A DNA stretch of 64,000 bases from positions 186,001 through 250,000 of the forward strand of contig JADGCV010000001.1 of NCBI GenBank assembly GCA_015228815.1, in the 5' to 3' direction. The translations under genes were made by a program, and so were the position numbers. The stretch's first letter is position 1; every line of letters begins with the position of its first letter. The stretch is from Magnetococcales bacterium (GTDB lineage Bacteria; Pseudomonadota; Magnetococcia; Magnetococcales; UBA8363). This document shows, piece by piece, positions 1-64,000 of the stretch. The notes beneath the pieces are model-generated. The model saw nothing but the letters and a program-made list of their open reading frames with translations. It was not told the origin of the DNA and did no database searches.

Positions 1-723
1 CGCCCGGCCACCCGCCTGGGCGGCAAGACGATGAACCCCCTCCTCGATGATTTCCCGTCGCCGGGACATCTCCAGGATCACCCGTCCCTCGGCCAACGCC
101 CGGGTGTACCCCTCGATGCCCGTGACCGTGAACGGACCACGCCCCATGAACCGGTGTCCCTCGGTGTGGTTCCCCGCCATCAGACCATCCACCGTCCCGA
201 AAGGAAGCACCGCGCCATCGAGCAACGCCACCATCCAGCCGATGGGCCGGACAAACCGCGTCCGCCCCCCACCCCAACGCTGGGTCTTGGGCCAGGGAAA
301 CCCTTCCAGGATCCGGGTCATGATGCCGGGCAGCAATTGCGCCGCCTCCTGTCCCGTTTTCTGGATCGAATACGCCAGGTAGACCCCCTTGGACGTCTCG
401 ATGCGCCGCAGTTGCGCCACCGTCACGCCGCAACCGCGGGCAAAGCCTTCCGCCGCCCGGGTCGGATTGCCCGCCGCATCGAAGGCGCGGTCCACGGGTG
501 GTCCGCGCATCTCCTCGACCCGGTCCGCCTGACGGGCCGCCAAGCCGGTCACCGCCACCATCAATCGCCGCGGAGTCCCCTGGCTTTCGATCCGGGTCGT
601 CCCCGAAACATGCAGCCCCACCTCCCGCACCTGTTTTTCCATTTCCTGGGCGAAATACCCGACCCCTTCGGGCAGCATTCCCGCCGGAATCTCCTCGCAA
701 CCGATTTCCCATAAAAATTCCAT
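1..723 (-). CDS. glyS: Glycyl-tRNA synthetase beta subunit, N-terminal part (cut by window edge)
   Basis: Beta subunit of the bacterial alpha2-beta2 glycyl-tRNA synthetase, which charges tRNA-Gly in the cytoplasm. The minus-strand translation begins MEFLWEIGCEEIPAGMLPEG and continues with the family's FVRPIGWMVALLDG and EGHRFMG segments, about 240 residues before the window ends. The family is usually near 690 residues, so most of the protein lies outside. It follows glyQ by 16 bases on the same strand, the usual glyQS operon. The ATG at 723 is preceded by an in-frame GTG, so the start could be one codon earlier. Confidence 0.95.
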   Translation of the reverse strand, partial: MEFLWEIGCEEIPAGMLPEGVGYFAQEMEKQVREVGLHVSGTTRIESQGTPRRLMVAVTGLAARQADRVEEMRGPPVDRAFDAAGNPTRAAEGFARGCGVTVAQLRRIETSKGVYLAYSIQKTGQEAAQLLPGIMTRILEGFPWPKTQRWGGGRTRFVRPIGWMVALLDGAVLPFGTVDGLMAGNHTEGHRFMGRGPFTVTGIEGYTRALAEGRVILEMSRRREIIEEGVHRLAAQAGGRA

Positions 724-739
724 CACGGCCTGATCCTCT

Positions 740-1630
740 TCATCCATTGGGTCGGGTAGCGGATTTCTTCAGCAGCGGATGCCCCAGGACTTCCCGTTGC
801 CGGACATAGGCCTCCGCCACCGTCCGGGCCAGATTGCGGACCCGACCGATGTAACCTGCCCGTTCGGTGACGCTGATGGCGCCGCGGGCATCGAGAAGAT
901 TGAAAGCGTGGGAACACTTGATCACCTGATCGTAGGCGGGCAATGGCAGTTGGGCCCCGGCCAGGGCAATGGCCTCTTTTTCGTGCATCGAAAACAGTTG
1001 AAACAGCATGGCGGTATCGGCCTGCTCAAAATTGAAACGGGAATATTCCACCTCGTTCTGGTGAAACACATCGCCATAGGTGATGTCCCCCGACCATTGC
1101 AGGTCGAAAACGTTTTCCCGGCCTTGAATATACATGGCCAGACGTTCCAGGCCGTAGGTGATCTCTCCCGAAACCGGATCAAGGTCGATGCCGCCGACCT
1201 GTTGAAAGTAGGTGAACTGGGTCACCTCCATCCCATCGAGCCACACCTCCCAACCCAGGCCCCACGCCCCCAGGGTCGGGCTTTCCCAATCGTCCTCGAC
1301 AAACCGAATGTCGTGCTGCCCCGGCCTGATGCCGATGGCCACGAGCGATTCAAGATACAGATCCTGAATGTTGGCGGGAGAAGGTTTCAGGATCACCTGA
1401 AATTGGTAATAGTGTTGCAGACGATTGGGATTTTCGCCATAACGACCATCGCTCGGACGCCGGGAGGGTTGTACATAGGCGGTACGCCACGGTTCCGGTC
1501 CTAAAACGCGCAAAAAGGTTCCGGGATGAAACGTCCCCGCCCCGACCTCCATATCCATGGGCTGCACCACCACGCATCCCTGTCGGGACCAATAATCCTG
1601 CAAGGCAAAGATCAATTCCTGAAAAGTCAC
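740..1630 (-). CDS. glyQ: Glycyl-tRNA synthetase alpha subunit
   Basis: Catalytic alpha subunit of tetrameric glycyl-tRNA synthetase, forming glycyl-adenylate and Gly-tRNA. At 296 residues it is full length for the family. Hallmark segments include the N-terminal [19 protein letters not shown], the motif 2 region around [16 protein letters not shown], and [20 protein letters not shown]. The start is a GTG preceded by GGAG at a suitable distance. First gene of the glyQS operon. The dispersed hairpin repeat at 1725-1803 lies in the gap between it and the divergent waaA. Confidence 0.97.
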
Positions 1631-1724
1631 CTAAAACGCTCCACTTGAAATTTTATTGAATGGTGTGAATAATCTCGCTGGACAGGATCGGCTGTCAAGC
1701 GACACCCTGGCACCCGTGGAAAAT

Positions 1725-1803
1725 AAAGTCAAAAACAAAATCAAAACCTTGGGGCGTTGCCCCAAACCCCACTGGGAAGGGGTTTCCCCTTCCCAGACCC
1801 ATC
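1725..1803. repeat. Dispersed double-hairpin repeat (copy A)
   Basis: A run AAAGTCAAAAACAAAATC is followed by a 7-bp hairpin (1749-1755 with 1759-1765, GTT loop) and a perfect 11-bp hairpin (1772-1782 with 1786-1796, TTT loop). The second stem, CTGGGAAGGGG, recurs exactly at 32493-32503. The element lies between divergent glyQ and waaA, so it is not an obvious terminator here. It belongs to the dispersed family also seen near 19935, 22606, 32465, 52334-52766, 59318 and 59788. Confidence 0.8.
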
Positions 1804-1845
1804 CATGCTGTTTTTCCTCTTGAAGGATCCGGGTATGGTCCGCTG

Positions 1846-3147
1846 ATGGTTCATCTTTACGCAATCACTTTGTTCCTGATCATCATCATCACCCTTCCTC
1901 TTTGGGTATGGCGCTATTGGACCACCCCCAAATACCGCGGCACCATCCTGGAACGCCTCGGAATGAACATCGAACAACGGGACAATGCCCCACGCATCTG
2001 GATCCATGCCGTCAGCGTCGGTGAAACCCTGGCGGCACAGGAATTGATCGCCACCCTCAAGAAAACCCATCCCGACATCGAACTGGTCCTCTCCACCGTG
2101 ACCCGGACCGGACGTCAGGTCGCCCTTGAGAAGATACCCCATCTGGCCAAAATCTTCCATCTTCCCATCGATCTTCCATCAATCACCCACCGCGTCATGC
2201 GCCGGATTCGCCCGACACTCCTTTTGATCCTGGAAACCGAACTCTGGCCCGGACTCTTCGCCGCCGCCGCCCGAAATCAGGTACCCATCGTCATCGTCAA
2301 TGGACGCATCTCTCCCCGATCCCACGCCAATTATCGCAAAGCGCGCTTTTTCATGAGCCGTTTTCTCGCCCCGGTGCGACTGTTCATCATGCAATCGGAC
2401 CTGGATGCGGAGCGACTGGCATCCATCGGCGCCCCCAGACCGCGAATCCGAGTCTCGGGCAACATCAAGTATGACCAGGCCCTGATTCCCCCCTCCGCCG
2501 AAGCCCTGGCCGAACTGGAACGACGCCTCGGACCGACCACCACCGATCCCTGTCTCCTCGCCGCCAGCACCCACCCCGGAGAAGAGGAAATCATCCTCAA
2601 GGTCTACCGGCGCCTCCTGGAACGCCATCCCACACTGCGCCTGATCATCGTCCCCCGTCACCCGGAGCGGGCAGAACAGGTCGGACAACTCATCCATGAT
2701 CATGGCTTGACGGTGCAAACCCTCTCCCAGGCCGACGGATCCTGGGCCGGGCACGTCCTTCTGGTCGATCGGGTCGGCTGGCTGACGCGCCTGTACCGTC
2801 TGGCCCGCCTGGTCTACGTCGGCGGCTCCCTGATCCCCCATGGCGGTCAAAACATGTTGGAGGCCGCCGCCTGGAGCCTCCCCACCGCCTTCGGACCACA
2901 TACCTTCAATTTCAAGGATGTCTCGCGACTTCTGCTGGAAGCGAGGGGGGCGTTTCAAGTCAAGGACGCGGAAGACCTGCATGCCATCTTTTCCCGCTGG
3001 CTCGAAGAACCCGAAACCCACGAAACCATGGGCCGGGCAGCCCGTCGGGTCGTCGAAGCCAATGCCGGCGCCCTGCGACGCACCCTGGCCGAGATCGACG
3101 CCATCCTCGAAGAATCGGGACATGCCCCCACTGCGCCCCCTTCTTGA
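1846..3147 (+). CDS. waaA: 3-deoxy-D-manno-octulosonic acid (Kdo) transferase
   Basis: Adds Kdo from CMP-Kdo to lipid IVA in lipopolysaccharide inner-core assembly, at the cytoplasmic face of the inner membrane. At 433 residues it is the usual length. An N-terminal hydrophobic anchor (about residues 5-22) is followed by a GT-B glycosyltransferase with IWIHAVSVGET, ETELWPGLF, and the C-terminal VGGSLIPHGGQNMLEAAAWS (acceptor and sugar-nucleotide site signatures). Its last 26 bases overlap lpxK, so the two lipid A genes are probably co-translated. No strong ribosome binding site precedes the ATG. Confidence 0.96.
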   Translation: MVHLYAITLFLIIIITLPLWVWRYWTTPKYRGTILERLGMNIEQRDNAPRIWIHAVSVGETLAAQELIATLKKTHPDIELVLSTVTRTGRQVALEKIPHLAKIFHLPIDLPSITHRVMRRIRPTLLLILETELWPGLFAAAARNQVPIVIVNGRISPRSHANYRKARFFMSRFLAPVRLFIMQSDLDAERLASIGAPRPRIRVSGNIKYDQALIPPSAEALAELERRLGPTTTDPCLLAASTHPGEEEIILKVYRRLLERHPTLRLIIVPRHPERAEQVGQLIHDHGLTVQTLSQADGSWAGHVLLVDRVGWLTRLYRLARLVYVGGSLIPHGGQNMLEAAAWSLPTAFGPHTFNFKDVSRLLLEARGAFQVKDAEDLHAIFSRWLEEPETHETMGRAARRVVEANAGALRRTLAEIDAILEESGHAPTAPPS

Positions 3148-4228
3148 CGGAAGCCGCCCCCCCGCCGATTGGCTGGAACGTCGTCTTCTGGAACTCCTCG
3201 GGACCCTGGGCGCCGGTTACGGCTGGATCCAGGCGGGTCGTTTCTGGGCCTATCGAAAAAATCTCCTGACCCGGTGGCAAGGGACGTGTCCGGTGATCAG
3301 CGTCGGCAACCTGACCGCCGGAGGGACCGGAAAGACCCCGATGGTTGCCTGGCTGGGACGATTCTTTCTCGATCGCGACGTCCCCCTGGCCATCGTCAGC
3401 CGCGGCTACCGACAACGCGCCACAGGCGCCGTCACGGTGGTCGCGGACCGCAAAAAAAGACTGCTCGATGCCCCCGAGGCGGCGGATGAAGCAGTCCTGC
3501 TGGCCCAGGAACTGCCAGGGGTGGCGGTACTCACCGGACCCGACCGCCGCCGTCTCATCCACTTCGCCACCCACCACCTGGGATGCCGCCTTGCCATCAT
3601 GGACGATGGTTTTCAACACCTGCCGGTCCGGAGGGACCTGGATCTGTTGCTCCTGGACGCCCAGACCCCCTGGGGCAATGGCCGCCTGCTGCCAGGAGGA
3701 ATCCTGCGCGAATTTCCCGAAGCCCTGCGCCGCGCCGACGGCATTCTCTTCACCCGCGCCGGCGACGATTTCGACCCCGCCGCCGCCGCCGCCATGATCC
3801 ATCATATCGCCCCGGAAATACCGACGGCCCACTGCCATCATGAACCACGATACTGGCTCGATGCCACCCGAGGCGAAAAACACCCCCTGGAAACGCTCCG
3901 GAACCGGAATGTCCTCGCCTTCTGCGGCATCGGTCATCCGGAAAGTTTCCGCGCCCTTCTCGTGGAACAGTCGGTCAATCCCCTGGACCTGATCATTTTT
4001 CCCGACCATCACCCCGTCACGAGCAGCCAACTGCGCGAATTGGCAAGACATGCCGGGATTCTCGGAGCCACCGCCCTGGTCACGACCCGGAAGGACCTGG
4101 TGAAAATCACCACGCCACCGCCCGATCCGCCATTATTCGCCCTGGACATCGGCATCCGGTTTCCCGAACCGCCCCCCTGGCTACTCGAACGATTGGAGCG
4201 GCTGGCGGTGCGGGCAATCGCTCCCTGA
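3122..4228 (+). CDS. lpxK: Tetraacyldisaccharide 4'-kinase
   Basis: Phosphorylates the 4' position of the tetraacyldisaccharide to give lipid IVA, the step before WaaA. The P-loop region reads VISVGNLTAGGTGKTPMVAW (about residues 59-78 from the chosen start). AIVSRGYRQR and IMDDGFQHLPVRRDLDLLL are also typical. The open frame extends upstream inside waaA. I chose the ATG at 3122 because MPPLRPLL then begins a 368-residue protein of normal length, overlapping waaA by 26 bases. The 3' end overlaps the convergent HPP gene by 48 bases. Confidence 0.95.
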   Translation: MPPLRPLLDGSRPPADWLERRLLELLGTLGAGYGWIQAGRFWAYRKNLLTRWQGTCPVISVGNLTAGGTGKTPMVAWLGRFFLDRDVPLAIVSRGYRQRATGAVTVVADRKKRLLDAPEAADEAVLLAQELPGVAVLTGPDRRRLIHFATHHLGCRLAIMDDGFQHLPVRRDLDLLLLDAQTPWGNGRLLPGGILREFPEALRRADGILFTRAGDDFDPAAAAAMIHHIAPEIPTAHCHHEPRYWLDATRGEKHPLETLRNRNVLAFCGIGHPESFRALLVEQSVNPLDLIIFPDHHPVTSSQLRELARHAGILGATALVTTRKDLVKITTPPPDPPLFALDIGIRFPEPPPWLLERLERLAVRAIAP

Positions 4229-4882
4229 AAAACCGCTGCAAACCGCCAGGGAACCCGTACTGCCTTCGGGAAAGGCGCCGCCGATCTGGTTCGCGACCGG
4301 TTTTCTCGCCACGCGACGGCGGTCAACCTCCGCATCGCCCTTCGGCCACCACTGCAGCGGATAACGACGCCCTGGAGCCAGATTGTTGACCACGAGGGCG
4401 ACCAGCAACATGATCAGGGCCCCGGAAAGGGCCGGCGCCAGGGGATAGAGCCACCCCAACGAATGGATTTCATCCGAACCGATGACCGCGATGAGGGCAG
4501 TCGCCCCCCCGGGTGGATGCAGCGTCCGGGTCCATTGCATGACGACGATCGCCAGGGAAACCGCCAACGCCGCCGCAAGCCAGGGAACCTGTCCCACCCC
4601 CTGAAATACCGCGACCCCCACCACCCCCGACAGCAGATGTCCCCCGAGAAGATTGCGGGGTTGCGCCAGGGGCGAGGTGATGGCCCCATGAATCAGTACC
4701 GCGGACGCGCCAAAAGAACCAAGAATCAAGACCAGATCCCGCGGGACAAACCATCGTTCATGCAACCATGCCACCAAACCGATGCCAAGAAAAGCGCCCA
4801 ACCAGGACCAGAACATCTCCCGCAACGGCATCGGTTCCGGGGCTGTCCCTCCCCCGGCCATTTTCTTCAATAATCCAGACAT
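4181..4882 (-). CDS. HPP family membrane protein
   Basis: Integral membrane protein of the HPP family, named for the His-Pro-Pro motif seen here in RTLHPPGGATALIAVIG. Some HPP proteins are linked to nitrite transport, but the function of this one is not established. About four hydrophobic helices occupy residues 25-165: WSWLGAFLGIGLVAW, LVLILGSFGASAVLIHGA, PWLAAALAVSLAIVVM and ALSGALIMLLVALVV. A hydrophilic tail of about 60 residues follows and runs antisense into the end of lpxK, so the gene's 3' end may have been extended by loss of an earlier stop. 233 residues in all. Confidence 0.85.
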   Translation of the reverse strand: MSGLLKKMAGGGTAPEPMPLREMFWSWLGAFLGIGLVAWLHERWFVPRDLVLILGSFGASAVLIHGAITSPLAQPRNLLGGHLLSGVVGVAVFQGVGQVPWLAAALAVSLAIVVMQWTRTLHPPGGATALIAVIGSDEIHSLGWLYPLAPALSGALIMLLVALVVNNLAPGRRYPLQWWPKGDAEVDRRRVARKPVANQIGGAFPEGSTGSLAVCSGFSGSDCPHRQPLQSFE

Positions 4883-5053
4883 GCTGCCTCCTCCCGGGTT
4901 TCAATGACTCCACCTGCTCCAATTGCAAACGATCTCGGGACCCGTCCCACCCCGGTTCCACCAGAACGATCCGAACACCCTGTCCCGGCCACCATCTTGG
5001 CACGCCCCTTGATTGATTCAGGGAAAGATTTTTCTCAGTCCAAGGAGATGTCC

Positions 5054-5395
5054 ATGTCGAATCGTTCGGAAAAACAAACCTGTACCGCGATCAGCCGTTC
5101 GGAGATGCCAGCGCGTTTCATTGGAATCTTGACACCCGCCGAGTTTGGCGAAATGGTGGAGTATGGGTTCATCCGCGCCACACCCGAAAACCAGGACAAC
5201 CCTTTCGAAACATTGACCGAACAGTTTCTCCCGAGCATTCATCGCGGTCGTCTGTGCGATGCCTTGAACAATCGCGGATGTTTCGACCAGCCCACGTTCA
5301 TCCGTCTTGGGAAAAGATGGCCCCAGTTGGAAATGGCCGAAGTTTTTCCCGGGAATCGTCAACGCACGCCCCCGTCGCTCCCCTTGTCCGCCTGA
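5054..5395 (+). CDS. Hypothetical protein, first gene of a three-gene operon
   Basis: A 113-residue soluble protein that I do not recognise. It starts MSNRSEKQTCTAISRSEMPA and contains FIGILTPAEFGEMVEYGFIR, with no signal peptide or membrane segment. The start at 5054 is chosen because AAGGAG at 5042-5047 sits six bases upstream; the ATG at 5048 would touch that site. The stop overlaps the start of the next gene (TGATG at 5393-5397), so the two are probably translationally coupled and co-transcribed with the methyltransferase gene that follows. The function is unknown. Confidence 0.7.
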   Translation: MSNRSEKQTCTAISRSEMPARFIGILTPAEFGEMVEYGFIRATPENQDNPFETLTEQFLPSIHRGRLCDALNNRGCFDQPTFIRLGKRWPQLEMAEVFPGNRQRTPPSLPLSA

Positions 5396-5793
5396 TGCCC
5401 ACCGGAAACCATCCGATGGAACGGCGCGTCTATTTCGTTGCCGGTGATCTGCTTGCAACCGGTGTCGCGGGATGGCTGGCGGCCCTGGTTGTTCTGGACT
5501 GGACCCCCTGGCAAGGTTCGACGATGCACACCATGATGGGTGGCATGGCGCTTGGCATGATGACGGGAATGCTGACGGCATTCGTGTTCATTCCCGTTTT
5601 CGGGGCCATGGAGGTCATGTTGCCCGTCATGCTGGCGGGCATGGTTTCGGGCATGCTGACGGGAATGGGATTGGCCCTGGACTGGCTTGATCCGGGCCTG
5701 GCCGGTCCGGTTGGCATCGCCTCCGGTGTTCTTGGCTATCTTTGGACCTTTCTGGTTCATCTGCGGGTTGGAGGAACACTCCATGGCCCTTGA
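5395..5793 (+). CDS. Small Met/Gly-rich membrane protein
   Basis: A 132-residue membrane protein with about four helices: YFVAGDLLATGVAGWLAALV, then two Met/Gly-rich segments such as MMGGMALGMMTGMLTAF and VMLAGMVSGMLTGMGLALDW, and a final GIASGVLGYLWTFLVHL. The repeated GMxxGM pattern suggests tight helix packing; Met-rich helices can also bind Cu(I), but there is no other sign of metal handling. It starts on the stop of the preceding gene and overlaps the following methyltransferase gene by 11 bases. I cannot assign a named family. Confidence 0.75.
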   Translation: MPTGNHPMERRVYFVAGDLLATGVAGWLAALVVLDWTPWQGSTMHTMMGGMALGMMTGMLTAFVFIPVFGAMEVMLPVMLAGMVSGMLTGMGLALDWLDPGLAGPVGIASGVLGYLWTFLVHLRVGGTLHGP

Positions 5794-6415
5794 TCCGGCA
5801 ACCAGAGACAAAACCCGGCAAAAATGGGATCGGGCCGCGGCATGGTTCGATTTCAGCGCCGCGTGGGGCACCGAACGAAGGTGGGCGCCATTCAAGAAAA
5901 ACCTTTTCGCCTCGATGAACGGAAACATCCTGTTCATGGCGGCGGGAACGGGGCTTGATTTTCCCTGCTTTCCCCCGGGAAAGACGATCACCGCCATCGA
6001 CATCAGTCCAAACATGGTGCAACGGGCCGCCCGGAGAGCAAACAACTACCCCGGACACATCGAACTCATTGAAATGGACGCCACCGCCATGACTTTCGCC
6101 GATGGCCATTTCGATCAGGTCTTCACCTCCTGCACCTTCTGCTCCGTCCCCGACCCGGTGGCGGGTCTCAAGGAGATACGCCGCGTCCTGAAACCGGGCG
6201 GAACGCTTGCAATGTTCGAACATACGGGCAGCAAAATCTTTCCCTTCAACCTGATGCTGCACCTCATGACCCCCATCAGCCGCGCCTTCGGCCCGGAAAT
6301 GAACCGCGATACCCTGAACAACCTCGATCGCGCCGGATTCGCCATTCAACGGGTGGAAAACCATTTCCTCGATGTCGTCCGCTCCATCCATGCCCAATCC
6401 CCCCACCATGGGTGA
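5783..6415 (+). CDS. Class I SAM-dependent methyltransferase
   Basis: A 210-residue Rossmann-fold methyltransferase related to the UbiE and phospholipid N-methyltransferase groups. Motif I is ILFMAAGTGLDFPCFP, with Asp/Ser at the end of beta-2 in ITAIDISPNMVQRA. Motif II is IELIEMDATAMTFADGHFD, and VLKPGGTLAMFEH is the post-motif segment. The start at 5783 follows GGAGG by about eight bases and lies inside the preceding membrane-protein gene, suggesting coupling. The hydrophobic partner and the family resemblance suggest a lipid or quinone-type substrate, but that is inference. Confidence 0.88.
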   Translation: MALDPATRDKTRQKWDRAAAWFDFSAAWGTERRWAPFKKNLFASMNGNILFMAAGTGLDFPCFPPGKTITAIDISPNMVQRAARRANNYPGHIELIEMDATAMTFADGHFDQVFTSCTFCSVPDPVAGLKEIRRVLKPGGTLAMFEHTGSKIFPFNLMLHLMTPISRAFGPEMNRDTLNNLDRAGFAIQRVENHFLDVVRSIHAQSPHHG

Positions 6416-6706
6416 ATCCACCTCAGTCGCCGCCACCTTGTCGCGCGGATAAAAACGGGACCGTTTCAAGCTACTCCATCCATCGGCTTTCGATCAAGAG
6501 AAACATGCCTGTGAACAATGGTCGTCTTCGTTTCCCGCATCGTTCGGCGACGAAAAAAGGATTGCCTGCGTTTCATGAACGGTGGATGATGAAGGAGGTC
6601 GTGGGCGTTGTCCTTTGCGGCCCCGAAATTCGCGAAAACCGTTTGTTCGCCAGCCGCCAGAACGAACAAAAAAAGGCGTTCGAGACGATCAAAGAAGACC
6701 GTTTCC
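6416..6706. other. Intergenic gap before treZ
   Basis: About 290 bases with no convincing gene. Short frames on both strands have no homology I recognise and poor ribosome sites. It probably holds the treZ promoter, but no clear -35/-10 pair or operator stands out. Confidence 0.4.
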
Positions 6707-8587
6707 ATGATCGATGACCTTGCCAACCGTTCCCATTCGTCACGACGCCACGCCATGAGGTTCGGCACCACCCCTCTTTCCGGAGGGATGACGCGCTTCA
6801 ACCTTTGGGCCCCCAAGGCAAAAACGGTCCATTTGTGCCGATCCTTCGCCGCGTCCCAGGCTTCGGTCCTCCCCCTCGACCCGGCGGATCCCGGCGTCCC
6901 CCGCGAAATGATCGTACACGAGGAGGGATGGTTTTCCCTGGAAGCCTTTGCCCCGCCCGGTACACACTACCATTTTCGTATCGACGACCGGCATGATGTC
7001 CCCGATCCCGCCTCGCGGCATCAACCCGATGGGGTCCATGGCGACAGTCGGGTGGTCGATCCGGGAAGTTTTCACTGGCTGGATGAATCATGGCGCGGTC
7101 GTCCCTGGCACGAGGCGATCGTCCATGAACTTCATGTGGGTACCTTCTCCCCCGAGGGAACCTTCGATGGAATCACCCGCCGCCTGGAATTCCTGGCGGA
7201 CCTGGGGGTGACCGCCCTGGAACTCATGCCATTGGCCGATTTTCCGGGCCGTTTCGGTTGGGGATATGATGGGGTGGCGTTGTTCGCCCCCTGTTCACGA
7301 TATGGTGATCCCGACACACTGAAAAACCTTGTCCAGGAGGCCCATCGCCGGGGCCTGATGGTGCTGTTGGACGTGGTGTACAACCATTTCGGACCCGAGG
7401 GCAATTATCTGCACCTCTACGCCCCCTCCTTCGTTCATCGCGACCATCATACCCCCTGGGGACGCGCCATGAACTTCGATGGCCCGAACAGCCGCTGGGT
7501 ACGGCAATTCTTCATCGACAACGCCCTCTACTGGATCGAGGAGTTCCACTTCGATGGCCTGCGTCTCGATGCAGTCCAGGCAATCGAGGATCGTTCCCCG
7601 ATCCACATCCTGGATGAACTCCAGGAACGGATCGCTTCGGGACCGGGGAAAAAACGACAGGTCCATCTTGTCTTCGAAAACGGCGACAACGCCACCCGTT
7701 TTCTCATCCCCAATGTAAACACCCCCCATTCGGGAGGGCGTTGCCAATGGAATGACGATTTCCATCACAGCGCCCATGTCCTCCTGACCGGAGAAAAGGA
7801 CGGATACTATCGGGATTACCATCCCGACCCCCTGGGTCATCTGGTCTCCTGCCTCACGACCGGCTTTTCCTTCCAGGGAATGTTTTCACCCTACTTCAAC
7901 AAGAAACGCGGCAGCCCCAGCGCCCATCTCCCCGGAGAATGTTTCATCAATTTTTTGCAAAATCATGATCAGACCGGCAATCGCCCCCAGGGAGAACGAA
8001 TCCATGCCCTGGCCCCCGACGATGCGGTTCGGGCCATGACCGTCCTGCTCATGCTGGCCCCGTATCCGCCGATGCTCTTCATGGGCCAGGAATGGGGCAG
8101 TCGCACCCCTTTCTGTTTTTTTTCCGATCTGGAACCCGCGCTCCATTCGTCGATCGTCTCCGGACGGATGCGGGAAATGCACCATTTTTTCCGGCTCCGG
8201 CCCGGGGATCCGCCACCGCCCTTCCCCGACCCGATGCGCGAGGAAACCTTTCTGGCGGCAAAACTGGACTGGAACGAAACCCGGGACCCGCAACACCGCT
8301 CCTGGATCCATCTGCATCAAGAGCTGATCCGCATCCGCAAACAGGAACTCTGGCCGCGACTCGGGGCCCGGATCCCCCTGCAAACCCTCCATTCCCGACA
8401 TCCCTCGGGCACCCTCGCGGTCTCCTGGTCGCTGCCGAAGGGAGAAATGCTCCACCTCCTGGCCCACCTTTTCCCCACCACCCCCCACATATCGCACCTT
8501 CCCAAGGGACATTGCCTCTTTGCCACCGTGCCACAAACGACCCTGCCCCGGCCCTGGTACGTCGGCTGGTTCATCGAAAAGACTTAA
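6707..8587 (+). CDS. treZ: Malto-oligosyltrehalose trehalohydrolase
   Basis: Releases trehalose from maltooligosyl-trehalose in the TreY/TreZ route from glycogen-like glucans. Layout: an N-terminal carbohydrate-binding beta-domain (FNLWAPKAKTVHL), then a GH13 barrel with ELMPLADFPGRFGWGYDGV, LLDVVYNHFGPEGNYL, the nucleophile region FDGLRLDAVQAIED (Asp about 288), the acid in HLVFENGDN (Glu about 324) and NFLQNHDQTGNR. With the ATG at 6707 it is 626 residues; another possible start at 6755 gives MRFGTTPLSGG. No treY or treS is in the window. It converges on an MCP gene with stops overlapping at TTAA (8584-8587). Confidence 0.95.
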   Translation: MIDDLANRSHSSRRHAMRFGTTPLSGGMTRFNLWAPKAKTVHLCRSFAASQASVLPLDPADPGVPREMIVHEEGWFSLEAFAPPGTHYHFRIDDRHDVPDPASRHQPDGVHGDSRVVDPGSFHWLDESWRGRPWHEAIVHELHVGTFSPEGTFDGITRRLEFLADLGVTALELMPLADFPGRFGWGYDGVALFAPCSRYGDPDTLKNLVQEAHRRGLMVLLDVVYNHFGPEGNYLHLYAPSFVHRDHHTPWGRAMNFDGPNSRWVRQFFIDNALYWIEEFHFDGLRLDAVQAIEDRSPIHILDELQERIASGPGKKRQVHLVFENGDNATRFLIPNVNTPHSGGRCQWNDDFHHSAHVLLTGEKDGYYRDYHPDPLGHLVSCLTTGFSFQGMFSPYFNKKRGSPSAHLPGECFINFLQNHDQTGNRPQGERIHALAPDDAVRAMTVLLMLAPYPPMLFMGQEWGSRTPFCFFSDLEPALHSSIVSGRMREMHHFFRLRPGDPPPPFPDPMREETFLAAKLDWNETRDPQHRSWIHLHQELIRIRKQELWPRLGARIPLQTLHSRHPSGTLAVSWSLPKGEMLHLLAHLFPTTPHISHLPKGHCLFATVPQTTLPRPWYVGWFIEKT

Positions 8588-10071
8588 AGACCGGGCCTGT
8601 GATCAATCAGGTTGATGGCATGTCCAAGACGTTGCGTCGCCTTGTCCAATGAAACCCGCCACGCCGCCAACGCAATGTCCGATGATGGTGTATCTTTCAG
8701 GAAACTTTCGAGGAAACCTTCAAGCCGCATCATGACATCGGTGGGAATCGTCACGCCCCTGTCGTTGTCGTCCCCGGACCCCGTCTCCTCCGGTGAAGAG
8801 GCCGTTGCGGCGGAAATCCGCGCCACCTCCTTGGTATGGTCCGCCGCTTCATTGGCCGATTGAAACACCTGCCGCGCACTTTCCTTGAGTTCCTGCATCA
8901 GACCGGTCACCTGGGCGGTCGCCGCCGTCACCGTCGCCATCGCCTGATCGATCGTTTGCTGAATCCCCTCCTGGACGCCGGTGCTCCGGTCGATGGCCTC
9001 GATCGATTGGCCGATCGTATGGATCGCCTGAACGATCTCCTTGACCGCCACCTCGGAATGATGCGACGCCTCCTGCAATTCTCCGACCCCCTCGTAGATC
9101 TTGCGTGTCGCCTCCGCGGTCTTCAAGGCCAGATCCTTGACCTCGTTGGCCACCACCGAAAACCCCTTCCCCAACGCCCCCGCCCCCGCCGCCTCAATGC
9201 TGGCGTTCAAGGCGAGCATGTTGGTCTGCTTGGCGATGATGCGAATCATATCGACGATGGACTGGATCTTCCGGGTGGCGCCGATGAAACGCTCCATGGA
9301 ACCGGTGACCTCCTCCGTCCTGCGTTTGGCCATGCGCGACTGCTCATGGGCCTCGCGACACAGGCCACGAACCTCGACCACGCTTGAATTCATTCTGCCG
9401 ACCGACGATTTCACTTCGGTCACCGCGCCGTTGACCCCCGACAGGACCTCGCCCACACTGTCCATGCCCATGCTCATCAATTCGGTTTCGGTGGTGATGG
9501 TGCAGACGCTCTGCGAGGCATCCTCGGTCGATTGGGCGATCCGCTCCAGTTCCCGCAAACGATCCAGCCTCTTGGAATCAAGGGATTCCTGGACATCAAT
9601 CCCCTGGAACATGGCGTGAATTTCCCGCAATCCAGTCACCATTTCCTGCCGCCATTCCCGATACGGCGTCAGGGTTTCATCAAGTTCCCGTACCGCCCGG
9701 TCCTGCAACCAAAGATGAACCTTGCGCAACGCATCGCTGACGGCACCAAAACCTTCTTCCAACCCCAACGCGCCATCGGAAACTTCCCGCGCCCCATGCC
9801 GCGCCGTTTCCTCCAGCGCCACGGGCCGCGGGTCCACCACCTTCTGATCCAATACCGCGACCACCCGCCGCCTCCAGCGCATCATCCACCACGAAAAAAC
9901 GAAGAACACACTCAATACGATCCAAGACAAGAAACGAAGAATGAACACCCCCGATGCGGAGGGATCAATCATCAGCGTCAATGCCGCAAACAGCCCCAGG
10001 AGCGACCCCATGACCGTCAATGCCCCATTCATCCAAAAATGCAGGGTTTGAAGATTGTCCGTTCTTTCCAT
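8584..10071 (-). CDS. Methyl-accepting chemotaxis protein with minimal N-terminus
   Basis: Chemoreceptor-type signalling protein, 495 residues. Two adjacent hydrophobic helices near the N-terminus (about residues 15-65) leave almost no periplasmic loop, so any ligand must be sensed in the membrane or cytoplasm. A short Arg-rich linker follows, then a long coiled coil with the conserved MCP tip (IAKQTNMLALNASIEAAGAG and GKGFSVVANEVKDLALKTAEATRKIYEGV). There is no clear HAMP domain. It ends a minus-strand chemosensory cluster after a receiver gene and is probably co-transcribed with it. Confidence 0.9.
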   Translation of the reverse strand: MERTDNLQTLHFWMNGALTVMGSLLGLFAALTLMIDPSASGVFILRFLSWIVLSVFFVFSWWMMRWRRRVVAVLDQKVVDPRPVALEETARHGAREVSDGALGLEEGFGAVSDALRKVHLWLQDRAVRELDETLTPYREWRQEMVTGLREIHAMFQGIDVQESLDSKRLDRLRELERIAQSTEDASQSVCTITTETELMSMGMDSVGEVLSGVNGAVTEVKSSVGRMNSSVVEVRGLCREAHEQSRMAKRRTEEVTGSMERFIGATRKIQSIVDMIRIIAKQTNMLALNASIEAAGAGALGKGFSVVANEVKDLALKTAEATRKIYEGVGELQEASHHSEVAVKEIVQAIHTIGQSIEAIDRSTGVQEGIQQTIDQAMATVTAATAQVTGLMQELKESARQVFQSANEAADHTKEVARISAATASSPEETGSGDDNDRGVTIPTDVMMRLEGFLESFLKDTPSSDIALAAWRVSLDKATQRLGHAINLIDHRPGL

Positions 10072-10116
10072 GACGCGGTCATCCCTTTGTGGTCTCTCGG
10101 TCCGGGGGCGCGCACA

Positions 10117-10497
10117 TCAATCCGCGACCATTTTTCTGATGGTATCGAGAAAAAGGTTGGGACTGATGGGCTTGGTCAGCCAGCCATTGGCCCCCGCCTT
10201 TTTTCCTTCCACCTTCTTTTCGTCCGCGTCGATGGTCGTCAGCATGAGAATGGGGGTTTTCATATCCTCCTTGCGCACCGCCCGGATGAAGGCAATACCA
10301 TCCATGGTGGGCATGTTAAGGTCGGTGATGATCAGTTTCGGTGGGGTCTTTTTCTGTTTGATTTCGGCAAGTTTGCCAAGCCCCTCCCGACCATTGCCCG
10401 CCTCGACGATGTCGAAACCGATCTTGGCCACCAGTTTTCCCACAAGCGAACGAACGCTGGGAGTGTCGTCAACGGTCAGGATGATGGGATTGGCCAT
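10117..10497 (-). CDS. Single-domain response regulator (CheY-like)
   Basis: A 126-residue receiver with no output domain. The acidic pair is in ILTVDDTPSVRSLVGK, the phosphoacceptor Asp in LIITDLNMPTMDGIAFI, the conserved Thr in ILMLTTIDADEKK and the Lys in GWLTKPISP. MANPIILTVDD is the natural start, with AAGGAG nine bases upstream; it lies inside the end of the STAS gene (29-base overlap). It is a likely phosphorylation target of the CheA encoded upstream. Whether it binds the flagellar motor or a local partner such as the STAS protein cannot be told. Confidence 0.93.
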   Translation of the reverse strand: MANPIILTVDDTPSVRSLVGKLVAKIGFDIVEAGNGREGLGKLAEIKQKKTPPKLIITDLNMPTMDGIAFIRAVRKEDMKTPILMLTTIDADEKKVEGKKAGANGWLTKPISPNLFLDTIRKMVAD

Positions 10498-10816
10498 GTT
10501 CCAGGACTCCTTGTGTTTCATGGTTGTCACCGGTCCTTCCGACAAGAGAAAGTCCCGCCAGATCGAGACGGGCGTTCACCTTTTCGGGAATGTTCAGAAA
10601 GACCAGATTCTTGTTGCGCAGGCGCGAAGACAGATGGGCGGCATGGAACAACTGAATGATTGCCAGATCGGTATCGGTCACCTCGGTCAGATCGACGACA
10701 ATGGTGGGGACAGGAAGGGCCAACAGTGTCAGCAAGGCGTCTTTCAAGGGATCGACCGCTTCGATCTCCACTGCCCCCCGCAACTTCAAACGTCCCTTTT
10801 CTTCATCGAGATTCAT
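10469..10816 (-). CDS. STAS-domain protein (anti-sigma antagonist type)
   Basis: A 115-residue STAS domain. The beta-strand TIVVDLTEVTDTDLAIIQLF marks the loop where SpoIIAA-type proteins carry a phosphorylatable Ser or Thr after Asp; here that position reads TDTD, so a Thr may serve. GGAG lies six bases before the ATG. It overlaps the receiver gene by 29 bases and follows cheA. STAS proteins inside CheA clusters are known in several proteobacteria and are presumed adaptors or partners of the receiver. No kinase or phosphatase of the SpoIIAB/SpoIIE kind is present. Confidence 0.85.
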   Translation of the reverse strand: MNLDEEKGRLKLRGAVEIEAVDPLKDALLTLLALPVPTIVVDLTEVTDTDLAIIQLFHAAHLSSRLRNKNLVFLNIPEKVNARLDLAGLSLVGRTGDNHETQGVLEHGQSHHPDR

Positions 10817-10920
10817 ATCCTGCTCCCCGAAATGCGATGGACATCATGAAAAAACCTGCACATCTCCAGTCAATAAGATCAAAGCGAGAGAAAATCACAG
10901 CCCCTCTCCCAGACCGATCC

Positions 10921-13083
10921 TCAATGTTGCGTCCCCTGATTTCTTGCCTGGGCGCGTGCAGTTTCGATGATCCGGGCGACATCGAGGATCGGAACCACCC
11001 GACCATCACCAAGGATGGTCGCCCCGGAAAATTCGGCCACGTTGGAAAAAAGATCGCCCAGAGACTTGATGACCACCTGGCTTTGGCCAATCACCCGATC
11101 CACCACCATGCCGACGCGGTCGCGATCCACCTCGGTGATCACGACCTGTTCCTGACTCAGGGGACCGCCATCAAGATGAAAGACATCGCGCAGACGAATG
11201 TAGGGGACCACCTCGTTGCGTATGTTGATGATCTGCCGCCCATGATTGTCGGCGATCTCTTTTCGGGTCAGTTTGACGCACTCCTTGACCGTGGACAGGG
11301 GCAGGACAAACTGATCCCCGCCGCTCTGAACCAGAAAACCATCGATAATGGCCAATGTCAGAGGAAGGCGGATGTCGATGGTGATTCCCTGATCCTTCCG
11401 ATCCACAATCTCCACCGAACCACGAATCCCCTCGATCGTCTTTTTCACCACATCCATGCCGACACCACGGCCCGACACGCTGGTGACGGTGGAAGCGGTG
11501 GAAAATCCGGGAGCAAAAAGAAGATTGACCACCTCTTCATCGGAAAGCACGGCGCCCGACGGCGCCAGACCCCGTTCGATAGCCTTGGCCAGGATGCGCT
11601 GCCGATCGATGCCTCGACCATCATCCTCGACCCGGATCAAAACGCTGGCCCCGGAATGAATCGCCGACAGACGGATCGTCCCGGTCGGGGTTTTTCCCTT
11701 GCGCCGCCGCTCGTCGGGCGTTTCGATGCCATGATCCATGCTGTTGCGCAGAATGTGGACCAGGGGATCGTTCAAGTTTTCGATGACGGTCTTGTCCAGT
11801 TCGGTGTCCCCCCCTTCGGTGACCAGACGAATCTCCTTGCCCAGTTCGCGGGACAGATCGCGGACCAGACGGTTGAAACGACCGAACAGAGTGTCGATGG
11901 GCAGCATGCGGATTCCCATCGTGCTGTCACGCAGATTCTCGGTCAGACGGGTGATCTCCTCGGACACCGTGGTCAGCTCGGGAACCTCGCCGCAATGGGC
12001 GATCACCTGGCGCAATCGCGCCTGGACGATGACCAGCTCTCCCACCTGGTTGATGAGTTCGTCCAGTTTGTCGGAGGCGACCCGGACGCTTGACACGGAG
12101 TTTTCCCGACGCCCCCCTTCGGCCATCTGCCGCACCATCTTTTGTTGTTGCAGCGCCGATTGAACCCGGGATTCGGGCAGATAACCCTCGGAGACAAGGG
12201 TTTCACCAAGTCGGGGCTTTTTCGACAGCGCTTCGGCCAACGCCTCGCGGGAAATATCGCCTCGTTCCAGCAGAATGTCCCCCAAACGCGGAACCGATGG
12301 TTCAATCTCCGAAAGGGAATCCCCCGCTTCAGGCTCGGGGAGGACATGAATGGCCAGCTCCTCCAGTTCATCCTCGATGAACATGAACTCGCCACGAATG
12401 TCATCGTCGCTGCAATCACTCACCAATCCCACATCCCAGGAAAAATAACAGACCGTCGGATCGATCTCCTCCAACGGAGGAACCCGTTCGTCATGACAGG
12501 TGACACGACAGGTTCCAAGCTGTTTCAGGGCGCGCAGGTAGACCAGAGGATTGGTGGCCCGCTGGAAGATGGGATCATCAACGCGAAATCGGAACCGGAC
12601 ATTGCGACAGACCGGTCTTGCCGGTTCATCCACGGATACCGGAGTGGACCTTGAAACCACCTCGCCACCGCTGCCACGATTTGGCCGCAACAACCCGGAA
12701 AAGGCATCGGCGATTCGTTTCTGTTCCCCCCGGTCTCCCTTCACCGGCCCGTCGCCGAAAATCATCGCCAACAACTGATCCCGGGCCGCCAGGGTCAGAT
12801 CGATGACCTCCTTGGTCAGGACCGCCTTGCCATTGCGTACCACATCATAGAAATTCTCGATCTGATGGGTGAACCGCGAGGCCTCCTCAAACCCGTACAT
12901 GCTGGAGGTCCCCTTGATGGTATGCATGGCGCGAAAGACACGTCCGATCAATTCCTTGTCCCGTGGCGCCGCCTCCAATTGCAACAGGGCATCCTCCAGA
13001 TCATCGAGGTTTTCCTGGGCATCGGTGCGAAACTGGTTGATGTCCTCTTCGGAAATGAATTCCGACAGTGACAGGGATTCCAT
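10921..13083 (-). CDS. cheA: CheA-type chemosensory histidine kinase
   Basis: A 720-residue CheA. Order: Hpt domain (residues 1-110, His54 in AMHTIKGTS), a P2-like middle domain around 155-250 (NPLVYLRALKQLG, EIDPTVCYFSWD), an inserted segment at about 264-315 (LGDILLERGDISREALAEAL then LGETLVSEGYL) resembling the MSHEN/GspE N-terminal repeat, the dimerisation helices (LDELINQVGELVIVQARL), the ATPase with N-box HILRNSMDHGIE and G-box VEDDGRGID, and a C-terminal CheW-like domain. AAGGTGG precedes the ATG. The gene lies between cheW and the STAS gene. No cheR or cheB is nearby. Confidence 0.95.
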   Translation of the reverse strand: MESLSLSEFISEEDINQFRTDAQENLDDLEDALLQLEAAPRDKELIGRVFRAMHTIKGTSSMYGFEEASRFTHQIENFYDVVRNGKAVLTKEVIDLTLAARDQLLAMIFGDGPVKGDRGEQKRIADAFSGLLRPNRGSGGEVVSRSTPVSVDEPARPVCRNVRFRFRVDDPIFQRATNPLVYLRALKQLGTCRVTCHDERVPPLEEIDPTVCYFSWDVGLVSDCSDDDIRGEFMFIEDELEELAIHVLPEPEAGDSLSEIEPSVPRLGDILLERGDISREALAEALSKKPRLGETLVSEGYLPESRVQSALQQQKMVRQMAEGGRRENSVSSVRVASDKLDELINQVGELVIVQARLRQVIAHCGEVPELTTVSEEITRLTENLRDSTMGIRMLPIDTLFGRFNRLVRDLSRELGKEIRLVTEGGDTELDKTVIENLNDPLVHILRNSMDHGIETPDERRRKGKTPTGTIRLSAIHSGASVLIRVEDDGRGIDRQRILAKAIERGLAPSGAVLSDEEVVNLLFAPGFSTASTVTSVSGRGVGMDVVKKTIEGIRGSVEIVDRKDQGITIDIRLPLTLAIIDGFLVQSGGDQFVLPLSTVKECVKLTRKEIADNHGRQIINIRNEVVPYIRLRDVFHLDGGPLSQEQVVITEVDRDRVGMVVDRVIGQSQVVIKSLGDLFSNVAEFSGATILGDGRVVPILDVARIIETARAQARNQGTQH

Positions 13084-13146
13084 GGATCCACCTTGGCGTT
13101 GAAATGGTATTGAATGGCCCGGGGACCGGACCTCCCCGAATCCGGT

Positions 13147-13635
13147 TCAATGCCCCTCCCGAGGTTGTCCCCGATCGAGAAGAATCAACTCCTCCTCGGA
13201 AAACACCCGGTGGACATCAAGCAGGATGACAAAACGATTCTCCAGCTTGCCGATGCCCCGGATGTACTCGGTCTTGAGATCGATCCCCACCTGCGGCGCC
13301 GGTTCCACCTGCGATTGGGGAAGATCGAGCACCTCCTCCACCGAATCGGCCAGGGCCCCCAACACCATGTTCTTCTCCCGGATCGTGCTTTCCACGATGA
13401 TCACCCGGGTCTTGCGGCTGCCGACGGTGGCGGGTTGACCAAATTTACGTTTCAGATCGACCACAGGCACCACATTGCCGCGAACATTGATGACCCCACG
13501 CAAAAATTCAGGCGATCCGGGAATGGCGGTCATGTCCGGCATCTTCAGGACTTCACGTACATTGGCGATGGGGATGGCGAAGGTCTCCGCCCCCAACTGG
13601 AAGGTCAAAAACTGCGTGATCAGGTCCGTTTCCAT
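13147..13635 (-). CDS. cheW: CheW coupling protein
   Basis: A 162-residue CheW linking chemoreceptors to CheA. Conserved segments are QFLTFQLGAETFAIPIANVR, GVINVRGNVVPVVDLKRKFG and TRVIIVESTIREKNMVLGAL. I start it at METDLITQF (13635), which has a GAGAG-type site a few bases upstream; the longer frame would begin with a TTG five codons earlier. It sits between the MCP gene at 13720-15933 and cheA on the same strand, so the three probably form the core signalling array of this operon. Confidence 0.93.
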   Translation of the reverse strand: METDLITQFLTFQLGAETFAIPIANVREVLKMPDMTAIPGSPEFLRGVINVRGNVVPVVDLKRKFGQPATVGSRKTRVIIVESTIREKNMVLGALADSVEEVLDLPQSQVEPAPQVGIDLKTEYIRGIGKLENRFVILLDVHRVFSEEELILLDRGQPREGH

Positions 13636-13719
13636 GATGACTTCTCTCAAGGTGTGACCCGTTGCTCCCGTACCCGGTTCGGGTCCATTGCCACGCGCCT
13701 CCGGGCGATGCCGCCCAAC

Positions 13720-15933
13720 TCAATAGCGTTCGAAATCATGATCGCCACTTTCACTTTCCTCCTTCATGTCCAGGTGAACCCCTCCACCACCGCCTCCGGG
13801 TGACGCGGCGCGAAGCACCGGGGCTTTGGCGGCCATCTTTGTGGGTTTCACCCTTCCCTTCGCCCCGCCCCGGACCGCCAGCGCACGGGCGCCGGGCGCC
13901 GGCAAACGACGCGGGGGATTCTCGGGAAGCCGCGCCACGACCTGGCCTTCGGTCCCCTCTTCCTTTTCGACAATCTTGAAAAATGCCATCGCCCGCTGCA
14001 CCCGGTCCGCCTGTTCGGTCAGATTCTGCGCCATGGCGTTCATCTCTTCCGATGCCCCGGCATTCTGCTGAATCACTTGGTCCAACTGCTGCACCGACTG
14101 GTTGATCTGCTCCACCCCGACATTCTGCTCGGCGCTCGATGCACTGATCTCCTGTACCAGTTCCGTGGTCTTCTGGATGTGCGGCACCAGCTCCTGCAAC
14201 ATTTTCCCCGCCTCCTCGGCAATGCTGACGCTCGACAGGGAAAGGGCGTTGATCTCCGAAGCCGAAACCTGGCTCCTTTCCGCAAGCTTCCGCACCTCCG
14301 CCGCCACCACCGCGAACCCCTTTCCATGATCTCCCGCCCGGGCCGCCTCGATGGCCGCATTCAGGGCCAGAAGGTTGGTCTGTTCGGCAATCTCCTGGAT
14401 GATCTCGATCTTGCTGGCGATCTCCTTCATGGCATCGACCGTCTTCTTCACCGCCTCGCCACTCTTGATGGCGTTGTCCGAGACCTGGAGCGCCAATTGC
14501 CCCGTCTTGGTGGCATTGTCGGCACTCTGCTGAATGTTGGAGGCCATCTCTTCCATGGCCGATGAGGTCTCCTCCACCGCCGCCGCCTGCTCCGAAGCCC
14601 CCTGCGACACCTCCTCCGCGGTCGCCAGAATGGCGGCGCTCCCCGAGGTCACCGATTCCGCCGCCTCCTTGGTCCCCTCGATCACCCCCGACAGTTGTTC
14701 GATCATCTGGTTGAGGTTCTGTTTGAGTTCATCCAGGCTGCCACGCAGTTCCATTTCCATCTTGTGCCGGAAATCCCCCTGGGCCATCCCACCCGTAACG
14801 GTCAGGATCCCCTTCACCGCCCCATCCATGGTCGTCAGCAAATCATTGAGCGTTTGCATCGCCTGCCCCACCTCGTCGCGGGAATCGACCTGAAGACGCA
14901 GAGAAAAATCATAGTCCTGCCCTACCTGCCGCATCACCTCCGTCAGACGCCCCAAGGGACGGGTCACCGCACGGGTGATCCATAAAGCCAGGAAAAGACC
15001 CACCAACAAGGCGATCCCGGAACCGGTCATAATCATTTTGTCCGCCCTGGAGGAAATTTCCTCCATTTGCCGCTCCTGGTCGGCGATCGTCTCGTAGACC
15101 TTCTCCTCCATCTTCTTCCCCGTCTCATCCATCAGCGCAAGTTGCTGATTCTGTTGCCCCAGCATCTGGACATACCCGGTGGATTCCTTGTCATAGAGCG
15201 TCAGCGCCGCCATGAATCTTTCCGCAATGCCACGATCCTGTTCATTGCGCATCAGTGACTGCAACTCCCTCGCCTTCGACTGAAGGCCGGTCAGAAGCTC
15301 CCGGTGCTCGCGGATCATCTTTTCATTCAAACCACGGCTGATGACGATTTCTTTTTCCAGTTTACGCATTTCCTGCATCCCGACATTAAGATCTCCGCCA
15401 AGGACCATCGGACGAAGAAGCTCCTGAACCCCCTTTCCATCTCCCCCTTCGCCAGCCACTTTCTGGAGTTGTCCCTCCAGGGAATCATGCAGCGACTTGA
15501 TCTCCCTGCCGCCCTGCCGTCCCGCCTCCCGCATCCGCTCCATCCCCTGGGCGCGCCCCTCGATCAGGGACTTCAACTTTTCGAATTCCTTGCGATACGA
15601 TTCCGCCACCTGCCAGATCTCGTTCATCATTTGCTTGTTCGCGGGATTCTCGAACACCCGGTCCCGCATCTCTCCGGCCTGTGTCTGGACCTTCCCCAAG
15701 AATTCCAGGGTCTTTTCGGTATCCGCCGCCGCCTCGCTGATGATGTAGTCACGCCGCGACAACCGCATCAGGTTGTAATGATCCACGATTTCATTCACTT
15801 TTTTGACCTTCATGCCTCGATCGTTGACCGATTCGAGCCCATCCCAGCCCACGAAGGCAACCACGAGGGTAAAGAGGAGCACCCCCCCGAACCCAAGTCC
15901 CAATTTCATCGAAACCTTCAGGTTTTTCATCAC
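13720..15933 (-). CDS. Methyl-accepting chemotaxis protein with large helical sensor
   Basis: A 737-residue transmembrane chemoreceptor. TM1 ([20 protein letters not shown]) is followed by about 280 residues of mostly helical periplasmic domain, the size of helical bimodular (HBM) sensors. Then come TM2 ([18 protein letters not shown]), a HAMP domain ([16 protein letters not shown]) and the signalling coiled coil with [21 protein letters not shown] Pro/Ala/Arg-rich C-terminal tail ends at GDHDFERY. First gene of the MCP-cheW-cheA-STAS-receiver-MCP run. AAGGGAGAAAGG precedes the ATG, and a strong hairpin (15961-15990) lies just upstream in the leader. Confidence 0.93.
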
Positions 15934-15960
15934 CCTTTCTCCCTTCGCAGGCCATTGTTC

Positions 15961-15990
15961 CCTTCACCCCACCCGAGCGTGGGGTGAAGG
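15961..15990 (-). promoter_or_regulatory. Perfect 11-bp leader hairpin before the MCP gene
   Basis: CCTTCACCCCA (15961-15971) pairs perfectly with TGGGGTGAAGG (15980-15990) around an 8-base loop. It lies 27 bases upstream of the MCP start in the expected transcript, close to the ribosome site. No T run follows, so it is more likely a leader structure or operator than a terminator. Its function is inferred. Confidence 0.45.
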
Positions 15991-16040
15991 AGACGACCTC
16001 ATCATGATTCGTAGGCACTACTGAAAGAAACATGCCGGAT

Positions 16041-16265
16041 CTATACCAGGCATTGTTCAACGTGATCGGAATGGACACCCGCCGCATCCTGATCGAGCGC
16101 CATCCGCATGCGATCACTGGAGGTATAAAGTTCCAGGCAGGCGCCATTCTCAAGCTGGAACAAGATTCTCTGTTTCAGTGTCGGCAGATTCATCTCCTTG
16201 ATGATTATGTTGACTATTCTAGATCCGATCGATTGATTGATGATGTCCTGCTCCCTGTTAGGCAT
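16041..16265 (-). CDS. Small hypothetical protein
   Basis: A 74-residue frame, MPNREQDIINQSIGSRIVNI onward, including LKQRILFQLENGACLELYTS. A strong GGGGGG run lies seven bases before the ATG on the minus strand, and the composition looks like a real soluble protein rather than a shadow frame. It is isolated between the two-component gene and the MCP gene, both on the same strand. No family recognised. Confidence 0.45.
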   Translation of the reverse strand: MPNREQDIINQSIGSRIVNIIIKEMNLPTLKQRILFQLENGACLELYTSSDRMRMALDQDAAGVHSDHVEQCLV

Positions 16266-16737
16266 GGTGATACCCCCCGTTTATTGTTGATCGAAGCGTT
16301 ATCCATTCTCCCTTGTCTTCAAGATCCCGGTCGATATGGAAAAAATTGATTCAAATCTTCACGCTTCTGACTCTCTCTCTGATACATTCCATATCCGCAA
16401 TCCTGATGCCAGTTATCGGAACCTTGGTTTCAGAACCGCCAGCTCCGGCCATCCACCACAGGATTGGCGATACGGCATCAATTATTGTATCATGTTGTTA
16501 TCAGTATTTTTTCCAATTGAGACTGTCATTCAAAATTCATATAAAAAATTGTCTCAATTTGATAATTGACATATGCGAACCATCAACGGAACGGAGCAAC
16601 AAATGCCCGACCGGAAGGATGAACGGCATGCAACATGTAGTGTGAAAGCGTGTGGAAAAACAGGATAATCCGTTGTTTCTACATTTGATTATCTTCAAGA
16701 AACGAATATTGCGTCCCGCAATGGATGTTGCAGGGGT
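16266..16737. other. AT-rich intergenic region
   Basis: About 470 bases, clearly more AT-rich than the surroundings, especially 16490-16575. Plus-strand frames here (such as one starting at 16336) have no recognisable content. It lies downstream of the sigma-54 activator gene and probably holds the promoter for the small gene at 16041-16265. I see no tRNA or clear terminator. Confidence 0.4.
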
Positions 16738-18168
16738 TCAGGTGGGATTGTCTTTTGATGTCTTGGCGCGCCGCGCCAGACGTTGATTCAGGGCCTGACG
16801 GGTGATGCCAAGAAGGGCTGCGGCAACACCCTGATTGCCGCCAGAGGTTTCCAGGGCATGATGCATCAGGAAATCCTCCGCCTCCTTCAAGGTTGGCGGC
16901 TGGACGCCGCCGGGCCAGGAAAGTGGCGCAGACGACCGGGATTGGCCCTCCGGTTCGCGGACAAGGGGTTGACGCAGCGCGTCGCTCCACGGTTTCAGCG
17001 AAAGCATTCCATGCTGGCTGCGGGCCACCGCGTCGATGGTCATGGCACGCAATTCACGAACATTTCCAGGAAACGGATACGCTCCGAGAACCTGAATCGC
17101 CTCGGGCGGAATGGCGGGAGGGTGATCGCGTCCGGACACCCGCGCCGCCTCTTCGACAAAAGCGGCCAGGAGCAGAGGAAGGTCCTCCGACCGTTCGCGA
17201 AGCGGTGGCAGCCGTACCGAATGCGTCGCCAGACGATAATAAAGGTCGCGGCGAAACCGCCCCTCCTGAATCCGTTCCTGTAAATTCTGGTGGGTCGCGG
17301 TGACCACGGTGATGTCGGCGTTGCGATAGACATCCGATCCCAGGGGTTGGTATTTCCGCTCCTGCAACAGGCGCAGAAGCTTGACCTGATTGGATTCGGA
17401 AAGGTCACCGATTTCATCCAGGAAAAGGATTCCCCCCGCCGCCTTGGCCACCATCCCTTCGCGCATCCGGTCGGCGCCGGTGAAGGCCCCCTTGCGGTGC
17501 CCGAACAGGGTGTCGGAAAACATATGATCGTCCAGTCCCGCCACATTGACCGCCACGAAAGGCCGGTCCCCGCCACGAAGCCGATGAAAAGCCTGGGCCA
17601 GGAGTTCCTTTCCGGTCCCGGTTTCCCCGGTGATCAGCAGCGGCTCCCCCGTCAGGGCAGCGGCTTCCAGATACTTGAAGACCGCTTCCATCTTGCGACT
17701 GCGGGTCAGAATATCCGCGAAGGCTTCGGGATGGGTCAACCCCTCGCCCAGAAGATAATTCCCGAGGGTTGCCACCTGCAACCGCAGGGAGGTGTTTTCG
17801 TGCGCCTTGCGCACGGCGGCAAGAAAACGACTTTCCTCCAAAGGTTTGAGCAAAAATTCCACCGCTCCCGTTTTCATACAGGCGACCGCCGTCTCCAGGT
17901 CGTGGACCGCAGTGATGATGATGACGGGAATTTCCGGATGGCGTCGGTTGACCTGTTGCAGAATTTCCTGGCCCGACACATGCGGCATGCCCAGGTCCAA
18001 CAACAATACCGCTGCCCCATGCCGTTCCAGGGCATCGATCACCGTGCGGCTGTCGCCAATGGTCACCACCCTGGAAAAACCGGCCCGCCGCAACAGCAGA
18101 TCCATGCCATGCCGTATGTCCGCCTCATCATCGACCACCACGATCGGCGGCAATTCCTCTTTCGTCAT
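16738..18168 (-). CDS. Sigma-54-dependent response regulator (NtrC family)
   Basis: A 476-residue enhancer-binding regulator. Receiver: acidic pair Asp13/Asp14, phosphoacceptor Asp58 in LLLDLGMP, Lys108 in FLLKPLEE. AAA+ domain: Walker A GETGTGKE (about 181-188), sigma-54 contact loop GAFTGA (228-233), Walker B GGILFLDEIGDL (245-256). A Fis-type helix-turn-helix ends the protein (NQGVAAALLGITRQALNQRL). The histidine kinase gene just upstream on the same strand is the likely partner. Its targets are sigma-54 promoters that I could not identify here. Confidence 0.95.
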   Translation of the reverse strand: MTKEELPPIVVVDDEADIRHGMDLLLRRAGFSRVVTIGDSRTVIDALERHGAAVLLLDLGMPHVSGQEILQQVNRRHPEIPVIIITAVHDLETAVACMKTGAVEFLLKPLEESRFLAAVRKAHENTSLRLQVATLGNYLLGEGLTHPEAFADILTRSRKMEAVFKYLEAAALTGEPLLITGETGTGKELLAQAFHRLRGGDRPFVAVNVAGLDDHMFSDTLFGHRKGAFTGADRMREGMVAKAAGGILFLDEIGDLSESNQVKLLRLLQERKYQPLGSDVYRNADITVVTATHQNLQERIQEGRFRRDLYYRLATHSVRLPPLRERSEDLPLLLAAFVEEAARVSGRDHPPAIPPEAIQVLGAYPFPGNVRELRAMTIDAVARSQHGMLSLKPWSDALRQPLVREPEGQSRSSAPLSWPGGVQPPTLKEAEDFLMHHALETSGGNQGVAAALLGITRQALNQRLARRAKTSKDNPT

Positions 18169-18212
18169 TGGCCCTGCTCCTCTGATTCACGATCCTGACG
18201 AAAAGGGGCATC

Positions 18213-19982
18213 TCAGGCGCCACAACATTCGTCACGGATCAAAGCAGCGGGAAAAATCAGGGTCACCTTCGTTCCCTGACCCAACGAGGAGACGATGTCC
18301 ATCCTTCCACCGTGTCGCTCCATGATCGTGCGGCAGATGGATACCCCGAGCCCCAACCCCCCTTCCTCGGTTCGGGTGGTGAAAAAAGGTTCGCCAATCC
18401 GATGCAGGTCTTCCGCCGCAATCCCTCTTCCCTCATCCACCACAACCACTGAAATCTCGGCACGCTCCGTATCGAACCGAGTCATGATCCGCACACCATG
18501 TTCCGGATCGGGCAAGGATTGCAGCGCGTTGACGACAACGTTGACCACCACCTGCTCCACCTGATGCAGATTTCCCTGAATCGGCGGCAGATCCCCCTCG
18601 GGGATCCAAACCAGTTTTCGCGTCCTTTTGGCAATAAAATCATGCAATAATGATACCGTTTTTTCAATAACGGCATCAAGATCCAACAATTGTTGCACCG
18701 GGTCGTGCCGAACCTGGGCCAATTGTTTCATGTTGGAAACGATGTTCTTGATCCGGCGGGCGTTGTCGGCGATGCTTCCGAGCAGCAGCGGCACCTTCTC
18801 CCTCATTTCGCTGAAGGGGAGCCCTCCCATGGAAAAATCACCATTCTCCTCGAAATAGGCGCCCAGAATGGGCATGGCATCGCGACAGGCCTCCTGCAAC
18901 AGGGAGGCCCCAAGGACGACGGAATTGTTGGGATTGTTGACCTCGTGGGCGATTCCCACCGAAAGGGTCCCCAGGGTCGCCAGACGGGCGCTCTGAAGGG
19001 CCTGCCGGTGCAGGCGTTCCTGCTTCTCTTCATTCCTGATACGTTCGGTCATGTCGGTGACGATCCCCACCACCCCCTGGATTTCTCCATCCGCCAGACG
19101 CAGGGGAAAATGGCGCACATGAAACCAATGGGATTTTTCCGCCTGTCCCGGCAGGGACAGTTCCACCCGGTCCCGCTCCGCCGTCTCTCCCGCAAACGCG
19201 CGATGAATATCGTCCATGACCCCGTTTTCACGCAGAAAGGGAAAACAGTCGTCGGGTCTGTGTCCCAGAACAAGCGCCGCCGGAACACCGCTCAACCGCT
19301 CCATCGCCCGGTTCCAAACCCGATGCAACAAATCCCGGTCGAGAACGACCAGACCTTCACCGATGCTTTCGACGATGGTTCGATTGAAGATTTCCGATTC
19401 CTGCAATCGTTTTTTGTTCAAAATACGACCGGTGACATCCCGCAACAGAAAAATAAGCCACGTCACCGCTCCCTGAGAGTCCCGGACCGGGTCCAGGGTC
19501 CAGTCCCAATAAGTCACCCCCCACTCGGGATGATCGGGAAATTGGAACGGTTTGGCCTCTATGGAAAACGATTTGCCGGAACGGACGACGTCGCGGAAGA
19601 TCGCCTCGTTTTCGGCATGGGGATAGAGTGCGAAATGGTTTTCCCCCACCATGGCGTCGGCATCACGACCGCACCATTGGGCATAAGTCTTGTTGACCCG
19701 GAGAAAATTGAATTCCCGGTCAAGAAAACAAATTCCTATATGTTGATTTTCGAACAGTTTTTCCAGAAGTTCACGGGAAAGCGCCAGACTCTCGTTGGCC
19801 CGGCGCAAGGCCTGGTCCTTGTGTTCCAGGGAGGACACGAGTTTTTCGACCCGGGTAACTTCCTTCAAGGATTGAACCTTGTGAAACAAATCCAGGGGAC
19901 GGGAAAAGGTTTCCCGGACCGATGATAAAAGTCTAGTCAAAAACAAAATTAAAATCCTTGGGCAGTCCCAAGACCCCTTCAT
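18213..19982 (-). CDS. PAS-domain sensor histidine kinase
   Basis: A soluble two-PAS kinase. PAS1 (about residues 70-190 from this start) has HIGICFLDREFNFLRVNKTY; PAS2 follows (GLVVLDRDLLHRVWNRAMER). The phosphorylated His is in GIAHEVNNPNNS, and the ATPase has VVNVVVNALQSL, VVVDEGRGI and GLGLGVSICRTIMERHGGR. It is paired with the sigma-54 activator downstream. The ATG at 19982 and the first 15 codons or so lie in the dispersed repeat at 19935-19990, so the annotated N-terminus may not be real. A TTG at 19868 with AAGG upstream is another possible start (551 residues). Confidence 0.9.
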   Translation of the reverse strand: MKGSWDCPRILILFLTRLLSSVRETFSRPLDLFHKVQSLKEVTRVEKLVSSLEHKDQALRRANESLALSRELLEKLFENQHIGICFLDREFNFLRVNKTYAQWCGRDADAMVGENHFALYPHAENEAIFRDVVRSGKSFSIEAKPFQFPDHPEWGVTYWDWTLDPVRDSQGAVTWLIFLLRDVTGRILNKKRLQESEIFNRTIVESIGEGLVVLDRDLLHRVWNRAMERLSGVPAALVLGHRPDDCFPFLRENGVMDDIHRAFAGETAERDRVELSLPGQAEKSHWFHVRHFPLRLADGEIQGVVGIVTDMTERIRNEEKQERLHRQALQSARLATLGTLSVGIAHEVNNPNNSVVLGASLLQEACRDAMPILGAYFEENGDFSMGGLPFSEMREKVPLLLGSIADNARRIKNIVSNMKQLAQVRHDPVQQLLDLDAVIEKTVSLLHDFIAKRTRKLVWIPEGDLPPIQGNLHQVEQVVVNVVVNALQSLPDPEHGVRIMTRFDTERAEISVVVVDEGRGIAAEDLHRIGEPFFTTRTEEGGLGLGVSICRTIMERHGGRMDIVSSLGQGTKVTLIFPAALIRDECCGA

Positions 19983-19990
19983 CTCTTTTG
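19935..19990 (-). repeat. Dispersed hairpin repeat (copy B), overlapping a gene start
   Basis: AGTCAAAAACAAAATTAAAA precedes a 6-bp hairpin (19957-19962 with 19967-19972, CAGT loop) and GACCCCTT, the pattern of the other copies but degenerate. It sits over the 5' end of the histidine kinase frame and just after the unknown gene at 20039-20707, where it could act as that gene's terminator. Confidence 0.6.
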
Positions 19991-20038
19991 AATTGGTGAG
20001 GCAATCGATCAATAAAAATTAAAGTGGAAAAAAAAGAG

Positions 20039-20707
20039 TTATCGACGCTTGCCCGGGTCCCCTTCCAATCTTGGATCGTGCATTCCTCCGGGTGGTTTCA
20101 GTGTCCGGCGCCCACCCGAGCGGGTTTCAAGAAAACCATTATCATGGTAGAGTTTTTCAAGGATTTCGATCACCGTGTCATCGGGATCGAAAATTCGACG
20201 GGCCCAGGCGAACTCCCACAGTTTCCAGAACCGGCCACGGCAGTGCTCCCGATCCTGTTCATTGCCTCGTTGGCACAGGCAGGAGGCCTGGAGGTCCATG
20301 ATGTCCTGCAACAATTCGGTGTTGCCGTCATCATCGCTGGCCAGCCGTTGCGCCTGGATGGCGTTGGGAAGACGGTTTTCCAGATCGAACAGGGATTGCT
20401 GCAATGCCCGCGACAAGGGTATGGCGAAGCGGCTGTTTTCGATGGCGGAAGTCTGCAAGGTGCAGGTGATGGCCTGGCGCGACCGGGGAAAAAAATCGGG
20501 ACCCACCGCCCCCAACGCCTCGCGCAAGGGGTTGAAGGTCCCCCGGTCCGCCAGGTCCACCATTTGTTCCACCCCCGGATCGTCCAACGCCTCGCGATCC
20601 AGCATCGATTCCAACTGCCCCCGGGTCATGCGGTCATAGCGCAGGCTGCCATCGGCCCTGAGTATGATGGAAAGCAGTTTCCTGGCCTTTTCTTCTTCGT
20701 CGGACAT
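20039..20707 (-). CDS. Hypothetical protein
   Basis: A 222-residue soluble protein starting MSDEEEKARKLLSIILRADG. GAGGAAC precedes the ATG, and the longer frame with 13 extra residues lacks a ribosome site. It is rich in charged helices with two nearby Cys in LQASCLCQRGNEQDREHC, followed by a third, which might bind a metal. It ends in a basic tail. It lies downstream of the GAPDH-like gene on the same strand with about a 50-base gap, so the two may be co-transcribed. No family recognised. Confidence 0.6.
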   Translation of the reverse strand: MSDEEEKARKLLSIILRADGSLRYDRMTRGQLESMLDREALDDPGVEQMVDLADRGTFNPLREALGAVGPDFFPRSRQAITCTLQTSAIENSRFAIPLSRALQQSLFDLENRLPNAIQAQRLASDDDGNTELLQDIMDLQASCLCQRGNEQDREHCRGRFWKLWEFAWARRIFDPDDTVIEILEKLYHDNGFLETRSGGRRTLKPPGGMHDPRLEGDPGKRR

Positions 20708-20756
20708 TGTTCCTCGATCGGTTCGCCTTTTTGGAAAAAGTACCAAAAACCAGGGG

Positions 20757-21992
20757 TCAGACCATCTGCCGCGCCACCCGGATGGTCAGTTCCCCCAACA
20801 GATGGGCATAGCTGCCCAATTCATTGTCATACCAGCCGAAAATGGTCGCCTGGGTCACGGGAACCTCCAGGGTTCCCTCCCCGAGCGCCGCCAGTGCCTC
20901 GGGGGTCAATCCTTCGAGACGCCGTGGATCGATGGTGACAAATCCGGTCCGGGTGTGGGTCTCCCGGGCCTCGATGATCGCCGCCTTTCGTGGATGGCCG
21001 ATGATGTCGGAAGAGACATTCTGCTCCTCGGAGTATTCCAGATAAGCGCCATAAGCCCCCGCGACGGCGCGACGGTAGACTTCGAGAATCTCCTCCCGAT
21101 CGATCGGTCGCTCCTTGCGGTCCGATTGCAGGTTGACGTTGAGAACGATCAACGAACCGGTGGAAGTAGGAATCCGCACCGATTCGGCCATGAAACCGAT
21201 GCGTCCCATCTCGGGAAGGACCAGACGCAGGGTATTGGCGGCCCCGGTTGTGGTGAGAATGATGTTGTTCATGACACCGCGGGTCTTGCGCAGATCGGTC
21301 GCCCCCGCCTTGGGGACCGAATCGAGGACCTTCTGACTTGGGGTCGCGGCATGGACCGTCACCATCGACGCCGACAGAATACCCCCGGCGCCAAAATGAT
21401 CCAGCAGTGGTTTCATCATGAAGGCAAGACACGTCGTCGTGCAGGAAGCGCTCGAAATGATGTTGTGCCGCGCCGGATCGATTTCGGAATCGTTGATGCC
21501 GGTCACCACCGTCACGGCATCCCCGGGCATCGCCGTCCCCTTGTTCTTGATCTTGAAGGGAGCCGACAGGATCACCTTGGCCGCCCCCGCCTCCAGGTGT
21601 CCGCGCAGTGCCCCCCCCGAGGCCGTCGCCGGAGCGGTCGGATCCATGAAGACCCCGGTGCAGTCCACCACCAACTCCACCCCGTGCCGCCGCCATTGGA
21701 CCGCTTGCGGATTGCGATGGCTGCGCAAAAATCGAACCACGACACCATCGATGGTGGCGGTTCCCGCCGCTTCGTCCATGTTCTCGATCACCCGGCCACC
21801 ACCATAACCATGCAGCCAAGCCCCAAGATGGCCATAGGTGCTGTCTTTTTCGAGGGTCTGCAACAAATCTGGCAACCCGAGTCCGACCTCGCGGCCCACG
21901 TTGACGACAATTTCGGAAAAATGTTTCCTGGCGATCTGATTCCACAAGGACAGCTTTCCGATGCGTCCCATTCCATTGATGCCGATCTTCAT
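20757..21992 (-). CDS. Glyceraldehyde-3-phosphate dehydrogenase-like protein (divergent)
   Basis: A 411-residue relative of GAPDH, longer than the usual 330-340. The nucleotide-binding motif is INGMGRIGKLS, the catalytic Cys is in SSASCTTTCLA (about Cys184), and the expected His follows in VTVHAATPSQK. The C-terminal catalytic fold is intact (FGWYDNELGSYAHLLGEL). The Asp that usually selects NAD after beta-2 is not obvious. It starts at MKIGINGMG (21992). Without glycolytic neighbours it may be a classical or a specialised dehydrogenase such as erythrose-4-phosphate type; sequence alone does not settle it. Confidence 0.85.
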   Translation of the reverse strand: MKIGINGMGRIGKLSLWNQIARKHFSEIVVNVGREVGLGLPDLLQTLEKDSTYGHLGAWLHGYGGGRVIENMDEAAGTATIDGVVVRFLRSHRNPQAVQWRRHGVELVVDCTGVFMDPTAPATASGGALRGHLEAGAAKVILSAPFKIKNKGTAMPGDAVTVVTGINDSEIDPARHNIISSASCTTTCLAFMMKPLLDHFGAGGILSASMVTVHAATPSQKVLDSVPKAGATDLRKTRGVMNNIILTTTGAANTLRLVLPEMGRIGFMAESVRIPTSTGSLIVLNVNLQSDRKERPIDREEILEVYRRAVAGAYGAYLEYSEEQNVSSDIIGHPRKAAIIEARETHTRTGFVTIDPRRLEGLTPEALAALGEGTLEVPVTQATIFGWYDNELGSYAHLLGELTIRVARQMV

Positions 21993-22175
21993 CCGCGTTC
22001 TCCTTTGGGATTCCACCAACCGGTCTCTCCCCCGATCATCCCGATTGACCTCGGGGGAATCAAGGGTTTAACATTGGCGACTCGAAAAAATGTCAATACA
22101 ACACATTCAATTCAAGAATAGCACATGTTTTCCACCCTCCCAACCGTCGTATCGTGGCATTGAGGAGAACAAGTC

Positions 22176-22604
22176 ATGTTCAATGAGGTCACCTCCGGAC
22201 GCCATTTCATGGGCCGGGTCAACCATGGCGAGGATCTTCTTGAAGCCCTCAACCGGGCCTGTCGCCAACATGACATCGGACTGGGGATGGTCAGTGCCAT
22301 CGGCGCGGTCCAGAAGGGGGTTCTGGGCTATTACAACCAGGTGCAGCAGGTCTATCACACGATCCACCTTGATCGACCTCTGGAAATCGTTCACCTGTCG
22401 GGAAATATTTCCATGAAGGACAATCAACCGTTCGTCCACGCCCATGCCATTCTTTCGGACGCCTCGGGACAAACCTTTGGTGGTCATCTTTTTCCCGGCA
22501 CCATCGTCTTTGCCTGCGAAACGATCATCCATGCCCTGGATGGAACGGCGCTCCAACGCCAACTGGATCCGACCACGGGGCTTCCTCTGTGGTCTCTTCC
22601 TTAA
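22176..22604 (+). CDS. PPC/DUF296 domain protein
   Basis: A 142-residue single-domain protein of the PPC (DUF296) family, shared by prokaryotes and plant AT-hook proteins. Typical segments are GEDLLEALNRACRQHDIGLG, SAIGAVQKGVLGYY, HLSGNISMKDNQPFVHAHAI and FGGHLFPGTIVFACE. The two His in HAHA and the following GGH match positions that bind metal in solved bacterial members. GAGGAG lies upstream of the ATG. It is divergent from the GAPDH-like gene and convergent with the PPDK-like gene; the repeat at 22606-22661 lies between the two stops. Biochemical role unknown. Confidence 0.88.
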   Translation: MFNEVTSGRHFMGRVNHGEDLLEALNRACRQHDIGLGMVSAIGAVQKGVLGYYNQVQQVYHTIHLDRPLEIVHLSGNISMKDNQPFVHAHAILSDASGQTFGGHLFPGTIVFACETIIHALDGTALQRQLDPTTGLPLWSLP

Positions 22605-22605
22605 G

Positions 22606-22661
22606 AAAACAAAAATAAAAACCCTGGGGGAAATCCCCAAGACCCCTTTTTTCTTTCAATA
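22606..22661 (+). repeat. Dispersed hairpin repeat (copy C), likely bidirectional terminator
   Basis: AAAACAAAAATAAAAACCCT precedes a 5-bp hairpin (22625-22629 with 22635-22639), then GACCCCTTTTTTCTTTCAATA. It sits between two convergent stops (22604 and 22664). The T run after the hairpin fits Rho-independent termination of the plus-strand gene. Confidence 0.7.
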
Positions 22662-22663
22662 GT

Positions 22664-25600
22664 TTATTTTTCAGAGGGGAACCAGCCCCAGTACAAGAGG
22701 CCCCTCGCGCCGTCCACGCCGATCGGGTCGCCACAACGAATCTCCCGCCCCGTCGCCAAACTTCGCGCCGAATCCCGTCCCACCACAAGATCCTCACACC
22801 CGACAACACACGTCCGGGCCAGCTTGGCGGCAACGATGGCGGCATGACAGGTCTGGCCACCACGACTGGTCAAAAGCCCCTGGGTCATGGAAACCTCGCG
22901 GATGTCCTCGGGAACGGTATCATGACGAATGAGGATCAACGGCTCATCGCCAAACTCGGCGCGCAACCGATGAATCTGATCCAGATTGAACACCGCCCGC
23001 CCACACAACGCCCCACCCGCAACGCCGATTCCCCGGGCGATTCTGCTTTCGCGAAGCTCCGGAGTGTCCTGAAAACGATGGTGGGCCGGAACACGGTTTT
23101 TCGCCGTGACCATGTCGCGGGTCTGCAATAGATACAAATCATCCGCCCGCGGACCCTCGAAGGTGAATTCCAATTCCTGGGGATTGAAACGGCGCTGGTA
23201 GATCAAATGGGTCGCCACATCATGCAACCGGCCATGGACCTCGGGAAAACACCGCTCCAGGGAAATTTCGGGATCCCGACCCTCGTAGTCGCATTGATCC
23301 AGGGAAATCGGTCGGGTGGTCACCAGACCGTTGACGACATCCTCCCCCTGATTGCCGGTGGTGTAGTCGCCCCACAACAACACCCGGTCAAGTTTTCGAT
23401 GGGGATGGGCGGTAAACACCACTCCGGAACCCGCCTGACGGCCCAGGTTGCCAAACACCATCCGCTGAATCACCACCGCCGTCCCCCAGGCATCGGAAAG
23501 ATCCATGATCCGACGATAGCTCCGACTCTTTTCCGACGACCAGGAATCGACCACCTGATCGATGGCGGTCTGAAGCTGTTCCATGGGGTCCTCGGGAATG
23601 ACAATCCCTTGCCCCTTTGCCGCGGCAAGATAATCGAGGGCGAGGTCGCGGATCTGTTCATGACTGAACTCCTGTTTCCAGCGAATCCCCGCCCGGTCCT
23701 TATGGCGATGCATCAGGTCCGTGAAAATGGCCCGGTCCATGTCGCGGGTGGCACACCAGGATTGAACGAAGCGACGATAATTGTCCCAGGCGAAGAAAGG
23801 ATTGCCGGTTTCCCCGGCCAGCGCCGCGACGACAGCCTGGTTGATGCCGACGTTGTGGATGGTCTGCATCATGCCGGGCATGGAGAACAAGGCGCCGCTG
23901 CGCACCGAAACCAACAACGGTCGGACAGGAGCGCCCAACACTCGCCCCGTCTGATTTTCGATGAGCCGCACATGCGCCCGCAAACGATCCATGAAATCCT
24001 TCCGCGCCGGAGGATAGGCACGGATCACCTCACGACAACGGAAGTATTCGGTCGTCAACACCGTTCCCGCCGGGATCGGCAGCCGATCCGCCGCCATGTC
24101 CAACAGGTTGAATCCCTTGGACCCCAAATGCAACAGGTCCATCGTCGGATGCCTGGGATCGGCGAGGGAATGAAACAACCGCCCCGGATGAAAATTCATG
24201 AGCTGGTTGAGCAACGGCAGCGACAGCCGTTCCTCCTGACGCCGCAGCAGATGCAACAGCCGGGTGATGAAGCGATCGAAGGATTGCAACCCAAACGTTT
24301 CCGCCACCAGATCGCGCAAAAAGGATTCGCTGATCCGTTCCATGCCGATGTCGGGATCGTCATCGAGCAGGGAATGATACTTTGGCAACAACGCCTCCCG
24401 GGGGATCATGGGGATGATCGTGGCCAGGGTATCACGATGATGGGTGGTGAAATAGGTGGCGACCAGGTCCTTGATCCCCTCGGCAAACCCCTGGAAGACA
24501 TCGATGTATTGATGAAACGTGAATTCATTGAATTCAAGAAAACGTTCCAGAACGCCGTTGAGGTGGACAAGCCGCCGCGACGACACCCCATCCAGATCGA
24601 GGGCGCGCAGAAAAAAACGGATGATGGCATGGACCCGGAAGAAAGAAGATCGGGTGATGAATTCCTCCCTGATCTCGACCGCCAACGCTTCCAGTTCGAC
24701 CGTGGCCAGGTTTTCCAGGCGAAAACCAAGCGACAGGGCATCGAATTTTTTTTCCGAGTACCGCCCATAGACGGAAGGTATGTCCACGGCAATATGCCGT
24801 TTTTGATAGATTTCCTCGTGCGGAATGAAGGTTTCGTCGCTCAGGATGATCCGGTTGAGCCTTTCCAGGACCGTGAGCAGGGTATCGAGTTTTTCGTCGC
24901 CCGCGATGGGTTCCCCCCGTTGTTGGGCATCGAGAAGACGATCGAGCGGTTCGAGACCGGGAATGCCATCGGCCATCGCCTGCCGCAGCGGTTCCCGAAT
25001 GTTACGAAACCCGAGGTCGTATTTTTGTTCCAACAAATGATAGAGATGAATCACGAGCCAGACCCGTTGGCGTTCCCCGTCGCTGCCCGATTCAAGCGCC
25101 ATGATGCGGCGTTCCGCCTCGGCGGTGGTCCAGGAAAAGGGATCCACCCCTTCCGCCGCCGCCTGGGCGAACAGCGCCTGCGTCACCCGATGCACCTCGT
25201 CGAACAGGGGACCGCCGGTGGTGAGTCCCTGAAAAACCGGATCGCTGACCAACCCTTCCAGATGACCCCGATCACCATCCTGCCAGTAGAGGAGAATTCC
25301 ACGGGCCAGGGCGACGATCCTGTTGGTGCTTTCGACATGGCACTGTTTGCGCAGAAAATGGATCAACGCATCCTTGCGTTGATGCCGTTCGTCAAGTTGA
25401 GTCGAAACCTCGCGCAACAACCCCTCGGCGCCGATTTCGTTGTAGTAGACCGGCAGCAGGCGGCAAAACTGGCGCGCCAGGTTGTAGACAGGACGAATGC
25501 CGCTGTCGAGAAGGCGGGTCACTTCCCTTTGGAACAGATCGGTATCGCGAATCAAAACCCCGGTCAGTTTGAGATTGACGATCAGGGCGGAAAACAGGGT

Positions 25601-26938
25601 GGGACTCCAGGGGGGATTGCGGCGGATCAGGCCAAGCCAGACGCGAATGTTGTGCAGATGGTTGGGGTTGCAGATCGGTTGCCATTCGGCGCTGACGCCG
25701 GTGACCTGACGATACTGAAAACCGAATTCAACGGTCCGTTGCAGAAAAATCTCCACCAGACGGCTGTTGTCGCGGCGGAACACCTCTTCCCCCAGGATTT
25801 CGATGGACTGAAGGGCGGTGTGGGGATAAGAGGCGACGTGTTCCCGGAACAAATGAAAGGTTTCATCGAAGCGCTCCCGCAACTCCTCGAACCCCTGACG
25901 CATCCGGATCAGTTGCACCAGGGCCTGGTTGATGGAGCGCAACGCCTGTTCATGGACCAGGCGCAATCCATCGATGCGCATGATGTGGAAAAGAAAAACG
26001 AGTTTTTTCTTCAGGATCTCCCCGCGATCCTCCCCCGCCCGAGGTTTTGCTTCTCCTGCCTGGTCGATCCGTTCCGCCGCCCGATGATACATGTGGACGA
26101 TTTCCATGTAGTCCGGAAGGGCGAGCAGCGCCGCCAGATTGTCCCTCCCTGCGGGAGCCGACTCCAGTTCCAGGAGACGGCTCTTCAAGACAAGCAGGGC
26201 CTCGGGAACGATCGCCGCCACCGCCTCCCGGGCCTCGGAGGCCCAGAGCGACGGATCGGGAAGGGCAAGCCAGTAATCGAAACTGGCGCCCAGGGAAGCC
26301 CGGGTGAACCCCTTGAGGCTGTCCCAGGGGATGATGTCTTCCGCCACCGCGGCACTTTTTTCGAGCAATGCCAGAAGGGCGCGCCGCAACGAAAACGGCG
26401 ATTGCCCGAGAAGGCGCAGTTGGTCGCGCGAAAGATTCCCCAGTTCGGCGAAGATGTCGCGAAAGGCCTCGCCATGATCACGCAGGCGCTCCACGGGCAT
26501 GAGGTCGATGGCCCGGGCGAGGACCGCCGAGAGCGCCTCCAGGGCCGGACGGGAAAGATCGGTTCGCACCCCTTCGGTGGACGCCTGCAAAAACAGCCGG
26601 CACAACAATCGAAGGCCCTCCGGACCCCGCTCGTGCCGCAGGTGGATCCCCATGTTCTTCAGGGCATACCCTCTCAGTTCCGGCAAAATCAGGGTCCAGT
26701 TGCGAAAGGGATGATTCAGTTCCGACAAAAGGCGGTCCAGGGATTCCTGAATGCCTCGATAGTGCGCAACGACCTCGCGCAAGATTTCGTGTTCCCTGGC
26801 GATGGTCACCGCCGATACCCGAGTCTGTTCCAGATTGGCCGAAAGGGCCTGGGAACGAATCACGGATCGGGAAAAGTCCGGTTCTGGTTCGGTCACTTTT
26901 TTTTCCTTCATTCTTTTTCGAGACACAACCACCACCAT
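22664..26938 (-). CDS. PPDK-related PEP/pyruvate-binding protein with giant N-terminal extension
   Basis: A 1424-residue protein. The C-terminal third resembles pyruvate phosphate dikinase: an ATP-grasp domain (LGSKGFNLLDMAADRLPIPA, SVRSGALFSMPGMMQTIHN, FFAWDNYRRFVQSWC), then a swivelling phosphohistidine domain with TSRGGQTCHAAIVAAKLART (His about 1365). The protein stops about 60 residues after that His, so the PEP/pyruvate TIM barrel is absent. Residues 1 to about 930 are helical with no recognised domain. It may phosphorylate another acceptor, as rifampin phosphotransferases do, or pass phosphate to a partner. A second start, MKEKKVTEPEPD, lies nine codons in. Confidence 0.85.
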   Translation of the reverse strand: MVVVVSRKRMKEKKVTEPEPDFSRSVIRSQALSANLEQTRVSAVTIAREHEILREVVAHYRGIQESLDRLLSELNHPFRNWTLILPELRGYALKNMGIHLRHERGPEGLRLLCRLFLQASTEGVRTDLSRPALEALSAVLARAIDLMPVERLRDHGEAFRDIFAELGNLSRDQLRLLGQSPFSLRRALLALLEKSAAVAEDIIPWDSLKGFTRASLGASFDYWLALPDPSLWASEAREAVAAIVPEALLVLKSRLLELESAPAGRDNLAALLALPDYMEIVHMYHRAAERIDQAGEAKPRAGEDRGEILKKKLVFLFHIMRIDGLRLVHEQALRSINQALVQLIRMRQGFEELRERFDETFHLFREHVASYPHTALQSIEILGEEVFRRDNSRLVEIFLQRTVEFGFQYRQVTGVSAEWQPICNPNHLHNIRVWLGLIRRNPPWSPTLFSALIVNLKLTGVLIRDTDLFQREVTRLLDSGIRPVYNLARQFCRLLPVYYNEIGAEGLLREVSTQLDERHQRKDALIHFLRKQCHVESTNRIVALARGILLYWQDGDRGHLEGLVSDPVFQGLTTGGPLFDEVHRVTQALFAQAAAEGVDPFSWTTAEAERRIMALESGSDGERQRVWLVIHLYHLLEQKYDLGFRNIREPLRQAMADGIPGLEPLDRLLDAQQRGEPIAGDEKLDTLLTVLERLNRIILSDETFIPHEEIYQKRHIAVDIPSVYGRYSEKKFDALSLGFRLENLATVELEALAVEIREEFITRSSFFRVHAIIRFFLRALDLDGVSSRRLVHLNGVLERFLEFNEFTFHQYIDVFQGFAEGIKDLVATYFTTHHRDTLATIIPMIPREALLPKYHSLLDDDPDIGMERISESFLRDLVAETFGLQSFDRFITRLLHLLRRQEERLSLPLLNQLMNFHPGRLFHSLADPRHPTMDLLHLGSKGFNLLDMAADRLPIPAGTVLTTEYFRCREVIRAYPPARKDFMDRLRAHVRLIENQTGRVLGAPVRPLLVSVRSGALFSMPGMMQTIHNVGINQAVVAALAGETGNPFFAWDNYRRFVQSWCATRDMDRAIFTDLMHRHKDRAGIRWKQEFSHEQIRDLALDYLAAAKGQGIVIPEDPMEQLQTAIDQVVDSWSSEKSRSYRRIMDLSDAWGTAVVIQRMVFGNLGRQAGSGVVFTAHPHRKLDRVLLWGDYTTGNQGEDVVNGLVTTRPISLDQCDYEGRDPEISLERCFPEVHGRLHDVATHLIYQRRFNPQELEFTFEGPRADDLYLLQTRDMVTAKNRVPAHHRFQDTPELRESRIARGIGVAGGALCGRAVFNLDQIHRLRAEFGDEPLILIRHDTVPEDIREVSMTQGLLTSRGGQTCHAAIVAAKLARTCVVGCEDLVVGRDSARSLATGREIRCGDPIGVDGARGLLYWGWFPSEK

Positions 26939-27103
26939 GGAACAAAATCGCCACCATGGAAAACGTCATCCCTTGATCAATCCCGTATCGGAGGAACCAT
27001 AATTCATGGACCCGTCCGTCACATTGCAATATGCTTGGCATCGAGAATAATTGAAACGTCACTCCGTTGACAACAACCGCATCCAGCCCTCCACGATTTT
27101 CCC

Positions 27104-27541
27104 ATGCCAAGAATTCGTGTCAGCGAAACCCTGCCCTTTTCCCCAAGGCAGATTTATGATCTCGTCGTGGATGTGGAACGGTATCCACAATTCCTGCCAT
27201 GGTGCGTCAAGTCCAGAACCTGGGATCGGCAACCGCACCAGTTCATGGCGGAACTGACCATCTCCTTCAAGGGGCTCAGGGAAAGTTTCCAGACCCTGGA
27301 TCTGGTGGTTCCCGAAAAAAAAGTCGAGATCAACCTGAAATCGGGACCGTTTCAATATCTGGTCAGCACCTGGCTCTTCACCCCCCAGGAGAAGGGGACG
27401 AAGGTTGACTTCTTCATTGATTTCAAATTCGACAGCCGCATGAAAGAAATGATCATGGGACCCGTTTTTTCTCAAGTATCCAAACAAATGATCGGCGCCT
27501 TCCGCAAACGGGCGCAGGACCTCTATGGACAGGGGGTCTGA
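27104..27541 (+). CDS. COQ10/RatA-type START-domain protein, copy 1
   Basis: A 145-residue polyketide-cyclase/START-fold protein of the COQ10/RatA family, thought to bind ubiquinone or a similar lipid. Hallmarks are LPFSPRQIYDLVVDVERYPQ, FLPWCVKSRTW, the helix-grip strand KVDFFIDFKFDSRMKEMIM and FSQVSKQMIGAFRKRAQDLY. It is followed two bases after its stop by a paralogue, so the pair is almost certainly co-translated. No ratB or smpB is adjacent, which favours the quinone-binding role over RatA. The petABC operon begins 2.3 kb downstream. Confidence 0.9.
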   Translation: MPRIRVSETLPFSPRQIYDLVVDVERYPQFLPWCVKSRTWDRQPHQFMAELTISFKGLRESFQTLDLVVPEKKVEINLKSGPFQYLVSTWLFTPQEKGTKVDFFIDFKFDSRMKEMIMGPVFSQVSKQMIGAFRKRAQDLYGQGV

Positions 27542-27543
27542 TC

Positions 27544-27978
27544 ATGCCGCGGCGCAGTGTCACCATCGATCTTCCCTTTTCGGCGCGGCAGATGTTCGAT
27601 CTGGTCGTGGACATGGACCGTTATCCCGAATTCATCCCCTGGCTCGTCAAATCGCGAAAGTTTGACATCACCGAGACAACATTCAAATCGGAAATGACCT
27701 TCGCCTTCAAGGGATTGCGCGAAACCTTCTTCACCCGCGACGAAATCGATCCCCCTCATCGCATCACCATCACCCATCTTTCGGGACCGTTTTCCCACCT
27801 TGAGAGCGAATGGCGCTTCACCGACCTGGCCACGGGCGGATCCAGGGTGGAATTCTTCATTGATTTCAAGTTCAGCAAAAAGCTGGTCGATCTGGCCATG
27901 GGGCCGGTCTTTGGCAAGGCCTCCTCCTCCATGGTCGAATCCTTCCGTAAACGGGCCGAACAGATTTATGGGGCCTGA
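27544..27978 (+). CDS. COQ10/RatA-type START-domain protein, copy 2
   Basis: A 144-residue paralogue of the preceding gene, sharing LPFSARQMFDLVVDMDRYPE, FIPWLVKSRKF, RVEFFIDFKFSKKLVDLAMG and SFRKRAEQIYG. The start is two bases after the first copy's stop, so this is a tandem duplication kept as a pair. The cavity-lining segments differ (ETTFKSEMTFAFKGLRETF here against QFMAELTISFKGLRESF), which suggests distinct ligands or a heterodimer; that is inference. Confidence 0.9.
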   Translation: MPRRSVTIDLPFSARQMFDLVVDMDRYPEFIPWLVKSRKFDITETTFKSEMTFAFKGLRETFFTRDEIDPPHRITITHLSGPFSHLESEWRFTDLATGGSRVEFFIDFKFSKKLVDLAMGPVFGKASSSMVESFRKRAEQIYGA

Positions 27979-28033
27979 TTATTTTTTATAAAACGCAATC
28001 ACTCATTCTTTTTCCATCGTCGAGGATGCCGTA

Positions 28034-29026
28034 ATGAAAAAATTAACAATGATGCTTTTCTCTGTGCTGCCATCATTACTATTGTTGCCAATCGCATCAA
28101 TGGCCGAACCGGTCGCCCGGATCGGCGACTGGACCCTCGACAAGGCAAAGGTGGATGCCATGCTCGCGGGACAGTTCCATGATCTGCGCATGGAGAAGAT
28201 CGAGATGGAAGTCCTCGATCATCTCCTGGAACTCGATGCCAAGGCCAACAATCTTCCCAGGGATCAGGTCGAGGAGAAGATGGCAGCCAAGTTCCTCGTG
28301 ACACTCACCGAGGATCAGGTCAAACAGTTCATGGAGGCCAACAAGGAACGGATTCCCGGCAACGATCCCGCCATCAAGGAAAAAGTCCGCACTTTTCTTG
28401 AAAATCAATCGCTCAAACAGGCCAAGATGAAATATCATGAAAGCCTGGTCGAGAAATACAAAGCGGAAATACTTCTGGAAGAGCCTCGTTATACCGTGAC
28501 GGGTCCCGAGGATTTAAGCCGTGGCCCCGCCACGGCGCCGGTCACCATCATCGAATTTTCCGATTTCGAATGTCCCTATTGCCGCAAGGCCCAGGGGGTG
28601 TTGTCGCAATTGAAGGAAGCCTACGGCGACAAACTGCGTTTTGTCTTCCGTCATTTTCCGCTGCCGTTCCACAAACAGGCCCCAAAGGCGTCGGAGGCGT
28701 CGATGTGCGCCAACGAACAGGAAAAATTCTGGCCCTATCATGACGCCCTTTTCGTCGAATCCCAATCGCTGGCCGAAGACGCCCTCAAGGAACTGGCAAA
28801 GAAGTTGAGCCTGGACATGACAAAGTTTGAAGAATGCTTAAAGAGCGGTCGTCACGCCGCCCGGATCACCGCCGATTCCGCCTCCGGAAAGCAACTGGGA
28901 ATCACCGGAACGCCGACCTTCTTCGTCAACGGCATCAAACTGGTCGGCGCCATACCGCTCAATACGTTCAAGGAAATCATCGATCAGGAAATCAAACCCG
29001 CCCCAGGTCCGGCTGCCGGGAAATGA
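28034..29026 (+). CDS. DsbA-family thiol-disulfide oxidoreductase (exported)
   Basis: A 330-residue periplasmic protein. Signal peptide MKKLTMMLFSVLPSLLLLPI up to ASMAEPVA. The region about 25-150 is helical and peptidyl-prolyl isomerase/SurA-like in composition. The C-terminal thioredoxin fold has FSDFECPYCRKAQGVLSQLK (redox CPYC), and cis-Pro is in GITGTPTFFVNG. This is the layout of BdbD/ScsC-like DsbA proteins with an N-terminal helical domain. GAGGA precedes the ATG. It follows the COQ10 pair and overlaps the convergent trmL by 35 bases. It may mature periplasmic proteins such as cytochrome c1; this is inferred from context only. Confidence 0.9.
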   Translation: MKKLTMMLFSVLPSLLLLPIASMAEPVARIGDWTLDKAKVDAMLAGQFHDLRMEKIEMEVLDHLLELDAKANNLPRDQVEEKMAAKFLVTLTEDQVKQFMEANKERIPGNDPAIKEKVRTFLENQSLKQAKMKYHESLVEKYKAEILLEEPRYTVTGPEDLSRGPATAPVTIIEFSDFECPYCRKAQGVLSQLKEAYGDKLRFVFRHFPLPFHKQAPKASEASMCANEQEKFWPYHDALFVESQSLAEDALKELAKKLSLDMTKFEECLKSGRHAARITADSASGKQLGITGTPTFFVNGIKLVGAIPLNTFKEIIDQEIKPAPGPAAGK

Positions 29027-29600
29027 TCCCCTTGATTGCGACGGGTCCGGAATGGAGTTTTTGGCCGGACCCGTCCATGAAATTTGCTGGTCCGTCCTCT
29101 CCGGTCCGGACATCCCCCCCTGCAACCACATCAAGTCCCGAAAAACCATTCCGCCGCAATCCCTCGTAGAGGACAATGGCGACACTCATCGCCAGATTGA
29201 GGCTGCGACACCCCGGAACCATGGGAATGCGGAGCAATGCCGAACGGTGCTCCTCAATCATGGCCTCGGGAAGCCCCGCCCCTTCCGAACCGAACAATAA
29301 ATGCTCCCCCGGAACATGGTCCCAGTCACCATGGTGCCGGGTCCCCCTGGTCGAAACCGCCACCCGCCCCCGGCCTGATTCAATGTCCGGAAAGGCCTGG
29401 CGATAATGGTCCCAGTCGCGCCAGCGGCTGACCTGGGCCAGATCGCGATAATCCATCCCCGCCCGCCGCAACCCCGGAGCATCGAGCCTGAATCCCAGGG
29501 GACCGATCAGGTGCAAATGGCTCCCGGTCGCGGCACACAGCCGGATGATGGTCCCGGTGTTGGGTGGAATTTCCGGCTGATAAAGCACCACATGAAACAT
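28992..29600 (-). CDS. trmL: tRNA (cytidine/uridine-34 2'-O)-methyltransferase
   Basis: SPOUT-class methyltransferase that modifies the wobble base of certain tRNA-Leu. It begins MFHVVLYQPEIPPNTGTIIR, then HLIGPLGFRLDAPGLRRAGMDY, LLFGSEGAGLPEAMI and the knot segment CRSLNLAMSVAIVLYEGLRR. The usual length is 150-160; here 202, with a Gly/Asp-rich tail of about 45 residues that extends antisense into the DsbA-like gene and includes the inverted repeat at 29041-29074. The tail may result from a lost stop. Confidence 0.92.
   Translation of the reverse strand: MFHVVLYQPEIPPNTGTIIRLCAATGSHLHLIGPLGFRLDAPGLRRAGMDYRDLAQVSRWRDWDHYRQAFPDIESGRGRVAVSTRGTRHHGDWDHVPGEHLLFGSEGAGLPEAMIEEHRSALLRIPMVPGCRSLNLAMSVAIVLYEGLRRNGFSGLDVVAGGDVRTGEDGPANFMDGSGQKLHSGPVAIKGIISRQPDLGRV
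29041..29074. terminator. Candidate hairpin at the 3' ends of dsbA-like and trmL
   Basis: ACGGGTCCGG (29041-29050) pairs with CCGGACCCGT (29065-29074), 10 bp. It lies just after the DsbA-like stop and inside trmL's extended tail. There is no strong T run, so its terminator role is uncertain. Confidence 0.35.
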
Positions 29601-29820
29601 CCCTTTTCCCCTGGTGAAGATTCACAACCTTTTCCGGATCAAAAAAATGCGTTTTTCGTGGATTTCTCAAGCGGAGGTGGGTTGACAAACCCCGCGCCAA
29701 ACGGGAACATGACGCACTTCAAGACGACACGTTGGCATCGACCGGTCCTGCCCGGACGATCTTCCCGAACCCAATACGGCAACCCTCTTCACGAATACCC
29801 CTTGGAGGTCGAAATTGTCC

Positions 29821-30348
29821 ATGGCTATCGAGGCAGAAGAAAACCGCCGGGATTTTCTCATCCTGGCCACAAGCGCCTTCGGGGTGGCGGGCGTCGCTGC
29901 CGCCGCCTGGCCGTTCATCCGCTCATGGAGTCCGTCGGCGGACGTTCTGGCGCAGGCGACGACCGAGGTTGACATCAGCGCCCTGCAACAGGGACAGATG
30001 ATCACCATCCCCTGGCAAGGCAAGCCGGTCTTTGTCGTGCATCGCACCGCCGAAATGATCACCATGGCCCAGACAGGCGACAAGGAAAGCCTTCCCGACC
30101 CCGCCAAGGATGCCGATCGGGTAAAAAAACCGGAATACCTCGTCCTTCTGGCGGTCTGCACCCACCTGGGATGCGTGCCGCAACCGATCGGGACCGGAAA
30201 CTTCGGCGGTTTCCTCTGTCCCTGCCACGGCTCCCACTACGATACTTCCGGACGCATCCGTCAGGGACCCGCGCCGCGAAATCTCGAGGTCCCGTACTAT
30301 GACTTCAAAGATGAAAAAACTCTGGTCATTGGCAAGGCGATGGCCTGA
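29821..30348 (+). CDS. petA: Ubiquinol-cytochrome c reductase Rieske iron-sulfur subunit
   Basis: Carries the [2Fe-2S] cluster that takes electrons from ubiquinol in cytochrome bc1. About 175 residues. A twin-arginine-type anchor (RRDFLILATSAFGVAGVAAA) precedes the globular domain, whose cluster ligands are in CTHLGC and CPCHGSHYD. First gene of petABC. The ATG at 29821 is 12 bases after GGAGG (29804-29808); a TTG at 29815 has the better 6-base spacing, so the start may be two codons earlier. Confidence 0.97.
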   Translation: MAIEAEENRRDFLILATSAFGVAGVAAAAWPFIRSWSPSADVLAQATTEVDISALQQGQMITIPWQGKPVFVVHRTAEMITMAQTGDKESLPDPAKDADRVKKPEYLVLLAVCTHLGCVPQPIGTGNFGGFLCPCHGSHYDTSGRIRQGPAPRNLEVPYYDFKDEKTLVIGKAMA

Positions 30349-30406
30349 CCGCCGACCGTGTTGCATGTAACAGTCGTCCTGCCTCTCTAAGATAGGAGTG
30401 TTTGAC

Positions 30407-31618
30407 GTGTCGAAAATCATGGAGTGGATAGACGCCCGTCTACCCGTAACCGAACTGATCAAAAGTCAGGCAACCGAGTATCCAACGCCGAAAAACCTCA
30501 ACTACTGGTGGAACTTCGGCTCTCTGGCGCTCATGGTGCTCATCCTCATGATCGCCACCGGTTTGTTCCTGGCGATGCACTACAAGCCCGACGCCATCCT
30601 GGCCTTCAACTCGGTCGAACACATCATGCGCGATGTGAACTTCGGCTGGCTGTTGCGCTACATGCATGCCAACGGCGCCACCTTTTTCTTCATCGCGGTC
30701 TACATTCACATTCTCCGGGGGATGTACTATGGGTCCTACCGCGCCCCGCGGGAAATTCTCTGGTGGATCGGGATCGTCATTTTCTTCATGCTCATGGGGA
30801 CCGCCTTCATGGGCTATGTCCTCCCCTGGGGCCAGATGTCCTATTGGGGCGCGGCGGTGATCACCAACCTGATGAGCGCCATTCCGGTGGTCGGGGAAGA
30901 CCTGGTGGTCTGGATCTGGGGTGGTTTTTCGGTTGCCGATCCGACCCTCAACCGGTTTTTCGTGCTGCACTTTCTCCTGCCGCTGCTGGTGTTCGGCGTG
31001 GTGGTGGTTCATCTGTGGGCGCTGCACGCGGTCCATTCGAACAATCCGGTGGGGATCGACGTTCACGAGGGCAAGGATACCATCCCATTTCATCCCTACT
31101 TCACGATCAAGGATCTTTATGGGATGGGGGTGTTTCTCATCATCTACTGTTACTTTGTCTTCTTCGCCCCCAACGCCTTCCTTGAAGCGGACAACTATAT
31201 TCCCGCCAATCCGATGCAAACGCCGGCGCACATCGTCCCTGAATGGTATTTTCTCCCCTTTTATGCCATTCTCCGTTCGATCGATTTTCTCGGCTCCTTC
31301 AGCAAGCTGGCGGGGGTGATCGCGATGGTGCTGTCGATTGCGATCCTGTTCATCCTGCCGTTTCTCGACCGCTCGCCGGTTCGTTCATTCCGTTACCGTC
31401 CTCTCAGCAAACAGTTGTTCTGGATTTTCGTCATCAACGCCTTCGTTCTGGGTTGGGTGGGGTACAATCCCGCGGACGCCAGTCTGTTTCACGGGGCCGT
31501 TCCGCTGATTCTCATCGGTCGGACCTGTACCGCCATCTATTTCAGCTACTTCATACTCCTGTGGCTCATTACCGCGTTGAAGATTGAAAAGCCCAGACCC
31601 GTGCCTAAAAGCCTGTGA
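30407..31618 (+). CDS. petB: Cytochrome b of the bc1 complex
   Basis: Membrane cytochrome b with two b-hemes, holding the quinol oxidation and quinone reduction sites. 403 residues with eight or so helices. Signatures are [56 protein letters not shown] (Qo site), and PEWY in [21 protein letters not shown] chose the GTG at 30407 because AGGAG (30394-30398) is eight bases upstream; an in-frame GTG at 30398 overlaps that site. Middle gene of petABC. Confidence 0.97.
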
Positions 31619-31635
31619 GGAGAGGTGTCCGGATC

Positions 31636-32463
31636 ATGAGACTCATCAAAACAATTCTGGCCGTTTGTCTTCTGGCGGCCATGGTACCCATGGCGCTCCA
31701 TGCCTCTTCCGGCGCGCCCCAACCTCCCAGCCAGGACTGGTCCCATCATGGAATGTTCGGAAGTTACGACAAAGGGGCCGCCAAGCGCGGCGCCCAGGTT
31801 GCCGTGGAAATCTGCATGGGATGTCATTCCATCGGCCTGATCAAGTTCGATCAGTTGCGCAAGCTGGGTCTCACGGAAGATGAAGTCAAGAAACTGGCCG
31901 AAATCCAGGGTCGTTCCAAGCTCGACCGGATGAACGCCGCCATGGATGAAACTTCCGCCAAGGAATCTTTTGGCGTCATTCCGCCCGATCTGTCGCTGAT
32001 CACCAAGGCTCGCAAGGGATATGAAGATTATGTGTTCGGTATCCTCACCGGTTACCTGAGCGACGAGGAGACCCAATTGGTGACCAAGACCATGGCCGAT
32101 GGTGAAATCTCCGAGCAGGAGGCCATGGAACTGCAATCGGCCCTGTTGATCGACACCCACGACAAGGCCCAGGTCAAGGCCAAACTGGAACGCATCGCCA
32201 GTGGCAGTCCTTTCAATAAATATTTTCCGGGCAACTTCCTGGCCATGCCGCAGCCGATGACCGCCGGTCAGATCACCTATGCCGACGGTACCGAAAATTC
32301 CCTCAAGCAGTTGTCGCACGATGTCGTCGCCTTTCTCGCCTGGGCTGCCGAACCGACCATGGAAGAAAGAAAATCCCTGGGATTCTGGGTTCTGGGATAC
32401 CTCTTCATCCTGACAGTCCTGCTGTATGCCATCAAGAAACGGATCTGGGCGAAGGTGCATTGA
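31636..32463 (+). CDS. petC: Cytochrome c1 of the bc1 complex
   Basis: Membrane-anchored c-type cytochrome passing electrons from the Rieske centre to soluble cytochrome c. 275 residues: signal peptide (LIKTILAVCLLAAMVPMALHA), heme motif CMGCH, candidate axial Met in FLAMPQPMTAG, and a C-terminal anchor (WVLGYLFILTVLLYAI). The start at 31636 follows GAGGAGAGG at the petB stop; the longer frame starts on petB's own stop region. Last gene of petABC; the repeat at 32465-32540 follows directly. Confidence 0.95.
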   Translation: MRLIKTILAVCLLAAMVPMALHASSGAPQPPSQDWSHHGMFGSYDKGAAKRGAQVAVEICMGCHSIGLIKFDQLRKLGLTEDEVKKLAEIQGRSKLDRMNAAMDETSAKESFGVIPPDLSLITKARKGYEDYVFGILTGYLSDEETQLVTKTMADGEISEQEAMELQSALLIDTHDKAQVKAKLERIASGSPFNKYFPGNFLAMPQPMTAGQITYADGTENSLKQLSHDVVAFLAWAAEPTMEERKSLGFWVLGYLFILTVLLYAIKKRIWAKVH

Positions 32464-32464
32464 C

Positions 32465-32540
32465 GGACCCTGGGGCTTTGCCCCAGATCCCACTGGGAAG
32501 GGGCCAGCCCCTTCCCAGACCCATCCACACTATTTTTTCT
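32465..32540 (+). repeat. Dispersed double-hairpin repeat (copy D), likely petABC terminator
   Basis: A 7-bp hairpin (32470-32476 with 32480-32486, TTT loop), then an 11-12-bp hairpin (32493-32503 with 32508-32518), then CCATCC and a T-rich end (ATTTTTTCTTG). The second stem is identical to that of copy A at 1772-1796. It lies between the convergent stops of petC and the adenylation-fusion gene and overlaps the end of the latter. Confidence 0.75.
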
Positions 32541-35049
32541 TGACAAATTTTTCGTAGATTCCCTCGATCGACTCAAAATCCATCACCGAAATCATTCCTG
32601 GCTCGATCCTCAGTTGACACACCTGGTTCAACATTGTCACCAGTTCGACAATGGCCAGGGAATCAAGCAACGAAGTCGAAACCATCCGATTCCAATCGGG
32701 ATTGTCGTGCAACGGCGCATGATCCCGCACCTTTCTTTGCACCAGACGAAAAAAATGATCACGACTTCCATCCCACACGCTTTGTTCCGGGGGAGGATCG
32801 TTTTCTTCAAGATTGATCACGCCAAAGTTTTGTTCCAGCAACCTCAAGGGGACATCGATCCACTCCGGATCCAGATGCGTGCCATCACCAAGACGTTCCG
32901 GGGGAATCATTCCCTCTTCATTCAGAAGGGGGGTACAGACATCGATAAAATGGATGACCAATTCGGCACACATCGATTGCATCGCCGCATAAAACCGCTG
33001 CTGATGGCGATACCGTTCCCGGACCGAACCACAAACAGGCCATTGCCGGTCGCCATTGTCCCGGTCAAGCGGGGCCGTGGGAATTCCGGTCATGTAGGCG
33101 AGGCGTCCCGGCCACAATTTTCGCAATACCAGAAAAAATTCACGATAGGCATCGACCGCCTGGCGGATCCGCATTTCCGGATCGGGACTCCTGGGAAACA
33201 GGGTGCGGCATTCCGGTTCTCCCGCCTGAATGACCAGGGGGTCGCGGTCCTTCATGTGGGTGACGAGTTCGGAAAAAAAGGGGATGGTCTTTTTCCAGTT
33301 TTCCGACCACAGGAGACCGACCCAATAGGCATGAATCCCCTTGAAACGGTTGTGGTGCGAGGTAGCGCTGGTCCAGAAGATGCGAACATGGCTGTCACCA
33401 CACAGATGAATGGCATCCTGCATCCCTTTCAGATAACGTTGCAGATTGTTTTCCCGGGCCATTTTTCCACTGGATGTTTTTCTGAGCCATCCCCGCGGCA
33501 CCATGGCGACGCGAACGGGAACGTCGCAGAGAAGGTTCAGTCGGGTTTGCAGGTCCTGGCCTATCCGAACTCTTTGTCCAAATGGCAGATGTTCTTCGGG
33601 TTCGACCAGGGCATAAGTGTTTTGGGTATCCAGTTCGGGATCCACGGCGCCGACGACCGCCACCCGACCGGGATGAACGGCGGGATGGGCATCGATCACC
33701 GCCTCCACATCCTGTGGATGGATGTTTTTGCCATTCTGGATGATCAAATCCTTGATGCGACCGCAGAGGAACAGCCGACCTCCATGAAGAAATCCCAGGT
33801 CCCCTGTCGGAAACCATCCATCGATGGCCCGCGGTGGCGATTGGTAATACCCGGTCACGGTACACGGACCCCGCAACCAGATTTCCCCGACCACTTCCCG
33901 CGATGGCGACTCGATGCGCACCTCCACCCCGGCCAAGGGAAAACCACAACCGATCACCACCCGTCCTCCAGCCATGTCACGGATTTCGCCATCCAGGGCC
34001 TGCCCCCGTCCCCAGGGATGGACCCGATTGCGACGCAAGGAGGCGGCATCGACGTTCAGGCAAAAGGGTGGTTTGCCGATTTCCTCCTGCGTGGCGGCAA
34101 ACACATGTTCCGCCAGGGCATAACACACCGACAACTGATCCGCTCGAACGCCATGGGTCGTCATGAATCGTTGAAACGCGGCCAGGGAAACCGGTTCGGA
34201 ACAGTTGATGAAGGCCCGGACATGCTCCAGGCGTCTGGGATGGGGATTCTTGCACAAAAAGGAAAAGGCAAAATTGGGCAACCAGGTAAGGGTGCCGCGA
34301 TAACGCTCCATCATTTCGAGAAGAAGACCCGGAGATGCCGCCCATTGAAAAGGATCCAGATAATAGACCGGCGTTGCCGTCAGGAGTGGCAACAGAAAGG
34401 TCGCCACCAGACCCATGTCATGATAGAGGGGCAACCAACTGACGATGCGGTCGGTTTCGGGATCCAGACAGAGCGCCTGGCGATAGCCATCAAGCTGGGC
34501 GATCAACAGTTCCTCGCGAATGGCCACCGCCTTCTGAAGACCGGTCGTTCCCGAGGAACATTGCAAAAAGAGTTCACCCCCTTCCGGTGGTCCACGCCAT
34601 CCGGGAAAATGTGTTGGATCGAGGACCGTATCGTCTTCAAGCCGATTCAATGTGGTCCCGGTCAACACTTCCGGACAAATGGGACGATCCTCCTCTTCGC
34701 CGATGAAGGTTGCGCTGCCGAACCGATCCCGGTAATTGACCAGTTTTTCACCATAGGCCTCGGGTGTCGTCTTGTGATTGGGATAGGAGATGAATGCCGG
34801 CAACCGTCCGGCGAGGATCGCCCCGAACCAGGCGGCCATCATCATGGGGGTCGTGTGCCCGAAGATCATGATGACCCGATCGGGGGTTTCATGAATGCGG
34901 CTGGCCCAGGTAACGGTCAAACGATAAAATTCGCTCCGGTCGCAACCACGCATGGCCACGGGATCCTCGCCAAACCGGGGATCGTGGACAAAAAGCAGGG
35001 ACCCGGAACGCTCCCGCAAACTTGAGATGAATCGGGCAATGAGCGACAT
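32530..35049 (-). CDS. Fusion of AMP-binding ligase, SGNH-like domain and acyl carrier domain
   Basis: An 839-residue multidomain protein. (1) An acyl-CoA synthetase/fatty acyl-AMP ligase-like enzyme, residues 1-545: P-loop SSGTTGLQKAV (165-175), YALAEHVFAAT, TGDLG (415-419) and catalytic Lys in KTSSGKM (about 529). (2) Residues 550-745 hold GDSHVRIFW and GDGTHLD, resembling the first and last blocks of SGNH hydrolases. (3) A C-terminal carrier domain with LLDSLAIVEL, whose Ser797 would take phosphopantetheine. It probably activates an acyl group, loads it on its own carrier and transfers or hydrolyses it. A frame 19 codons longer lacks a ribosome site. Confidence 0.85.
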   Translation of the reverse strand: MSLIARFISSLRERSGSLLFVHDPRFGEDPVAMRGCDRSEFYRLTVTWASRIHETPDRVIMIFGHTTPMMMAAWFGAILAGRLPAFISYPNHKTTPEAYGEKLVNYRDRFGSATFIGEEEDRPICPEVLTGTTLNRLEDDTVLDPTHFPGWRGPPEGGELFLQCSSGTTGLQKAVAIREELLIAQLDGYRQALCLDPETDRIVSWLPLYHDMGLVATFLLPLLTATPVYYLDPFQWAASPGLLLEMMERYRGTLTWLPNFAFSFLCKNPHPRRLEHVRAFINCSEPVSLAAFQRFMTTHGVRADQLSVCYALAEHVFAATQEEIGKPPFCLNVDAASLRRNRVHPWGRGQALDGEIRDMAGGRVVIGCGFPLAGVEVRIESPSREVVGEIWLRGPCTVTGYYQSPPRAIDGWFPTGDLGFLHGGRLFLCGRIKDLIIQNGKNIHPQDVEAVIDAHPAVHPGRVAVVGAVDPELDTQNTYALVEPEEHLPFGQRVRIGQDLQTRLNLLCDVPVRVAMVPRGWLRKTSSGKMARENNLQRYLKGMQDAIHLCGDSHVRIFWTSATSHHNRFKGIHAYWVGLLWSENWKKTIPFFSELVTHMKDRDPLVIQAGEPECRTLFPRSPDPEMRIRQAVDAYREFFLVLRKLWPGRLAYMTGIPTAPLDRDNGDRQWPVCGSVRERYRHQQRFYAAMQSMCAELVIHFIDVCTPLLNEEGMIPPERLGDGTHLDPEWIDVPLRLLEQNFGVINLEENDPPPEQSVWDGSRDHFFRLVQRKVRDHAPLHDNPDWNRMVSTSLLDSLAIVELVTMLNQVCQLRIEPGMISVMDFESIEGIYEKFVKKK

Positions 35050-35111
35050 GTGATTCCAAGGTGTTCCGGAGGGGGAGGAATTCTCCCCCCTCGGACCGAC
35101 GGACATGGTAT

Positions 35112-35411
35112 TTACTGAATGGTTTGAAGTGTCATGCCCAGCGCCTCTTTGTAGAGGTGCAGAATGGCATCCTCTTCGTCGATCTCTCCAGGATCCTTTT
35201 TGCGCAATTTGATGATTTCCCGCATGACCTTGGGATCGAACCCGTTTCCTTTGGCCTCCTGGTAGAGATCACGAATGTCCTGCCCCAATTCCGCCTTTTC
35301 CTCCTCCAACCGTTCGATTCGTTCGATATAAAGGCGCAACTCCTCGCCGGGAATCGAGGTATTTTCCACTGCGGCGACCGCCGATCCATGAACATGTTGC
35401 ATTTCCGACAT
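35112..35411 (-). CDS. gapR: GapR-family (DUF2312) nucleoid-associated protein
   Basis: A 99-residue coiled-coil DNA-binding protein of the GapR/DUF2312 family. In Caulobacter GapR binds AT-rich overtwisted DNA ahead of replication and transcription. Typical segments are EELRLYIERIERLEEEKAEL, DIRDLYQEAKGNGFDPKVMR and IIKLRKKDPGE. GGAGGAGG lies just before the ATG at 35411; a GTG four codons earlier overlaps that site. The adenylation-fusion gene follows on the same strand. The family is largely alphaproteobacterial, which helps place the organism. Confidence 0.92.
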   Translation of the reverse strand: MSEMQHVHGSAVAAVENTSIPGEELRLYIERIERLEEEKAELGQDIRDLYQEAKGNGFDPKVMREIIKLRKKDPGEIDEEDAILHLYKEALGMTLQTIQ

Positions 35412-35571
35412 TTCCTCCTCCACCAGGCTGCATGATGCGCGTGACAGGTATCCAATTTTTGACGATTGACCGACATCTCGGAGAATTCATCGGCCAACAG
35501 CCGTTAAATGCAATAACGGTGCCTGATCTCCGAGAGAATCATTGACATTAAATGATGCGTATCAATACATT

Positions 35572-37677
35572 CTAGAATTGTCGTTCGTGAACCCACGAAC
35601 CACCCCCCCATTCAAACAACGTTTCCAAAATGGATCTTCCCCGTGCTGGCAAAACCACAACCCCGCGCCAAGTCCGGTCGATTCCGGGCCATGATTTATC
35701 TTTAATTGAGAAAACAACACGATAAACAGGATTCATGGCCTCGGGCCGTCCCTTCGCGTCCAACCGTGCATCGACCGGTCCGCCATGGATCGAAGCCAAC
35801 TCGGGAAGATCCAGCGTCGTGGATTCAGCTTTGCCAATGGAAACAAGACGCAGGGCAAGCGAAGGAAAGGCGTTTGCCGGAAAATAAAATCGCCCTTCTT
35901 TTCCAAGGGCGACCTCCCGAAGGTTCTCCTCTTTGGCATATCCCAGGATTTGCCATTCGTTGCCCGCCAAGGTCAGCAATGGGAGAACGGTTCCAACCCA
36001 TTCGCCAACATGAAGCGGATCGGCAAGCCACACCACCCGTCCCGTTTCGGGGGCGATCACGGACAGTCGATCTTTTTTTCTCTTGAGTCCCGACCAGACA
36101 ACCTCTTCTCTTCCCTTCTGTTGCAAAAGGTTTGCTCTGAGTTCCAGATTTCCGACCGCCACCAGACTCCATTCCAGACGTCGTTGCAGCACCTCCATTC
36201 TTTTCCGGCTCGACAACAGTTCCAGGTCCAATGCCGGCACGCCAAGGCGAAGCATTTCCTCGCCCCGTTGCACCACCCTGCCCAGGGAAACCCCGAGGTT
36301 CTCGATAATTCCTTCCTGCGGTGCGTAGACCGGACGCAGGATTTCAGGACGTATCACGGCGCCGATCTCGACCGAGGCGGGCCAGGGAACGAGCAACACA
36401 ACCACCACCGCCATCAACCATCCCAACAACCGTCCCGCGACGCGCCCTCCACCCGGATCGGCCATCAAATCACCCCACACCCCCAGTTCCCGCGCCACGG
36501 GACGAAGAACGAACCAGCCCAATTCGACAACGAGCAGGACCAGACCCAGAAGTTTGAAAAAAAGGTGATACACCAGCAGGGCAATGGAGACGAACAGCAG
36601 CAGACGATAGCACCAGGTTGCCCAGGCAAAGGCGATCAGGAAACGGCGCCGCCCCACCGGCCACGGTTCCGGGGGTGGCATTGAAACCCCAAGGACGAGC
36701 CGACGCAACCACCAACACCCCATGGCAAAGGCACGATCATGCAGGTTGGGGATGTCCATGACGTCGCTCAAGAGAAAATAACCGTCAAAACGCATGAAGG
36801 GATTTGAATTGATGGCCAAAGTCATGATCCACGTCGATCCCGCCAACAAGAACAAGGCCTCCCGCACCGGACCGTCCGGCGACAAATTCCACAAGGCGGT
36901 CGCCCAGATGGCCAAACTCAACTCCGCCTTCATCCCTGCCGCGGCAATTTTCAGACGTTGCCGCCGTGAGGAAATTTTCCATGCTTCGCTCAATTCGGTG
37001 TAGAACACCGGCCACATCACCATGAAGGCAACCCCCATCGATGGGACATGAATGCCCAATCGTTTCGCCGCCAGGGCATGTCCCAATTCATGGACCCCCT
37101 TGGCCAGAAGCAGCGCCACCGCCAACAGCATGGCGCCCTCGGGTCCATACACCCGTGGAATCGTATCGATAAAACGATCCCAATGATGCATGGTCATGAA
37201 CCAACCCCACAGCAACATGACCCCCTGAACAACCAAGAACCAGCGCGAAAACAAAAAATCGACCCCAGGGAGAATCCGCCCCAGAAACGGATCGGGGTCG
37301 ATCAATGGAATCCGAAAGAAAAGATAGTGTCCCAGAAACGACCGCCACCATGGCGTCCGACGGGCCGGATTCGATTCCAGCCCCTGAAGGGACAGCAGTT
37401 GATGATCCCTGAGAAAAATGAACAAATCGTAAATTTCCCGGCGTGAAAATCGGGATCCTGTCCGTTTGTCCTCGATGGCGTTCCAAAGCGCCTCAAGGGT
37501 GATGCCCCCCTTCCAATGATTCATCATGTGCAGTTGTCGCGGACCAATGCGAAAAAATCGATGGCGGACGGGATCATGGATGATCCAGGTCGGAGTACCA
37601 TCCAAAGAATCGATCGGACCCGGCACAATGGCCAGGTCTTCCCTCAGGGCCGGAAGGGGACGATGCTTGAATTTCAT
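35572..37677 (-). CDS. M50-type membrane metallopeptidase fused to HlyD-like segment
   Basis: About 701 residues. An N-terminal soluble domain (1-130) precedes a multi-helix membrane region with HELGH (zinc ligands His196, Glu197, His200) and NSNPFMRFDGYFLLSDVMD, whose Asp is the third ligand in this family. The C-terminal 270 residues resemble HlyD-type adaptors: YAPQEGIIENLGVSLGRVVQ and VIAPETGRVVWLADPLHVGE are the two lipoyl-like halves, separated by a coiled coil. Relatives sit with a separate HlyD protein and exporters; here none is adjacent. The substrate is unknown. Confidence 0.85.
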   Translation of the reverse strand: MKFKHRPLPALREDLAIVPGPIDSLDGTPTWIIHDPVRHRFFRIGPRQLHMMNHWKGGITLEALWNAIEDKRTGSRFSRREIYDLFIFLRDHQLLSLQGLESNPARRTPWWRSFLGHYLFFRIPLIDPDPFLGRILPGVDFLFSRWFLVVQGVMLLWGWFMTMHHWDRFIDTIPRVYGPEGAMLLAVALLLAKGVHELGHALAAKRLGIHVPSMGVAFMVMWPVFYTELSEAWKISSRRQRLKIAAAGMKAELSLAIWATALWNLSPDGPVREALFLLAGSTWIMTLAINSNPFMRFDGYFLLSDVMDIPNLHDRAFAMGCWWLRRLVLGVSMPPPEPWPVGRRRFLIAFAWATWCYRLLLFVSIALLVYHLFFKLLGLVLLVVELGWFVLRPVARELGVWGDLMADPGGGRVAGRLLGWLMAVVVVLLVPWPASVEIGAVIRPEILRPVYAPQEGIIENLGVSLGRVVQRGEEMLRLGVPALDLELLSSRKRMEVLQRRLEWSLVAVGNLELRANLLQQKGREEVVWSGLKRKKDRLSVIAPETGRVVWLADPLHVGEWVGTVLPLLTLAGNEWQILGYAKEENLREVALGKEGRFYFPANAFPSLALRLVSIGKAESTTLDLPELASIHGGPVDARLDAKGRPEAMNPVYRVVFSIKDKSWPGIDRTWRGVVVLPARGRSILETLFEWGGGSWVHERQF

Positions 37678-37724
37678 GGACCGGTCCACCCCCTCCCTGG
37701 TTCATCCCTCTTCCTGGAATCTTG

Positions 37725-37750
37725 AGGGGGAGATACCTGGGCCGTTACAA
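37725..37750 (-). repeat. Fragment of the dispersed repeat family (outer end only)
   Basis: On the minus strand TGTAACGGCCCAGGTATCTC matches the outer arm of the palindrome at 52334-52352 and the end of copy F near 59855-59875. The hairpin part is missing. It lies upstream of pyrD. Confidence 0.5.
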
Positions 37751-37838
37751 AATGCCTTTTGCCAATCCGCCCCGTTCGTCGTAACATTCCCATCCTGGTA
37801 ACCTTGCCATGATTCACACTTGATATTCACGGTACACA

Positions 37839-38780
37839 ATGAACATAAAGTCCGATATCCGTGTCACGCTGGCCGGGGTGCCACTGGCCTCTCCCATCGT
37901 TCTTCTTTCCGGCTGTGTCGGATTTTGTGAGGACCTGGCCCGTCTTGAAGGTTTTGATTTCTCCCCCATTGGCGCCGTATTCCTCAAAGGAACCACCCTC
38001 GAGCCCCGGCAAGGCAACCCACCCCCCCGGGTCGTCGAAACCCGTGGCGGAATGTTGAATGCCATCGGCCTGCAAAACCCCGGCGCACGACAGGTCGTTC
38101 AGGAAATCCTCCCCGCCATCCGCCACCTTCCAACCCGCCTGTTCGCCAATATCGCCGGGTCCACCATCGAAGAATATGGCGAAGTGGCCCGCATCTTCGA
38201 TGACAGCCCCATTGATGGCATCGAAATCAATATATCCTGTCCCAACGTCAAGAAAGGTGGCGCCGCCTTCGGTTCCGATCCCATAATTGCCGCACGGGTC
38301 GTGGAAACGGTCAAACGCGCCACAACCAAACCAGTCATCACCAAACTATCCCCCAACGTCACCGACATCACCCTTCTGGCCCGGGCCGTCATCGACGCCG
38401 GCACCGATGCCATCTCCGCCATCAACACCTTGATGGGAATGGCCATCGACCTGGAAAAACGACGTCCCGTCCTCGGCAACGGTCAGGGAGGACTGTCGGG
38501 ACCCGCCATCAAACCGGTCGCCCTGCTTCAGGTCTGGCGCATTTCGCAAATCGCCACCCCCCGGGGTATTCCAATCATCGGTCAGGGGGGAATCGCCTCC
38601 GCCCGCGATGCCATGGAGTTCATCCTCGCCGGCGCCACCGCCATCGGCCTGGGTACCGCCCTGTTCCGAAATCCCATGATGGCTGGAACGTTGTTGACGG
38701 AAATGACCTCCTGGCTGCACCGGTTTGGCGCAAAATCCTTCCATGAACTCATGGGAACGCTCGACACAACATCTGGATAA
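37839..38780 (+). CDS. pyrD: Dihydroorotate dehydrogenase, class 1B type
   Basis: Oxidises dihydroorotate to orotate in pyrimidine synthesis; FMN enzyme with a cytosolic alpha8-beta8 barrel. 313 residues, normal length. NAIGLQNPGARQVVQEILP binds substrate and FMN; the catalytic base is the Cys in INISCPNVKKGGAAFG, which marks class 1 (class 2 uses Ser); the C-terminal GQGGIASARDAMEFILAGAT binds phosphate. Class 1B needs PyrK, which is not adjacent, so its electron partner lies elsewhere. Probably co-transcribed with ispH. Confidence 0.93.
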   Translation: MNIKSDIRVTLAGVPLASPIVLLSGCVGFCEDLARLEGFDFSPIGAVFLKGTTLEPRQGNPPPRVVETRGGMLNAIGLQNPGARQVVQEILPAIRHLPTRLFANIAGSTIEEYGEVARIFDDSPIDGIEINISCPNVKKGGAAFGSDPIIAARVVETVKRATTKPVITKLSPNVTDITLLARAVIDAGTDAISAINTLMGMAIDLEKRRPVLGNGQGGLSGPAIKPVALLQVWRISQIATPRGIPIIGQGGIASARDAMEFILAGATAIGLGTALFRNPMMAGTLLTEMTSWLHRFGAKSFHELMGTLDTTSG

Positions 38781-38827
38781 GAAATATAATTAACAATATA
38801 AATAATAGTCAGCACGAAGGAATCCAT

Positions 38828-39766
38828 ATGCATGTCATATTGGCGCAGCCAAGAGGTTTTTGTGCCGGGGTGGAACGGGCCATCGCCATCGTCGAAAAAG
38901 CCCTCGAAGTCTACGGCGCCCCTCTCTATGTCCGGCATGAAATCGTCCATAACCGTTGGGTCGTCGATTCCCTGAAAAGAAAGGGGGCCGTGTTCGTGGA
39001 CGAACTGATCCACGTCCCCGATGGCGCCACGGTCATTTTTTCCGCTCATGGCGTCTCCAAGGCGGTCGCCGCCGAAGGACAACGCCGTCCCTTGCGGGTA
39101 TTGGACGCAACCTGCCCTCTGGTCGAAAAAGTTCACCGGCAAGCGGTCCGCCTGAACAATGACGGTTACCGCGTCATCCTCATCGGGCACCCCGGCCATC
39201 CCGAGGTCGAAGGAACCGTCGGACAACTTCCTCCCGGAAGCATGGAGGTGATCCGCGACGAGGATGCCGTATCCTCCCTGCCCGAAGATGACCATGAAAA
39301 AGTGGCCTACATCACCCAAACCACCTTGTCCCTGGATGAAACCGTCAAGGTAGTCGATCGCCTTCGCGACCGCTTTCCCTCCATTCGTTCCCCTGGCCGG
39401 GAAGACATCTGCTATGCCACCCAGAACCGACAGAATGCCGTCAAGGCCCTGGCCCGGCGTTGTGACCTGATCCTGGTATTGGGCGCACCAAACAGCAGTA
39501 ATTCCAACAGACTGCGTGAAGTTGCCGAACGCGAGGGAACCAAAGCCCATCTGATCGAATCGGCGGACGATGTCCAAATGGCATGGCTCGACGGCGTCAC
39601 AACCCTTGGAATCACCGCCGGAGCCTCCGCCCCCGAAATCCTGGTCGAAGGATTGCTGAACCATTTGGGCATCGACGATCGAATGGTTGAAATTCTCTCG
39701 GTCAGCGAAGAAAATCTGGTCTTTCCCCTGCCACGAGAATTGATGCAATCGACCAATAGCAGGTGA
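38828..39766 (+). CDS. ispH: 4-hydroxy-3-methylbut-2-enyl diphosphate reductase
   Basis: Last enzyme of the non-mevalonate isoprenoid pathway, converting HMBPP to IPP and DMAPP with a [4Fe-4S] cluster. 312 residues. Cluster Cys are in QPRGFCAGVERA, LDATCPLVEKVHRQA and DLILVLGAPNSSNSNRL (substrate loop), with ITAGASAPEILVEG near the end; the third Cys is in EDICYATQNRQNAV. It lies between pyrD and a PilZ-like gene on the same strand. Confidence 0.97.
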   Translation: MHVILAQPRGFCAGVERAIAIVEKALEVYGAPLYVRHEIVHNRWVVDSLKRKGAVFVDELIHVPDGATVIFSAHGVSKAVAAEGQRRPLRVLDATCPLVEKVHRQAVRLNNDGYRVILIGHPGHPEVEGTVGQLPPGSMEVIRDEDAVSSLPEDDHEKVAYITQTTLSLDETVKVVDRLRDRFPSIRSPGREDICYATQNRQNAVKALARRCDLILVLGAPNSSNSNRLREVAEREGTKAHLIESADDVQMAWLDGVTTLGITAGASAPEILVEGLLNHLGIDDRMVEILSVSEENLVFPLPRELMQSTNSR

Positions 39767-39770
39767 CAGA

Positions 39771-40127
39771 ATGATGATGACAACCTCGCAAAAACCGCAA
39801 AACAGCCTCATCGAGCGAATTTCCAGCCGCCTGGATCACCGCGAACCCGCCATGCTCAGGTTTGGAAAAGAACGTTTTCCCGTTGAACTCCAGGATATTG
39901 GTGTCGCAGGCTTTGGACTCGATGCCCTGGTTGGCCTGGACATTGATGACCTGGTGGAATTGGAGGTTTCCAGTGACGGCGGCATGGATATCTATCGATG
40001 CAAGGTCGTCTTCTGCCGTCGCAAGGGACACATTTTCCGCATCGGATTGGAAATCATCGAACAAGAACCCGATCTTGTTTTTCTGACCCATGAGGGTGAA
40101 GAATACACGCAACTCGAAACTCTTTGA
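39771..40127 (+). CDS. PilZ-like domain protein
   Basis: A 118-residue single-domain protein with the beta-barrel pattern of PilZ domains: RLDHREPAMLRFGKERFPVE, then LQDIGVAGFGLDALVGLDI in the place of the D/NxSxxG motif, and KVVFCRRKGHIFRIGLEII. The Arg pair expected for c-di-GMP binding is not clear, so ligand binding is doubtful. AGGTGA lies at the ispH stop four to seven bases upstream of three consecutive ATG codons. Followed by a strong terminator. Confidence 0.65.
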   Translation: MMMTTSQKPQNSLIERISSRLDHREPAMLRFGKERFPVELQDIGVAGFGLDALVGLDIDDLVELEVSSDGGMDIYRCKVVFCRRKGHIFRIGLEIIEQEPDLVFLTHEGEEYTQLETL

Positions 40128-40151
40128 TCTTTTCTTCTCTTGATAAAAAAA

Positions 40152-40173
40152 AGAGCGCACCAAGGTGCGCTCT
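40152..40173. terminator. Strong bidirectional Rho-independent terminator
   Basis: AGAGCGCACC (40152-40161) pairs with GGTGCGCTCT (40164-40173); an A run precedes and a T run follows, so it can terminate both the PilZ-like gene and the convergent lipoprotein gene. Confidence 0.92.
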
Positions 40174-40201
40174 TTTTTCATCAACAACGAATACGACCAA
40201 C

Positions 40202-43200
40202 CTACCGGGCGGAAAAGGTACCCTTGACCCGTGAAAAGTTGGAAACATTGCTCGCAGGACCGATACCGGTGAAGGTGGGTCCGGACAGATCGACCGAATA
40301 ATAATAGTTGCCCACCGCGCTCGTGCCGTTGAGCGATTGGGCCAGGATGGAATTGCCGTGGGTCGAGGCAATGTTGAACAACTGGGCAATCCGCACTTTG
40401 AGATCGGCACTGAGACTCGACTGGTTGGACCCCGAGGAAGTCACCAACAGATTGGAAACGGCGGCATTAGACAAGGTGGCACTGCCAGCCGAAGTCGCCG
40501 CCCGGGTATAGTAACTCACCGAAGCGGAAGAGGGACTCGTCAAGGTCAACGTCGTCCCATTGCTGCTGTAAGGAAGGCTGAAGGTCGCGGAAATTTTCCG
40601 TTCTCCCGATGTCCTTTCGCCATCGCTGCCATCCAGAAGGGTCATGGTCACCCCCAAAGACCCACTCCCCGAAGGAATGTTGCTCAAAGTAAAGTTCAAC
40701 ACCGGCGGGGTGGCGGAAGAAGAGGTGGTGGAACTGGCCAGAAGAGACAGATTGGACGCGCTGACCGACACCGAAGAGGGCAACGAAACGATCAGCTCCC
40801 CACCAGAGATGGAAGGGGTGGCAGGAGTCAGGGTCGTCGCGGTGTTGCTGGGGTAATCGGTCAAGGTGATGGAGTTGAGCGGTACCCAGAAGGCAGAGGT
40901 CGATGCGGAAGGAGAAGCGGAAGCAGAGGCCGAAGCAGAGGCCCTTGCCGCAGCCGAGGCGGAAGCGACCGCCGCAGCGGAAACCGCCGCACTGACAAAG
41001 ATTGCGTTTGCATGAGCAACATTGCCTGAATAGGAGGCGACCTTGGTGGAATCAGTAAGATTGGCCGCCAGGGTACTGTTGACCATCAACGGACGGGCAC
41101 CGACCGCCATCGTCGTCGAAAGTTGATTGGAAATTCCAAGATCGGCCAAGCTGCTGACACCGAGAACGGCCATCGCAGTGGTCTGGGCAAGCTGCCATTG
41201 AGTGACCGCGATACCGCTTGGTTTGACGTTGTCGAAGGTGGCGGTAGCGCCGGAATGGACCCCGGTGACCGACGATTTGATCGCGTTGAGCGCGGAACGC
41301 TGCGTACCGGTGGTATCGGTGATTTTCAGACCCCCCGAGGAAAATACCTCGTTGAGGACAAAAAGTGCGTTGCTCTGGACAAACGAACGAACGTTGGCCA
41401 TGTCGAAACCGGTGATCCCGGAGGAAACCGTGGCAGTGCTGCCGTCCGCCTTCCTCATGTTTCCATCGAGAGAATCATCGGAAAGGTCCTGACCAAGAGA
41501 CATGAACAGCTTGCCAATGTTGCTGCTGCTGACACTGCCAGCGGTACTGGCGGTACGACGGACGGTTTCGGACAGGGCTTCACTGGCCTGGATGAAAGTC
41601 GCCAGATTGGACGCCCCCAGATTGGCGGTGATGGGATTGAAATCATCGGTGGAAGTACCGTCGGTATTGGAATCAACCCCGAAACCGAAAACAGATAGAA
41701 CCGCGGTCGCCTTGGTCTTGAGTTGGGTCGAGATGTTGCTGGTAGTGATTTGAGCCTCGGCCAGGTTGCCCTTGTCGCCGACGAGGGCATAGTAGATGAG
41801 GGTGGAGAATGGCGAAATGTTGGCGACGCTCTGGCTGGTCGTGCCGATGATGGAACGCATGTTGGTCTGGGGCATCGTACCGCCGGTGTTGCTATGCACC
41901 GAGTCGGTGCCGCCCGAAAGATCGATGGCCAGAGGTGGCGTGCAGGAGCCGATATTCAGGGTGAACTGGGCATTGGAATTGGTGGTGGTCGCAGCAGCCG
42001 AACATTCGGTGCCATTGGCATTATACACCTTGATGGAGGCGCTCGACACCGGCCCTTCGATCGCGGTTCCACCGACCGTGATGGAACTCGTCGTCGTGGT
42101 GGCGCTGGTCGAACTGGTGGCGGAAAGGGCGGCACTGACGTTGCCCGAGTAGGTCGCGACCTTCGAGGAGTCAGCCACGGAGGATGCCAAAGTCGAATTC
42201 ACCGCCTTGGAACCGCGGGAACTGATCGTCTGAGTCGTGGTCAATTCCGTGGAAATACCCAGGTCCGAAAGCGCGGAGACCCCCAGAAGGGCAATCGCGG
42301 TCTTTTTGGCGTCGGACCATTGGGAAACCACGGTGGAACTCGGCTTGACGCTGTCGTAACTGGTCGTCGCCGTGCCGCTGACACCGGCAACGGCGGTCTT
42401 CAGGGCCGACAGAGCGCTGGTCTGAGACCCGGTCTGATCGGTGATGTTGAGGCCGGTGGTGGAAAAGATTTCGTTGAGGACGAAAAGGGCATTGGAGCGG
42501 GCATAGGCGCGGACACTGGACGTGTCGAAGCCGGTAATGCCGGAAGAAACGGTGGTGGAGGTCCCATCCGTTTTCTTCATGTTGCCGTCAAGGGTATCGT
42601 CGGAAAGATCCTGGCCCAGGGTCTTGAGAATGGCGGTGATGTTGGTGGAACTGACACCACCGGCCGCCTTGGCGGTACGACGGACGGTTTCGGAAAGGGC
42701 TTCGCTGGCCTGAACGAACGTGGCGATGTTGGCGTTACCCAAAGAGGCGCTGACCGGATTGAAGCCGCTGCTCGTCGAACCGTCGGTGCCGGAATCGATG
42801 CCAAAGCCGAAGGCGCTGATTACCGAAGCCGCCTGCGACGTAATGGCGCTGGAGGTGTTGGTCGTCGTCAGACCGGCGTCGGTCAGGTTGGTTTTGTCCT
42901 TGAGAAGGGCATGATAGATCAGGGTCGAGAACGGCGAAATGTTGGCCTTGGAGGAAGCGCTGCTGGCGACGATGGAGCGCATGATGGCGGTGGGAACCGT
43001 CACCCCAGCGGAGGAGTGCAATGTATCGGTTCCGCCCGAAAGTTCCAGCACCAGAGGATAGGTGCAAGAACTGCCGTAGACCGTGAAGGTTGCATCGGAG
43101 TTGGTTGTGACCGCCGCCGCGGAACACTGCGTCCCTCCCGCGTTGTACACCTTGATCGAGCCGTTTTTAACCGGGCCATCGACCGCAAGCCCCCCCACTC

Positions 43201-43291
43201 CAGTAGCGGAACTGCCGCCACCGCCGCCGCAAGCGGCGACGCCAAGAGTGAACAGGGCGGACAGGGCCAGAATACTCGTGCTTTTGATCAT
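40202..43291 (-). CDS. Large surface lipoprotein with internal tandem duplication
   Basis: A 1029-residue probable outer-membrane lipoprotein. Signal peptide MIKSTSILALSALFTLGVAA with lipobox Cys21 followed by a Gly run. Two homologous units of about 370 residues start at about 37 and 411 (VDGPVKNGSIKVYNAGGTQC and VEGPVSSASIKVYNANGTEC); both contain ISPFSTLIY, QASEALSETVRRTA and LGQDLSDD.LDGNM. A low-complexity Ala/Ser stretch (about 780-810) precedes a different C-terminal domain. I start it at 43291 rather than 32 codons upstream because the signal peptide begins there. No function assigned. Confidence 0.85.
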   Translation of the reverse strand: MIKSTSILALSALFTLGVAACGGGGGSSATGVGGLAVDGPVKNGSIKVYNAGGTQCSAAAVTTNSDATFTVYGSSCTYPLVLELSGGTDTLHSSAGVTVPTAIMRSIVASSASSKANISPFSTLIYHALLKDKTNLTDAGLTTTNTSSAITSQAASVISAFGFGIDSGTDGSTSSGFNPVSASLGNANIATFVQASEALSETVRRTAKAAGGVSSTNITAILKTLGQDLSDDTLDGNMKKTDGTSTTVSSGITGFDTSSVRAYARSNALFVLNEIFSTTGLNITDQTGSQTSALSALKTAVAGVSGTATTSYDSVKPSSTVVSQWSDAKKTAIALLGVSALSDLGISTELTTTQTISSRGSKAVNSTLASSVADSSKVATYSGNVSAALSATSSTSATTTTSSITVGGTAIEGPVSSASIKVYNANGTECSAAATTTNSNAQFTLNIGSCTPPLAIDLSGGTDSVHSNTGGTMPQTNMRSIIGTTSQSVANISPFSTLIYYALVGDKGNLAEAQITTSNISTQLKTKATAVLSVFGFGVDSNTDGTSTDDFNPITANLGASNLATFIQASEALSETVRRTASTAGSVSSSNIGKLFMSLGQDLSDDSLDGNMRKADGSTATVSSGITGFDMANVRSFVQSNALFVLNEVFSSGGLKITDTTGTQRSALNAIKSSVTGVHSGATATFDNVKPSGIAVTQWQLAQTTAMAVLGVSSLADLGISNQLSTTMAVGARPLMVNSTLAANLTDSTKVASYSGNVAHANAIFVSAAVSAAAVASASAAARASASASASASPSASTSAFWVPLNSITLTDYPSNTATTLTPATPSISGGELIVSLPSSVSVSASNLSLLASSTTSSSATPPVLNFTLSNIPSGSGSLGVTMTLLDGSDGERTSGERKISATFSLPYSSNGTTLTLTSPSSASVSYYTRAATSAGSATLSNAAVSNLLVTSSGSNQSSLSADLKVRIAQLFNIASTHGNSILAQSLNGTSAVGNYYYSVDLSGPTFTGIGPASNVSNFSRVKGTFSAR

Positions 43292-43801
43292 AATGTAGGT
43301 TCCCCAGTGCTGATTAAAGTGAAAAAAGTCAGGTCGCGGACAAACACAAGGCTTCCCCATGGCCAAGCGAAGATACGAACCATTCACCCACTGTCACCCA
43401 GGTCGATCAGGTGGCCCGCGGCAACGTTTCAAATCGGTGTTGGGACAAAAACGAAATACCGGATCGTATCCGGCATCCGGCTCGTGGAAAAATCGCCTGA
43501 TGCCCCGAAGCGGGCCCGGAACAAGGTAGCACCCCTCCTAAAATAACACCATGCTTACGTGATCCTAGTGGATCGATCCAATTCTGTCCAGAACTTTTCC
43601 TGAATCGGTCAAGAATCATGGCCCCAACGGCTCTGCTCCAAACGTATTCGAAGAAAATTCCCTTGATGAAGGTCGTATTTTTTATTAATTTCGATGCGAA
43701 TATCTTCGTGTTTCGTTCCGGGAAACCCCGACGCCGTCAATTCGGTCAGGTTTCCTCATACGAATCTCGATTCGACCCATCGGCAGGGACACATTGCCAT
43801 C
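43292..43801. other. Intergenic region between divergent lipoprotein genes
   Basis: About 510 bases with no convincing gene; frames on both strands are short or shadows. It must hold the divergent promoters. The stretch around 43660-43710 is more AT-rich. No riboswitch or operator could be recognised. Confidence 0.4.
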
Positions 43802-44455
43802 ATGCCAACCCGAACCGCGCCCACTGCGTACCGTTTGCCGGCATCCCTGTTCCGAACCGCGACACGGGTCATCGGGGTGGCGCTGCCGTTGCTTTCGGGA
43901 TGCGCCACCGTTCCCGCCAACATTGATCATGCCTGCATCCTTCTGGACGATCGCGAGGATTGGTTCGAAAGCCTGAGGGCGACCGAGAAAAAGTGGGGCA
44001 TCCCCATGCACGTCCAATTGGCCATCATCCACCAGGAATCGAAATTCCGCCCGGATGCCCGTCCCCCGCGAAAACGATGGCTCGGTTTCATACCAGGCCC
44101 GAGAATTTCGAGCGCCTTCGGCTATGCCCAGGCCCTGGACGGAACCTGGGACTGGTACAAGACGAAGACCGGAAATTCCGGCGCCGACCGCGATGATTTC
44201 GAAGATGCCGTCGATTTTATCGGATGGTATGCCGACATCAGCCACAAAACCCTGGGACTGTCCATGGATGACGCCAGAACACACTATCTGGCCTACCATG
44301 AAGGCCACGGCGGCTACAAGAACAAAACCCACCTGGCCAAGAAATGGCTCCTTGATGTCGCCGACAAGGTTGCCCGACGGGCGCGCGAATACAAAAGCCA
44401 GTTGCAAAAGTGCCGTCAATCCTTCGAGCACCGCTCCTCCCCGTCCCTTTTTTAA
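43802..44455 (+). CDS. Transglycosylase SLT-like lipoprotein
   Basis: A 217-residue lipoprotein. The signal peptide ends in the lipobox LPLLSGC. The domain has the lysozyme-like catalytic Glu in LAIIHQESKFRPDARPP, then ISSAFGYAQALDGTWDWYK and YLAYHEGHGGY, as in a conserved group of short SLT-type proteins. It should cut or bind peptidoglycan from the outer membrane. I start it at MPTRTAPTAYRL (43802), 36 codons inside the longest frame, because the signal peptide begins there. The C-terminus is basic and helical. Confidence 0.88.
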   Translation: MPTRTAPTAYRLPASLFRTATRVIGVALPLLSGCATVPANIDHACILLDDREDWFESLRATEKKWGIPMHVQLAIIHQESKFRPDARPPRKRWLGFIPGPRISSAFGYAQALDGTWDWYKTKTGNSGADRDDFEDAVDFIGWYADISHKTLGLSMDDARTHYLAYHEGHGGYKNKTHLAKKWLLDVADKVARRAREYKSQLQKCRQSFEHRSSPSLF

Positions 44456-44656
44456 GAGTTTTCTTATCCTCTGCCTCCTTGCCCCATCCCCGGCCCTGTC
44501 CAGTGATACGGCTCATTTTAAAATTTGTTTGGACGGTAACGAAACGGACTGGTGCAAAGTCCATGGTTGCGTGTAGTATGGTTTCGGTGAATAGGACCTG
44601 CCGATCCATTGAATACTGGATGGTCGTCAGGTCAAGACTTGTTCGAGGGGGGCGCC

Positions 44657-44980
44657 GTGGACAAGGTTTTCGTTGGCAATCTGCCGTTCGAGGCTACCGA
44701 GGTGGAATTGCACCATTTTTTTTCCACCGGCCTGGTCGTCGGCGTCGTCAAGGTTGTGCGTGACCGGGAAACGGGTCGGTCGCGTGGATTCGCCTTCGTG
44801 GAGGTCGAAGACCCTGAAAAGATGATCATACTGTTCAACGGTCGCCAACTCGATGGCCGTGTACTCAAGGTGGACCGCGCCCGGGAGCGTCCCGACCGGA
44901 CCCAGGGGCCCAACCGAGGCGTCGGCGCCCGCCTTTTCCGCCGGGCCCGCGTGCATGCCTCCATCGATGGCGATCCATGA
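44657..44980 (+). CDS. RRM-domain RNA-binding protein
   Basis: A 107-residue bacterial RRM protein of the kind found in cyanobacteria and many proteobacteria. RNP2 is VFVGNLPF and RNP1 is RGFAFVEV; an Arg-rich tail follows (RARERPDRTQGPNRGVG). I chose the GTG at 44657 because GAGGGGGG lies six bases upstream and the domain starts at once; the longer frame adds 16 unlike residues. Its RNA targets are unknown. It stands alone between the SLT lipoprotein and the LysR genes. Confidence 0.92.
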   Translation: MDKVFVGNLPFEATEVELHHFFSTGLVVGVVKVVRDRETGRSRGFAFVEVEDPEKMIILFNGRQLDGRVLKVDRARERPDRTQGPNRGVGARLFRRARVHASIDGDP

Positions 44981-45191
44981 AAGGAAACCGAATTGACTCT
45001 TGGAAAAGAATGATTGATTATTCAGATGATTGAAATGTAACAGGCGGTCGCACAAACATAACCATAAAAAGCCGACCCATGCCATCGATATGATGGTTGT
45101 TCACGATCAACTGCTGCTATTGCATTACGCTGTGACATCAAAGCGTTTGGGGGGAGGGCGATAGGGCTACCGGATGGTTCAGGTAACTCCA

Positions 45192-46127
45192 ATGCACTCC
45201 ATGAAAAATAATTTGCAAAAAGTCGATCTCAATCTGCTGGTGGCCTTCGACGTCCTCATGACCGAACGCAGCGTCACCCAGGCAGGTCGGGTTCTGGGGA
45301 TCACTCAAGCGGCCATGAGCAACACGCTCAAACGGTTGCGGCAGACTTTCAACGATCCTCTGTTCATCAAACTCGGCCATTCCATGGCCCCGACCGCTTT
45401 GGCGCTCAAGCTGTCCGAACCCATCACCAAAGCCCTCGACCATGCCCAATCGATTCTGAAGAGGGAACATTTCGATCCCGGCTCGGCCAATCGCCTTTTT
45501 CGAATCGCGATTTCGGAATGTATTTCCGCGCCGCTGCTGCCCATCCTTCTCCAGACGCTGCGCCGGGTCGCCCCCGGCGTCCACCTGGAGATTCTCGAAC
45601 CGGGTGGCCGGGAACAAACGCGCATTCTCGACCGTGGCGAGGCAGACCTGTTGATCACCTGGTTTCAATGGGTCACCGCGGGCAAAGTACATCTTCATCG
45701 ACTGTTCGATCTTGATTTTGTCTGCATCGCCCGTCCCGGAAACCCCCACGCCCCGGAACATCTGTCGCTGGATGGTTTTCTCGCCGCGGAACACGTTCAA
45801 TATCTTCCCCCGGATCTGACCACCACGCCGGTAGACGAGGCATTGAAACAACTGGGGCATTCCAGAAAGATTGTCTGCAACCTGAACAGCGCCAGCATCC
45901 TGCCACATCTGATCGCCAGCACCGATTTTCTTTCGGTCCTCCCCGACCACCACGCCCGTTTCCTCGCCTCCGGAATGAACCTGACGGTCCACCCCCTTCC
46001 TTTCAAGGTCATGCCTCTGCGCATCGCCATGGCCTGGCATTCCCGGACCGATGAAAGCCTGCCGGATCGCTGGATGCGCCAAACCATCATCGATCTGTTC
46101 GATTCGTCGCAGGCCGGGCCGGGCTGA
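45192..46127 (+). CDS. LysR-family transcriptional regulator (NodD-like), copy 1
   Basis: A regulator of about 311 residues. Helix-turn-helix: NLLVAFDVLMTERSVTQAGR then LGITQAAMSNTLKRLRQTFN; DPLFIKLGHSMAPTALAL is typical of the NodD/LinR branch. A periplasmic-binding-type effector domain follows. AGGTAA precedes the ATG at 45192, but ATGs at 45174 and 45201 are also possible. A paralogue follows at 46396 on the same strand. No obvious target gene is divergent from it, so its role is open. Confidence 0.9.
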   Translation: MHSMKNNLQKVDLNLLVAFDVLMTERSVTQAGRVLGITQAAMSNTLKRLRQTFNDPLFIKLGHSMAPTALALKLSEPITKALDHAQSILKREHFDPGSANRLFRIAISECISAPLLPILLQTLRRVAPGVHLEILEPGGREQTRILDRGEADLLITWFQWVTAGKVHLHRLFDLDFVCIARPGNPHAPEHLSLDGFLAAEHVQYLPPDLTTTPVDEALKQLGHSRKIVCNLNSASILPHLIASTDFLSVLPDHHARFLASGMNLTVHPLPFKVMPLRIAMAWHSRTDESLPDRWMRQTIIDLFDSSQAGPG

Positions 46128-46241
46128 CCGTGGAAAAACGGACTTTTGCCTGGATCCATTGGAAGGGGAGGAAGACGAAAGGTCGGGCCGACAGAACACA
46201 AGCTCAGAGGGGGGGGGAGGCCTGTGTCCCGCCGGCCCGGT

Positions 46242-46265
46242 GATGAAAAGCCGAAGCTTTTCATC
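46242..46265. terminator. Perfect 10-bp hairpin with CGAA tetraloop
   Basis: GATGAAAAGC (46242-46251) pairs perfectly with GCTTTTCATC (46256-46265). It lies 115 bases after the first LysR gene. No T run follows, so it may be a processing site or operator rather than a terminator. A run of nine G lies just upstream at 46209-46217. Confidence 0.4.
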
Positions 46266-46395
46266 GTCCATCATGTACCGGATGCAGTTTCAAACGCGGC
46301 GAACTTCTTAACGAGCAGCAAGGAGTGTATATAAAAAAAAGGCCGAAAGCAAATTTTTTCTTTGAATATGTTATATTTGGTAATGGAGATCGATC

Positions 46396-47313
46396 GTGAG
46401 AACGGAACTGCAACAATTCGATTTAAACCTTCTGTTGGCGTTTGAAACTCTTTTTATCGAACGAGGGGTCACCCGGGCGGGAAATATACTGGGGATCACC
46501 CAGGCGGCGATGAGCAATACCCTGAGGCGTCTTCGGACCATCTTCAACGATCCCCTCTTCATCAAAGATGGTAACCGGATGGAACCGACGGCGCTGGCGC
46601 TGGAATTATCAGGTCCGATCCAGGCGGCACTGCGGGAGATGCGTCAGATTCTGGAGGTGGAACACTTCGACCCGCTGACCGCGCGCTCCATGTTCCGCCT
46701 GGGAGCGGTCGATTATGCCGCCGCGGTGTTTCTTCCGGCACTGCTGCAACGCCTTCAGAACGAAGCGCCGCATGTCACCATCGAACTGGTGGATATCGGA
46801 GGAGAGGAGGAAGGGCGATTTCTCGAATCGGGAGAGGTCGATCTCATTCTCAGCCGTTTCCAGGACATCATGCATCAGGAATCTTTGAAACGGCTGTATG
46901 ACATGCATTATGTCTGCCTGCATCGGGTCGGACATCCCCTTGTTCGGGAAGGGTCCTTGAGCCTGGAAGATTTTCTCGCGGCGGGTCATGTCCATTATTA
47001 CCCCAAGGGGATGATCACGACGGTCGTCGATGAAGCGCTGGCGCAGATGGGAACATCACGACGCATCGTTTCGCGGATGTTCTCGCTGAGCCTGGTGCCG
47101 TTCATCGTCGAAAATTCGGACCTTCTGGCCATTGTTCCGGACGGAGTGGCCCGATATCTGGCCCGTTCCCTGAACCTTGCCCAAGTCCCGATCCCCTTTG
47201 CCACACCACCCCTGCGGATGGCGATCGCCTGGCATCGGCGGACCGAAAGCAGTATCCAACACGTCTGGTTGCGGCAACAGGTCCTGGCCGCTCTCGACGG
47301 GACGGTCGCATGA
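46396..47313 (+). CDS. LysR-family transcriptional regulator (NodD-like), copy 2
   Basis: A 305-residue paralogue of the regulator upstream, sharing QFDLNLLLAFETLFIERGVT, GITQAAMSNTLRRLRTIFND and PLFIKDGNRMEPTALALEL, and an effector domain with matching motifs (ESGEVDLILSRFQ, EDFLAAGHVHYYP). The start is a GTG at 46396 with GGAG seven bases upstream. The two genes look like an old tandem duplication whose effector domains have drifted apart. Confidence 0.9.
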   Translation: MRTELQQFDLNLLLAFETLFIERGVTRAGNILGITQAAMSNTLRRLRTIFNDPLFIKDGNRMEPTALALELSGPIQAALREMRQILEVEHFDPLTARSMFRLGAVDYAAAVFLPALLQRLQNEAPHVTIELVDIGGEEEGRFLESGEVDLILSRFQDIMHQESLKRLYDMHYVCLHRVGHPLVREGSLSLEDFLAAGHVHYYPKGMITTVVDEALAQMGTSRRIVSRMFSLSLVPFIVENSDLLAIVPDGVARYLARSLNLAQVPIPFATPPLRMAIAWHRRTESSIQHVWLRQQVLAALDGTVA

Positions 47314-47419
47314 AATAACCCATGAATGACTGCGGAATTCTTTCAGGTTGCATATGAATTCCAATAAGGATATTCTTTGGGTCGAGGGGCATCCGAACTT
47401 GTTCGAGAAAGGTTCTGCA

Positions 47420-47698
47420 ATGCGGATGCACGCGAAACAGGAATGTTCAGGTCATTCCACCAAAACCACCCCGCCACTGGATCCATGGGCCCCGGAACTG
47501 CTCCCGCCGCTGGAGTTGGCATTGGTCGTGGAAGATTGCCTTTTTGCCTTCGTCAACGCCCAAAGCCCGCACTCACGCGACATGCTCTGGCCATTGCTGG
47601 TGGAATCGGTCGAAGCCCTGTTGACCGATTTCAGACGTCGCTTCACCAGTGACGGACCAGAAGCGGCGGTCGATCGCAGCCGTTTGGTGGATCAATAA
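47420..47698 (+). CDS. Hypothetical protein
   Basis: A 92-residue soluble protein, MRMHAKQECSGHSTKTTPPL then LELALVVEDCLFAFVNAQSP. I start it at 47420, with GAAAGG upstream; the frame stays open back to 47348. It follows the second LysR gene by about 100 bases. No family recognised; it may be a small accessory protein or a chance frame. Confidence 0.45.
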   Translation: MRMHAKQECSGHSTKTTPPLDPWAPELLPPLELALVVEDCLFAFVNAQSPHSRDMLWPLLVESVEALLTDFRRRFTSDGPEAAVDRSRLVDQ

Positions 47699-47868
47699 TC
47701 CTTGCTTGTCACATTCCCCTGGATCCGGGACAGCATGATCGTCCCGGATCCAGAAAATGTTTGCGCTCCGGAAAAATGATTGTTGATCTTTCTCTGGTCC
47801 GGTATCAGAATGACATGGACAATTGTCGTTCATAATTTTCAGACTGTGAAGTATCCATTGGGGTCGGC

Positions 47869-49221
47869 ATGCCATCAAAACATAATCATGATCGGCCTTT
47901 GATTCCTTTGTGTTTTGTCCTCATGCCTTTCGGAAAGAAATCCGATCGAGGGGTGCGAGTGATTGATTTCGACCGCGTTTATAGCGAAATCATCGCCCCC
48001 GCGATCATAAGGGCAGGAATGGATCCCATTCGTGCCGACGAGGAACAGACCGGAGGGATCATTCACAAGGCGATGTTCGAACGTCTTATGTTGTGCGATT
48101 ATGCCATCGCTGATCTGACCACGGCCAACGCCAATGTTTTCTATGAATTGGGGATTCGCCACGGCATTCGACCGCAGAGTACAATACTGATCCATGGCGC
48201 GACGATGAATCTTCCATTCGATGTGGCGCCACTTCGGAGCCTTTCTTATCACCTGGATTTTGAGGGCAATCCCGCGAAACCCAAGGATGATTGTGAACAT
48301 CTCGCGAAATTGCTGGAACAATGCCGTAATCCGGTTGCCGACAGTCCGCTCTTTCAACTGATTTCAGACTTTCCTCCCCCCGACATCGCCCGCCTCCGGA
48401 CCGATCTTTTCCGTGATCGGGTCGCCTATGCCCAGGGCTGCAAGGAGCGGCTCGCGATCGCCCGGAAAGAAGGGGAACCGGCGGTGGCGGCATTCGAGAA
48501 TGAAATCAATCTTCGCGAGGCGGAACCTGCCATCATCATTGATCTTTTTCTTTCCTACCGTGCGGTTTCGGCATGGCAAAGGATGGTCGAACTGGTCGAA
48601 CGGATGCCCGGACCGGTTGCGAATGCGGTACTGGTACGCGAACAGCTTGGATTGGCCCTCAATCGTCTGGGGCGGCGCGACGAGGCGGAACGGGTCCTGC
48701 GGCAGGTCATCGAAACACACGGTCCCAGCAGCGAAACCAACGGAATCCTGGGACGGGTTTTCAAGGATCGATGGGACGAAGCGGTGAAAACGGGAAAAAA
48801 GGCCGTGGCGGATGGTTTTTTGCGCCAGGCCATCGAAACCTACCTGGCCGGTTTCGAAGCGGACTGGCGCGACGCCTATCCGGGGATCAACGCAGTCACC
48901 CTGATGGAAATGGCCAATCCGGTGGATGCACGTCAGGGGGCGTTGCTGCCCGTGGTCGGTTATGCGGTCAAGAGACGACTTTCGGGAAAGAGGCCCGATT
49001 ATTGGGATCATGCCACTTTATTGGAATTGCATGTCCTTGGCCGGGATCGTGCCGCCGCGGAAGTGGCATTGGCCGATGCCCTGGCAACGGTGCGGGAATC
49101 CTTTGAACCACAGACGACAGCGCGGAATCTGTCTCTGATTCGTCGCGCCCGCGAGGATCGAGGAGAGGACCAGGAGTGGGTCCGGTCGATCGAACGGGAA
49201 CTGGAAGGTGTGCGTTTCTGA
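47869..49221 (+). CDS. NDT/TIR-like nucleotide domain fused to TRAFs-binding (TPR-S) scaffold
   Basis: A 450-residue protein. Residues 15-150 form a Rossmann-like domain of the nucleoside-deoxyribosyltransferase/TIR-like kind: CFVLMPFGKK, FDRVYSEIIAPAI, and DYAIADLTTANANVFYELG, whose Glu93 is the likely catalytic residue. Residues 200-450 are helical repeats matching the TRAFs-binding (DUF4071, TPR-S) family, with AYPGINA at 336-342 and YWDHATLLELHVLG. That scaffold is known from animal ASK kinases and from predicted bacterial conflict systems, where it is proposed to read NAD-derived signals. The next gene shares the scaffold, 61 bases downstream, so this is probably its signalling partner. 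Confidence 0.82.
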   Translation: MPSKHNHDRPLIPLCFVLMPFGKKSDRGVRVIDFDRVYSEIIAPAIIRAGMDPIRADEEQTGGIIHKAMFERLMLCDYAIADLTTANANVFYELGIRHGIRPQSTILIHGATMNLPFDVAPLRSLSYHLDFEGNPAKPKDDCEHLAKLLEQCRNPVADSPLFQLISDFPPPDIARLRTDLFRDRVAYAQGCKERLAIARKEGEPAVAAFENEINLREAEPAIIIDLFLSYRAVSAWQRMVELVERMPGPVANAVLVREQLGLALNRLGRRDEAERVLRQVIETHGPSSETNGILGRVFKDRWDEAVKTGKKAVADGFLRQAIETYLAGFEADWRDAYPGINAVTLMEMANPVDARQGALLPVVGYAVKRRLSGKRPDYWDHATLLELHVLGRDRAAAEVALADALATVRESFEPQTTARNLSLIRRAREDRGEDQEWVRSIERELEGVRF

Positions 49222-49282
49222 ATCACGGGCACATGCAAGCCGAAATTCATGGGAAAAAACATCGGGGGGGGATCAGCAAAAC

Positions 49283-51922
49283 ATGTCGAAAAACAACGAT
49301 GAATCGGAAAAGGAATTCAATGAGGCGCGATTGCAGGCCAACGAAATCCTGTCGGGGAAGAGGCAGGGTTTTAACGTTCGGGAACTGATCGGGATCGCCG
49401 AACGATTGCGCGGCACGAGACAATTCGTACTGGCGCGACAACTGCTCGATCCAGAACGTCATGCGTCACTTCTGACAGGGGAACCGGAACGGCAGGCGTT
49501 CCATTCAGCCCGGGCCGTGGCCATCTACAAAGATCCGGAGCTGCTTGACGACCTCAAACTCGATCAGGCGTTGCACGACCTGAAGAAAAACCTGGACCTT
49601 GACGTTGCCGAAGATCCGGAACTCCTTGGTGTGGCCGGAGCGATCTGCAAGCGCAAGTGGGAGACGACCGGGCACCTGCACGACCTGAAGGAAGCGCTCA
49701 CGTACTATCTTCGTGGTTGGAACACGAGTACACGGTCGGAATCGAAGGTTGACCGAAGTTATCCGGGAATCAATGCAGCCTTCATTCTTGATCTTCTCGC
49801 CACCCGGAACAAGGAAACTTCAGGAAAAAATAAAGTCCTGGGGACGATGGCCGATCAAAGCCAATCCGAAGCGAAGAAGATTCGCGAGGAGATCATCCGC
49901 CTTGAATCGACCGGAAGAAGGGATGACTACTGGCATCTGGTGACCATGGCGGAGGCGCATCTTGGCCTGGGCTTGGTGGCGGACGCCTCTTTCGAGGCAA
50001 ACCATTTTGATCGGGCACGGGCGTTCCTTGAAGAAGCCGCTGGATTGACGGCCATACCCCTATGGCAGAGGGAGACGACCGTCCGTCAATTGTCACGCCT
50101 GATCCGCCTGCACCAACCCGAACTCACGCCGCGGACCATTGGCGATTCGGCGGCGGGACAGGCGGTACGAGCACTGATCGACAACCAGACGGCCCCTCTG
50201 GAGACAGCCTTTTCCGGAAAAATTGGCCTGGCCCTTTCGGGAGGTGGTTTCCGGGCATCATTGTTTCATATCGGTGTTTTGGCGCGATTGGCGGAACTCG
50301 ACCTGTTGCGGCGGCTGGATTGTATTTCGTGTGTTTCCGGCGGATCGATCATTGGCGCCCATTATTATCTGGAACTGCGTCATCTGTTGCAGAGCAAAGC
50401 GGACGGAGCGATCACCCACCAGGACTATATCGATCTGGTCGATCGTGTCGCCAAGGATTTTCTCGCCGGAGTACAGCGCAATCCGCGAACCCTCGTGGCG
50501 GCCAATCTGTTCGCCAATCTCAAGATGATGTTCAGCAAAAACTACTCTCGAACCACCCGTCTTGGAGAATTGTACGAGAAGGAATTGTTTGCCAGAGTTG
50601 CCGACGAAGGCCGGGACCGCCCCCGATTCATGTCCGATTTGAAAATCACCCCTTTGAATGCCAAGGGGGCGCGGGAAAACGATTTTTCGCCGCGGGAGCA
50701 AAACTGGCTGCGTTGCAACAAGGTACCGATTCTTTCCTTGAATGCGACCACGCTCAATACAGGGCACAACTGGCAATTCACCGCCTCCTGGATGGGAGAA
50801 CCCCCGGGCGGCATCGATTGCGAGGTCGATGCCAACTATCGGCTGCGACGGATGTATTATGAGCAGGCGCCCGAGCCCTTCAAAAAAATTCGCCTGGGTG
50901 AAGCGGTTGCCGCTTCATCGTGCGTGCCGGGATTGTTCGAGCCGGTCACATTGGACAAACTTTATCCCGACAAGACTGTTCGTCTCGTCGATGGCGGCGT
51001 CCACGACAATCAAGGGGCGGGGGTACTCCTTGAGCAAGGTTGTTCCGTGATCATCGTCAGTGATGCCAGTGGCCAGATGGAGGCAGACGACACTCCTGGC
51101 CATGGAATCCTGCCGGTTGCCCTGCGTTCCAACAGCATTCTCCAGGCCCGGGTCCGCGAGGCCCAGTTTCGCGAATTGGATGCCCGTACCCGCAGCGGTC
51201 TTTTGGAAGGTTTTGTCTTCCTTCACTTCAAGAAGGATCTTTACGGGGAAGATATTTCCTGGAGCGGATCCACCGATTCTGTCCCGGTCGCTTCGACCCG
51301 GACAAAGACCTGTTATGGCATTCTGACCGAGGTACAACGTCTTTTGGCGGCCATCCGCACCGATCTTGATTCTTTTTCGGAGATGGAAGGCCATGCCCTC
51401 ATGGTCAGTGGTTACCGCATGGCCGAAAACTTTCTCGCCAAAAGCCCTGTCCTGACCAACCTGGCGGCGACACCGCTTCCCGACTGGCGTTTTGATCGAT
51501 GGTCTTTTTCCAACATCGAACCCCAGATGACCGACCCGGATCGTGCCACGGAGCTTGTCCGCCATCTGAAGGTTTCACAGATTCAGTTTTTAAAGGTCTG
51601 GCATCTCTCTCCCATACTGAATGCTTTACGAAAAGTGGGCATGCCAATCATCATGGCAATCGTTTGCCTTCTTGCTATTATCTTTTGGAATGTTGAACTG
51701 ACGATTCCATTGCCAACGGTAGGAACCATCGCCCTGTGGCTGCTTCCATTGATTGCCGTTGGTCTCACCGGATGGAAAATCTTTGGAATGCTTGATTTTC
51801 GTTCCTGGGTGCGAAAGCTGGCCATTGCCCTCGTAACGGCAACTCTGGGATGGTTGCTGGTCACGGTGCATCTTTGGGTGTTTGATAAATTGTTTCTTTT
51901 TCATGGACGGGTACGTCGTTAA
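49283..51922 (+). CDS. TRAFs-binding (TPR-S) scaffold fused to patatin-like phospholipase with membrane tail
   Basis: An 879-residue protein. Residues 1-300 are the same helical scaffold as the preceding gene (SYPGINAAFILDLL at 159-172, YWHLVTMAEAHLGLG). A patatin-like lipase follows: oxyanion loop LALSGGGFRASLFH (317-329), nucleophile Ser352 in SCVSGGSIIG and Asp570 in LVDGGVHDNQG, the Ser-Asp dyad. Three hydrophobic helices close it (about 785-803, 810-829, 845-866), placing the lipase at a membrane. It probably attacks membrane lipids once activated. Start MSKNNDESEK at 49283, with a G-rich site upstream. Confidence 0.88.
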   Translation: MSKNNDESEKEFNEARLQANEILSGKRQGFNVRELIGIAERLRGTRQFVLARQLLDPERHASLLTGEPERQAFHSARAVAIYKDPELLDDLKLDQALHDLKKNLDLDVAEDPELLGVAGAICKRKWETTGHLHDLKEALTYYLRGWNTSTRSESKVDRSYPGINAAFILDLLATRNKETSGKNKVLGTMADQSQSEAKKIREEIIRLESTGRRDDYWHLVTMAEAHLGLGLVADASFEANHFDRARAFLEEAAGLTAIPLWQRETTVRQLSRLIRLHQPELTPRTIGDSAAGQAVRALIDNQTAPLETAFSGKIGLALSGGGFRASLFHIGVLARLAELDLLRRLDCISCVSGGSIIGAHYYLELRHLLQSKADGAITHQDYIDLVDRVAKDFLAGVQRNPRTLVAANLFANLKMMFSKNYSRTTRLGELYEKELFARVADEGRDRPRFMSDLKITPLNAKGARENDFSPREQNWLRCNKVPILSLNATTLNTGHNWQFTASWMGEPPGGIDCEVDANYRLRRMYYEQAPEPFKKIRLGEAVAASSCVPGLFEPVTLDKLYPDKTVRLVDGGVHDNQGAGVLLEQGCSVIIVSDASGQMEADDTPGHGILPVALRSNSILQARVREAQFRELDARTRSGLLEGFVFLHFKKDLYGEDISWSGSTDSVPVASTRTKTCYGILTEVQRLLAAIRTDLDSFSEMEGHALMVSGYRMAENFLAKSPVLTNLAATPLPDWRFDRWSFSNIEPQMTDPDRATELVRHLKVSQIQFLKVWHLSPILNALRKVGMPIIMAIVCLLAIIFWNVELTIPLPTVGTIALWLLPLIAVGLTGWKIFGMLDFRSWVRKLAIALVTATLGWLLVTVHLWVFDKLFLFHGRVRR

Positions 51923-51992
51923 ACTCCTGTTTCACTATTGTGGAAATCCATAGGGAGAAATTGATATACTGTTACCAATGGGAGATTTAGAA

Positions 51993-52292
51993 ATGGGAAT
52001 ATCCTGGAATTCTGCTGTGGAAGGTACTTCTGGGCTTTGGTATAAGTCCGGAGTCGATGATGACGGCCAATGCCATCTGCTCGTTGCCGAAAATAGAAGA
52101 GGTGTTGAGGTTAATGGTGGAAGCCATGATCACTACTGGAAGAGGGATGGAAGCTATTATGTTCAGTTAAGGGATCGCAGTGGCACTGCTTTAGCCGCAG
52201 GCAAAAAAGGCCATATATTTGAACGCGATACAAAATTTTCAGGTATCGATAAATACCTAGATGGCTTGTTTTCTCGATACTGCTCGTGCTAA
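51993..52292 (+). CDS. Small hypothetical protein downstream of the patatin gene
   Basis: A 99-residue protein, MGISWNSAVEGTSGLWYKSG, rich in Gly, Asp and aromatic residues, with a mainly beta look and ending in RYCSC. GGGAG lies eight bases before the ATG at 51993, so translation is likely; an ATG at 51978 overlaps that site. It lies 70 bases after the patatin gene on the same strand and is more AT-rich than its neighbours, which hints at separate origin. It could be a third member of the module. No family recognised. Confidence 0.55.
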   Translation: MGISWNSAVEGTSGLWYKSGVDDDGQCHLLVAENRRGVEVNGGSHDHYWKRDGSYYVQLRDRSGTALAAGKKGHIFERDTKFSGIDKYLDGLFSRYCSC

Positions 52293-52333
52293 AATTTCAG
52301 AGACTGGAATTTCGCGGACAGTATACAATATAG

Positions 52334-52766
52334 TAACTGCCCAGGTACCCCCAGGGCCCAGAATTATTGAAAGAAAAAAGGGGTCTGGGGGATTGCCCCC
52401 AGGGTTTTGATTTTGTTTTTTACGCGCCATTTCACCCGAAGCAAGATTCCCGCGTGATTTTTGCGGGAATCTTGCGTAGGCGCGCGCCTTGGTCCCGATC
52501 TTTTCGCGGTTTTTGCGAAAAGACCAGGACACATTGCAAGTTTTCAGGCCTTTCAACCTGCAAGACGTTTGCCCTTCTTCGCAAAAACCGCGAAGAAGGG
52601 CAAACCAAGGCGCGCGCCTACGCGGTTTCTCGCAAAAACCACGCGAGAAACCGCTTCGGGTGAAATGGCGCGTAAAAAACAAAGTCAAAATCAAAACCCT
52701 GGGGGCAATCCCCCAGACCCCTTTTTTCTTTCAATAATCTCGAACCGGGGGGTACCTGGGCAGTTA
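52334..52766. repeat. 433-bp imperfect palindrome with four covarying hairpins
   Basis: Two inverted arms. Outer ends TAACTGCCCAGGTACCCCC (52334-52352; complement 52748-52766) are followed inward by the dispersed hairpin repeat in opposite orientations, then a perfect 26-bp match (52415-52440 with 52655-52680). Each arm then has a hairpin, a shared linker (52476-52492 with 52605-52621) and a second hairpin. Stems: 52441-52453/52463-52475 (13 bp), 52499-52507/52515-52523 (9 bp), 52568-52582/52590-52604 (15 bp), 52622-52633/52643-52654 (12 bp). The centre is AGGCCT at 52546-52551. Apex and linker sequences match between arms but the stems do not. Confidence 0.9.
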
Positions 52767-52776
52767 CACAATATAT

Positions 52777-52965
52777 TTAAAACGGCATAAACCGACTGTA
52801 GAAATAATCAAGGATTCCATCGATGCGCCGCCGTTTGGCATCATCGAACAGATCGCTTTCCATCAATCCCTCGGCGTTGAGACGGGTGACCAGGCGGTTG
52901 TAGATACCGGGCATCCCCTTGAGAAGGTTGAGTTTCAGACGGGTCAGATCGGAATGGACAAACAT
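52777..52965 (-). CDS. Small protein downstream of the radical SAM gene
   Basis: A 62-residue protein, MFVHSDLTRLKLNLLKGMPG, helical, with MESDLFDDAKRRRIDGILDY near the end. AGGGAGAAG lies about eight bases before the ATG at 52965; the longer frame (to 53034) lacks a site. It follows the radical SAM gene on the same strand by 134 bases. It has no Cys and no clear leader/core split, so I do not call it a modified peptide. No family recognised. Confidence 0.6.
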   Translation of the reverse strand: MFVHSDLTRLKLNLLKGMPGIYNRLVTRLNAEGLMESDLFDDAKRRRIDGILDYFYSRFMPF

Positions 52966-53099
52966 TGGATTCTTCTCCCTGATGGCGGATACCTTGCCTC
53001 GATGCCGGACCCGGTTTTTCGAAGCAACATTCACGCCATCGGTGGACAGACCATGGAATCGTCAATCTTTTCCATTGGTTCACCACCCACACGATCTTG

Positions 53100-54818
53100 T
53101 CAATGGTCAAGAAGCCAACGGGTCAGGAAAAGACGCGCCCGGGCATCACTGGTGATGGCGTGCATCAGGGCATGGGGGCTTGTGGCGGAACGTACACATT
53201 CATCGTAACGCTCGCCGTTCCAGGCTCGATGAGCCGCAAGCAGCCGGTGGTCCATCCGCTGAAGTGCCGCCCGAAGCGGGTCGGCATGCCATCGACGCCA
53301 TACCTGGTCTCCATCCTCGAACACGTTTCCCATCCAAAGATGAATGGCACCGAACACCGTCACCGTTCCATCCCGCCAGATCATGGGATCGGTATCGAAG
53401 GGTTCGACAACCACCTCCTTTCCATCGAGCCATCCTTCCAACAACCGCCCCTCATGAACATATTCGCCGCGCTCCATAAGCCTGGCACGGCCCATGGCAT
53501 CGATACAGGAACTGAAAAAATAAAACGTCATCTTACCAGAGGTGCCCATGAGGGTGACCTGGGCCTCGCGAATCACGCCACCCTGTTTGCCGGGGTGGCC
53601 AGGATATTCCTTGAGGCGGGGTGAGGTCTGCCATTGGATGTCCGTCACCGCCCAACCACGTCGTTCAAGTTCATCGTTCAAACGACCCCACACTCCCTTC
53701 TGAAAAAGGCGGGTTGAAAAATTTAATATGTTTTGCTTGTGAATCAGAGAGACCGAACAATCCGCCCGCTCCCCCTGGGCCAAAAGCAGCCGGGCAACAT
53801 GGGCCACGGGAATCCGCTCCTTGAGGGCGCCATGCCGATCGGCAATCATTTCCTGATGATATTCATCAAAACTGATCTGCACCTGGACCCGGGCAGGGGC
53901 AAAGGAGGAGGGCCTTCGATCCAGGGCGCGATACAACCCGGCGAAAAATTGTCGGGCCGCCTCCCGGGAATGCGCCAGCCGTGCATTGAGAAGGATGGCA
54001 AACGTTTCCACCCGATCCATGGTGGCAATCGCCTGATGAAACAGCTCAAGATCAGGCGTCAAATCGCCACCGGTAAACAAAAGATTGCGTCCCCGGCGAT
54101 TGATGGCCGCCAACAACGGAGCGCTTTCGTGAACAGTTTTCATCGGTGGCCGCCAGATGAACATGCAGTGGCGACAGGATTCGGGGCAGGAAAACCTGGG
54201 AACGAAACCCATCTTGTCCCAACAGGGTACCGGACGATCAAGATGGATCAAGCCATCCACCAAGGCGATTCGTTCGCGATCATCGGCCCCGCCCACGGCG
54301 TTCAAGATTTCCTTTTCCCTGGCGCCGACGCGACGCACCTCCTGTTGACGATCACGGGCAAAGCCGCCAAGCCGACGCCACCGGTCCGCCAACTCCGCGA
54401 CGAATCGCTCCAGTTCTCCCGGTTCGTCCATGCCCGAAATGGCAATGTCGCCAATCGGCAACCGGTTCCGCCGTTCCAGGAACCAGCGGATCAGCGTGGC
54501 ATCCTCGTCCCACGGCGCCGCCTCCAGCAGCCAGGAGGAAACAGGCGGGGAAAGGCCGGCGGTATCGATAAACCGCGCAACCCAAGGCCGATACAAAGAA
54601 TGAACTTCCCGTTCCAACCAACGGCGGGCATACACCAATCCCAGGATCACCCCTTCCTTTTCCGAAAGGTGCCGGACAAAGTGACGTCGCGCCGCCACCA
54701 GACGGTTTCCGTGCCACTGAATATACGGGTCCAAGAGTGTCGGAACAATTGTGGGGGTCGGAGAAAAATCATTCCAACCGGACCCATCTTCAATCGTTTT
54801 TCCGTCGATCGTTGCCAA
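53100..54818 (-). CDS. Radical SAM protein of unknown substrate
   Basis: A 572-residue protein. The [4Fe-4S] motif is CPESCRHC (Cys211, 215, 218; CxxxCxxC), followed by LLFTGGDLTPDLELFHQAI, the GGE-like SAM-binding motif. About 200 N-terminal residues of helical sequence precede the radical SAM domain and about 150 follow; no C-terminal SPASM Cys cluster is visible. The start is probably a TTG inside the end of the upstream glycosyltransferase gene (29-base overlap), so the two are translationally coupled. The product is unknown. Confidence 0.85.
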   Translation of the reverse strand: MATIDGKTIEDGSGWNDFSPTPTIVPTLLDPYIQWHGNRLVAARRHFVRHLSEKEGVILGLVYARRWLEREVHSLYRPWVARFIDTAGLSPPVSSWLLEAAPWDEDATLIRWFLERRNRLPIGDIAISGMDEPGELERFVAELADRWRRLGGFARDRQQEVRRVGAREKEILNAVGGADDRERIALVDGLIHLDRPVPCWDKMGFVPRFSCPESCRHCMFIWRPPMKTVHESAPLLAAINRRGRNLLFTGGDLTPDLELFHQAIATMDRVETFAILLNARLAHSREAARQFFAGLYRALDRRPSSFAPARVQVQISFDEYHQEMIADRHGALKERIPVAHVARLLLAQGERADCSVSLIHKQNILNFSTRLFQKGVWGRLNDELERRGWAVTDIQWQTSPRLKEYPGHPGKQGGVIREAQVTLMGTSGKMTFYFFSSCIDAMGRARLMERGEYVHEGRLLEGWLDGKEVVVEPFDTDPMIWRDGTVTVFGAIHLWMGNVFEDGDQVWRRWHADPLRAALQRMDHRLLAAHRAWNGERYDECVRSATSPHALMHAITSDARARLFLTRWLLDH

Positions 54819-55842
54819 TGGTCAAAAATCCCAGACGCAATACGTGAAACATGAACCAGGCACAAACACCCGCAAAGACCTCGGGCAACAGCCATGGCAA
54901 TACCGGCTCAATTCGCCGCTGAAAAAAGGAAAGAAAAACAAAATCCTCCCTACCACCCCTTCCCCGCCGCATGACATCCAATAATAAAAAAATCTGCCAT
55001 ACCGACCGGCGCAATACAGCCCCAACCGCACACCAGCGCCACCACCGCTGTCGATACGTCCGCCCCGTCTCGGATGCCGTCCACAGGCGAAAAAACATCT
55101 CCAACGCCAACCGGCCCGTCCGCCCCTGTTCGCGATACAAACCCGGCGACCCTTCGAGAAAGCCGTGATGATCCACCTCCCAGGCAATCATGATCAAGGC
55201 ATTCAGGATCGCCCGCCGCCACACCCCCTCGGCGATAAACCGGCGCGATGAAGTTCCCAGCCGTCCCGGCAGCAGAATCCAGCGTCCCAAACGGGCCACC
55301 TCCCGCGCCAGGCGCCGTTCTTCCAGAAAGGGATGGGTGGTATCGAAGCCCCCTGTTTCCCTGAAAAAAGAAGGGGTGATCCACAAACCCTGGTCTCCAT
55401 GGATGCATTCATGTCGATCAAGACGACTTTTTTCTTGCCAGAAACGCCACATCCGTCCCTGTTGCACCACAATATCGACAAATTCAATGGCCCAATGGCC
55501 GGCGCTGCGCGGTTCCAAGGCAAGTTGCCGCGTCATGAAATCGCAGGCCTCCTCAAGAAATCGCGGATCGGGCAATCGGGAATCGGCATGGAGAAACAAC
55601 CACTGTTCCCCTCGGGCCACCGCGACCGCAGCATTCATCTGCACCCCTCGTCCCGGTGGCGAGGAGACCACACACCATCCCTTCCGCCGCGCCAGCGCCA
55701 GCGAATCATCCCGTGATCCACCATCCGCCACGATGATTTCCAAATCCTTCAACGATTGACGCTCAATGTCCCCGATCAATCGCTCCAGGACGACCGCATC
55801 GTTCAATACCGGAATGATTATTGAGAGTTTAATGCCGATCAT
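54790..55842 (-). CDS. Family 2 glycosyltransferase, TIGR04283-like
   Basis: About 350 residues. LSIIIPVLNDAVVLERLIGD, IIVADGGSRDDSLALARRKG and LFLHADSRLPD are the GT-A nucleotide-sugar signatures (DGGS and HADS as the DxD-like site), as in the radical SAM-associated TIGR04283 group, some members of which are linked to arsenosugar synthesis. A C-terminal membrane tail (VLPWLLPEVFAGVCAWFMFH) is present. It overlaps the radical SAM gene and is the first gene of that set. I start it at MIGIKLSIII (55842); the frame is open 11 codons further. Confidence 0.85.
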   Translation of the reverse strand: MIGIKLSIIIPVLNDAVVLERLIGDIERQSLKDLEIIVADGGSRDDSLALARRKGWCVVSSPPGRGVQMNAAVAVARGEQWLFLHADSRLPDPRFLEEACDFMTRQLALEPRSAGHWAIEFVDIVVQQGRMWRFWQEKSRLDRHECIHGDQGLWITPSFFRETGGFDTTHPFLEERRLAREVARLGRWILLPGRLGTSSRRFIAEGVWRRAILNALIMIAWEVDHHGFLEGSPGLYREQGRTGRLALEMFFRLWTASETGRTYRQRWWRWCAVGAVLRRSVWQIFLLLDVMRRGRGGREDFVFLSFFQRRIEPVLPWLLPEVFAGVCAWFMFHVLRLGFLTIGNDRRKND

Positions 55843-55970
55843 GATATAAAAGGTGTCGGAAAAACAAGCCATCAAAAGGAGGAACGGGCTCTTGAGGGAG
55901 TGAACGGTTACCTTGAGGGGTTGCTCTCAGGGTATTGATTTTCCATTATATTCTTTACCCGAATGGCATC

Positions 55971-56333
55971 ATGTCTTTCATGAAGATTTTCTTGATCCTG
56001 TTGTTCTTTTTCTCTTTGCCACCTCTGGCCTTGGCCGGAGAACCCTCCTCGGGGCGGCTGATCGTCGTCGTCACCCAAGGTTGCCCCTACTGCCAGCAAT
56101 TCAAAGAGACGATCGGTCGGTTTTACCACAAGACCGCCATCGGTCGTCGATTTCCCCTGGTCGAGGTCGATCAATTCAATCCCCCTGCCGAATTCGAAGA
56201 TCTGGCCTGGGAAATTAAATTTCTGCCAACGTTCATCGTTTATAACCGGAATGGAAAAGAAATTGCACGGTTTCGAGGATACCGCGGCGAAGAACCGTTC
56301 TGGGTCGATCTGGAAAAAGCGATCGGTCCATGA
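55971..56333 (+). CDS. Exported thioredoxin-like protein
   Basis: A 120-residue protein with a signal peptide (MSFMKIFLILLFFFSLPPLA then LAGEP) and a thioredoxin-fold domain with the redox motif in VVTQGCPYCQQFKETIGRFY and cis-Pro in KFLPTFIVYNRNG. It is shorter than DsbA and closer to the periplasmic TlpA/DsbE or SoxW-like group. It is divergent from the glycosyltransferase gene and 59 bases before ftsY. Its partner protein is not evident. Confidence 0.85.
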   Translation: MSFMKIFLILLFFFSLPPLALAGEPSSGRLIVVVTQGCPYCQQFKETIGRFYHKTAIGRRFPLVEVDQFNPPAEFEDLAWEIKFLPTFIVYNRNGKEIARFRGYRGEEPFWVDLEKAIGP

Positions 56334-56392
56334 AAAATGAAAATGCATGGGGCCAAAGCCCTGTTTCATGACCCAGGGAAAAGAGACGTGGA

Positions 56393-57292
56393 ATGTCATT
56401 GTTCGAGCGATTGAAAATTGGTTTGACCAAAACCCGTGAACGATTTTCCCGGGGTGTGGACGATCTGTTCAAGGGAGGAGGAAGCGGCGAGGAATTGTTC
56501 GAGGATCTGGAAGGTTTGTTGATCACTTCCGATTTTGGTCTGGAAACCAGCGTCAAGATTATCGAAGAGGTCCGCAAACGCCATCGCGGTCCCCTGGAAC
56601 CCGAGGCATTGCGCAAGGTGTTGCGACAGGTGGTGTTGGAATGGCTGATGCCGCTTCAGGTCGAAGGATCGGCCTGGAACGAAAAACCCCGGGTGATTCT
56701 GGTGGTCGGCGTCAATGGCGTCGGAAAAACCACCACCATCGGCAAACTGGCCCATCATTACCAAATCCAGGGACGCTCCGTCCTCCTGGCGGCGGGAGAT
56801 ACCTTTCGCGCCGCAGCCCTGGAACAACTGCGCCTTTGGGGCGAACGGAGCACCGCCACCGTCATCGCCCAGCAACACGGCGCCGACAGCGCCTCGGTGA
56901 TTCATGACGCCTTCAACGCCGCCAGCGCCCGAGGGTTCGACCTGATGCTCGCCGATACCGCCGGACGATTGCACACAAAAGTCAATCTGATGGAAGAACT
57001 GAAAAAAATAAAAAGGGTTCTCGCCCGCCAAGATACCGGGGCACCCCATGAAGTCTGGCTGGTCCTCGATGCCACCACCGGCCAGAACGCCCACAGCCAG
57101 GTCAAACGTTTCCATGAGGATCTCGGAGTCACCGGATTGATCGTCACCAAACTTGACGGTACCGCCAAGGGAGGCGTCGTCGTCGGCCTGGCGCGAACTT
57201 TCGGTCTGCCAGTCCGGTTCATCGGCGTCGGAGAAGCCATGGATGACCTGCGCCCATTCGATGCCGCCCAATTCGTGGAAGCTCTTTTTTAA
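56393..57292 (+). CDS. ftsY: Signal recognition particle receptor FtsY
   Basis: SRP receptor GTPase that delivers ribosome-nascent chains to the Sec translocon. 299 residues: a four-helix N domain (1-90) and a G domain with P-loop GVNGVGKTTTIGKLA, DTFRAAALEQL, LADTAGRLHTKVNLMEEL, TKLDGTAKGG and GVGEAMDDLRPFDAAQFVEA. The acidic A domain of E. coli FtsY is missing, as in many alphaproteobacteria. AGAGACG precedes the ATG. The murein transglycosylase gene follows directly. Confidence 0.97.
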   Translation: MSLFERLKIGLTKTRERFSRGVDDLFKGGGSGEELFEDLEGLLITSDFGLETSVKIIEEVRKRHRGPLEPEALRKVLRQVVLEWLMPLQVEGSAWNEKPRVILVVGVNGVGKTTTIGKLAHHYQIQGRSVLLAAGDTFRAAALEQLRLWGERSTATVIAQQHGADSASVIHDAFNAASARGFDLMLADTAGRLHTKVNLMEELKKIKRVLARQDTGAPHEVWLVLDATTGQNAHSQVKRFHEDLGVTGLIVTKLDGTAKGGVVVGLARTFGLPVRFIGVGEAMDDLRPFDAAQFVEALF

Positions 57293-57316
57293 ACCTTCGA
57301 CACGCAACGGTCCCGC

Positions 57317-59311
57317 ATGACCATGAACATCACCTTTTTCGGATCCTTTCCCCCCTTGTCACGGATCTTTCCGTCCACCACGGTTTTTTTAATCTTCCTT
57401 TCTTTCGTTCTTGCCCAGCCACTGACGGTCGAGGCATTGTCGGAACGGGAACTGGAACTCTTCCGCAACCATTTTGCCATTCTCGAAGGAGGCGGACCCA
57501 TCGACGAAGTCCTTGACCATTCCTCGTGGCCCAAGGATGAGGGGCTGGCCTCCTATCTGGAAATGGAACTGCTGTATCACCCCCGTCACGAAACAACCCT
57601 GCCGCGTCTGATCGGGTTTCTCGAACGTTGGCCCAACCATGCGCAGAAAAAACACCTGGAAAAAATGGTCGAGGTCCGCATCGCCCACGCCGAACCGGAA
57701 CACAAGGTTCTGGCCTGGTACGACCGTCATCCCCCGGTCACCAAGGCGGGACGGGTTTACTACGTGCAACTGCTCCTCGCCAATCAACGGGTCTCCGAAG
57801 CACAACCCCTGTGGCGGGAACTTTATCTGGAAGGGGTTTCATTTCCCGAAGACCTGATCCGAATCACCGCCCCGTTCGAGCAAAAACTGGGGACGGCGGA
57901 AAAAGAAAAACGGGCCCACAACATGATCCTCAAAGGTAATCGCGAACCGCTGAAAAAGTTTATCGAAGGCTTTCCAAAAAATCGCCGTGACTACTTCCTG
58001 GCCCTCGACGCCGCCACCGCCGGCGATGAAAAACTGTTCGCCAAATACCATGCCCGTCTGGAAAAGAAAGAGGCCATGAGCCCGGCGATCTGGTACGCCC
58101 GAATGGAATGGCTGCGCAGTCATGGATCGACGACACGGGTCCATAAAATGCTTCTGGGACGGGAAGGGACCTACCTTGACGTCGATGACCGCTGTGCCCT
58201 CCGTTTTCGCCTGGGCCGAACCTTCTACAACGACAATCGCCTCGCCGAAGCCTTTGAACTCCTGAACCGCAATGTCATGGAAAAAGGGGCGCAACTGGAG
58301 GATTCGGTATGGCTCGCTGCCTGGACCGCCCACCGGTTGAAAAAAGAAAAACGGGCCCTGGAACTTTTCAAACTCCTGGGCACCGAAGCCAAAACCGACC
58401 ACCGCCGCGCCCAGGGGGCCTGGTGGGCCGCTGAACTCTCGAAAACAAACGAGGAAAAAAGAAAGTGGATTCAGCAGGCAGCCCGTTATCCCGACAATTT
58501 CTACGGCCTGATCGCCCTGGAAACCCGCGATGGCGGCCTGCCCGGTCTGCAAGATCCACCCCTTGCCTGTTCCATTCTTCAACAATCCCACATTCAGAAC
58601 GACATGCAACGAATGCATCATTTACGTGCCGTCGGACGTAATTTCTACAACGGCGCGGAAATCGACGCCCTGGCGCAACGATACCATCTGAAACAGGAGG
58701 ACCGGTTGTGCCTTGCCCATGCCACCGGTGCCTATGATTATGGTTTAAAACTGGCGCGGGAAATGAAAGGTTCGGATTTCTATCACTGGTCGAGCCTCTA
58801 TCCCCTGCCACACTGGAAACCGATGGTCGGATGGGATTTGGATCCCGCATTGATCTGGGGAATCGCCCGTCAGGAAAGCGTGTTCTTTCCCCGGGCCAAA
58901 TCGAGCGCCAATGCCCGTGGTCTTCTTCAGCTCATGCCCGCCACCGCCGAGGAACAGGCGCGAAAAAGTTCCCTTCCCCCCTCCAATCCCAACCGTCTCC
59001 ACGACCCCGCCTACAACCTTTCCCTGGGACAGGCCTACATGAAACGGATGCTTCAGGCCTTCGATGGCGACCTGGTGCTGGCCCTGTGCGGTTACAACGC
59101 CGGACCGGGACGGGGAAAGAATTGGAGCGAGCGGCGGCGCAACGAACCAACGCTGACCTTCATCGAAAACATTCCGTTCAACGAAACCAAAAACTATGTC
59201 AAACTGGTGATCGGTGGCGTGGTTTATTATCAACTGCGCATATATGGCAAAGGCTCGATCCTCTCTCTTATCGATCAGGGAGAACCTGGCCCAGGAAAGT
59301 TTCAAAAGTAA
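57317..59311 (+). CDS. slt: Soluble lytic murein transglycosylase
   Basis: Periplasmic enzyme that cleaves peptidoglycan to 1,6-anhydro-muropeptides. 664 residues: a hydrophobic export signal (STTVFLIFLSFVLAQPLTV), a long alpha-helical superhelical (U-shaped) domain to about 480, a linker, and the catalytic SLT domain with the acid in IWGIARQESVFFPRAKSSAN, GLLQLMPATAEEQ and ALCGYNAGPGRGKNW. It matches Slt70 in size and order. The gene ends just before the 26-bp-stem repeat at 59318-59373. Confidence 0.94.
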   Translation: MTMNITFFGSFPPLSRIFPSTTVFLIFLSFVLAQPLTVEALSERELELFRNHFAILEGGGPIDEVLDHSSWPKDEGLASYLEMELLYHPRHETTLPRLIGFLERWPNHAQKKHLEKMVEVRIAHAEPEHKVLAWYDRHPPVTKAGRVYYVQLLLANQRVSEAQPLWRELYLEGVSFPEDLIRITAPFEQKLGTAEKEKRAHNMILKGNREPLKKFIEGFPKNRRDYFLALDAATAGDEKLFAKYHARLEKKEAMSPAIWYARMEWLRSHGSTTRVHKMLLGREGTYLDVDDRCALRFRLGRTFYNDNRLAEAFELLNRNVMEKGAQLEDSVWLAAWTAHRLKKEKRALELFKLLGTEAKTDHRRAQGAWWAAELSKTNEEKRKWIQQAARYPDNFYGLIALETRDGGLPGLQDPPLACSILQQSHIQNDMQRMHHLRAVGRNFYNGAEIDALAQRYHLKQEDRLCLAHATGAYDYGLKLAREMKGSDFYHWSSLYPLPHWKPMVGWDLDPALIWGIARQESVFFPRAKSSANARGLLQLMPATAEEQARKSSLPPSNPNRLHDPAYNLSLGQAYMKRMLQAFDGDLVLALCGYNAGPGRGKNWSERRRNEPTLTFIENIPFNETKNYVKLVIGGVVYYQLRIYGKGSILSLIDQGEPGPGKFQK

Positions 59312-59317
59312 TAAGAT

Positions 59318-59373
59318 ATTGAAAGAAAAAAGGGGTCTGGGGGATTTCCCCCAGACCCCTTTTTTCTTTCAAT
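59318..59373. repeat. Dispersed repeat (copy E): perfect 26-bp stem, bidirectional terminator
   Basis: Left arm 59318-59343 and right arm 59348-59373 are perfectly complementary around an ATTT loop; A and T runs flank a GGGGTCTGGGGG core. It lies between the convergent slt and DUF2784 genes and supplies the TGA stop of the latter (59369-59371). Palindromic copy of the family also seen at 22606, 52334-52766 and 59788. Confidence 0.9.
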
Positions 59374-59749
59374 AATTCCGATACCGACGCCACACCCAGA
59401 GATAGATCATCCCGTTGAAAACCAGAACAACCACCCCCAGGACCGTAAATCCCCAGGTGGGAAAACCGCCAGAAAACCAATAATCGGGGTAGATCAGGGG
59501 TAGGACCCAATGTTCGACAAAGCTGGTCGCATACCCCGCCTCCCGTCCCATCCGGCGCAAATCGTTTTCCAAATAGGTCAGCGGACAAATCACCCCCGCC
59601 AACTCAACGAACATCCCCCACACCACGCTCGGCAGATGGAGCCAACGCACCACCGGCCAACGTGGCACCAACATCCCCCCAAAAAGAACAAAGGTCACAA
59701 ATATAAGGTGGAGACAGACAACACCATCTGCCAACAATCGGTAGATCAT
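59369..59749 (-). CDS. DUF2784 membrane protein
   Basis: A 126-residue membrane protein of the DUF2784 family. Helices: LADGVVCLHLIFVTFVLFGG, LPSVVWGMFVELAGVICPLT and WGFTVLGVVVLVFNGMIYLW; PLTYLENDLRR is the family signature. The start is probably MIYRLLADG (59749), with a GTG five codons upstream. Its last codons and stop lie inside repeat copy E, so the C-terminus may have been set by repeat insertion. Role unknown. Confidence 0.87.
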   Translation of the reverse strand: MIYRLLADGVVCLHLIFVTFVLFGGMLVPRWPVVRWLHLPSVVWGMFVELAGVICPLTYLENDLRRMGREAGYATSFVEHWVLPLIYPDYWFSGGFPTWGFTVLGVVVLVFNGMIYLWVWRRYRNY

Positions 59750-59787
59750 TCGATCCCAGATCACTCGGAAACAGAATGCCTTTCAGG

Positions 59788-59875
59788 TAAAAAACCAAAA
59801 CCCTGGGGGCAATCCCCCAGACCCCTTTTTTCTTTTAATAATTCTGAATCCAGGAGAGGTACCTAAATAGTTACA
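59788..59875 (-). repeat. Dispersed hairpin repeat (copy F)
   Basis: AAAAAACCAAAACCCTGGGG leads into a 7-bp hairpin (59803-59809 with 59814-59820, CAAT loop), then a CCCCTTTTTT run and the outer end GAGGTACCTAAATAGTTACA, like the end at 52748-52766 of the palindrome. It lies downstream of the gene at 59877-60122 and upstream of the DUF2784 gene. Confidence 0.8.
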
Positions 59876-59876
59876 T

Positions 59877-60122
59877 TTATCCTTTCCATTCACCCGCCAG
59901 AGCCTCCTCGGAATGACGCGCATAAACCCGCCACGCCGCCATGGGCAACTCCATGATCCGGTCATCGGCAACAGCAGCCAAGCGTTCCGGATTGGCCAAG
60001 TCAACCGTCATCGCACCACTACCATCCAACGCCGAAATAAAACGGAGCACCAAACCACTCGGTAGATGTGTCGCCGTCCGGCCCACAAGATCCACCCGCC
60101 ACTCATCGTCTTCCTCCACCAT
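59877..60122 (-). CDS. Hypothetical protein downstream of mucR
   Basis: An 81-residue soluble protein, MVEEDDEWRVDLVGRTATHL, that looks like a small beta-rich domain. AGGGGAG lies eight bases before the ATG, and the gene follows mucR by 20 bases, so they are probably co-transcribed. Its stop is right at the end of repeat copy F. No family recognised. Confidence 0.65.
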   Translation of the reverse strand: MVEEDDEWRVDLVGRTATHLPSGLVLRFISALDGSGAMTVDLANPERLAAVADDRIMELPMAAWRVYARHSEEALAGEWKG

Positions 60123-60142
60123 TCCATCGACTCCCCTTGCCC

Positions 60143-60586
60143 TCAGGATTCAACCCGCTCCCCAAGCCGGGTCTCCTTGGCCAGTTGCCGCCGTTTCTCC
60201 GAATAGGCCGGGGCGACCATGGGAAAATTGGCATCAAGATGAAACAAACGGCGATAGGTATTGATGTCCATCCCATGGCTGCGCGACAAATGACCCTTCA
60301 TCGCCTTGAGCTCCTTGCCGCAGATCAAACAGACTACCGCATTTTCGGAAACCGCATTTGCCGGATCGACAAATGGTTTGAATTCCGCCATCCCCGGCTG
60401 CGACTTCCTGACCCGTTCCCCCAATTCCTCGGCCAGCTCCTCCCTTCCCGGCAAGGGTCCCGACTCATCGGACAACAGGGAAAGGGTCCGGTGAACCGAT
60501 TGAATCAAATTGGGTATTTCCACTGCCGGAATTTCATTATTTGCAACATACGCCTGTACGATTTCCGCGGTGAATTTCAAATTCAT
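60143..60586 (-). CDS. mucR: MucR/Ros-family zinc-finger transcriptional regulator
   Basis: A 147-residue regulator of the MucR/Ros family, which in alphaproteobacteria controls exopolysaccharide, motility and other surface traits. The zinc site is CLICGKELKAMKGHLSRSHG (Cys2-His2 type), followed by MDINTYRRLFHL and a basic tail. I start it at MNLKFTAEIVQAYVA (60586), with AAGGAA upstream; the longer frame adds 29 unlike residues. These proteins bind AT-rich DNA and often their own promoter; the AT-rich gap upstream (60587-60819) would suit that. Confidence 0.92.
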   Translation of the reverse strand: MNLKFTAEIVQAYVANNEIPAVEIPNLIQSVHRTLSLLSDESGPLPGREELAEELGERVRKSQPGMAEFKPFVDPANAVSENAVVCLICGKELKAMKGHLSRSHGMDINTYRRLFHLDANFPMVAPAYSEKRRQLAKETRLGERVES

Positions 60587-60724
60587 TGTCTGGTTCCTTG
60601 CCGAGCGGTGATGTTCCATTTTTCTACTGTGCAATTTACTTATAACGTCACTCTCAGCAATTTTGCCGCTCATGTCAACAAATATTCTCTGTTCACCACC
60701 TGGAACAAAACAAGAAAGGCGTAC

Positions 60725-60748
60725 ATTTTCCGCATGTTATCGGAAAAT
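60725..60748. promoter_or_regulatory. 8-bp inverted repeat in the AT-rich gap upstream of mucR
   Basis: ATTTTCCG (60725-60732) and CGGAAAAT (60741-60748) around an 8-base spacer, in the AT-rich gap between mucR and the MCP-hemerythrin gene. It could be an operator for mucR; function inferred from position only. Confidence 0.35.
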
Positions 60749-60819
60749 TTCAGAAATAAATTCTTGTTCGTTAACAATTTTTCCCGCTCCCGCCTTTTGA
60801 ACGGGAACGAATCCTCGAA

Positions 60820-63615
60820 TCATCCGACCCCCTTTTCCTTCAAAAACGGAGCGTAGGCGTGATCCACTTCCATGATGTGCTGGGTCAACCAGGCCTTGAG
60901 CAAGGTCAGAAGGTCGATGGCGACGGAAAAATCACCCTGTTCGAATTGTGCGACAACACCAGCCAGTTGCGCTTCGAGATTACGGTGAATTTTAATATGC
61001 GTTTCAGTCGCGGGATAATGAAACTTGTGGAACAGGTCCTCCTCGCGGCTGAAATGAAACTTGGCATATTCTCCCAGTTCGAGGAGCAGTTCGTGAACCA
61101 TCTTGCCGCTCTGTCCGGAACTCATGACAGAGTGCAGTTTGTTGGCCATGTCCACCAGTTTGCGATGATCGGCATCGATGTCCCGCAAACCAAGGGTCAG
61201 TTTATCGTTCCAGGGAAAGAACAATTCACCAACGACCGGTTCGCCATCACGACTCAGATAAAGCAGGTCGATCATCTTGAAAATATATTTTTGATTCTCA
61301 ATGAATTTCGGCATCTCCTCCATCGCCTGGTCCCGGCCCAGGGATCCTAGACGCCCGGCCAGGGCATACCATTCCCGATGACGAAGGGCCAATTCCTTGA
61401 ACGATTCACGGGTGGCCAATGATGATCCCTGGGTTCCCTGGATCCAACGTCCCAGGAGGGTCGCATCCGCGACGGCAATGGGATGATCGGCTGCCGAAAA
61501 CCGTCCGGCGATGATTCCCTCGATGACACCCACCAGGGCAAGCATTTCACCCTTGACCGCCTTGATGTTGTAGGGGGGATCGCCGAAATCAAGTTTGATC
61601 TGCGCGGCATAGAGAGAATTGGTCATCTCCTGAAGGACCAGACCCATCCTTGCGAACTGTTCGGAGGAAAGTTTCATGGAAACGGCGGTATTTCCAGCCA
61701 GGACGATGCTCTCATTGACCTTTTGCGCGACCTCGCCGGTCCGGTTCATCGAAACAAGAATCGCATTGGCATGGTCCAGGGCGGTATTGCTGTCGGCGGC
61801 ATTGGCCTGGGCGGCGGCGGCGACACCCTGGGCGGCATTGGCGACCTCGGAGGTGCCGATGGCCGCTTCGGAAGCGGCCCGGGCGACATCCTGGGCGGCA
61901 ACGTTGAGTTCCTGGGCATTGCGAGTCACTTCCGCCGCCGCCTCGGAAACCTGTTGCATCGCCTCGGAAATGGAATGGACGACACTCGCCTGTTCATCGA
62001 CCGAAAGATTGATCTCCATATTGGTGCGGTTGATCCGTTCCATGGAAGCGACGATTTCCAGATTGGCCTTGGCCACTTCCTGGGTATGCGACTGAATGGT
62101 CTTGTTCTGCTGATGAATCATGCGGGTGGCGTCGGCAGTCTGACGCGCCAGCTCCTTGACCTCGTTGGCGACGACGGCAAACCCCTTGCCGGCATCCCCC
62201 GCCCCCGCCGCCTCGATGGAGGCGTTGAGCGCCAACATGTTGGTCTGCTCGGCAATGTCGGTAATCACCTCGACCACATGACTGATCTCGCGGGCGGATC
62301 GGGAAAGTTGATCCATGACATCCTGAGTGCCCCGGGCATGATTGAACGCCTGTTGCGATTCCTTGCTGGCCCGCTGACAGCGGACACGGACATCGTTCAA
62401 GGCCTCCGTCACCTCCTTCACCGAGGCGCTGACATTGCGCACCGCCAGATCCACCTGTTCCAGGTTTTGGTTGACACCTCCGATATTGGCGGTAATCTCC
62501 TCGGCGGCGGCAGCCATGGTCGAAATGTTGACGCTGGTCTGTTCGACCCCGGCGGCGATGCTGGAAACATTCTCGGAGACCCGGGTAGAGGCAATGGAAA
62601 TGTTCTGGACGTTTTCGGTCGCCTGATCGATGGCCCCCTTGACCTGGATTATTTCCTGGAACAACACCTCGTTCTGACTGGACACCGTCCCCACCACCTC
62701 ATGAGAGGCCCGGGCATCGGCGCTGATGACGTGACGAACCTTGACCAACTCGGAGGCACAGGCGGTAATGCTTCCGGAATGAAGCGAAATCAGGGACATC
62801 AACCGGGTCATGGTGTCGGCCAGGGCATTGATGTCCAGGGCGATCCGGTTGACCTCGTCCATTTGGCCCGTCACCGGAACCCGAATGGTCATGTTCCCCT
62901 CGGCCAGGGCACGCACCACCGGTTCGATTCGTCCCAGGGATTGGTTCAAGGCACGCACCAGAAACCATCCCAGCGCAGCAACCAAAAGTGAAGCAAGGAT
63001 CAAGGCAGTGGTCATGCCGTCACGAAAATGGACGAATCGATTCTCCACCTCCGACAAAAGGCCCTCGGTCAGAGCGACGCGCCCCGCGACGAACGGCGCC
63101 AGAACCTCCTGCAAGGCAGTCGATTCACGATCGAAATCGGCCATGCGCCGATTGCCCTTCTCCGGCCCGCCCTCGACGTAGGCCTTGGCCATCTCCCTGC
63201 CCTGACCGTAAAACGCCGCAAAACGTTCCTGCAAGGCATCCAACGTCCGATGAAGCTCCGGATCGACCTGGCGAGGAATGCGCCCGCGAAACTCCCGCAA
63301 CGACTCCTCGAAAAGGACGGCATTCTCCTCGGCCATTTTCCAACCGTCATCCAATCCGTCCTGCCCCCGGGTGGCGGAAACATCGGTGAGGAACTGCTGG
63401 ACGTTGAGAATGCATTTGTCCATCTTCTTGGCCAGAAGAGTCATCTCCACCCCTTCGGCGCGAATGGCGCTGGTGGCGCTGGCAACCTTCTGGCTGGCGA
63501 CGAAGGCCCATACATCCAGACCGATCAAAAACAGTACCGGGACCATCAACGACAGAAAAATCCGATCCCTGAGCTTCAGATTCAATCGAATACGCTTCAT
63601 GTTCATGTCGGTCAT
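60820..63615 (-). CDS. Methyl-accepting chemotaxis protein with C-terminal hemerythrin
   Basis: A 931-residue chemoreceptor. Helical four-helix-bundle periplasmic sensor between TM1 (IFLSLMVPVLFLIGLDVWAF) and TM2 (TTALILASLLVAALGWFLVR), a HAMP-like region, and the MCP coiled coil with IAEQTNMLALNASIEAAGAG. After about residue 690 comes a region like a chemoreceptor zinc-binding (CZB) domain but without its Cys (LLGRWIQGTQ, HREWYALAGR). The last 130 residues are a bacteriohemerythrin: LGLRDIDADHRKLVDMANKL, FHFSREEDLFHK and THIKIHRNLEAQL carry the di-iron ligands. Probably an oxygen sensor. Confidence 0.93.
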   Translation of the reverse strand: MTDMNMKRIRLNLKLRDRIFLSLMVPVLFLIGLDVWAFVASQKVASATSAIRAEGVEMTLLAKKMDKCILNVQQFLTDVSATRGQDGLDDGWKMAEENAVLFEESLREFRGRIPRQVDPELHRTLDALQERFAAFYGQGREMAKAYVEGGPEKGNRRMADFDRESTALQEVLAPFVAGRVALTEGLLSEVENRFVHFRDGMTTALILASLLVAALGWFLVRALNQSLGRIEPVVRALAEGNMTIRVPVTGQMDEVNRIALDINALADTMTRLMSLISLHSGSITACASELVKVRHVISADARASHEVVGTVSSQNEVLFQEIIQVKGAIDQATENVQNISIASTRVSENVSSIAAGVEQTSVNISTMAAAAEEITANIGGVNQNLEQVDLAVRNVSASVKEVTEALNDVRVRCQRASKESQQAFNHARGTQDVMDQLSRSAREISHVVEVITDIAEQTNMLALNASIEAAGAGDAGKGFAVVANEVKELARQTADATRMIHQQNKTIQSHTQEVAKANLEIVASMERINRTNMEINLSVDEQASVVHSISEAMQQVSEAAAEVTRNAQELNVAAQDVARAASEAAIGTSEVANAAQGVAAAAQANAADSNTALDHANAILVSMNRTGEVAQKVNESIVLAGNTAVSMKLSSEQFARMGLVLQEMTNSLYAAQIKLDFGDPPYNIKAVKGEMLALVGVIEGIIAGRFSAADHPIAVADATLLGRWIQGTQGSSLATRESFKELALRHREWYALAGRLGSLGRDQAMEEMPKFIENQKYIFKMIDLLYLSRDGEPVVGELFFPWNDKLTLGLRDIDADHRKLVDMANKLHSVMSSGQSGKMVHELLLELGEYAKFHFSREEDLFHKFHYPATETHIKIHRNLEAQLAGVVAQFEQGDFSVAIDLLTLLKAWLTQHIMEVDHAYAPFLKEKGVG

Positions 63616-63688
63616 GTTTCTTCTTTATCCGATGTTGATGAAAGACATCGGCCCACATTTTCGGGAGATGTCTCGATTTTGCCAAAGG

Positions 63689-64000
63689 TCATCCATTTCG
63701 TGTACCGAACAGGGAACCGCCAATCCGCACCATCGTCGCCCCCTCCTCGATGGCCACGATGAAATCATGGCTCATCCCCATGGAAAGGATCTCCATCGAC
63801 ACCCCCGGAATGGCATGCGCCGCCATGTCCCGCGCCAGACAGGCCAGTTTCCGGAACTCGGGCCGGACCCGCTCGGGATCCTCGGCAAAAGGCGGCACGG
63901 TCATCAAACCCTTGACCGAAAGACGTGGCAACGACGCGATCTGGATCAGAGTCTTTTCCAGATCCCCAGGGGCCAATCCCGATTTTTGCGCCTCGCCACC
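63689..64000 (-). CDS. YggS-family PLP homeostasis protein, C-terminal part (cut by window edge)
   Basis: The visible 103 residues match the C-terminal barrel of the YggS/PROSC pyridoxal-phosphate-binding family: LKGLMTVPP-type strand (VKGLMTVPPFAED), EILSMGMSHDFIVAIEEGAT and MVRIGGSLFGTR. The frame is open to the window edge (GGEAQKSGLAPGDLEK precedes the first in-frame TTG), so the gene starts outside. YggS proteins bind PLP and affect its cellular level. It lies upstream of the MCP-hemerythrin gene on the same strand. Confidence 0.92.
   Translation of the reverse strand, partial: GGEAQKSGLAPGDLEKTLIQIASLPRLSVKGLMTVPPFAEDPERVRPEFRKLACLARDMAAHAIPGVSMEILSMGMSHDFIVAIEEGATMVRIGGSLFGTRNG

Follow-up and report, generated by a model that had tools for sequence, protein, structure and literature searches.

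Known systems built on the PPDK catalytic pair

The ATP-grasp and swivel pair of PPDK and PEP synthase has been reused repeatedly, for antibiotics, for phenols and in methylcitrate-cycle regulation. In rifampin phosphotransferase the acceptor domain lies between the ATP-grasp and the His domain (PMC4844700), and this enzyme and HpeHI are precedents for a non-barrel domain that binds a small molecule (PMC4844700, PMC12167813). VadK of M. tuberculosis, a truncated PPDK (Rv1127c-type), phosphorylates itself on His422. It binds methylcitrate synthase and dehydratase, restrains the methylcitrate cycle and is encoded close to methylcitrate-cycle genes; competition for binding was proposed by its authors, and the sections consulted show no phospho-acceptor (PMC13400623).

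The window, a 64,000-nucleotide stretch of DNA from a 4.2-Mb Magnetococcales genome (G000), encodes another barrel-less protein of this kind (Table 1), for which a literature search found no study.

Table 1. Features of the barrel-less PPDK locus (window coordinates; residues refer to the 1424-aa protein).
Feature	Coordinates	Strand	Remarks
gap2, divergent type I GAPDH	20757..22019	minus	420 aa, order-specific; downstream, same strand
PCC-domain (PF03479) gene	22176..22604	plus	between barrel-less PPDK gene and gap2
Barrel-less PPDK-type gene	22664..26938	minus	1424 aa, ATG start
Phosphohistidine (swivel) domain, residues 1303-1420	22679..23032	minus	Pfam, PDB alignment
Codon of predicted phospho-acceptor His1365	22844..22846	minus	GGQTCHAA motif
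PPDK-type ATP-grasp domain, residues 938-1275	23114..24127	minus	Pfam, TIGR01828, PDB alignment
N-terminal helical region, residues 1-935	24134..26938	minus	no known family
Second conserved N-terminal core, residues 701-745, QKRHIAVDIPSVYGRY region	24704..24838	minus	19/45 positions invariant; contains two predicted strands
Most conserved N-terminal core, residues 376-550	25289..25813	minus	63/175 positions invariant, 24 sequences

Domain architecture and catalytic residues

PPDK_N (PF01326, 93 bits against a cut-off of 27) and PEP-utilizers (PF00391, 61 bits) were the only Pfam matches of the protein, with best stretches at residues 980-1217 and 1331-1413. The PPDK model TIGR01828 matched in two stretches, the better one covering residues 938-1275; its score of 349.5 did not reach the equivalog cut-off of 843.45, and the PEP-synthase models PRK06464 and TIGR01418 were far lower (73 and 60). 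PPDKs in the PDB aligned through their residues 18-510 to residues 938-1420 (246 bits), and they continue into the PEP/pyruvate barrel where this protein stops, after the His domain. The barrel family PF02896 had no match in the protein in the Pfam search. The sequence-only reading had described PPDK-type, intact ATP-grasp and phosphohistidine domains and the loss of the C-terminal PEP barrel, and both descriptions hold.

Eight positions, K941, R1013, E1255, E1257, Q1272, R1274, T1363 and H1365, were invariant in 24/24 aligned homologues. This agrees with the earlier choice of His1365, within GGQTCHAA, as the predicted phospho-acceptor. The ATP-grasp and swivel domains are intact and conserved. 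We take these positions to be equivalent to PPDK K22, R92, D321, E323, Q335, R337, T453 and H455, the D321 position being Glu in the magnetococcal protein.

The gene is under purifying selection, with dN/dS of 0.06-0.21 for both protein halves in four pairs, in three of which dS was at least 1. An overlapping plus-strand ORF (23207-27070, 1287 aa) was unsupported as a gene, given these values for the minus frame. The exact start of the protein is uncertain, since its first 14-28 residues are not conserved.

The N-terminal region: fold and conservation

Residues 1-935 matched no Pfam family and no PDB sequence, with nothing below E 0.6 in the comparison with PDB sequences. Across 24 homologues of residues 29-935 no Pfam family matched consistently, and the member from the window had no match. 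In this permissive search (E up to 10) 12 families appeared, the best being INT1_R3 in one member (E 0.0025); they were taken as chance, each being found in only 1 or 2 of the 24 members. Comparisons by hhalign revealed no homology of the region to the DUF47-like partner of another barrel-less locus (L059), or to a 1315-aa protein on contig 6 of the source genome.

The AF2 models of residues 29-935 (24-row alignment; pLDDT 81.8, pTM 0.66) and of residues 378-935 alone (pLDDT 81.0, pTM 0.79) were fairly confident and almost all helix, with only two strands of at least 3 residues. A long helical region of no known family before the ATP-grasp, as had been proposed, is borne out by both searches and models. 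A PEP barrel hidden here in permuted order, the case that the sequence-only reading had named against itself, is ruled out by the near-all-helix models and the lack of a PF02896 match. The whole-region model was weakly similar to CRM1/importin-type solenoids (Foldseek best E 3.9e-4, TM 0.12; best structural Z 9.8 over 186 residues, rmsd 7.0 Å), a resemblance that may reflect only a common helix arrangement. For the model of residues 378-935 there was no clear match: Foldseek returned nothing at E <= 0.001, and the best Z was 7.5. In the structural comparisons of the two models, the rifampin-binding domain and barrels were not among the matches listed, which excludes neither.

Counted over the 24 aligned sequences, the share of invariant positions was 36% in residues 376-550 and 42% in residues 701-745, compared with 28% (96/340) in the ATP-grasp, 27% (32/118) in the His domain and 5-10% in the remaining N-terminal stretches; the first 375 residues are solenoid-like and poorly conserved. 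Polar or charged residues (Tyr and Trp counted) occupy 42 of the 82 invariant core positions, 31 of them in 376-550 and 11 in 701-745, and 23 are Asp, Glu, His, Lys or Arg. By these counts the N-terminal core is more conserved than the catalytic domains, making it the most constrained part of the protein, and it looks like a functional (active or binding) site, not a linker. Conserved charged surfaces occur at protein-protein interfaces as well. The earlier suggestion that the acceptor is perhaps bound by the N-terminal region gains from this location of the most conserved part, which would fit a substrate site or a partner site.

Distribution and relation to other PPDKs

A profile of residues 29-935 detected the region in 45/48 Magnetococcales genomes and in 0/350 others sampled from the phylum; a single-sequence search with residues 1-913 gave 45/48 and 0/251. 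One match across nearly the whole profile was found in 41 of the 45 positive genomes, while those in G093, G137, G141 and G165 were fragmentary. Three genomes had no profile match: G022, whose miss does not count as absence because the region beside its gap2 lay outside the searched sequence; G125, which is 75% complete; and G010, which is 99% complete and has no gap2 either. The barrel-less PPDK-type gene is a lineage-wide core gene of the Magnetococcales. A contig scan with short peptides of this one protein sequence, which reaches close relatives only, returned eight relatives: six from Magnetococcales, matched along the whole length, and two Chloroflexota PPDKs, matched in the catalytic half. 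Plasmid records had no match to the N-terminal region, and viral contigs had none to a profile of residues 378-935.

In the source genome PF02896 was found only in a complete 888-aa PPDK, encoded on a different contig from the barrel-less gene, ruling out a split PPDK with a stand-alone barrel in that genome. Barrel-bearing proteins occur in 42/48 Magnetococcales genomes. Outside the order, the PPDK-type catalytic modules of 200 phylum genomes were mostly in frames of ~890-990 aa, with exceptions of 557 aa (G199), 1059 aa (G032, an open frame holding a shorter gene) and 410 aa (G184). In G199 and G032 the protein has no barrel, and its gene follows one of 659-667 aa. Of 99 matching plasmid records, five were examined and supplied further barrel-less PPDKs: two had a partner annotated as phosphate transport regulator or DUF47 family, and three, from actinobacteria, had no such partner.

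Two trees were built, the first with all 19 Magnetococcales rows and the second with 7/19 left out beforehand. In the second tree all 19 barrel-bearing rows fell on one side of a branch with support 96/88. The barrel-less Magnetococcales rows formed their own clade (100/100), while the seven remaining barrel-less rows fell in two groups. The clade stands apart from the eight PPDKs of the order that were included, which rules out a recent truncation of the resident PPDK. A single origin of the barrel-less forms is not claimed, because the placement of two long barrel-less rows (L083 and L084) is unsure and long branches make deeper inference unsafe.

Gene neighbourhood

Neighbourhoods were examined at 24 loci, of which 23 were testable for gap2 (the L033 contig ends too early). 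The sequence-only reading had advised a search for conserved neighbours in related genomes. In 18/23 loci the gene is followed by gap2 in the same orientation, at -3 to 963 bases; gap2 does not follow in L024, L025, L028, L030 and L039. A conventional GAPDH gene is upstream in 7/24 (L029, L030, L032, L033, L035, L036 and L039), and some GAPDH adjoins the gene in 21/24, with none adjacent in L024, L025 and L028. The gap2 linkage persists at loci with an entirely different set of upstream genes, namely sucA-sucB-lpd in L037 and L038, these genes being assigned by eye from the L038 translations and the clusters common to both loci. The PCC-domain gene does not obviously belong to the system.

The gap2 proteins are type I GAPDH relatives of 411-427 aa that keep the catalytic Cys and His and have ~30 extra residues near the C-terminus; at E <= 1e-60 they were found in 35/39 genomes of the order and in 0/111 others. 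Because gap2 and the barrel-less gene are both order-wide, their co-occurrence is not independent evidence, and adjacency alone argues for a link. A conventional GAPDH and PGK are encoded elsewhere in the same genome, gap2 thus not being the sole GAPDH. With PGK in 43/48 and the GAPDH family in 48/48 Magnetococcales genomes, a role of the barrel-less system as a PGK/GAPDH replacement is ruled out. The order-wide occurrence of both genes, the conventional GAPDH and PGK elsewhere in the genome, and the three loci with no adjacent GAPDH were each counted against the dikinase reading favoured below.

Proposed mechanism and alternatives

Because the barrel is gone, the catalytic halves are intact and the N-terminus holds no permuted barrel, the phosphate must go elsewhere, as the earlier reading maintained. 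We favour, with a probability of roughly 0.45, a dikinase of the PPDK superfamily whose conserved helical core provides the acceptor site, with a link to triose-phosphate metabolism. ATP (with Pi, as in PPDK) would phosphorylate His1365, releasing AMP and PPi, and the swivel domain would next turn toward the N-terminal region, whose charged, conserved core (residues 376-550 and 701-745) could hold the acceptor. A small metabolite, either from the triose-phosphate node or from a reaction coupled to gap2, would be a likelier acceptor than a side chain of a protein, but which one it is can only be guessed. The term acceptor site is drawn from conservation, since the N-terminus gave no acceptor, ligand or fold match. 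A further-reaching version, a Magnetococcia-specific dikinase class in which a helical acceptor domain (376-550 and 701-745 as active site) replaces the barrel and, with the order-specific GAPDH, phosphorylates a triose-phosphate-node metabolite new as a dikinase substrate, seems rather unlikely.

A regulatory histidine kinase like VadK is a doubtful but serious competitor. ATP would phosphorylate His1365 and the helical N-terminus would dock on an enzyme of metabolism, with the linked GAPDH as the likeliest candidate, tuning triose-phosphate flux to the energy state of the cell. VadK has the same two domains, no barrel, His autophosphorylation and binding to methylcitrate enzymes (PMC13400623); the persistent neighbours of the magnetococcal gene are GAPDH genes, and alpha-solenoids, which the modelled N-terminal region resembles, are a common protein-binding shape. 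However, the solenoid matches are weak and unspecific for a helical model, the solenoid-like first 375 residues are the poorly conserved ones, a model of the core that leaves them out matches nothing clearly, and GAPDH is not adjacent in 3/24 loci. That VadK, the best-studied barrel-less PPDK, acts on enzymes and not on a small molecule (PMC13400623) was counted against the acceptor-site reading, and it leaves the analogy with rifampin phosphotransferase drawn in the sequence-only reading as one of two live options. The domain order also differs from that of rifampin phosphotransferase (PMC4844700).

A part in ordinary PEP/pyruvate interconversion, by borrowing the barrel of the resident PPDK in trans or by regulating that enzyme, is very unlikely. 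The genome does encode a complete PPDK, and barrel-bearing proteins are common in the order, but the two are encoded on separate contigs, their catalytic modules belong to separate, deeply divided clades (100/100), and the conserved N-terminal core would be left unexplained. Helical scaffold domains often carry switches, and no acceptor was found for the magnetococcal protein, so that the catalytic half could be a mere ATP/energy sensor that switches the helical part and has no real phospho-acceptor. All 24 sequences, however, keep every catalytic residue, His1365 among them, which makes this highly improbable.

The GAPDH linkage gives a concrete starting point for work on the function of the protein. 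Identifying the acceptor would reveal either a phosphorylated metabolite not known before or a novel control of GAPDH in magnetotactic bacteria, in an order that as a whole retains such a reuse of the catalytic pair with a 935-residue partner region covered by no family.

Comparison with known systems

Canonical PPDK shares the ATP-grasp and His domain with the magnetococcal protein (the 246-bit alignment above), whereas the latter has no barrel, has an extra N-terminus and falls in a separate clade. Rifampin phosphotransferase and HpeHI/PpsAB likewise have an ATP-grasp, a swivel His domain and an acceptor domain that is not a barrel, but their ATP-grasp is PEP-synthase-like while the magnetococcal one is PPDK-like, and their acceptor domain is much smaller and either separates the ATP-grasp from the His domain or sits on a second protein. 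The magnetococcal order is helical region, ATP-grasp, His domain, and the rifampin phosphotransferase model NF041857 scored 25.3 against a cut-off of 999.

The barrel-less proteins of L059, L060, L081 and L082 are also tied to a large partner, encoded by the preceding gene; their DUF47/PhoU-like partner is a separate gene, however, and they belong to a separate clade. VadK is alike in its PPDK-type ATP-grasp and phosphohistidine domain, in having neither a barrel nor a stand-alone barrel in the genome, and in the location of its gene near central-metabolism genes. It differs in being ~50 kDa and without the N-terminal region, compared with a fused 935-aa helical region here, and in having methylcitrate-cycle enzymes as neighbours and partners where the magnetococcal neighbour is GAPDH. 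NF004531, a 534-position PPDK model to which VadK presumably belongs, scored 281 for the whole magnetococcal protein and 286 for its 489-aa module, against a cut-off of 456.

By sequence, the magnetococcal catalytic pair is of the same kind as those of VadK and of rifampin phosphotransferase/HpeHI, and the protein has the exact architecture of neither. The sequence-only reading had left room for a known class, and this is partly the case: barrel-less PPDKs are already known from VadK (PMC13400623), and further ones emerged from this analysis in other proteobacteria and in actinobacteria, but the fused helical N-terminus sets the magnetococcal form apart.

Gene neighbourhood of the PPDK-like gene

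The RatA-like tandem pair is divergent from the PPDK-like gene, and similar genes, together with a DsbA-like gene, occupy the equivalent position in many of the 24 homologous loci compared. The antisense open frame probably results from codon use. Within the genome sample searched, gap2 was confined to Magnetococcales at E <= 1e-60; it carries an unusual C-terminal insertion, and WYDNELGSY replaces WYDNEWGY.

Locations of the features described
Feature	Location	Strand	Remark
gap2 (GAPDH)	window 20757-22019	-	
1287-aa open frame	window 23207-27070	+	antisense to PPDK-like gene
Two tandem RatA-like genes	window 27104-27978	+	match below model's cut-off
DsbA-like gene	window 28034-29026		after RatA-like pair
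1315-aa protein	L062:6965-10912		G000 contig 6
Gene pairs with barrel-less PPDK	L059:5998-9658; L060:5706-9265; L081:2056-5524; L082:1960-5527		

Related proteins in the same genome and in others

A 1315-aa protein encoded elsewhere in the same genome (G000), adjoining a fused AAT-NUDIX protein, has a weak PPDK_N match and a His-domain-like motif, GSTMDHYAILFRE, followed by a long stretch without any family; it is possibly another rearranged dikinase.

In four proteobacterial records, a gene of 631-667 aa directly precedes a barrel-less PPDK. In L059, L081 and L082 the latter measures 526-545 aa, and the partner is DUF47/PhoU-like by weak match or annotation. A literature search found no paper on this two-gene system. 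A PPDK-type ATP-grasp/His region also occurs in phages: among 50,697 phage records, 55 encode one, and Vibrio phages account for 32 of the 55.

Follow-up and report, generated by a model that had tools for sequence, protein, structure and literature searches.

A TPR-S enzyme–lipase gene pair in a Magnetococcales bacterium: a candidate two-gene nucleotide-signal module with an exchangeable effector

Conflict systems built on the TPR-S domain were reportedly predicted by Burroughs and Aravind in 2020 (J Bacteriol, 10.1128/JB.00365-20), with NAD-derived ligands proposed for them. PMC9503650 cites their paper. The term TPR-S itself was not encountered in the literature searched. In the predicted systems, TPR-S (PF20308; ‘sensor’ is part of its Pfam name) is joined to effector domains and is the proposed sensor of NAD-derived signals. 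A two-gene nucleotide-signal logic is also that of Thoeris (ThsB TIR and ThsA), and CBASS with a CapV-type patatin has a nucleotide-gated patatin effector. The N-terminal regulatory half of human ASK1/MAP3K5 (PDB 8qgy, 5ulm) consists of an NDT-like domain followed by a TPR/TRAFs-binding region.

Here we describe two adjacent genes, P1 and P2, from a Magnetococcales bacterium. They lie in a stretch of 64,000 nucleotides, the whole of the DNA analysed, which we refer to as the window. P1 is collinear with the ASK1 half. As in the predicted TPR-S systems, TPR-S is joined to effector domains, but here the enzyme and the lipase are separate proteins, both of which have a TPR-S. Compared with Thoeris, the module is devoid of ThsB_TIR (a ThsB TIR partner was not found in the genome), and neither P1 nor P2 contains SIR2 or SLOG; its putative sensor is TPR-S and its effector a patatin. 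Compared with CBASS, the patatin is fused to TPR-S and no CD-NTase was detected among P1, P2 and the third ORF. PADLOC did not report any system matching the module.

An ORF check recovered all three ORFs that the original prediction had placed here (Table 1). The most likely start of P2, judged from the sequence, is ATG 49283: this codon is accompanied by a Shine-Dalgarno-like, G-rich stretch and agrees with the Ser352 numbering of that prediction. With the alternative start, GTG 49208, P2 would overlap the end of P1. The small third ORF starts at ATG 51978 or 51993.

Table 1. Features of the module, in positions of the window.
Feature	Position	Strand	Size and basis
P1 (NDT/DNPH1-type domain and TPR-S/TRAFs-binding scaffold)	47869-49221	+	450 aa; PF13281, PF20308
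P1 N-terminal NDT/DNPH1-like domain	47902-48258	+	about aa 12-130; profile match to DNPH1/Rcl, PF05014
P1 Glu93 codon in NVFYELG, presumed catalytic	48145-48147	+	orthologue conservation, alignment with DNPH1 ELG
P1 TPR-S domain	48574-48906	+	aa 236-346; PF20308
P2 (TPR-S, patatin and C-terminal membrane helices)	49283-51922	+	879 aa; PF20308, PF01734
P2 TPR-S domain	49475-49786	+	PF20308 at 90-193 in the GTG-start frame
P2 patatin domain	50228-51019	+	PF01734
P2 Ser352 codon	50336-50338	+	patatin nucleophile, five-homologue alignment
P2 Asp570 codon	50990-50992	+	Asp of patatin DGG, five-homologue alignment
P2 three hydrophobic segments	51614-51883	+	Kyte-Doolittle windows above 1.6
99-aa ORF, probably passenger	51993-52292	+	without Pfam, PADLOC or NCBIfam match
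Accessory insertion, ends approximate	47700-52776		no such segment at this site in four genomes of the same genus

The common scaffold was identified by Pfam searches as TRAFs-binding/TPR-S in P1 (PF13281 MAP3K_TRAF_bd, 1.2e-34; PF20308, 2.4e-25) and as TPR-S in P2 (PF20308, 8e-13), where it precedes the patatin domain (PF01734, 5.1e-20). The TPR-S scores of 89.5 bits for P1 and 49.3 bits for P2 both exceed the curated PF20308 cut-off of 27.6 bits. Direct comparison of the two scaffolds gave 27% identity over 171 aa (E 1e-6), spanning the YPGINA and YW blocks from which a helical scaffold common to both genes had been predicted. Chance does not account for these domain matches, since curated cut-offs are exceeded by wide margins and homologues with 40–65% identity are found in many genomes. 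In these loci, effector and nucleotide-processing enzymes share a chain with TPR-S or are encoded next to it, an arrangement by which TPR-S modules are recognised.

The N-terminal domain of P1 had been described as NDT/TIR-like. By itself, the domain of the window stays below the Pfam cut-off for NDT, and its family match comes through a profile and through relatives: a profile of 13 diverse N-terminal domains matched DNPH1/Rcl at 1.2e-5, and six of the 13 matched PF05014 (nucleoside deoxyribosyltransferase) singly, the best at 7.6e-6. Matches to TIR families were weak (CAP12/PCTIR TIR, 0.11 for the window and 0.019 for the best of the 13). One TIR-labelled PADLOC model matched P1 at 1.9e-7, and hhalign against ThsB-type TIRs gave a probability of 3%. 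A canonical TIR was not adopted as the main assignment in view of this ThsB-type comparison, the DNPH1 match and the weak TIR-family matches. As judged by the DNPH1 and PF05014 matches, the domain is of NDT/DNPH1 type, a fold family akin to TIR, so that the NDT half of the earlier description is supported, with Glu93 in place, and a canonical TIR is less likely.

Glu93 is kept in 16 of 17 close P1 orthologues (Asn in the remaining one). It is invariant across the 13 diverse domains and aligns with the ELG of DNPH1, and this presumed catalytic residue, together with the profile match, places P1 in the NDT/DNPH1 superfamily. Almost all bacterial members, even distant ones, have retained it, which argues for catalysis. 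DNPH1/Rcl and nucleoside 2-deoxyribosyltransferases (PF05014) have a similar domain with the catalytic Glu aligned, but in P1 this domain is fused to TPR-S. DNPH1/Rcl is a 2'-deoxynucleoside 5'-phosphate N-hydrolase; its substrates are dNMPs, not NAD+, which counts against an NAD+ reading of P1. Phages of Streptococcus, Staphylococcus and Dorea (hits H56-H75) encode the NDT-like N-terminal domain of P1, their matches being confined to this domain with the TPR-S part unmatched. These genes perhaps represent prophage-borne defence.

In P2, the GGGxR oxyanion motif, the SGG and DGG motifs, Ser352 and Asp570 are those of a patatin phospholipase and are invariant in five P2 patatin homologues; P2 homologues are 38–40% identical. 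Hydropathy analysis revealed three hydrophobic segments at residues 778-868. The Ser-Asp patatin and the three membrane helices of the original prediction are thus both seen, but the helices are not a constant family feature, as they are missing from three other TPR-S patatins (L037, L038 and L047). An AlphaFold model of P2, computed from a single sequence, was discarded (pLDDT 44). A search of viral contigs with the P2 family profile did not reveal any relatives, and P2 was not found in phages. The third ORF, proposed earlier as a regulator, gave weak hits elsewhere, and no homologue turned up at any other P1 locus examined; a role as regulator is thus not supported.

The recurrence of the pair was analysed in 48 genomes of the order, counting as P1-type the genes with a TPR-S score above 90 bits. 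Seven such genes occur in six genomes, and six of them directly adjoin a second TPR-S gene; the co-occurrence therefore extends beyond this genome. Neither of the two computational checks that could have refuted the original prediction, on the identity of the scaffold and on co-occurrence, went against it. Under the rough assumption of three TPR-S genes per 3800, random placement would produce such pairing with a chance of about 1e-16. The partner is a patatin in three cases (G000, G047:C60, G029) and an alpha/beta hydrolase in the other three (G042, G039, G047:C18), and Pfam detects patatin in the partner genes of L037 (G047) and L038 (G029) and alpha/beta hydrolase in those of L034, L035 and L036. 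A further P1–hydrolase pair is present in an Azospirillum metagenome-assembled genome (L003). The effector gene lies upstream of P1 in relatives and downstream in the window. The exception among the seven is the Asn variant (L033, genome G011), which has no TPR-S neighbour; an alpha/beta-hydrolase-like TPR-S gene is located on another contig of that genome.

In the P1 tree, the window P1 groups with the hydrolase-paired L003 with strong support, apart from the other patatin-paired P1 proteins. The supported branches force at least two partner changes, indicating that P1 is constant while the hydrolase is swapped. Cyclase and effector are swapped likewise in CBASS. The P1/hydrolase pair of G042 is followed by a gene for a NARF (nucleotidyltransferase-associated Rossmannoid) domain protein (L035, 8306-9325). 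Plain patatins without TPR-S are encoded beside or near P1-like genes (L130, 9423-12042; L117, 13061-14203), and on a Rhizobium leguminosarum plasmid one directly precedes a second P1-like gene. The plain patatins suggest that the lipase link is independent of the fusion.

The pair is part of an accessory segment. Between a LysR-type gene and the gene at 53100-54818, the window has 5793 bp, compared with 855–1437 bp in four relatives (G041, G042, G043, G047). About 5 kb are absent at the same site in these genomes; the flanking DNA is homologous up to about 47634 and again from 52777 on, and most of the four also have the two small ORFs of the flanks. In the phylum sample of 398 genomes, eight carry P1-type genes, two of which are partial or distant matches. 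At its right edge, the module is bordered by a 435-bp imperfect palindromic, MITE-like repeat (52333-52767), of which the genome contains dozens of full or partial copies (98 matches, both strands counted). As one of many genome copies, this repeat shows no link to the module and was rejected as its mobilising element. The immediate neighbourhood in the window looks like housekeeping genes rather than a defence island, which counts against an immune reading.

We regard it as about evenly balanced that P1 and P2 form a two-gene abortive-infection module in which a nucleotide signal is produced or processed by P1 and the P2 lipase is gated through TPR-S. An infection cue would reach P1, whose NDT/DNPH1-type domain would use Glu93 to cleave the glycosidic bond in NAD+ or a related nucleotide. 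The TPR-S scaffold of P1 may bind the nucleotide product or regulate the enzyme. The N-terminal TPR-S of P2 would recognise the same nucleotide, or product-loaded P1, and the patatin would be released to hydrolyse membrane phospholipids, with the C-terminal helices anchoring P2 and the cell dying as a result. P1 would be the constant component and P2 the exchangeable effector of a horizontally acquired module. The logic of nucleotide-gated immunity is suggested by the constant enzyme-sensor and the exchangeable hydrolase with the same sensor; pairing in six of seven cases, at least two partner changes, the conserved Glu, defence neighbours on plasmids, the patchy distribution and the empty site all favour the module.

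Distant relatives of P1 keep defence company, as a neighbourhood survey for defence context revealed. On plasmids of Pseudomonas, Acinetobacter, Vibrio, Lacticaseibacillus, E. coli, Klebsiella, Rhizobium, Neorhizobium and Agrobacterium, TIR genes are found one to a few genes away from P1-like genes, and relatives of P1 adjoin TIR genes of the ThsB type, as in Thoeris. Plasmid-borne P1-like genes are also flanked by SLATT 2TM effectors and a cassette with QueC, OGG and TGT, ancillary components known from type IV CBASS. The neighbour annotated as DUF4231 belongs to SLATT_3/SLATT_1, proteins predicted to act as 2TM effectors in nucleotide-signal systems.

These dedicated TIR enzymes beside P1 in several relatives count against P1 as the signal maker and make P1 a possible effector. 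The main rival to the two-gene signal module is accordingly a Thoeris-like arrangement, which we rate as somewhat unlikely: a TIR encoded elsewhere would make the NAD-derived signal, and P1 (by NDT-type nucleotide or NAD depletion) and P2 (as lipase) would be parallel TPR-S-sensing effectors. On plasmids of Pseudomonas, Acinetobacter, Vibrio, Klebsiella and E. coli, a P1-like NDT–TPR-S protein encoded with at least one small TIR gene is indeed the sole, or nearly sole, candidate effector, and the genome of the window has three TIR_2 genes on other contigs. However, a ThsB-type TIR (PF08937) was found neither near the pair nor anywhere in this genome. Two of the TIR_2 proteins (L121 and L122, contigs C9 and C6) carry, read by eye, formylglycine-generating-enzyme-type (FGE) domains; they look like parts of other systems and are probably separate conflict genes. 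The patatin pair of G029 (L038) has, also by eye, no TIR-like gene in the flanks listed. The pair is thus either self-contained or served in trans. A self-contained, TIR-free two-gene immune system, in which a new signal comes from an active NDT/DNPH1-type enzyme fused to TPR-S and is read by a TPR-S lipase, would be an enzymatically live bacterial counterpart of the ASK1 regulatory half, with exchangeable lipases; we put this forward tentatively, as a possibility short of even.

The cassette beside P1-like genes comprises four genes, for a TIR–TGT (Cap10-like) fusion, OGG (Cap11-like), QueC (Cap9-like) and a small ThsB-type TIR. It was found in L004 (1848-5121), L034 (12531-15500), L036 (3755-6900), L050 (3456-6618), L051 (3460-6623) and L117 (4604-7744), and also in L128 and L131. 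In six of six sequences read, the ThsB-type TIR begins with Met and a glycine run (MGGGGGGG..., MGGGSSGS...). The cassette looks like a TIR counterpart of type IV CBASS, the TIR rather than a CD-NTase being the predicted acceptor of N-terminal deazaguanylation; the QueC-family literature searched does not mention TIR. On four Rhizobiaceae plasmids, a gene for a PfkB-type sugar/nucleoside kinase is located between cassette and P1-like gene (L050, 6685-7818; L051, 6690-7871; L128, 4665-5816; L131, 4638-5786). This kinase might phosphorylate a nucleotide signal. On the Aliarcobacter cryaerophilus plasmid pM830MA (L047, 7733-21150), a P1 homologue, three TIR proteins and a P2-like patatin are encoded within 14 kb. 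PMC6690266 interpreted this patatin and one TIR as virulence genes; defence is the likelier function.

The kinship with ASK1 bears on a further alternative. A profile of 17 P1 orthologues matched human ASK1 (8qgy) at 4.6e-21. The match covers positions 63-415, which begin midway in the enzyme domain and take in the scaffold. The first four PDB matches of a Foldseek search with the AlphaFold model of P1 (pLDDT 81, pTM 0.62; low around residues 93-100 and 155-176) are ASK1. P1 shares with the ASK/MAP3K family the NDT-like domain followed by a TRAFs-binding TPR region; a serine/threonine kinase domain was not detected by Pfam in P1, P2 or the third ORF. ASK1 has FYHLG where the bacterial proteins have FYELG and so lacks the catalytic Glu, and its kinase is in the same chain, whereas the effector of the window module is a separate lipase. 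Such a Glu-free regulatory platform as the closest solved relative, and the loss of Glu in the orthologue L033, would fit gating by protein contact: P1 would inhibit P2 by TPR-S/TPR-S contact until a protein or redox cue leads to its release, as for thioredoxin and ASK1, with another role for Glu93. We consider this improbable, since almost all bacterial members retain Glu and no TPR-S effector gene adjoins L033. A non-immune pair of lipid-remodelling enzyme and nucleotide-salvage partner is less probable still, even though patatins and DNPH1/NDT enzymes include housekeeping members and the neighbours in the window look like genes of that kind, given the accessory insertion, patchy distribution, plasmid carriage, TIR/SLATT/QueC association and effector swapping. 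Both rank below the two-gene signal module and the Thoeris-like arrangement.

The two-gene signal module had been proposed as a possible undescribed subtype. The split arrangement with two TPR-S proteins makes this plausible, but TPR-S modules as such have already been predicted, and the split enzyme and swapped lipase, each with TPR-S, are best called a variant of the predicted class rather than a new class. The comparison shows that the enzyme-sensor stays constant while its effector is exchanged, a patatin in some loci and an alpha/beta hydrolase in others. If the proposal is true, the pair would offer a small system, open to testing, for finding the ligand of the TPR-S sensor, and NDT/DNPH1-type enzymes would be a further source of immune nucleotide signals beside TIR and CD-NTase enzymes. 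It would also provide a test of the proposal that the stress-kinase platform of ASK1 descends from bacterial nucleotide-gated immunity.
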